A stretch of DNA of 24,319 nucleotides, taken from assembly GCF_025143365.1 (NCBI RefSeq), contig NZ_JALXPE010000059.1:1-24319 (forward strand). The letters run 5' to 3'. The translations under genes were made by a program, and so were the position numbers. This stretch comes from Microbacterium sp. p3-SID336. GTDB taxonomy: Bacteria; Actinomycetota; Actinomycetes; Actinomycetales; Microbacteriaceae. Of the stretch, positions 1 to 24,319 are shown one piece after another; the stretch's first letter is position 1; each line of letters starts with the position of its first letter. The notes beneath the pieces are model-generated. The model searched no databases. It saw only the letters and a list, made by a program, of their open reading frames with translations, and was not told the origin of the DNA.

Positions 1-3000
1 GGCTGCGTCGGCTCCGGCGTCGGATCAGGAGCCGGAGTCGGCTCCGGGGTGGGCGTCGGTGTCGGGGTCGGCTCCGGGGTCGGCGTCGGCTCGGGGGTCG
101 GGGCCGGCGCGGCGTCCGCCGGCACGGTCACCGTCACCACGGTCCGCACGGCCGAGTCGCCGTACTGGACGAGTCCGAGGTAGCGGGTGCCGGCGGTCAG
201 ACCGGTCCAGCTCAGCTCGAAGCTCGTCTTCTCCCCGCGCACCGCGGCGAGGGGGGTCGGCGTCGCGGTGAACGCGCCCTCGTCACCGGGGAGCACGTTG
301 GCGTAGGTCATGTCCCACGTCATCGGTCCGGTCGTCGAGTACAGGTTCGCCACCACGAGGTAGGTGCCCGGCGTCGGCGTCGGCACCGTGACCTGCTCGT
401 CGGCCGAGCCCGTCGCAGACTGCCACTGCTCGTAGTACCGCAGGTCCTCCGGACCCACCACCCGGTAGACGGTGAGGTCGAGGTCGCTGCCCTCGTCGTC
501 GGAGGAGTCGAGGTCGAACCGCGAGAGCGTCGTGCCCTCCGGCACCTCGACGATCCAGGCCACGTCCTTGTTCGCGTCGCCGGAGTTCTCGTTCCCCGAA
601 TGCCCCTCGACCGGGTTGTCCGGGTCGCTGAGCAGCTGGAACGGGGTCAGACCCGAGAGGTTCAGCGCCAGATCGCCGTCGAGGCCGGGGATGATGTCCA
701 CCGTCGTGCTGCCGTCGGCACCGCTGCCGGTGACCTCGGTCGGCGCATCCGCCGTGACCGGGAACACCGCGATGGGCGAGCGCACCGTGTTCTTGGCACT
801 CGTCCAGGTGAGCGCGCCGGTGGCCCACTGCTCGACGGGAGCGCTGGTGCTGTCGAACGTGACGGTGAAGGTCTTCGACTGCCCCGGCTTGTCGAACGTG
901 AGCTGCGACGGGGTGACGGTGACGTTCACGCCGGGGACCGAGGCCTTCGCGGTGAACACGCCCTTCTCGGTCGAGGTGACCGTGCGGGTGACGGTCTGCG
1001 CGCTGGCCAGAGACCCGATGGAGATCGAGGCCTGGTTCAGGTCGCTGCCGTCGATGGGGTCGATGCCGGGGAAGTCCGACAGCCCCTTCCCGTCGAGGAA
1101 GGCCGCCCAGTCCTTGTAGCCGTTGAGGTACAGCAGCCCCGGGTTCAGGTAGCGCTTGGCGTCGATCTGCCCTGCGCCCTGCTCGAAGGGGTTCGTGTTC
1201 GCCGAGCCGTCGGGAAGCACGGTGTCGGAGGCGGTGGTCATCATCGCCGAACGGATCTCCCCGGGCGTCGCCCGCGGATGCTCCCCGAGGTACAGCGCCC
1301 CGAGACCCGCGATGTGCGGGGAGGCCATCGACGTGCCGGAGAGGATGCCGAAGGTCGGCTGCTCGCCCGGCGCGTTGTGCGTGGCGGCGAGGATCGCGAC
1401 ACCCGGCGCCGCGATGTCCGGCTTCAGGACATCGGTGCCGTCCGCCAGGACAGGACCGCGGCTGGAGAAGCCCGCGATCTGCGGCGTCGGGGTGGTGACC
1501 CCGGTGGTGTTCTCGCCGACGAGGGTGATCGGGCGATCGACTCCGCCCTGCACGTAGGCGAGCACGGCTTCCCGGTGCACGGCGTTCAGGTGCACGGTCG
1601 GCACGGCGTGGAAGTCGTTGTCGAGCGAGTCCGCGCCACCGGGCACGTTCACCAGTACCATGCCGATACCTCCGGCGTCCTTCACCACCTGGGACTTCTC
1701 GGCGCGCGCGTTGCCGCCGCGGTCGCAGACCACGATGTGTCCCGCGACCTTCGCCGGGTCGAGGGTGCCCGGCAGGCACAGCTGCGCATCCACCGCACCG
1801 GCCGCCGCGGCGTCCACGGCGGCGATGGAGGGCCCGGAGACGCTCTGGCCGAACGGCACGCTCACGGAGGCGCCGGCCTGCGCGAACCCGTCGAACTGCA
1901 CAGTGCCCTCCCACGTCGGGATGGTGGAGGCGGCGACCGTCATGTACCAGGGCGACGCGTGGTCGGCCGTGACCGGATCCGGACCGTCGTTGCCGGCGCT
2001 GGTCGCGACGAAGACGCCGGCGGCTGCGGCGTTGAGGAATGCGAGGTCCTCCGGGGCCATCACGGTGCTCGCGGCACCGCCGCCGATCGAGTAGTTGATC
2101 ACGTCGACGCCGTCGGCGACGGCCTGATCGATCGCGGCGACGAGGTCGCTCAGCGCGCAGATGTCGTCCGTGGTCACGGTCGTATCGGGCCCGACGTAGC
2201 AGGCCTTGTACGCGGCGACCTTCGACCCGGGAGCGACGCCCGAGACGGTTCCGAAGTCGACGCCCTCGACCGCGGCCTCCACCCCGAAGTTGCCCGCCGC
2301 CGTGCTCGCCGTGTGCGAGCCGTGACCGTCGCCGTCCCGCGGCGAGAGGTAGTCGTACTGGAAGTCGAAGCCCGCGGCCTGGGCTCCCGCGAAGAAGTAC
2401 TGCCCGCCGATGAGCTTCGTCGAGTAGTCGCCCTTGTCCCAGTCCTGCCCTTCGACCATGGCGCCGCGGAACTGCCCGCCGTCGGACTTGTCGAAGTACA
2501 CGTAGGTGCCGTCGGTGTAGGGCTGCTGGCCCTTGTGGCGGCTGTTCTGCTTCTTCTGCTGCTTGAGCTTCTTGCCCTCGAACGACGGGTGCTCGGGGGC
2601 GATGCCGGTGTCGATCACGCCCACCACGACGCCCTCTCCGGCCTTGCTCACGCCTCCGGTCTGCTGCCACACGCCACCGCGGCCCCTGCGGTCGTCGCCG
2701 AGACCGAGGTAGTCGGTCGACGTCTGCGCATCGGGGTGACGGATCTCATCGGGGAACACGCCGAGAACATCCTTGGAGGCCCGCAGCTGATCCACCTGGT
2801 CGCCCGAGAGGTCGGCGCTGAACCCGTTGAGCACGACCTGGTAGGTGGTGTCCGGCGTGACGCCGACATCGTTGATGAGCGTGGACTGCTCGGACTCGAG
2901 GTGCTTGACGTAGCGCTGCGCATCCTGCGACTGCGTCTCGAGCTGCTCGCCTTCGGCGGGCTTCGTCGCCTTCAGTCCCTTGACGTCGCCTTCGTAGCTG

Positions 3001-3167
3001 GCGAGCGGATCGGCTTTCATGATCACGATGTAGTGCCCTGGCGTGCCCGCGACCGGGACGGGGTGCGTCACCTCCCCGGTCGCTGCGTAGCCGGCTGTGG
3101 CCGTCGATGCGATGAACAGCGTGGCCAGGGTGGTGGCCGCTGCCATCCGGAGGGGTGTTCGACCCAT
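1..3167 (-). CDS. Secreted subtilisin-like serine protease (S8), C-terminus beyond window
   Basis: Extracellular serine endopeptidase; 1055 residues are visible and the frame is still open at the left edge. The ATG at 3167 follows a GGGAG ribosome site and opens a signal peptide (about residues 1-28, hydrophobic core ATLFIAS, GYA|A cleavage region). An inhibitor I9 propeptide follows (about 45-145, starting HYIVIMK). The catalytic triad is visible: Asp186 in VGVIDTG, His282 in DGHGSHTAS and Ser613 in SGTSMASPHIAG; Asn393 in TSAGNDGP is the oxyanion residue. The long His-Ser spacing holds a PA (protease-associated) insert (about 440-530, LCLPG...VVCDRGG). Beyond the catalytic domain come an Fn3-like segment (about 690-740) and a pre-peptidase C-terminal-like beta domain, then a Pro/Thr/Glu linker at the window edge. 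Known for the family: autoprocessed exported proteases that degrade external protein. Inference: the linker may lead to a wall anchor or a further binding domain; this cannot be seen here. The native substrate is unknown. Confidence 0.95.
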   Translation of the reverse strand, partial: MGRTPLRMAAATTLATLFIASTATAGYAATGEVTHPVPVAGTPGHYIVIMKADPLASYEGDVKGLKATKPAEGEQLETQSQDAQRYVKHLESEQSTLINDVGVTPDTTYQVVLNGFSADLSGDQVDQLRASKDVLGVFPDEIRHPDAQTSTDYLGLGDDRRGRGGVWQQTGGVSKAGEGVVVGVIDTGIAPEHPSFEGKKLKQQKKQNSRHKGQQPYTDGTYVYFDKSDGGQFRGAMVEGQDWDKGDYSTKLIGGQYFFAGAQAAGFDFQYDYLSPRDGDGHGSHTASTAAGNFGVEAAVEGVDFGTVSGVAPGSKVAAYKACYVGPDTTVTTDDICALSDLVAAIDQAVADGVDVINYSIGGGAASTVMAPEDLAFLNAAAAGVFVATSAGNDGPDPVTADHASPWYMTVAASTIPTWEGTVQFDGFAQAGASVSVPFGQSVSGPSIAAVDAAAAGAVDAQLCLPGTLDPAKVAGHIVVCDRGGNARAEKSQVVKDAGGIGMVLVNVPGGADSLDNDFHAVPTVHLNAVHREAVLAYVQGGVDRPITLVGENTTGVTTPTPQIAGFSSRGPVLADGTDVLKPDIAAPGVAILAATHNAPGEQPTFGILSGTSMASPHIAGLGALYLGEHPRATPGEIRSAMMTTASDTVLPDGSANTNPFEQGAGQIDAKRYLNPGLLYLNGYKDWAAFLDGKGLSDFPGIDPIDGSDLNQASISIGSLASAQTVTRTVTSTEKGVFTAKASVPGVNVTVTPSQLTFDKPGQSKTFTVTFDSTSAPVEQWATGALTWTSAKNTVRSPIAVFPVTADAPTEVTGSGADGSTTVDIIPGLDGDLALNLSGLTPFQLLSDPDNPVEGHSGNENSGDANKDVAWIVEVPEGTTLSRFDLDSSDDEGSDLDLTVYRVVGPEDLRYYEQWQSATGSADEQVTVPTPTPGTYLVVANLYSTTGPMTWDMTYANVLPGDEGAFTATPTPLAAVRGEKTSFELSWTGLTAGTRYLGLVQYGDSAVRTVVTVTVPADAAPAPTPEPTPTPEPTPTPTPTPEPTPAPDPTPEPTQ
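3..119 (-). repeat. Pro-Thr-Glu-Pro coding repeat in the protease linker
   Basis: Degenerate short tandem repeat of units resembling cggctccggggtcggcgtcgg. On the minus strand, in the protease frame, it encodes alternating PT, PE and PA dipeptides (PTPEPTPTP-type). Such tracts are typical extended linkers between a secreted catalytic part and a C-terminal wall-anchoring or binding domain. Repeats of this kind are prone to length change by slippage. Confidence 0.8.
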
Positions 3168-3335
3168 ATCTCGCTCCCGATGATCTGGGTGCAGCGTCGT
3201 TGCCGCACCGCGGATCAACATAACCCCGCTCCTCGCCTCCGGATCGAGAACTGAACGATGGTCTGATGCGGGGGTGGCGATCGGTCAGGGTGGGCGGCGG
3301 CCGCCTCTGGCGAAGGTCGCCAGTAAGCTGGAGCC
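3168..3335. promoter_or_regulatory. Divergent intergenic region between protease and ECF S component
   Basis: This 168-base gap separates the divergently transcribed protease (minus) and first S component (plus), so it must hold promoters for both unless they lie inside the neighbouring genes. I see no confident -35/-10 pair, no iron box and no complete riboswitch. The plus-strand gene has a weak ribosome site, CTGGAG, just before its GTG at 3336. Confidence 0.4.
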
Positions 3336-3881
3336 GTGGCCCGAACCCCCGTCCTGTCGACTCGCGTGCTGCTGATCTGCGCCGCGATCGGCGTCGCGAC
3401 GGGCATCCTGGGCGGCATCGCCGGATGGGTGACGCCGGTGCTGCTCGCCAGCCCGCTGCTGTTCCTCTACGGCCTGGTGCTGGGGTCGCACGTGCTGCCC
3501 GGCATCATCGCGCAGGAGGTGCTGCGTCTGCCCCTGGTCGCCCTCATCGCGCACGTGTTCGCCGCGCTGGTCGCGAGCGCGTTCAACCCCGCCTGGGCGC
3601 TGCGGTTCATCGGCACGGCGCTGCTGTTCGGGCTGATCCAGGAGGGTGTCGCCGCGCTCACCCGGTACCGGGCCTGGGGTGCGTGGCGGTTCTTCATCTC
3701 GGCCGCGATCATCGGGGTGATCGTGGCGGTGGTGGTGTTCTTCGCCGCGAATCTGTCGGTGATGCCGCTGTGGGCGCAGATCCTCTACCTGGCGATCTCG
3801 GTGCTCGGCCCCGTCGCCTGGACCGCGGTCGGCCTCGCGGTCGGCTCCTCGCTGCGCCGGGCCGGCGTCGCCCGCCGCTGA
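3336..3881 (+). CDS. ECF transporter S component, YkoE-like (copy 1)
   Basis: Substrate-capturing integral membrane subunit of an ECF importer; 181 residues, nearly all hydrophobic, with about five or six membrane segments. GTG start at 3336 after CTGGAG. The pattern LPGIIAQEVLRLPLVALIAH, then a loop, then GLIQEGVAALTRYRAWGAW, resembles the YkoE family (S component of the YkoEDC hydroxymethylpyrimidine/thiamine-precursor transporter). It is clearly paralogous to the S component at 7584-8210: both begin with LLxCAALGVAxG, have an Arg-Tyr plus Trp motif mid-protein, and end in LRRAGV/LRAAGV followed by basic residues. It lies 115 bases upstream of the ATPase gene, and the iron box lies in that gap, so it may be transcribed separately. 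Substrate: the YkoE resemblance suggests a thiamine precursor, but the linked siderophore-interacting protein and iron box favour an iron compound. Neither is shown directly. Confidence 0.85.
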   Translation: MARTPVLSTRVLLICAAIGVATGILGGIAGWVTPVLLASPLLFLYGLVLGSHVLPGIIAQEVLRLPLVALIAHVFAALVASAFNPAWALRFIGTALLFGLIQEGVAALTRYRAWGAWRFFISAAIIGVIVAVVVFFAANLSVMPLWAQILYLAISVLGPVAWTAVGLAVGSSLRRAGVARR

Positions 3882-3941
3882 CGCCTCACATCAGCACGAG
3901 GTCGTACGCTCGCGCCGGCGCTCGTCCGCGCGATGGCGAAG

Positions 3942-3960
3942 GCAGGTAAGGCTCAGCTAA
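3942..3960 (+). promoter_or_regulatory. Candidate DtxR/IdeR iron box
   Basis: The 19-mer GCAGGTAAGGCTCAGCTAA matches the DtxR/IdeR consensus TTAGGTTAGGCTAACCTAA at 14 of 19 positions by hand count. It ends 36 bases before the GTG of the ATPase gene. A TAAGTT that could serve as a -10 hexamer begins inside its right end (3958-3963), so a bound repressor would block transcription. Known: iron-loaded DtxR/IdeR represses siderophore and iron-uptake genes in actinobacteria. Inference: the ATPase, T, reductase and second S genes are induced by iron starvation. Confidence 0.65.
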
Positions 3961-3996
3961 GTTAGAGGCACATCTCCCTCGAACCCGGAAACCGTC

Positions 3997-5886
3997 GTGC
4001 CCTCATCTGTGCCCCTGCTCCGCGTGTGCGAGCTCACCCTCACGCACGCCGATGCGACGCACCCGTCCCCGCGCGACGTCACGTTCGACATCACCCCCGG
4101 GGAGGTCGTGCTGCTGCTCGGGCCGTCCGGCTCCGGCAAGTCCACCCTCACCCTCGCCCTGAACGGCCTCATCCCGCACGCGCTGCCCGCGCAGATGACC
4201 GGGACGGTCGAGGCCGGGGGCATCGACACCGCCACCGCACAGACCGCCACCCTGAGCACGCACGTGGCGATGGTGTTCCAGGACCCGGACGCCCAGATCG
4301 TCACGGGCACCGTGTACGACGAGGTCGCATTCGGGCCCGAGAACCTGCTGCTCCCGCTCGAGACGGTGCGCGCCCGCGTCGAGGACGCGCTGCGCCGGGT
4401 GGGACTCTGGGAGCGGCGGGACGACAACCCCGATCACCTCTCCGGCGGCGGGCGACAGCGCCTCGCGATCGCCTGCGCCCTGGCGATGGGCTCACCGCTG
4501 ATCGTGCTCGACGAGCCCACCGCGAACCTCGACCCGCAGGGCATCGACGACGTCTACGCCGCCCTGACGGACGTGGTGGCCGCCGGCGACAGGGCCATCC
4601 TGCTCGTGGAGCACAACCTGGACGCCGCGATGGCGTTCGTCACCCGGACCATCGTGCTGGACCGTGACGGACGCGTGGCGTTCGACGGCCCCGCGGCCTC
4701 GATCATCCGGGAACACGCCGACGAGCTCGTGGCGATGGGCGTGTGGCTGCCCGCCGCCACCCTCGCCGCCCTGCGCCTGCGCCGTCAGGGCCACCGACTC
4801 GACCCGCTGCCGCTCTCGCCCGGGGAGCTCGCTGCCGCGCTCGCCTCGGCACCGGAATCGGCGCGGCACGGCGGGACACTCACCGTCGCCACTCCCGCGC
4901 CGGGCTCTCCGGCCACTCCCGCTGGCACTCCGGCGCCCGGCTCTCCGGCCACTCCCGCCACCGGCGTCTCCGCCGCGGCTCCCGCGCCCGGGTCTCCGGG
5001 CACTCCCACCGCTGGCGTCTCCACCGCGGCTCCCGCTGCCCGCGCTCCCGCCACTCCCGCCCGCGAGGCGAACACGGAACCGGGGCGCGGCGACGCCTCC
5101 CGTCCCGTCTCCGACGGAGGGGCGGCACCCATCATCCGCGCGCGCGACCTCACGGTGACCCGACGACGCACGCCGATCCTGCACGGCATCGACCTCGACC
5201 TCGACGCCGGGACCTTCACCGCGATCGTCGGGGCGAACGGTGCGGGCAAGACCACGCTCATCCAGGCGCTCGCCGGGGTCGTCCCGCCGCCGCGCGGCCG
5301 GATCTCGATCGACGGCATCGACCCGGGCACCGCGTCGCCGCGCGACCTCGCCGCCCGCATCGGGTTCGTGTTCCAGAACCCCGAGCATCAGTTCATCGCC
5401 GCGACCGTGTTCGACGAACTCGCGCACGGGCTGCGGCTGCGGCACGTGCCGGACGACGAGGTGACCGCGCGCGTCGACGAGATGCTGACGCGGTTCGGTC
5501 TCGCGCACAAGGCGGCGGTGCATCCGTTCCTGCTCTCCGGCGGCGAGAAGCGACGGCTGTCCGTCGGCACAGCCCTCATCACCCGCCCTCGGGTGCTCGC
5601 GCTCGACGAGCCGACGTTCGGCCAGGATCGGGCCAGAGCCGCCGAACTGCTCGACCTGCTGCAGAGCCTGCGCGCGGACGGCACCACCGTGGTCATCGTC
5701 ACGCACGACCTGCAGCTGGTGGCCGAGCACACCACGCACACGCTCGTGCTCGCGGACGGCAGGGTCGCAGCGGCCGGCCCCACGGCGGAGCTGTTCTCCG
5801 ATCCGGCGCTGTTCGCCCGCGCCGGCCTGCGGCTCCCCGCCCTGCAGCGCGTGCTCGCCGACGCCGGAGTGGCGGTGGCCCCGTGA
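3997..5886 (+). CDS. ECF transporter ATPase, two fused nucleotide-binding domains (A1A2)
   Basis: Energising ATPase of the ECF importer, 629 residues, on the cytoplasmic face. Domain 1: Walker A GPSGSGKST (Lys48), Q-loop VFQDPDAQ, signature LSGGGRQRL, Walker B LIVLDEPT, switch His in LLVEHN. Domain 2: Walker A GANGAGKTT (Lys418), Q-loop VFQNPEHQ, signature LSGGEKRRL, Walker B VLALDEPT, switch His in VTHD. Both domains keep all catalytic motifs, so both sites could hydrolyse ATP. Each has the acidic-groove type sequence (TVYDEVAFG, TVFDELAHG) typical of CbiO/EcfA proteins. The architecture matches YkoD-type fusions. Between the domains is an odd Ala/Pro/Thr/Gly-rich linker (about residues 290-375). 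The GTG at 3997 has only a weak site (GGAA) before it; a GTG at 4009 is the alternative. The stop overlaps the T-component start (GTGA), implying translational coupling. Confidence 0.95.
   Translation: MPSSVPLLRVCELTLTHADATHPSPRDVTFDITPGEVVLLLGPSGSGKSTLTLALNGLIPHALPAQMTGTVEAGGIDTATAQTATLSTHVAMVFQDPDAQIVTGTVYDEVAFGPENLLLPLETVRARVEDALRRVGLWERRDDNPDHLSGGGRQRLAIACALAMGSPLIVLDEPTANLDPQGIDDVYAALTDVVAAGDRAILLVEHNLDAAMAFVTRTIVLDRDGRVAFDGPAASIIREHADELVAMGVWLPAATLAALRLRRQGHRLDPLPLSPGELAAALASAPESARHGGTLTVATPAPGSPATPAGTPAPGSPATPATGVSAAAPAPGSPGTPTAGVSTAAPAARAPATPAREANTEPGRGDASRPVSDGGAAPIIRARDLTVTRRRTPILHGIDLDLDAGTFTAIVGANGAGKTTLIQALAGVVPPPRGRISIDGIDPGTASPRDLAARIGFVFQNPEHQFIAATVFDELAHGLRLRHVPDDEVTARVDEMLTRFGLAHKAAVHPFLLSGGEKRRLSVGTALITRPRVLALDEPTFGQDRARAAELLDLLQSLRADGTTVVIVTHDLQLVAEHTTHTLVLADGRVAAAGPTAELFSDPALFARAGLRLPALQRVLADAGVAVAP
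4888..5066 (+). repeat. Ala/Pro-rich low-complexity repeat between the two ATPase domains
   Basis: Imperfect tandem copies of a unit like gcccgggctctccggccactcccgc encode runs of APGSPATPA and GVSAAAPAPGSP type. The tract separates the two nucleotide-binding domains and has no predicted fold. It probably acts as a flexible tether and may vary in length between strains. Confidence 0.75.
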
Positions 5887-6701
5887 CCGCGGCCGCCTTC
5901 GACCCCTACGCGCAGCTGACGGCCACCGCACGCCACCAGTTCCTGTACGCGCTCAACCCGCTCGCGAAGGTCGCCGGGTTCGCCCCGGCCATGGTGCTGC
6001 TCGTCTTCGTGCGCGACCTGGCCACCCCCGCCGCGTTCCTGGTGCTCGCGTACGCCCTGATCCTGATCGGGGCACGGGTCACGCCCCGCCTGCTGGCGCT
6101 GCTGCTGATCGGGCTGCCCGTCGGCATGGCCGCGATCGCCCTCGGGTTCTCGCTGTGGGTCGACGCCGCGCGGGTGGACGAGAGCGCCCCCGTGCTGACC
6201 CTCGGCGGCTGGACGCTCTACAGCGGCGCCCTGCTGATCGGGGCGGCGACCGCGCTGCGCCTCGGGGCGATCGTGGCGCTCGCTCTCGTGGGCGGCCTGA
6301 CCACGAGCGGGTCCGACCTGGTGCGCGCCAGCGTGCAGCAGCTGCGTGTGCCGTACCGCATCGGCTACACGGCCCTCGCGGCCTTCCGGTTCGTACCGCG
6401 GTTCGGCCACGAGCTCTCCGTCATCCGCGCGGCGCATCGCGTGCGCGGGTACCACGGCGGCCGCGGCCCGTTCGCGCGCATCGCCCGCGGATGGGGGTAC
6501 ATCGTGCCCCTGCTCGCCGGTGCGATCCGCCACGCCGAGCGTGTCGCCCTCGCGATGGACTCCCGCGCGTTCGGCGCCCACCCGACCCGCACCGAGCGGC
6601 ATCTCGTGCCGTTCCGCCGGCGTGACGCGGTCTTCACCGTGCTCATGCTCGTGGCGTCCGCCGCGATCTTCCTCGTGTTCTTCCCCTGGCAGCTCCCCTG
6701 A
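5883..6701 (+). CDS. ECF transporter T component (CbiQ/EcfT family)
   Basis: Membrane scaffold that couples the ATPase to the S components; 272 residues. The GTG at 5883 overlaps the ATPase stop by four bases. Several membrane helices are visible (about residues 35-62, 68-92, 115-140 and a C-terminal one near 250-268). Two coupling motifs of the family lie in the cytoplasmic helical region: AAHRVRG (Arg186/Arg188, Gly189) and AMDSRAFG (Arg228). The N-terminal LNPLAKV segment is also typical of CbiQ/EcfT. Its place between the fused ATPase and the reductase makes it the shared T subunit for one or both S components of this locus. Confidence 0.93.
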   Translation: MTAAAFDPYAQLTATARHQFLYALNPLAKVAGFAPAMVLLVFVRDLATPAAFLVLAYALILIGARVTPRLLALLLIGLPVGMAAIALGFSLWVDAARVDESAPVLTLGGWTLYSGALLIGAATALRLGAIVALALVGGLTTSGSDLVRASVQQLRVPYRIGYTALAAFRFVPRFGHELSVIRAAHRVRGYHGGRGPFARIARGWGYIVPLLAGAIRHAERVALAMDSRAFGAHPTRTERHLVPFRRRDAVFTVLMLVASAAIFLVFFPWQLP

Positions 6702-6711
6702 AAGGCACCCG

Positions 6712-7587
6712 ATGGCATTCAGCAAGATGGTCAAGCCCGAGAGCGCCGAGCTCCTGCACCTCACCGTGCTGCGCAGCGAACGGCTGTCAGCGCACTGGAT
6801 GCGCGTGACCCTGGGCGGCGGCGAGATCGATCGCTTCCGGCCGATGGGCTACGACCAGTGGTTCCGACTCTTCCTGCCGATCGGCGGTGAAGCGGGGCTC
6901 GAGCGCGTGCCGGCGAAGGCCAACAGGATGTTCGGCTACCTCCGGTTCCTCCGCATCCCCGACGGCGAGCGGCCCGTGATGCGCAACTACACGGTGCGGG
7001 CGTATCGCCCTGCCACCGCGGACGCGGGCGCGGAGATCGACGTCGACTTCGTCCTGCACGGATCCGCCGACGACGGCACCGCCGGCCCGGCGTCGCGGTG
7101 GGCCGAGACCTGCACGCCCGGGGAGCACGTGCTCATCATCGACGAGGGCCTGGCCTTCAACCCGCAGCGGGGCACGGATCGGGTGGTGCTCGTCGGCGAC
7201 GAGACCGCGCTGCCCGCGATCGCGTCGATCAGCGGGTCGCTCCCGGCGCACGCGACGGGCACCGCGATCGTCGAGGTCCCGTCGGCGGAGGATGCGCTCG
7301 ACTTCCCCCGGCCGCCCGGCGTCGAGCTGATCTGGATCGTCCGCCCGGATGGCACCGCCCCCGGGATCCTCGCGCTGGAGACTCTCAGCCGCACCGAGCT
7401 GCCGACCGCGCCGTTGCACGCCTATGCGGCAGGCGAGCAGGCGCTGGCGTCGGGCGCCCGCAAGCTGCTGGTCGGCGAGCGCGGCGTCGACAAGAACGCG
7501 GTGAGCTTCTGCGGCTACTGGAAGATCGGCGCCGCCGCCCCCGCCTCCAAGGCCGCCCGCGAGGCCGCCGCGGAGCCCCGCGCATGA
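6712..7587 (+). CDS. Siderophore-interacting protein (FAD-dependent ferric-siderophore reductase)
   Basis: Predicted cytoplasmic flavoenzyme of 291 residues that would reduce ferric iron in an imported chelate with NAD(P)H and release Fe(II). ATG at 6712 follows AAAGG with a seven-base spacer, ten bases after the T-component stop. The FAD-binding signature RNYTVR is at residues 91-96 and the pyridine-nucleotide region contains VLVGDETALPAIA (about 160-175). The C-terminal VSFCGYWKIG matches the conserved aromatic end of SIP/ViuB/FscN-type reductases. The last 20 residues are an Ala-rich tail. The stop overlaps the next start (ATGA). A SIP inside an ECF operon is the main evidence that the importer carries an iron compound; alternatively the enzyme could serve siderophores imported elsewhere. 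Confidence 0.92.
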   Translation: MAFSKMVKPESAELLHLTVLRSERLSAHWMRVTLGGGEIDRFRPMGYDQWFRLFLPIGGEAGLERVPAKANRMFGYLRFLRIPDGERPVMRNYTVRAYRPATADAGAEIDVDFVLHGSADDGTAGPASRWAETCTPGEHVLIIDEGLAFNPQRGTDRVVLVGDETALPAIASISGSLPAHATGTAIVEVPSAEDALDFPRPPGVELIWIVRPDGTAPGILALETLSRTELPTAPLHAYAAGEQALASGARKLLVGERGVDKNAVSFCGYWKIGAAAPASKAAREAAAEPRA

Positions 7588-8210
7588 GCGGCACCGAGGC
7601 CACGAACGGCCGCGCCGGTGCGGCCGCACCGGGGTCGCACCCCGAACCGACGCCCGTCCCGGCCTCCCGGAGCCGCCGCTTCCGCTTCCCGACGGCGCTG
7701 CTGCTGACGTGCGCGGCGCTCGGCGTGGCGGGCGGACTGCTGCTCGCCCCCGCGAACTGGCTCTCGACCATCCTGTTCCCCGGTCTGCCGTTCGTGAGCG
7801 TCGGCCTCGCGGGGCTGTGGCTGCTGCCGTCCGTCATCGCGCTGCGTCTGCTGCGTCGACCGCTCGTGGGACTGCTGGTCGGCCTGCTCGCGGGGCTCGT
7901 GATCGTGCCCTTCTCGGGCTACGGCTTCGGCAGCGTCGCCACGAACCTGTGGTGGGCGGCCTTCACCGAGCTGCCGTTCCTGTTCGTGATGTGGCGGTAC
8001 TGGGGAACCTGGCTGCACTACATCGGCGCGGCCGTCGTGGGCATCGTGTATCCGCTGTTGGCGTGGGCATCGTTCGACCTGGGCTCGTTCCCGGTCGGCA
8101 CCCGAGTGCTGTTCTTCGCCATCACCCTCGCCAGCTGCCTCGGCGGCACCGCACTCGGCATCCTGATCGCGGATCGTCTGCGCGCCGCCGGCGTCGGCCC
8201 TCGTCGCTGA
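7584..8210 (+). CDS. ECF transporter S component, YkoE-like (copy 2)
   Basis: Second substrate-binding membrane subunit, 208 residues. The ATG at 7584 overlaps the reductase stop (ATGA), so it is translationally coupled to the iron-box operon. A polar N-terminal extension of about 35 residues, rich in Pro, Gly and Arg, precedes the membrane core that starts RFPTALLLTCAALGV. The core has about six helices, with FTELPFLFVMWRYWGTW in the position of GLIQEGVAALTRYRAWGAW in copy 1. The shared LRAAGV end and overall hydropathy show common descent with the protein at 3336. The loops and the binding region differ clearly, so the two probably bind different ligands or different forms of one ligand. 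Last gene of the operon. Confidence 0.87.
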   Translation: MSGTEATNGRAGAAAPGSHPEPTPVPASRSRRFRFPTALLLTCAALGVAGGLLLAPANWLSTILFPGLPFVSVGLAGLWLLPSVIALRLLRRPLVGLLVGLLAGLVIVPFSGYGFGSVATNLWWAAFTELPFLFVMWRYWGTWLHYIGAAVVGIVYPLLAWASFDLGSFPVGTRVLFFAITLASCLGGTALGILIADRLRAAGVGPRR

Positions 8211-8231
8211 GTCTTCCGATCGCCCCGGTCG

Positions 8232-8348
8232 CTACAGCGACAGGTGCAGGCGCAGGGCCTCGTCGAGTTCCGCCATCAGCTCTGCCGGAATCCAGCCGGC
8301 GGGGCGCACGATGCGCGCGACCGCCACGGTGCGCACCTGCTCGGCCTA
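8232..8348 (-). pseudogene. C-terminal remnant of a MazF/PemK-like toxin gene
   Basis: On the minus strand, 37 codons just after an in-frame TAG (8348-8346) and ending in TAG (8234-8232) read AEQVRTVAVARIVRPAG, then WIPAELMAELDEALRLHLSL. This is the pattern of the C-terminal end of MazF/PemK endoribonuclease toxins (Q-V-R-T-V, R-P-A-G, then an E-hDxALRLHL helix). The N-terminal two thirds with the RNA-binding and catalytic residues is absent, and no antitoxin gene is nearby. It appears to be a decayed, non-functional relic. Confidence 0.65.
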
Positions 8349-8411
8349 CTCCGGTAGCACCGTGGGTAGCACTGCTGGAATCGGGCACTGCCACGGCGAG
8401 CGTCCGGACGT

Positions 8412-8445
8412 GAACGCACCCCCGGAGGAGTCCGGGGGTGCGTTC
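8412..8445 (-). terminator. Hairpin terminator after acyl-CoA dehydrogenase
   Basis: Perfect 15-bp inverted repeat, GAACGCACCCCCGGA and TCCGGGGGTGCGTTC, with a four-base GGAG loop, 24 bases past the stop of the acyl-CoA dehydrogenase. There is no T-tract, as is common for high-GC actinobacterial terminators. It could also stop transcription coming from the ECF operon on the plus strand. Confidence 0.8.
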
Positions 8446-8469
8446 GGAACGTGCCGCGCGGGCGCCGCG

Positions 8470-9633
8470 TCAGCGCTTGCCGGCGATCTGCCGGCCGACG
8501 ATCTCGCGCATGATCTCGTTAGTGCCGCCGTAGATGCGGTGCACGCGGGCGTCGAGGAACGCGCGCGCGATGGGGTACTCGGTGATGTAGCCGTAGCCGC
8601 CGTGCAGCTGCACGCCCGCGTCGAGCACCTCCCACTCGCGCTCCGTCGCCCAGAACTTGACCTTCGCCGCCTCCTCGGCCGAGAGCTTCCCCTCCTTGTA
8701 GGCGAGCAGCGCACGGTCGATGTACGCCCACAGCGCGTCGACCGTGGTGGCCATGTCGGCGATCGCGAACCGGCTGTTCTGGAAGTCGATGATCCGCTCG
8801 CCGAACGCCTCACGATCCTTCGTGTAGGCGACGGTCCAGTCCAGCGCGGCCTGCGCGGCGGCCGCTCCCGCGACGCCGATGGACAGGCGCTCGAGCGGCA
8901 GGTTCATCATCAGCTGGATGAAGCCCTTGCCCTCGGCACCGCCGATCAGGTTCTCCTCCGGGACGAACACGTCGGTGAAGGAGAGCTCGGCCGTGTCGTG
9001 GCCGTGGAAGCCCATCTTCTTCAGCTTCTTGCCGTGCTCGAAGCCCTCCATGCCGTCTTCGATCAGCACCAGGCTGAACGCGTCGGGGCGGTTGCCCTCG
9101 CCGGTCTTGACGAAGGTCACGACCAGGTCGGCCGTGGCGCCCGACGAGATGAACGTCTTGGCGCCGTTGACGAGGTAGCCGCCGTCGACCTTCTTCGCAG
9201 TGGTCTTGATGCCGCGCAGGTCGCTGCCCGCACCGGGCTCGGTCATCGCGAGCGCGCCGATCACCTCGCCGGTCGCCATGCGCGGCAGCCACTTCTCCTT
9301 CTGCGCCTGCGTGCCCATGTGCACGAGGTACGGGACGGCCAGGTCGTCCTGGATGCCGAACGCGCCGGCGAGCGAACCCGCACCGGCCGCGATCACCTCT
9401 TCGTTCACGATCGCGCGGAACCGATAGTCCTGCAGCATTCCCGCACCGCCGAACTCCTCGGGCACCGACAGGCCGATCAGCCCGGACTCGCCGGCCGCGC
9501 GCATCGTGGCGCGGTCGACCTCACCGTCGGCGTCCCACTTCTCGATCGCCTCACCCGTCACGTGGCGCTTGACGAAGTCCTTGACGAGGTCCCGGAATGC
9601 CTCGTGATCCTCTTCGTAGATGTCGCGTTCCAT
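8470..9633 (-). CDS. Acyl-CoA dehydrogenase (isovaleryl/long-chain type)
   Basis: FAD flavoenzyme, 387 residues (normal family length), that would introduce a trans-2,3 double bond into an acyl-CoA in fatty-acid or branched-chain amino-acid breakdown. The FAD/substrate signatures are present: ALAMTEPGAGSD (about 127-138), then FISSGATADL, and the C-terminal signature LHGGYGYITEYP. The position that holds the catalytic Glu in medium-chain enzymes is Gly here (RIYGGTNEIM). Instead LPLERL (Glu248) matches the helix-G base of isovaleryl- and long-chain-type dehydrogenases. The start is well supported by GGGAGGA (9644-9638) before the ATG. It stands alone, with no thiolase, hydratase or ETF gene next to it, so the actual substrate cannot be named. 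Confidence 0.93.
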   Translation of the reverse strand: MERDIYEEDHEAFRDLVKDFVKRHVTGEAIEKWDADGEVDRATMRAAGESGLIGLSVPEEFGGAGMLQDYRFRAIVNEEVIAAGAGSLAGAFGIQDDLAVPYLVHMGTQAQKEKWLPRMATGEVIGALAMTEPGAGSDLRGIKTTAKKVDGGYLVNGAKTFISSGATADLVVTFVKTGEGNRPDAFSLVLIEDGMEGFEHGKKLKKMGFHGHDTAELSFTDVFVPEENLIGGAEGKGFIQLMMNLPLERLSIGVAGAAAAQAALDWTVAYTKDREAFGERIIDFQNSRFAIADMATTVDALWAYIDRALLAYKEGKLSAEEAAKVKFWATEREWEVLDAGVQLHGGYGYITEYPIARAFLDARVHRIYGGTNEIMREIVGRQIAGKR

Positions 9634-9721
9634 GCCGTCCTCCCGAACGTGTCGTGCGTCGTCGCTCCCGCGATTCTACGATCCACCGCGGACACGGGGC
9701 GGGACGTTGTGAGAATGCATC

Positions 9722-9755
9722 CCACAGATCGTGGCACTCGGTACCGCGATTGTGG
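9722..9755 (-). terminator. Possible hairpin after the D,D-carboxypeptidase gene
   Basis: Imperfect inverted repeat CCACAGATCG and CGCGATTGTGG (one-base bulge), about 30 bases past the stop of the minus-strand carboxypeptidase. It also lies in the upstream region of the acyl-CoA dehydrogenase, so it could instead be an operator. A TAGAAT on the minus strand (9678-9673) is a candidate -10 element for that gene. Both assignments are weak. Confidence 0.3.
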
Positions 9756-9785
9756 AAAGCCTCAGAACCGCCGAGCGATGCAGGA

Positions 9786-10718
9786 TCAGTGCGCGTAGTC
9801 GGGGGCGGCAGGCAGCCCGAAGAACGCCTCCAGCGTGTGGAATCCGCCCTCGTGGTAGGCCCTGGCCAGGTCGGCGCCGACATACCGGAGATGCCACGGC
9901 TCCGCGCCGTAGCCGGTCACCGCGGTGCCCGATTCCTCGTAGCGCACGATGAACCCGTACTCCCAGGCGTGCTCGGCGACCCACTGCCCCTGACCCGTCC
10001 CGCCGAACGAGTCCAGCCCGCCGCAGCCCGCGTCGCACGCGACCACGTCGAGCGCGAGACCCGTCTGGTGCTCGCTGTACCCGGGCCGCGCGGAACCGGC
10101 GTCCGCGCGATCCTGACCCTGGTCGCGCACATGCGAGTCGTACGTGGAGACCTGGAGGCCGTAGGAGCGGTAGCCGTTGTTCGCGCCGATGCGGCCGATC
10201 CCCGCCGCGGACGCCGCCTCGGCCATGGCGCCCACCGCCGCGGCGACGTCGGGGCGCACGCGGCCGGACAGCGTCGTCATCTGCAGCGGCACCGCGTCCA
10301 ACGCGGGCGGCTCGTAGTCGGAGGGATCGAGCGGGAGGCTCTTGTTCACGACGACCCAGACCCGCGCGGGATCGGTGAGCGAGATGCACGGCGCGTTGCC
10401 GGCGACCACCGCCTCGCGGAACGCCGCCCCTCCGCCGAAGCCCGCGATCGTCGCCGCATCGTCTCCGTCGGCGATGGCCTGCTGCACCGCCGGATCCGCA
10501 CACGGGTCGGCTGCCTCCGCCGCGTCCAGCTGCACTGCCGGCACCTGCGCGACGGCCACCGGCTCGGGCAGCGCATCGGCCGCGGAGGACGAGGGCACGG
10601 GTGTCGACGCGATCGAGAACAGCATCCCGAGGGCGGCGACGGCGAGGCCGACGGGCAGCGCGGGACCGCGGATCGGGGAACGCGGAGCCGCATGCTGGGC
10701 AAGCGGCGAGACGGTCAT
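9786..10718 (-). CDS. VanY-type D-alanyl-D-alanine carboxypeptidase (M15B)
   Basis: Zinc metallopeptidase of 310 residues that would trim the terminal D-Ala from peptidoglycan stem peptides outside the membrane. The N-terminus has a basic stretch and a hydrophobic segment (about residues 20-38), reading as an uncleaved anchor or signal peptide, followed by an Ala/Pro-rich spacer. The zinc-binding motif is SEHQTGLALD (His217, Asp224) and the second is EPWHLR (His276), with the family's NNGYRSYGLQ upstream. Two Cys pairs (Cys73/Cys111 and Cys228/Cys232) fit an exported protein with disulphides. No Shine-Dalgarno sequence is obvious; GACAAT lies about six bases before the ATG, so the transcript may be leaderless. 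There are no vanRS or vanHAX genes nearby, so this is probably a housekeeping cell-wall enzyme, not a resistance determinant. Confidence 0.92.
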   Translation of the reverse strand: MTVSPLAQHAAPRSPIRGPALPVGLAVAALGMLFSIASTPVPSSSAADALPEPVAVAQVPAVQLDAAEAADPCADPAVQQAIADGDDAATIAGFGGGAAFREAVVAGNAPCISLTDPARVWVVVNKSLPLDPSDYEPPALDAVPLQMTTLSGRVRPDVAAAVGAMAEAASAAGIGRIGANNGYRSYGLQVSTYDSHVRDQGQDRADAGSARPGYSEHQTGLALDVVACDAGCGGLDSFGGTGQGQWVAEHAWEYGFIVRYEESGTAVTGYGAEPWHLRYVGADLARAYHEGGFHTLEAFFGLPAAPDYAH

Positions 10719-10792
10719 CCGACCATTGTCTCATTCGAAGTTTTCTCCGGATTCAGGTTGCATCGGACTCGTTCATCTGTTCGAATATGGGG
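10719..10792. promoter_or_regulatory. Compact divergent promoter region
   Basis: Only 74 bases separate the minus-strand carboxypeptidase and the plus-strand radical SAM gene. On the plus strand GAATAT (10783-10788) sits where a -10 element would be if transcription began at or near the ATG at 10793. On the minus strand GACAAT is similarly placed before the ATG at 10718. Both genes lack a clear Shine-Dalgarno sequence, which fits leaderless mRNAs, common in actinobacteria. The region also holds two TTCGAA hexamers at its ends. Confidence 0.4.
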
Positions 10793-11899
10793 ATGCGGTG
10801 GCAGGGACAGAAGCTGGGTGACGTGGACGACGCCGCGCTGCCCGGGCTGGAGGATCGCAGCAGCGTTCTGCGCTCGGTGACCACTCCCGAGTTCGCCGGG
10901 ATGACGTTCCACGAGGTGCTGTCGAAGTCCGCGCTCAACCACGTACCAGGGGCCTCCCGCATGCCCTTCGCCTGGACCATCAACCCCTACCGCGGCTGCA
11001 GCCATGCCTGTGTCTACTGCTTCGCCCGGGGCACGCACGAATACCTCGACCTCGACGGGGGCGCCGACTTCGACTCGCAGATCGTCGTCAAGGTCAACGT
11101 GGTGGAGGTGCTGGAGAGGGAGCTGCGCCGGGGGAGCTGGCAGCACGAGACGGTCGCGCTCGGCACCAACACCGACCCCTACCAGCGCGCAGAGGGGCGG
11201 TACAAGCTCATGCCCGGCATCATCGAGACCCTCGCCGCCTCGGGCACGCCGATGTCGATCCTGACGAAGGGGACACTGATCCGCCGGGACATCCCGCTGC
11301 TGGTGAAGGCCGCACAGCGCGTGCCCGTCGACGTGCAGATGTCGATCGCGATGTACGACGACGCGCTGCAGAAGGCGATCGAGCCCGGGGCGCCGACCAC
11401 GCAGGCGCGGCTGGACACCGTGCGCGCCCTCGCCGACGCCGGGTTCCCCGTCACCGTGTTCCTCATGCCGATCATGCCGCACATGACCGACTCCCTCGAC
11501 GCGATCGACAGCGCCCTCGTGCGCATCAAGGAGGCGGGAGCGCGCAGCGTGATCTACGGGGCGCTGCATCTGCGGCCCGGCGTCAAGCCGTGGTTCTTCC
11601 AGTGGCTGGAGTCCCATCGGCCCGACCTCGTGTCGTCGTACCGCGGCCTGTACCCCGGAGCGTCGGCCGAGGCGTCCAAGGCCTACCGGCAGTGGCTGGC
11701 CAAGCGCGCGCGACCGCTCATCCGCATGCACGGCCTGGACGGCCGTCATGAGGACGACTATCCGCGCCGCGGGATGCGCCCTGGCCAGGGCCACACCGCG
11801 AGTCCGGCGACGAGCGGTGCGGTGACGTTCACCACCACCGGGCGCTCGTCGGCGCCCGCGCCGCCGATGCTGTTCCGAGGCCGACGAGCAGCCGCGTAG
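10793..11899 (+). CDS. Radical SAM protein, Rv2578c-like (SplB-related)
   Basis: Radical SAM enzyme of 368 residues with a [4Fe-4S] cluster motif CSHACVYC (Cys69, Cys73, Cys76), following the family's NPYRGC. Other family features: GTNTDPYQRAE (SAM/substrate region), SILTKGTLIRRD, and a C-terminal GLYPGASAEASKAY. The resemblance is to the group that includes mycobacterial Rv2578c and, more distantly, spore photoproduct lyase; the reaction is unknown. The start MRWQGQKL is the family's usual N-terminus; an in-frame ATG two codons upstream (10787) is possible. The frame stays open further upstream, but that part is the antisense shadow of the carboxypeptidase. Eleven bases separate it from the yaeQ-like gene, so the two are probably co-transcribed. 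Confidence 0.9.
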   Translation: MRWQGQKLGDVDDAALPGLEDRSSVLRSVTTPEFAGMTFHEVLSKSALNHVPGASRMPFAWTINPYRGCSHACVYCFARGTHEYLDLDGGADFDSQIVVKVNVVEVLERELRRGSWQHETVALGTNTDPYQRAEGRYKLMPGIIETLAASGTPMSILTKGTLIRRDIPLLVKAAQRVPVDVQMSIAMYDDALQKAIEPGAPTTQARLDTVRALADAGFPVTVFLMPIMPHMTDSLDAIDSALVRIKEAGARSVIYGALHLRPGVKPWFFQWLESHRPDLVSSYRGLYPGASAEASKAYRQWLAKRARPLIRMHGLDGRHEDDYPRRGMRPGQGHTASPATSGAVTFTTTGRSSAPAPPMLFRGRRAAA

Positions 11900-11910
11900 G
11901 CTCGAGGATC

Positions 11911-12450
11911 ATGGCGATCGGATCCACTCTCCACACCTTCGACGTGCAGCTCGCCGACACCGATCGCGGGATCTACGAGGACTTCTCCCTGCGCGCGGCA
12001 CGGCATCCGTCCGAGACCGACGCGTACATGCTCACGCGGGTGCTGGCCTACGGACTGGAGTTCGCGGAGGGCATCGCCTTCGGCGGCAGCGTCTCCGACA
12101 CCGAGGAGCCCGCGGTGATCGTGCGCGACCTCACCGGGAGGATCCTGGCCTGGATCGAGGTGGGCGCCCCCGACGCGGAGCGCCTCCATCACGCCAGCCG
12201 TCTCTCCGAGCGCACCGTCGTGTACACGCACCGGGACCCGGTGAAGGTGATGGCGCCGTGGGCGGACAAGCGGATCCACCGCGCGGAGGACATCCGCCTG
12301 CACAGCTTCGACGGCGGTTTCATCGACACGGCCACTCCCCTGCTCGAACGCCGGAACACGCTGAGCCTCACCGTGACCGAACGCGTGCTCTACCTCGACC
12401 TCAACGGCACCACTGTGGCGACCGCGATCCACGAGCACGAGCTCGGCTGA
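11911..12450 (+). CDS. yaeQ: YaeQ family protein
   Basis: Protein of 179 residues, the normal length of the YaeQ family (proteobacterial YaeQ, known as a suppressor of RfaH loss, with a fold related to PD-(D/E)XK nucleases). Family features seen: FDVQLADTDRGIYEDFSLRAARHPSETD near the start (described here in pieces: FDVQLADTDRG, then RHPSETD), RVLAYGLEFAEG, and EVGAPDAERLHHASR. The ATG at 11911 follows GAGG with a short spacer. The molecular function is unsettled even for the well-studied members. It directly follows the radical SAM gene. A GC-rich non-coding stretch and a palindromic element follow the stop. Confidence 0.92.
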   Translation: MAIGSTLHTFDVQLADTDRGIYEDFSLRAARHPSETDAYMLTRVLAYGLEFAEGIAFGGSVSDTEEPAVIVRDLTGRILAWIEVGAPDAERLHHASRLSERTVVYTHRDPVKVMAPWADKRIHRAEDIRLHSFDGGFIDTATPLLERRNTLSLTVTERVLYLDLNGTTVATAIHEHELG

Positions 12451-12505
12451 CGCCACTCCGCCGCCCCCGGCTGCCGCCCCGGCCGCCCACTCCGGCTGCC
12501 GCTCC

Positions 12506-12591
12506 GTTCACAACTCCGCAGAAACAGCGCTGGACGGCGCGCGGAGGCCCCGACGCCGGTCGATTCGCCGCGTTCTTGAGGAGCTGTGAAC
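12506..12591. repeat. Palindromic interspersed-repeat-like element, copy A
   Basis: Element of 86 bases bounded by GTTCACAACTCC on the left and GGAGCTGTGAAC on the right, which are inverted copies differing at one position. It lies in the convergent gap between yaeQ and the helicase. Its ends match those of the element at 16244-16328; the interior differs. There is no coding capacity. It may act as a terminator or be a relic of a small non-autonomous repeat. Confidence 0.7.
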
Positions 12592-12614
12592 CGGGCCGAG
12601 GCCGGACACAGACG

Positions 12615-12656
12615 CCGCGAGGCCCCGGGGACACAGGGTCCCGGGGGGCCTCGCGG
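12615..12656 (-). terminator. Hairpin terminator after the DEAD-box helicase
   Basis: Near-perfect inverted repeat: CCGCGAGGCCCCGGGGAC, a five-base loop, and GTCCCGGGGGGCCTCGCGG, with one extra base on one arm. It lies 22 bases beyond the helicase stop, and a further stop for plus-strand transcription from yaeQ is also possible. There is no T-run. Confidence 0.75.
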
Positions 12657-12678
12657 TGAAGTCGGCCGATGCCGCCCG

Positions 12679-15072
12679 TCAGGCCGTCAGGTCGGCGGCT
12701 GTCGGGACCCGTCCGGCGATCTCCTCGATCACGTCGTCGTCGAGGCGGGCCTGCTCGAACGGCGCCTCGATCTCGGCGCGGTCGAGCAGTTCGGTCATCC
12801 GGCGCTGACGCTGACGCGTGATCAGCGTGACCACACGACCCGAGCGGCCGGCACGTCCCGTGCGACCAGAGCGGTGCAGATACGTCTTGTACTCGTCCGG
12901 AGCATCGGCCTGGACCACCAGGTCGATGTCGTCGACGTGGATGCCGCGCGCCGCCACATCCGTGGCCACGAGCACGGAGACCCGTCCGGACGTCAGCTTC
13001 TCGAGGTTCCTCGTGCGCTTGGCCTGGTTCAGGTCGCCATGCAGCGACACGGCCGGGATGCCCGCGTCGTCGAACTGCTCGGCCAGCATCTCCGCGTAGG
13101 CCCGGGTGCGCGCGAACACGAGGGTCTTGCCCTCCCGGTCGACGAGCGAGGTGAGGATGTCCGCCTTGTCACGGTGCTCGATCACCAGCACCCGGTGCTC
13201 GATCGTGCTGGAGTCCTGGTCCTCTCCCGCGACCTCGAACACCGCCGGCTCCACGAGGAACTCGTCCACGAGCGCCGCGACCTCGCGGTCGAGCGTGGCG
13301 GAGAACAGCAGCTTCTGGCTGCCCTCTGCCGTGCGACGCAGGATGCGCTGCACGGGCTCGACGAACCCGAGCTCGCACATGTGGTCGGCCTCGTCCAGCA
13401 CCGCGATCCGGCAGTCGGACAGGTCGAGCTTGCCCTGGTTCATCAGGTCCTCGATACGGCCGGGCGTGCCGATCACGATGTCGACACCCTTCTTGAGTGC
13501 GCCGACCTGACGGCCCTGCGGCACACCGCCGTAGATCTGCGTGGTGAACAGCCCGACACTGCGGGCGATCGGCTGGATCGTGCGGTCGATCTGCAGGGCG
13601 AGCTCGCGCGTCGGAGCGAGGATGATCGCGCGCGGGGAGCGGCCGAACTCGCGGCGCTTGCCCGCCTGCGACTGCAGCACGCGCTCGACGAGGGGCGCAC
13701 CGAAGGCGATGGTCTTGCCCGAGCCGGTGCGCCCGCGGGCGAGCACGTCGCGGCCTTCGAGGACGGCAGGGATGCTCGCCGCCTGGATCGGGAACGGCGT
13801 CTCCGCGCCGAGGTTCTTCAGGGTCTCGGTGATGTTGGAGCCGAGTCCGAGGTCGGCGAAGGTCACGCCCTCGACCTCGACGGCCTGCACGGCCTGGGCC
13901 TCGAGCCGCTCGTGCACCACGTCGTCGCCCGGTGCGAACCCTTCCTTGGGCTTCGCGTTCCAGTCGCTGCGGCCGGGGCGCTCCTCCCGACGCGGGCGCT
14001 CGTCGCGGCGCGGACGCTCGGTGCTGTACGCCCCTCCGGTCGACGTGCGAGGACGCTCGCGCTCACCGTCGAACGCGCGCTGCGTGCGGTCCCGGTCGAA
14101 CGCACGGCGCGCCCGGTCGGCGTCGTAGGAGCGCTCGGGGCGCGATGCGCCCGAGTCGTTCGCACGGCCACGGTCGTCGCGGCCGTACCGGGGACGGTCG
14201 CCACGGCGGTCGTCGAAGCGCCCTGCGCCGCGGTCGTCGCGGTCGAGGCGCGGACGGGAGGTGCCGCGGTCGTTCGCACGGCCACGGTCGTCGCGGCGGT
14301 CGTCGAACCGCCCTGCGCCACGGTCGTCCCGCTCGAAGCGCGGACGGGAGGTGCCCCGGTCGTTCGAGCGACCCCGGTCGTCGCGGTCGTCCCGACGCGG
14401 GCGCTCGTCACGGTCGAACCGAGGGGGCTCGGCCCCACGGTCGGCATACCGCGGACGGTCGCCGCCCCGGTCGTCCCGACGCGGGCGCTCGTCACGCTCG
14501 AACCGCGGACGCGAGGTGCCGCGGTCGTCCCGACGCGGACGGTCGTCACGCTCGAACCGCGGACGCGCGCCGTCGCGGTGGTCGTTGTCGCGGAAGCCCT
14601 GGCGCTGCTGTCCGCCGCGGTCGTCGCGGCTGGCGTCGAACCGCGGACGGTCGCCACCACGGTCGAACCGCGGACGCTCGGCACCACGGTCGGCATACCG
14701 CGGACGGTCGCCGGCGCGCTCGTCCCGGTGATGCGGGGCCTCGCGGCGCCCGGACTCGGCGCGGTTGCGGATGCTGCGGGCCTCGTCGCGACCGGCACGC
14801 TCCTGGGCGCTCCACCGGCGCTTCGGGGCGCCGGTCTCGGCCTCCTCCGGGCGGAATCCGCGGTGCCCGGGGCTGCGGCTGCCGGGGCGGCGGTCGTAGC
14901 CGCCGGTCGCGCGCCGGTCGCCCGTCTCGGCGCGGGCGCCGCGCTCGTCGCGGGCGCCGTCGCGGCTCGCGGTGCCGCGGTGCCGGTCATGGAACGAGGT
15001 CTTCTTGGCGCCGTAGCGCGGCTCGAAGTTGGCGGCGGCGCGGCCGCCGCGGGGCTTCTTGCTCTTGGGCAT
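12679..15072 (-). CDS. DEAD-box RNA helicase with long Arg/Asp-rich N-terminal extension
   Basis: ATP-dependent RNA helicase of 797 residues, about twice the usual core length because of a 400-residue disordered N-terminus. Core motifs in order: Q motif (TPFPIQAASIP), I ARGRTGSGKT (Lys453), Ia PTRELALQ, Ib TPGR, II DEAD (560-563), III SAT, IV LVFARTRAYAE, V VATDVAARGI, VI HRSGRTGRAG; all are intact. The N-terminus is dominated by DDRGR, RPRFERD and RGAGRFDDRR repeats, like the RG-rich tails of CshA/RhlE/DeaD-type helicases but at the other end and much longer. The start at 15072 (MPKSKKPRGG) follows AGAAGGA; an in-frame ATG at 15210 has no such support and lies in the leader. Likely role: ribosome assembly, RNA turnover and cold response; the tail probably binds RNA and may promote condensates (inference). 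Confidence 0.95.
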   Translation of the reverse strand: MPKSKKPRGGRAAANFEPRYGAKKTSFHDRHRGTASRDGARDERGARAETGDRRATGGYDRRPGSRSPGHRGFRPEEAETGAPKRRWSAQERAGRDEARSIRNRAESGRREAPHHRDERAGDRPRYADRGAERPRFDRGGDRPRFDASRDDRGGQQRQGFRDNDHRDGARPRFERDDRPRRDDRGTSRPRFERDERPRRDDRGGDRPRYADRGAEPPRFDRDERPRRDDRDDRGRSNDRGTSRPRFERDDRGAGRFDDRRDDRGRANDRGTSRPRLDRDDRGAGRFDDRRGDRPRYGRDDRGRANDSGASRPERSYDADRARRAFDRDRTQRAFDGERERPRTSTGGAYSTERPRRDERPRREERPGRSDWNAKPKEGFAPGDDVVHERLEAQAVQAVEVEGVTFADLGLGSNITETLKNLGAETPFPIQAASIPAVLEGRDVLARGRTGSGKTIAFGAPLVERVLQSQAGKRREFGRSPRAIILAPTRELALQIDRTIQPIARSVGLFTTQIYGGVPQGRQVGALKKGVDIVIGTPGRIEDLMNQGKLDLSDCRIAVLDEADHMCELGFVEPVQRILRRTAEGSQKLLFSATLDREVAALVDEFLVEPAVFEVAGEDQDSSTIEHRVLVIEHRDKADILTSLVDREGKTLVFARTRAYAEMLAEQFDDAGIPAVSLHGDLNQAKRTRNLEKLTSGRVSVLVATDVAARGIHVDDIDLVVQADAPDEYKTYLHRSGRTGRAGRSGRVVTLITRQRQRRMTELLDRAEIEAPFEQARLDDDVIEEIAGRVPTAADLTA
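14120..14720 (-). repeat. Imperfect tandem repeats coding the Arg/Asp-rich helicase tail
   Basis: Blocks of about 80-110 bases recur with substitutions. For example, ggtcgttcgcacggccacgg occurs near 14155 and again near 14268, and cgtcccgacgcgggcgctcg near 14387 and 14473. In the helicase frame they encode repeated NDRGTSRPRFERDDRG-like and RRDDRGGDRPRYADRG-like units. The pattern suggests growth of the tail by unequal recombination or slippage. It also creates long artefactual open frames on the other strand. Confidence 0.8.
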
Positions 15073-15088
15073 TCGGGTGTCCTTCTGA

Positions 15089-15104
15089 GTTCTCGCACGA
15101 GAAC
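15089..15104 (-). promoter_or_regulatory. Perfect small palindrome just upstream of the helicase ribosome site
   Basis: GTTCTCG-CA-CGAGAAC, a perfect 7-bp inverted repeat, lies 17-32 bases upstream of the helicase ATG and next to its Shine-Dalgarno sequence (TCCTTCT on the plus strand at 15080-15086). It could be an RNA hairpin controlling translation or a protein-binding site. Confidence 0.45.
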
Positions 15105-15332
15105 AGCGCCGCGCGCACGCGCGAGCATCTCCGACCGATGCGGAGTCCGGACGATCAGCGTCCGGGGCCATTCCTGTGATGGTTGATTCGCGTCGAGCGA
15201 CGCGCACCATCGGCCCCTGGACTCACACTTCACACACTGAAAAACGTCCGCGCCCTGCGCGGGTGTCCGAAGCCGACGCGTCCAGTCTACCCGCCGTCCC
15301 TGGGAGGCCCCCGCGTGCCGGCCCGCCCGCAC
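15105..15332. promoter_or_regulatory. Divergent intergenic region and probable structured helicase leader
   Basis: This stretch between the helicase and the epimerase has no credible gene. It holds two further inverted repeats: CCGGAC/GTCCGG at 15147-15165, and a nested one at 15179-15210 with outer ATGGT/ACCAT and inner CGCGTCG/CGACGCG around a two-base loop. If the helicase is transcribed from the A/T-richer area near 15220-15250, these would form a structured 5' leader of about 150 bases. DEAD-box cold-shock helicases in other bacteria often have long regulatory leaders; here it is an inference. Confidence 0.35.
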
Positions 15333-15338
15333 TACGAT
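15333..15338 (+). promoter_or_regulatory. Candidate -10 element for the epimerase gene
   Basis: TACGAT (TANNNT type) lies six bases before the GTG at 15345, the spacing expected for a leaderless transcript starting at the start codon. No clear -35 is seen. The alternative start at 15315 has GGGAGG seven bases upstream and would place this hexamer inside the gene. Confidence 0.4.
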
Positions 15339-15344
15339 GTCGAG

Positions 15345-16241
15345 GTGAACACCCTCTCCCCCACCGGCATCCAGGTGCAGCTCCGACTCGGCGACGTCAC
15401 GGCGCAGGTCGCCCAGGTGGGCGCCTCGCTCCGCTCCCTCCGCATTCGCGAGGTCGACCTGGTGCCTCCGTATCCGCTGAACGTGCCGACGCCCTCCTGC
15501 TCGGGCGTGGTGCTCACGCCGTGGCCGAACCGGATCCGCGACGGCCGCTGGGATGACGACGGGACGCCGCGGCAGCTGACGATCAGCGAGCCGAAGACGG
15601 GCAATGCCAGCCACGGCCTGCTCCGATTCACGCCCTACGACGTCGAGCAGACGGAGGGCGCGGCGACCCTGCGGGCGACCGTCTTCCCGCAGACGGGCTA
15701 CCCGTACCTGCTCGAGACCTCGGTGTCGTACGTGCTGACCGCGGACGGCATCGACGTGACGCACACCCTCACCAACTGGTCGGATTCCGCGGCTCCGGTC
15801 GCCCTCGGCACGCACCCGTTCCTGACGATCGGGGATGTGGACCCGCACGAGCTGGTGCTGCGGGTGGCGGCGCACACCGCGTTCGAGACCGACGAGCGGC
15901 TGCTCCCGGTCGACACCCGCCCCGCCGACGCGGCGCTCCGGGAGGGCGTGCGACTCGGGGATGTCACCCTCGACACGGGCTTCACCGACCTCGACCGCGG
16001 GGCGGACGGGCGCGTGCGCCACTCGCTGACCGCCCCCGACGGCCGCACGGTCACGCTCTGGCAGGGCGAGGGCTTCGACTTCGTGCAGGTGTACACGGCC
16101 ACGAACTACCCCGGCACGCCGCTCGCGGTGGCGATCGAACCCATGACGGCGCCCGCCGACGCCTTCAACAGCGGCACGGGCCTGCGCCGCCTGGCCCCGG
16201 GCGAGACCTGGACGCTGAACTGGGGCATCACGCTCGACTGA
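15345..16241 (+). CDS. Aldose 1-epimerase family protein (galactose mutarotase-like)
   Basis: Predicted mutarotase, 298 residues, interconverting alpha and beta anomers of a hexose. Family signs: the N-terminal TLSPTGIQ, TPWPNRIRDGRW (sugar-binding region), NASHGLLR (catalytic His region), ALGTHPFL (second His) and a C-terminal acidic residue in AIEPMTAPADAFNSG. The start is not certain. GTG at 15345 puts SPTG near the N-terminus as in relatives and has a -10-like hexamer right before it; GTG at 15315 has a better Shine-Dalgarno sequence (GGGAGG) and adds ten residues. An even longer open frame back to 15183 is unlikely to be translated. It is monocistronic, ending in a palindromic element shared with the convergent efflux gene. 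Confidence 0.88.
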   Translation: MNTLSPTGIQVQLRLGDVTAQVAQVGASLRSLRIREVDLVPPYPLNVPTPSCSGVVLTPWPNRIRDGRWDDDGTPRQLTISEPKTGNASHGLLRFTPYDVEQTEGAATLRATVFPQTGYPYLLETSVSYVLTADGIDVTHTLTNWSDSAAPVALGTHPFLTIGDVDPHELVLRVAAHTAFETDERLLPVDTRPADAALREGVRLGDVTLDTGFTDLDRGADGRVRHSLTAPDGRTVTLWQGEGFDFVQVYTATNYPGTPLAVAIEPMTAPADAFNSGTGLRRLAPGETWTLNWGITLD

Positions 16242-16243
16242 CC

Positions 16244-16328
16244 GTTCACAACTCAGGAGAACCGGCCGGAAAGGCCCCGATCCTCGCCTCGCGGACGGGA
16301 ATCGGGGCCTTTCTCCTGAGTTGTGAAC
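16244..16328. repeat. Palindromic interspersed-repeat-like element, copy B, likely bidirectional terminator
   Basis: An 85-base element with a perfect 17-bp terminal inverted repeat, GTTCACAACTCAGGAGA and TCTCCTGAGTTGTGAAC. Inside it is a second perfect stem, AAAGGCCCCGAT with ATCGGGGCCTTT (16270-16281 and 16301-16312). It fills the convergent gap between the epimerase stop and the efflux-pump stop almost exactly. The inner hairpin with flanking A/T bases looks like a bidirectional terminator; the outer ends match copy A at 12506-12591. Confidence 0.85.
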
Positions 16329-16334
16329 GCGCGG

Positions 16335-19300
16335 CTACTCGCTGTGGTGCTCGCGCAGCTCCCGCCGTGTCAGCTGCGGCGCGTGCGGCAGCGCGGTGCC
16401 GGGGGCGACCGCGGGCTCGGCGGCGGCTCCCTCGCGTGCGGGTTCGGGCCGGACGGCCGATCCGGCGGGCGCATCCGGTGCCGTCGGGCTCTCGCCGCCG
16501 CCGTCGGTACCGCCGTCGGAGCCGTCGTCCCGACGTGCACGACGCCGCTCCTTGGCGCCCTCGACGAGGTTGTACAGCGTCGGCAGCACGATCAGCGTGA
16601 GCACGGTCGACGAGATGAGCCCGCCGATCACCACGATGGCGAGCGGCTGCGAGATGAAGCCGCCGTGGCCGGTGATCCCGAGCGCCATCGGAGTGAGCGC
16701 GAGGATCGTGGCGAGCGCCGTCATCAGGATCGGCCGCAGACGCTTCTCCCCTCCCGCCATGACGGCGTCGTGTGTGGACAGCCCCTTCTCGCGGTACTGG
16801 TTGACGAGGTCGACGAGCACGATCGCATTCGTCACCACGATGCCGATCAGCATCAGCACACCGATCAGCGACGCCACGCCCAGCGGGACGCCGGTGATGA
16901 TCTGCAGCAGGATGGCGCCGGTCGCAGCGAACGGCACCGAGATCAGCAGCAGCAGCGGCTGGCGCAGCGACTTGAAGGTGGCCACCATCACCACGTAGAC
17001 GATCAGGATGGCCGCGAGCATCGCGAGCCCGAGCTGCGAGAACGAGTCGGCCTGCTGCGAGGCGACGCCGCCGACCTCCGCCGAGGCGCCGTCCGGAAGG
17101 TCGGCTGCCGCGAGCGCCGCCGTGACCGACTGGGTCGCGACCGCGAGGTTGTCCGAGGCGGGCGGCACGGTGACGGTGGCCGTGCGGCGTCCCTGCTCGG
17201 TCGTGATCGAGGTGGGTCCGTTGCGCTCCTCGACGGTGGCGATGTCCTGCAGCTGCACGATGCCGGTCGGGGTGGGGATCGCGAGCTGCTGCAGCGCCTC
17301 GACCGTGGTCGGCGGCTGCGGCGACACGAGGTACACGGTCAGCGCGGTGTCGTCGATCTCGACCGATCCGATCTGCTGCGGGCGCATCGTGCTGGACACG
17401 ATCGAGCCCACGGCGACCTCGGAGAGCCCGACCTGGGCGGCGGCCTCCCGGTCGACCACCACGGCGATGTACGGCAGCGCCTCGGCCAGGTTGTCGGTGA
17501 CCTGCCCGATGCCCTCACGGCCCTGCAGCTCGTCGACGACGGCGGAGGTGGCGGCGGCGAGGTCGTCGCCGTTCGACGCGGTCACGGTGACCTCGATGTC
17601 GCTCGACCCGAAGCCGGCGGACGAGGCCACGGTGACCTCGCCGACCTCGTCGCCGAGCCCGTCGATGGCGTCCTGCACCTCGGCGCGCAGCTTCTCCTGG
17701 TCGGCGTCGCCGTCGGTGAGCACGGAGTAGGTGACCCCTCCGCCCCCGGAGAACGCGTCGCGCAGCGCGGAACCGCTGGAGCCGATGGAGGCCTGGACGT
17801 GCTCGATGCCGTCGATGTCCAGCAGCGCCTCTTCCACGGGAACGGCAGCGTCGGACTTCGCCTGCAGGCTCGCGGTCGGACCGAGGTCCTGTGTCACGGT
17901 CATGGTGTTCTGGCCCGAGTCGCTGAGGAAGTTGACCTTCATGAGCGGCGCGGCGGCGAGCGTGGCGCCGAGCACCACGACCGCGAGGACGACCGTGATC
18001 CCGGAGTGCTTCAGCGTCCAGCCGAGGATCGGCCGGTAGACGCGCTGCAGGGCCGTGGGCGGGGCGTCCTGATGCTCGGGGTCGATCGGGTTGCCGTGCT
18101 CGTCGAGCAGCGGCTTGCCCGGCTTGAGGAACCAGTAGGCGAGCACGGGGACGATGGTCAGCGCCACCAGCAGGGACGCGACCATGGCGATCGTCACGGT
18201 CATCGCGAACGGCCGGAACAGCTCGCCCACCATGTCCCCGACGAACACGATCGGCAGGAAGACCGCGACCGTGGTGATGGTCGAGGCGGTGATGGCCGCG
18301 GCCACCTCCCGCACCGCGAGCCGGATGGCGTCGCCCTTGTCGGCGTCGCCGACGTAATGCCGTTTGATGTTCTCGATCACCACGATGGAGTCGTCCACGA
18401 CGCGGCCGATCGCGATCGTGAGGGCGCCGAGCGTGAGCACGTTGAGGGAGTATCCGAACGCCTGCAGCCCGATGAACGTGATGAGCACGGACGTCGGGAT
18501 CGAGATCGCGGTGACCAGGGTGGAGCGCACCGACAGCAGGAACACGAGGATGACCAACACGGCCATCACGAGCCCGAGCAGTCCCTCGGTCGCGAGGGTC
18601 TCGATCGACTGCTCGATGAACGGCGCCTGGTCGAACACGACGGTGAACTCGGCGTCGGGGAGGGCGTCGCCGATGCCGTCGAGGGCCGCGATGACGCCCT
18701 GCGACACCTCGACCGTGTTGGCGGCGGGCAGCTTCGTGATGGAGATCGACAGCGCGTCCTCGCCGTCGACGCGCGAGATGGAGGTGACCGGGTCGGACTC
18801 CTGCACGACGGTGGCGACGTCCCCGATCGTGAGGGTGCTGCCGACCAGCGGGAGCGCGGCGATCTCCTCCACCGAGGTGATCTTCGCCCCGGTCTGCACC
18901 GTGAGCGTCTCGCCGTCCTCCGTGATGTCACCACCGGGGAACAGCGTGCCGTTCTGCTGCAGCGCCGAGCTGATCGCCTGCGTGCTCTGCCCCTCCGCGG
19001 CGAGCCGCGCCACGTCCGGCGTGATGCTGATGCGCTGCCCGACGCCTCCGACGATCTCTGCGGCGTTGACGCCGTCCACGTCTTCCAGATCGGGGATCGC
19101 GACGCTCTCCAGCTCCGCCTGTGCGTTGTCCGCGTCGTCGAACCCGGTCACCGCGACCTGGATCACGGGGAAGTCGTCGATCGACACCGAGAGCACCTGC
19201 GGCGTCACGTCCTCCGGCAGCTGCGACGAGATGCGGTTGATCGCCTGCTGGATCTTCTGCTCCGCGGTCGCGAGGTTCGTGCCGTAGGCGAACATGGCCT

Positions 19301-19577
19301 GCACGATCGATGCGTTGGTGGTGCTGGTCGCCGTGGTCGACTCCAGATCTGGCACCCCCTGGATCGCGGACTCGATCGGCGTGGAGACGTCGTTCTCGAC
19401 GACCTCGGGCGAGGCACCGGGGTACGTGGTCATGACCACGAGCGCCGGCAGCTCGAGCGACGGGATGAGCTCCTGCTTGAGGTTGGTGAGGGCGAGACCG
19501 CCGAACACCGCGGCGACGATCGTGACCAGGGCGATGAGGGCGCGGTTCTTCAGGCTGAGGATGGCGAGTTTCGACAA
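16335..19577 (-). CDS. RND-type efflux transporter (AcrB/SwrC-like)
   Basis: Proton-driven membrane exporter of 1080 residues with the duplicated RND layout: an N-terminal helix, large extracytoplasmic loop and six-helix bundle, then the same again. The proton-relay signature in TM4 is GRVVDDSIVVIENI (Asp395, Asp396). The TM10 equivalent reads GIVVTNAIVLVDLVNQYREKG (quoted in parts: GIVVTNAIVLVD, then YREKG) and lacks the Lys of AcrB, as in Gram-positive SwrC-like members. VFLPIVFVGDMVGELFRPFA is a further hallmark. The start codon is TTG at 19577, supported by GAGGAAA seven bases upstream. A charged, Pro/Ala-rich C-terminal tail of about 70 residues is unusual. There is no membrane-fusion or outer-channel gene nearby, as expected without an outer membrane. 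It follows the TetR gene by 16 bases, so it is probably a drug or lipid-like compound exporter under that regulator. Confidence 0.94.
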   Translation of the reverse strand: MSKLAILSLKNRALIALVTIVAAVFGGLALTNLKQELIPSLELPALVVMTTYPGASPEVVENDVSTPIESAIQGVPDLESTTATSTTNASIVQAMFAYGTNLATAEQKIQQAINRISSQLPEDVTPQVLSVSIDDFPVIQVAVTGFDDADNAQAELESVAIPDLEDVDGVNAAEIVGGVGQRISITPDVARLAAEGQSTQAISSALQQNGTLFPGGDITEDGETLTVQTGAKITSVEEIAALPLVGSTLTIGDVATVVQESDPVTSISRVDGEDALSISITKLPAANTVEVSQGVIAALDGIGDALPDAEFTVVFDQAPFIEQSIETLATEGLLGLVMAVLVILVFLLSVRSTLVTAISIPTSVLITFIGLQAFGYSLNVLTLGALTIAIGRVVDDSIVVIENIKRHYVGDADKGDAIRLAVREVAAAITASTITTVAVFLPIVFVGDMVGELFRPFAMTVTIAMVASLLVALTIVPVLAYWFLKPGKPLLDEHGNPIDPEHQDAPPTALQRVYRPILGWTLKHSGITVVLAVVVLGATLAAAPLMKVNFLSDSGQNTMTVTQDLGPTASLQAKSDAAVPVEEALLDIDGIEHVQASIGSSGSALRDAFSGGGGVTYSVLTDGDADQEKLRAEVQDAIDGLGDEVGEVTVASSAGFGSSDIEVTVTASNGDDLAAATSAVVDELQGREGIGQVTDNLAEALPYIAVVVDREAAAQVGLSEVAVGSIVSSTMRPQQIGSVEIDDTALTVYLVSPQPPTTVEALQQLAIPTPTGIVQLQDIATVEERNGPTSITTEQGRRTATVTVPPASDNLAVATQSVTAALAAADLPDGASAEVGGVASQQADSFSQLGLAMLAAILIVYVVMVATFKSLRQPLLLLISVPFAATGAILLQIITGVPLGVASLIGVLMLIGIVVTNAIVLVDLVNQYREKGLSTHDAVMAGGEKRLRPILMTALATILALTPMALGITGHGGFISQPLAIVVIGGLISSTVLTLIVLPTLYNLVEGAKERRRARRDDGSDGGTDGGGESPTAPDAPAGSAVRPEPAREGAAAEPAVAPGTALPHAPQLTRRELREHHSE

Positions 19578-19593
19578 GGCGGTTTCCTCGGTG

Positions 19594-20178
19594 TCAGGGG
19601 GCTGTCGCTGCGGAAGGGGTGGAGAGGGGATCTCCGAGGATCCGCGCCAGTGCGGTCTCGATGAAGGACTGTTCGAGGTGGACGTCGCGGATGTGGGTGC
19701 TCCACATGACGCCGTCGATGAAGATCATCGCCGCTCGGGCGCGCTCTGCGCCATAGGTCGGCTCCAGGAGGTCGACGAGCCGGTCGGCGAGGTGACGGGC
19801 GAGTTCGCGCAACCGCGGGTCGTGCACCGCCGCGGTCACGACGGCGCGGTCGGCCTGCACGGCACGGCCGTCCTCGATGCTGTCGTGCACGAGGGTCGCG
19901 ATCACGTCGGCCCCTGCTCCGCGCTCGGCGAGGGTCTGTCTGACACCGTCGAGCCGGCACTCGATCTCCGCGGCGAGCGCGCCGAAGGCCGCGGTGCGGA
20001 GGTCGTCGAGGGTGGCGAAGTACTGCGTGGTGGCGCCGAGCGGCAGCCCCGCGCGCGCGGCGACCAGGCGATGCGTGATGGCCTCGGCGCCGACCTCGAC
20101 GATGAGCTCCGCGGCGGCGGCGACGATCTCGCGGCGGCGCGCTTCAGGGTCGCGTCGTCGGCGCGTGCCCTCCGCCAT
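19594..20178 (-). CDS. TetR family transcriptional regulator
   Basis: Repressor-type regulator of 194 residues. The N-terminal helix-turn-helix spans about residues 15-62: REIVAAAAELIVEVG, then AITHRLVAARAGLPLGATTQYF and LDDLRTAAF (short excerpts: LVAARAGLPLGATTQYF). The C-terminal ligand domain is helical and not assignable to a specific inducer. It is first in a two-gene operon with the RND pump 16 bases downstream, the usual arrangement for an autoregulated efflux repressor. A palindromic candidate operator lies 20-40 bases upstream of its ATG. The inducer is probably a pump substrate. Confidence 0.92.
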   Translation of the reverse strand: MAEGTRRRRDPEARRREIVAAAAELIVEVGAEAITHRLVAARAGLPLGATTQYFATLDDLRTAAFGALAAEIECRLDGVRQTLAERGAGADVIATLVHDSIEDGRAVQADRAVVTAAVHDPRLRELARHLADRLVDLLEPTYGAERARAAMIFIDGVMWSTHIRDVHLEQSFIETALARILGDPLSTPSAATAP

Positions 20179-20197
20179 CGCTCACCCCCGGAACGTC

Positions 20198-20218
20198 TGT
20201 ACATGTACGTTTGTACAT
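20198..20218 (-). promoter_or_regulatory. Candidate TetR operator
   Basis: The stretch holds TGTACATGTAC with a perfect 10-bp palindrome GTACATGTAC (20199-20208) and a second arrangement GTAC-GTTT-GTAC (20205-20216). TGTACA thus occurs twice, 14 bases apart. It is an A/T-rich island in GC-rich DNA directly upstream of the TetR ATG and is the only such site in this junction, so it probably covers the promoter of the TetR-pump operon. Confidence 0.65.
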
Positions 20219-20238
20219 TCGCCCGCTTGTGAGGACGC

Positions 20239-20270
20239 TGAGTGCCCGCCGGTCGGGCGGGGTGCGCTCA
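20239..20270 (-). terminator. Possible hairpin terminator after the oxidoreductase gene
   Basis: An inner stem CCCGCC/GGCGGG around a five-base loop is flanked by TGAG/CTCA, with mismatches between; it overlaps the stop codon of the oxidoreductase. There is no T-run. It would separate the sugar operon from the TetR promoter just downstream. Confidence 0.4.
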
Positions 20271-21449
20271 GGCCGCCGCCGCCTCCGTCTGCCCGCGCTC
20301 GAAGTAGGCCACGAGTTCCGGGTCAAGCGGCGGGATCTCAAGCGCGGATCCGTCACCGCGCAGCGAGGCCGTCGCCAGGATGCCCGCCGCGACGGCTTCG
20401 CGCGCCGCGACCGGGGAGGTGGCCGTCAGACCGCCGTGCCGCACGAACCTCAGGAACTCCGCCACGAGCAGCGCGTCGGCCCCGTCATGCCCGGCGTCCG
20501 GCACCTCGGGCACGATGAACACCTCGTCGGCCTCGGCGGCGCTCGCGTGCCTCCGGTTCCACAGCTTCACCTCGCTGCCGGCCAGGTCGCCGAAGTTCTC
20601 GATGCGCCCCTCCGTGCCGATCACGGTGTAGTTGCGCCAGTAGTCGGGAGTGAAATGGCACTGCTGGTAGGAGGCGAAGATGCCGCCCTCCAGCCGCAGG
20701 TTGACCATCGAGATGTCCTCCACGTCGATCACGGGGTGCAGACCGGTCAGCGCCGCGGGCGGCCAGTTGTCGATGCTGAACCAGTCACGCATCCGCTCCC
20801 CCTCGCGGTCCCGGCGGTCGCTGACGTCGCCGTAGACGCTCAGGCCGCCCATCGCCGCGACCTGCTCGGCGTAGGCGCCGGCGAGCCAGTGGATGATGTC
20901 GAGGTCGTGGGCGCCCTTCTGCAGCAGCAGCCCCGTGGTCCGCCGCCGGTCGGCGTGCCAGTCCTTGAAGTAGAAGTCGCCGCCGTGGCCGACGAAGTGC
21001 CGCACCCAGACGGCCTTCACCTGACCGATCCGCCCGGCCTGGATGAGCCCGCGCATCAGGGTGATGACGGGCATGTGCCGCATGTTGTGGCCGATGTAGA
21101 GACGCGTGCCCGTACGCCGCGCGGTCTCCAGCATCCGGTCGGCGTCGGCGAGGTCGATCGCGAGGGGCTTCTCGCAGAAGACTGGGACCCCGGCCTCCAG
21201 CGCGCGGATGGTCAGCGCGGCATGGGTGTCGTCCGGGGTGAGCACCATCACCGCGTCCACCCCGGAGGCGAGGAGTTCGTCGAGGGAGTCCGTGACGAGG
21301 GCGTCCGGCACGAGCAGACGCGCCTCCTCGCGGGCTCTGGCGGCGAGGTCGCACACGGCGGTGATGCGGGAGCCGAGTCCGGGGCGGTGCACCTCCTCCT
21401 GGAGGGTCGAGCGCGCGCCGAAGCCGATGATGCCGATGTGGAGGTCCAA
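20268..21449 (-). CDS. Gfo/Idh/MocA family NAD(P)-dependent oxidoreductase
   Basis: Sugar or cyclitol dehydrogenase-like enzyme, 393 residues. The N-terminal Rossmann fold starts IGIIGFGARS (a variant of GxGxxG), and the catalytic-site EKP is at residues 93-95 (Lys94) in VFCEKPLA. The second-domain signature GAHDLDIIHWLAG supplies His181 and Asp184. The start is TTG at 21449 with AAGGA upstream; no better ATG is near. It is the last gene of the permease-permease-LacI operon, 40 bases after LacI. Family members oxidise or epimerise sugars, inositols or sugar acids, so it probably acts on the imported sugar or a derivative. The specific substrate cannot be told from sequence alone. Confidence 0.9.
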   Translation of the reverse strand: MDLHIGIIGFGARSTLQEEVHRPGLGSRITAVCDLAARAREEARLLVPDALVTDSLDELLASGVDAVMVLTPDDTHAALTIRALEAGVPVFCEKPLAIDLADADRMLETARRTGTRLYIGHNMRHMPVITLMRGLIQAGRIGQVKAVWVRHFVGHGGDFYFKDWHADRRRTTGLLLQKGAHDLDIIHWLAGAYAEQVAAMGGLSVYGDVSDRRDREGERMRDWFSIDNWPPAALTGLHPVIDVEDISMVNLRLEGGIFASYQQCHFTPDYWRNYTVIGTEGRIENFGDLAGSEVKLWNRRHASAAEADEVFIVPEVPDAGHDGADALLVAEFLRFVRHGGLTATSPVAAREAVAAGILATASLRGDGSALEIPPLDPELVAYFERGQTEAAAA

Positions 21450-21489
21450 CAGAAGTCCTTCGTGAGAGGTCGATGCAGAGCGGCGCGAC

Positions 21490-22545
21490 TCAGCGGCCGC
21501 GCGAGACGGGGGCGTCGAGGTCGGTCGAGCCGCCGGGGAGGAGCGTCCAGGAGAACTCGTGCAGGGTGCCGGGAGACGGATCGCTCTCCAGCGCCCTGTC
21601 CACGATGATGCGGGCCTGTCGCTCGTAGAAGTCGGTGGGTCCGACCGTGGTGAGGGTGGGGGCGATGAGCCGGGCGTCCGGGGTGTTGCCGACGCCGATC
21701 ACCGCGACGTCGTGGGGCACGCGGAGCCCGAGCATGTGGGCGGCGTTGATCGCGGCGATCGCGGCGAAGTCCGTCGTGGCGTACACGGCCGTGGGGCGGT
21801 GCTCCCGCGACAGCAGCTCGATGGCCGCGGTGAAGGCGCTCGCCTGGGTCTCCGCGTAGGTCGCGGTCCACGCCGGGTCTCGCTCGATGCCCGCGGCCGC
21901 GAGCTTCTGCACGTAGGGCGTGTACCGCGTGACCTGCTCCCCCGCGAGCCGCACCGCGCCCTCGGCCGCGATGCAGCCGATCGCCGTGTGCCGTTCCAGG
22001 AGGTGGTCCATCGCGAGCTCGCAGCCCGGGATCGCGTCCGAGCGGATCACGTCGAACCCGTCCGGCTCCAGGTGCTCGGAGAACACCACGAGCCGCTGGC
22101 CGCGGCGGACCAGGTCGCCCAGCCGGGCGGCGGCCTCCTCGTCCAGCCCCACGCCGTCGAGATAGGCCACGTCGCTCTCCACGCGGTCGAGCGCGGCGTG
22201 CCAGTCGCCGTCCGCGAGGATGAGGGTGGTCAGGCCGTGCTTGTTCGCCTCGGCGTTCACGGCCTCGGCCACCGCGAGCGACCACGGGTCGCTGAGCATG
22301 TGGAGTGACAGCTGCACCATGCCGCTGCGACCCGTGCGGATCGCCCGTGCCGCGGTGTTCGGCCGGTAGTTCAGCTCGTCCGCCGCCGCGAGGACCCTGG
22401 CTGCGGTGGCCTCGGCCACGCCCGCACCGGTCGCCCCGGCTCGACCGGAGAACACGTACGACACGGTCGCGGTGGAGACTCCGGCGCGCTCGGCGACCAT
22501 CCGCAGGGTCGGGCGGCGGCTCGGTGCGTGCTCACGCTGTGCCAT
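21490..22545 (-). CDS. LacI family transcriptional regulator
   Basis: DNA-binding regulator of 351 residues. The helix-turn-helix is in residues 12-32 (LRMVAERAGVSTATVSYVFSG) followed by the hinge helix LNYRPNTAARAIRTG. The rest is a periplasmic-binding-protein-like effector domain ending with TDLDAPVSRGR, the usual tail. The start at 22545 is three bases after the permease stop, with its ribosome site (GAAGGGA) inside the permease's last codons. It lies within the sugar operon rather than divergent from it, implying autoregulation together with the transporter. The effector is probably the transported sugar. No operator can be seen, because the operon's promoter is outside the window. Confidence 0.94.
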   Translation of the reverse strand: MAQREHAPSRRPTLRMVAERAGVSTATVSYVFSGRAGATGAGVAEATAARVLAAADELNYRPNTAARAIRTGRSGMVQLSLHMLSDPWSLAVAEAVNAEANKHGLTTLILADGDWHAALDRVESDVAYLDGVGLDEEAAARLGDLVRRGQRLVVFSEHLEPDGFDVIRSDAIPGCELAMDHLLERHTAIGCIAAEGAVRLAGEQVTRYTPYVQKLAAAGIERDPAWTATYAETQASAFTAAIELLSREHRPTAVYATTDFAAIAAINAAHMLGLRVPHDVAVIGVGNTPDARLIAPTLTTVGPTDFYERQARIIVDRALESDPSPGTLHEFSWTLLPGGSTDLDAPVSRGR

Positions 22546-22548
22546 GGC

Positions 22549-23439
22549 TCATCCCTTCGTCCCGCTGAACGCGATGCCCTGGATGAACTGCCGCTGCAGG
22601 ATCATGAAGGTCACCAGCATGGGGAGGGTCGCCAGCAGGGCGCCCGCCATCAGGACCGGGTAGTCGGTGCCGTGGATGCCGACGAGCTGCGAGAGCCCGA
22701 CCGACAGCGGCATCCTCGCCGGGTCCGTCGTCACGATCAGCGGCCACAGCAGATCGTTCCAGGACCACAGCACGGTGAACACCACAAGTGCGATGATGCC
22801 AGGCTTCGCGAGCGGAACCATGATCCGCCAGAAGGTCTGCCACGGATTCGCGCCGTCGATGCGGGCGGCCTCCTCCAGCTCGGCCGGCATCGAGAGGAAG
22901 AACTGCCGCATCAGGAAGGTCCCGAAGGCGCTGAAGATGCCCGGCACGATGAGCGCCTGCAGCGTGTTCAGCCAGCCGAGCGACTGGATGATCTCGTACT
23001 GCGGCAGCAGGTAGAGCTGGGAGGGCACCATCAGCACCGACAGGAACACGACGAACAGCGCGTTGCGTCCGGGGAACGGGATCCGCGCGAAGGCGTAGCC
23101 GGCCATGGTGCACAGCACGACCTGTCCGACGGTGCGGCCCACCGTGAGCAGCACCGAGTTCAGGAACATCTGCCCGAACGGCATCGAGTCGAACACCTCG
23201 GCGAAGTTGGTGAACACCCACTCGCGCGGCAGGAACGACGGCGGCACCTGCACCGAGTCGGACAGCGTCTTGAACGACGTCAGCAGCTGCCAGACGAAGG
23301 GGAACACCATGAGCACGGCGCCGAGGATCAGCACGACGTGGACGGCCCACAGGCCCCGGTTCCGCGGCTTCCCGGCGGCGCGCGCCCGGGCGGGTGCGGC
23401 GCCGACGACGGCGCGGGTGTCGAGGGAGGCGTCACTCAT
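22549..23439 (-). CDS. Carbohydrate ABC transporter permease (MalG type)
   Basis: Inner-membrane subunit of a carbohydrate-uptake-1 (CUT1) ABC importer, 296 residues. A polar Ala/Arg-rich N-terminus of about 28 residues precedes six predicted helices; the first covers VHVVLILGAVLMVFPFVW. The EAA loop that contacts the ATPase is ELEEAARIDGANPWQTFWRI. The C-terminus FIQGIAFSGTKG is typical of the MalG-like subunit. The start at 23439 overlaps the end of the upstream permease by eight bases. It forms a heterodimer with that protein. No ATPase gene is visible here; CUT1 importers often share an MsmK/UgpC-type ATPase encoded elsewhere. Confidence 0.95.
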   Translation of the reverse strand: MSDASLDTRAVVGAAPARARAAGKPRNRGLWAVHVVLILGAVLMVFPFVWQLLTSFKTLSDSVQVPPSFLPREWVFTNFAEVFDSMPFGQMFLNSVLLTVGRTVGQVVLCTMAGYAFARIPFPGRNALFVVFLSVLMVPSQLYLLPQYEIIQSLGWLNTLQALIVPGIFSAFGTFLMRQFFLSMPAELEEAARIDGANPWQTFWRIMVPLAKPGIIALVVFTVLWSWNDLLWPLIVTTDPARMPLSVGLSQLVGIHGTDYPVLMAGALLATLPMLVTFMILQRQFIQGIAFSGTKG

Positions 23440-24319
23440 AGTGCACCCACTTCTTCTGCAGGCGGAACTGCACGACCGTCAGCACCAGGATGATGAGCAG
23501 CAGCAGGAAGGCGACCGCGGCCGCGTACCCGCGGTCGTTGTCGAGGAAGCCCGCTTCGTAGAACAGGTACACGACCGTGCGGGTGTTCGGCATCGCGGGG
23601 TTGCTGCGGCCGAGCATCATGTAGATGAGGTCGAACACCTGCAGGGCGCCGATCACGCTGATGACGCTCACGAAGAAGATCGACGGGGACAGCAGCGGGA
23701 TGGTGATCGAGAAGAACTTCCGCACGGGCCCTGCGCCGTCGAGGTCGGCGGCCTCCATGATGGTGTCGGGAATCCCCTGGAGCCCGGCGAGGAAGATCAC
23801 GATGTTGGTGCCGAGTCCGGCCCAGATGCCGACCACGGCGATCGCGACGAGAGCGGTGTTCGGGTCGGTGAGCCAGCTCCGCCCTTCGATCCCGACGGCG
23901 CCCAACGCGGCGTTGAGCACGCCGTAGTCGCCGTTGTAGATCATCCGCCAGACGAGGGCGATCGCGGCGGGCATCGTCACGACGGGGATGAAGTAGAGCG
24001 TGCGGTAGGCACTGCGTCCCTTCAGCCCCGCGGTGTTCAGGAGCGCCGCGATGGCCACCGCGATCGGGATGCCGATCAGGGCGATGACCGTGTAGATCGC
24101 GGTGTTGCGCAGCGCTCCGAGCAGCTCGGGCTCCTGGAACAGCCGCGCGTAGTTCTCCCATCCGACCCACTCGGAGCCCCCGAAGGGTCCGGTCTTCGTG
24201 AAGGAGATGAGGAGCGTGCGGACGGTCGGCCACAGGTAGAACACGGCCAGGCCGAGGGCGGTGGGCCCGAGGAACACGAGCGCCCACCACGGCGAGGCGC
24301 CGGGAGTGCGGCGGCGGGG
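23432..24319 (-). CDS. Carbohydrate ABC transporter permease (MalF type), N-terminus beyond window
   Basis: Partner permease of the same CUT1 importer; 295 residues are visible and the frame is open at the right edge. A GTG at 24277 is an internal codon: the frame continues upstream as RRRTPGASPWWALVFLGP, the usual cytoplasmic lead-in to the first helix. Features: AYRTLYFIPVVTMPAAIALVW, the EAA loop IMEAADLDGAGPVRKFFSI, and a last helix before FRLQKKWVHYE. The arrangement with MalG, LacI and an oxidoreductase makes this a sugar-uptake operon; a solute-binding protein gene would be expected just beyond the right edge. Confidence 0.94.
   Translation of the reverse strand, partial: PRRRTPGASPWWALVFLGPTALGLAVFYLWPTVRTLLISFTKTGPFGGSEWVGWENYARLFQEPELLGALRNTAIYTVIALIGIPIAVAIAALLNTAGLKGRSAYRTLYFIPVVTMPAAIALVWRMIYNGDYGVLNAALGAVGIEGRSWLTDPNTALVAIAVVGIWAGLGTNIVIFLAGLQGIPDTIMEAADLDGAGPVRKFFSITIPLLSPSIFFVSVISVIGALQVFDLIYMMLGRSNPAMPNTRTVVYLFYEAGFLDNDRGYAAAVAFLLLLIILVLTVVQFRLQKKWVHYE

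Follow-up and report, generated by a model that had tools for sequence, protein, structure and literature searches.

ECF importers are known mainly for the uptake of vitamins and metal ions. IrtAB, an exporter-fold ABC protein, imports mycobactin and has a SIP domain built in. EqbHIJ of Streptococcus equi may be an ECF system. In the accessible part of its description, EqbHIJ is required for iron import via the siderophore-like product equibactin, adjoins a YbtPQ-like pair, stands under a DtxR-like regulator, and is not termed ECF (PMC3672683). The available portions of two further reports describe YkoEDC as a group I ECF transporter for thiamine/HMP with the structure 5edl (PMC5037267), and LhaSTA of Staphylococcus lugdunensis as an ECF importer for heme that is regulated by iron (PMC7299338). 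By the latter account, ECF import of heme is already known.

The locus studied here lies in a stretch of 24,319 nucleotides of Microbacterium sp. p3-SID336 DNA, hereafter the window, and runs in the order S1, iron box, A1A2 ATPase, T, SIP, and S2. Within what the available text on YkoEDC covers, the two systems are alike in the family and fold of their S components, in the types of A and T, and in the keeping together of the genes. Unlike YkoEDC, the present locus has lost Q95 and the acid at D131, has an iron box in place of the TPP riboswitch, contains two S genes, and has SIP attached. With LhaSTA it shares a predicted control of an ECF importer by iron and, as far as the accessible account of LhaSTA extends, the absence of a lipoprotein partner among the genes; that account gives LhaSTA a Fur box and the isd locus, whereas SIP and two S genes are found here. 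The likeness to IrtAB is the coupling of import to a SIP-type reductase, and IrtA is itself a match to the SIP of the window; the difference is that an ECF motor with separate S components takes the place of the exporter-fold protein. EqbHIJ, in the part of its report that is accessible, is similar in importing iron via an ABC system, in its DtxR-like regulator, and in the YbtPQ-like pair beside it, as in the related locus L218 described below. We consider it probable that the locus encodes an iron-repressed group I ECF importer whose substrate is a ferric chelate; a siderophore, or more than one, is the likeliest candidate. Visible in the sequence are the ECF parts, a conserved box, a recurrent linkage to SIP, and the loss of thiamine-contact residues.

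The original prediction had named five genes, namely two YkoE-like S components, a fused A1A2 ATPase, an EcfT-like T component, and a siderophore-interacting reductase, with a DtxR/IdeR-like box before the ATPase gene. This gene set is real. Profile matches place every gene where it had been positioned and in the family to which it had been assigned, and the box was confirmed (Table 1). The coupling claimed for the last four genes was also found: the ATPase and T genes share 4 bases, T and SIP are spaced by 10 bases, and the SIP and S2 genes again share 4 bases.

Table 1. Components of the predicted importer locus, in window coordinates.
Feature	Coordinates	Strand	Description	Match
S1	3336..3881	+	YkoE-fold S component, 181 aa, 5′ of the iron box	PF09819, 40.8 bits
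Iron box	3942..3960	+	DtxR/IdeR-type, 36 bases 5′ of the ATPase start codon	16/19
A	3997..5886	+	Fused A1A2 ECF ATPase, 629 aa	TIGR04520, 368.4 bits; TIGR04521, 363.1 bits; both above cut-off
T	5883..6701	+	CbiQ/EcfT-type T component	PF02361, 89.5 bits
SIP	6712..7587	+	Siderophore-interacting FAD reductase, 291 aa	PF04954, 110.3 bits; PF08021, 93 bits
S2	7584..8210	+	Second YkoE-fold S component, 208 aa	PF09819, 39.8 bits

The PF09819 scores of S1 and S2 are to be read against a cut-off of 25.2 bits. Predicted models of both proteins match the YkoE structure 5edl, that of S2 (pLDDT 78.3) with a TM of 0.66. The T component scores 49.2 bits against TIGR02454, below the model cut-off of 111.8. 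Both domains of SIP, FAD-binding 9 (PF08021) and SIP (PF04954), lie above cut-off; among solved structures it matches SIP 2gpj (E 2.7e-26) and IrtA (5.9e-9), and its closest match with an organism name is from Microbacterium (87% identity). Two ECF ATPase domains, a T component, and an S fold were thus found, with the S genes kept beside those of A and T, and by these features the system is a predicted ECF importer of group I. The linker joining the two ATPase halves (4890-5070) is a repeat rich in Gly, Ser, Pro, Ala, and Thr. On the minus strand (3-3221), divergent to S1, lies a gene for a large secreted subtilase-type protease (Peptidase_S8, PA, fn3_6), which runs off the start of the window.

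The box, GCAGGTAAGGCTCAGCTAA, was scored by counting matches to a 19-position consensus of the DtxR/IdeR type; the runner-up site in the window reaches 12. This count was adopted after a stricter pattern, allowing at most 3 mismatches, had given no match, and the site is hence good but not perfect. Simulated first-order Markov sequences as long as the window, 40 in number, contained no site of 16. Ahead of the ATPase gene, a site of 16 or 17 is present in all 30 complete Microbacterium loci, at −55 to −107 relative to the ATPase start. Of 77 additional loci that carry S or A, a site of at least 14 lies before S or A in 44 and one of at least 15 in 36 (raw counts 45 and 37 of 78, before the removal of L124, whose DNA is identical to that of L018). 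The corresponding counts for the control genes of all loci are 21 and 9 of 1173. Canonical YkoE loci score 13 at most (n = 34), a site of at least 14 accompanies 13 of 20 free-standing SIP loci, and DtxR-type repressors (PF02742) are encoded in all eight of the relatives' genomes tested. We infer that A-T-SIP-S2 is repressed by iron. Several observations count against an iron-repressed importer: a site of at least 14 is missing from 33 of the 77 additional loci, four sites of 14 (L071, L147, L153, L157) resemble matches to coding sequence, and S1 lies 5′ of the box. The box thus stands between S1 and the ATPase gene, which leaves S1 outside the box-led unit. Other genes intervene between S1 and the ATPase gene in four Microbacterium loci (L002, L003, L026, L027), and in L024 the two are 1.5 kb apart. 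In L219 (8202-8405), an iron box of 16 separates an S gene from a divergently oriented one that by eye is superoxide dismutase-like.

The survey of relatives proposed along with the original prediction was run, and the linkage of YkoE-like S genes to SIP recurs, iron boxes included. The comparison supports the suggested ECF route for an iron compound, as well as the box and the linkage to SIP. A scan of named genomes yielded 31 loci, all from Microbacterium; the order S1-A-T-SIP-S2 is present in 30, and the remaining one (L009) is at a contig end. Proteins of the S1/S2 kind (E 1e-25) were detected in 69 of 299 Microbacteriaceae genomes and 31 of 297 order-level genomes, two samples that overlap and in which 8 to 11 candidates were scored per genome, so that absences are not firm. 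The gene calls in related loci come from a script made for this analysis.

A tree of A and T from 67 loci was made quickly and without bootstraps, and takes in 7 of the 31 Microbacterium loci plus the window. SIP adjoins 23 of the 67, and its linkage state changed at least 10 times on the tree, 8 of the changes being forced by starred branches; the 44 loci without an adjoining SIP count against the siderophore reading. Gene orders containing SIP are S-A-T-SIP-S, S-A-T-SIP, A-T-SIP-S, A-T-S-SIP, S-A-T-S-SIP, and A-T-S-SIP-S. In L129 and L209, S1-A-T is present and SIP and S2 are absent. Downstream genes of these two loci are shared with the window, namely those of the acyl-CoA dehydrogenase (81-82% identity), VanY-type (57%), and radical SAM (63-67%) proteins; with the same flanking genes retained, the pair was gained or lost there. 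In L138 (3799-5376), a radical SAM protein is split by an intein-like stretch (PF14890, below cut-off). Across genomes, and with kinship ignored, 30 of the 69 ECF-positive genomes encode a close SIP of at least 220 bits, as do 7 of the 230 ECF-negative ones. This threshold was chosen after the list had been viewed; with E 1e-35 instead, each of the two groups yields 37 genomes. No match to SIP was obtained on plasmids at E 1e-60. A gene adjoining SIP in L158 (3865-4443) is an NADPH-dependent FMN reductase by Pfam, and one in L181 (13178-13762) looks by eye like it.

Proteins other than SIP can also be the neighbors. In L218 (1743-8495), a site of 15 precedes S, A, and T, after which two ABC proteins are encoded; the first is closest to IrtA, and the second has IrtB and YbtQ among its matches, ranked below P-glycoprotein-type chains. 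The layout recalls the equibactin locus. An alternative is that the system imports some other nutrient needed at iron shortage, for example a flavin or a cofactor that spares iron, with SIP as a co-regulated neighbor. Iron boxes are evidence of regulation and not of substrate, and the weaker fold matches of the S2 model include RibU and ThiT. We regard this alternative as quite unlikely, since the partners encountered across loci (SIP, heme oxygenase, IrtA/IrtB-like) are proteins of iron release or iron import. As SIP is the recurring one, we infer a siderophore as the preferred substrate. IucA/IucC synthetases, found in only four of the eight relatives' genomes, count against a siderophore; by the same number, the chelate need not be home-made. 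As its genes follow an iron-repressor site and adjoin that of an enzyme of the siderophore iron-release type, a vitamin-type transporter appears to have been repurposed for an iron-carrying compound in Microbacterium and its relatives.

S1 and S2 belong to the YkoE family and fold, which would be expected of an ordinary YkoE-type importer of thiamine or HMP. At the thiamine-contact positions W49, Q95, and D131 of YkoE, S1 has H52, F98, and V134, and S2 has W79, W124, and A160; W49 alone is kept, and in S2 only. Q95 occurs in none of 28 divergent S proteins versus 13 of 13 canonical YkoE proteins, and the D131 position is acidic in 1 of 28 versus 12 of 13 (D or E). E77 and Y46 were left out of this test because they vary in canonical YkoE as well, the E77 position being mostly Ser in canonical actinobacterial YkoE. 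H73 was considered as a substitute for the contact E77 and dropped, as the alignment with 5edl pairs it with E70. In addition, no TPP riboswitch was found in the window or in 15 divergent related loci. Each of the four Microbacterium genomes searched encodes an additional PF09819 protein of 123 to 131 bits, where S1 and S2 proteins score 38 to 48 bits. This high-scoring copy is the canonical YkoE, given that a TPP riboswitch is present at 19 of 20 canonical YkoE loci scanned, those four included. A profile built from 28 S1/S2-type proteins splits the PF09819 class: 14 of 296 genomes reach at least 175 bits, and the other genomes among the matches listed all stay below 75, again with 8 to 11 candidates scored per genome. 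On the riboswitch, residue, and paralogue evidence, import of thiamine or HMP is rejected as most improbable, and the doubt about thiamine voiced in the original prediction is upheld.

The original prediction had named a ferric chelate or heme. The SIP linkage favors the ferric chelate, while one relative sits in a row with heme oxygenase. Were heme or another porphyrin the substrate, it would be bound in S1 via histidines, a heme oxygenase encoded at another place would open it, and SIP would be in the operon merely because both respond to iron. ECF import of heme has a precedent in LhaSTA, as the accessible text has it (PMC7299338). The row in question (L083:6940-11169) comprises DUF2470, heme oxygenase, S, A, and T on one strand, from a genus represented by one genome only, and is possibly a heme-import operon of the same ECF family; its heme oxygenase gene is preceded by a weak box, with a score of just 13. 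Heme oxygenase is encoded in 63 of 69 ECF-positive versus 122 of 230 ECF-negative genomes, with kinship ignored, yet it adjoins the ECF genes in 1 of the 69 among the matches listed, and none was found among the 16 window genes scanned. H52 and H73 are present in all 33 S1-type alignment rows, where YkoE has W49 and E70, but S2 lacks them, as do most proteins of the S1 type in other genera. SIP is not known to be a heme enzyme. L083, the association with heme oxygenase, and the histidines of S1 make heme a real rival, though an unlikely one. S1 and S2 may differ in substrate.

If a ferric chelate is imported, as we prefer, the system could work as follows. At low iron, the DtxR-type repressor would leave the box and A-T-SIP-S2 would be transcribed. 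Without help from a lipoprotein binding protein, S1 and S2 would each take up a chelate on the outer side, and a single A1A2-T motor would serve both. Cytosolic SIP would then reduce Fe(III) and free the iron. More tentatively, and as a proposal that falls somewhat short of probable, such loci may represent a new class of ECF ferric-siderophore importers, whose S family has kept the YkoE fold and lost thiamine binding. In this proposal, one to three S receptors would be interchangeable on a single A-T module and would differ in the foreign chelate that they accept, a lipoprotein binding protein would be lacking, and pairing with iron-release partners such as SIP would have come about repeatedly.

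In the open-licence literature, as judged by its listings, no paper was found on an ECF siderophore importer in actinobacteria or of the present layout. For Leucobacter, the heme transport genes hmuTUV and efeUOB are reported, and ECF is not mentioned in the accessible part of that report (PMC6868719). A comparison of Microbacterium genomes, in its available portion, lists few siderophore biosynthesis genes but several transporters for iron-siderophores, which include siderophore interacting proteins without further specification (PMC7438953). The ECF genes of the present kind are currently annotated in Microbacteriaceae as cobalt or unspecified ECF components, and an ECF siderophore route, if true, would change this annotation.

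More distant PF09819 proteins occur in L086, L087, and L088 (about 7940-8525), where A or T is not nearby. Two loci carry three S genes per single A-T module (L180:10233-11353 and L181:8024-9796), which suggests receptor swapping.
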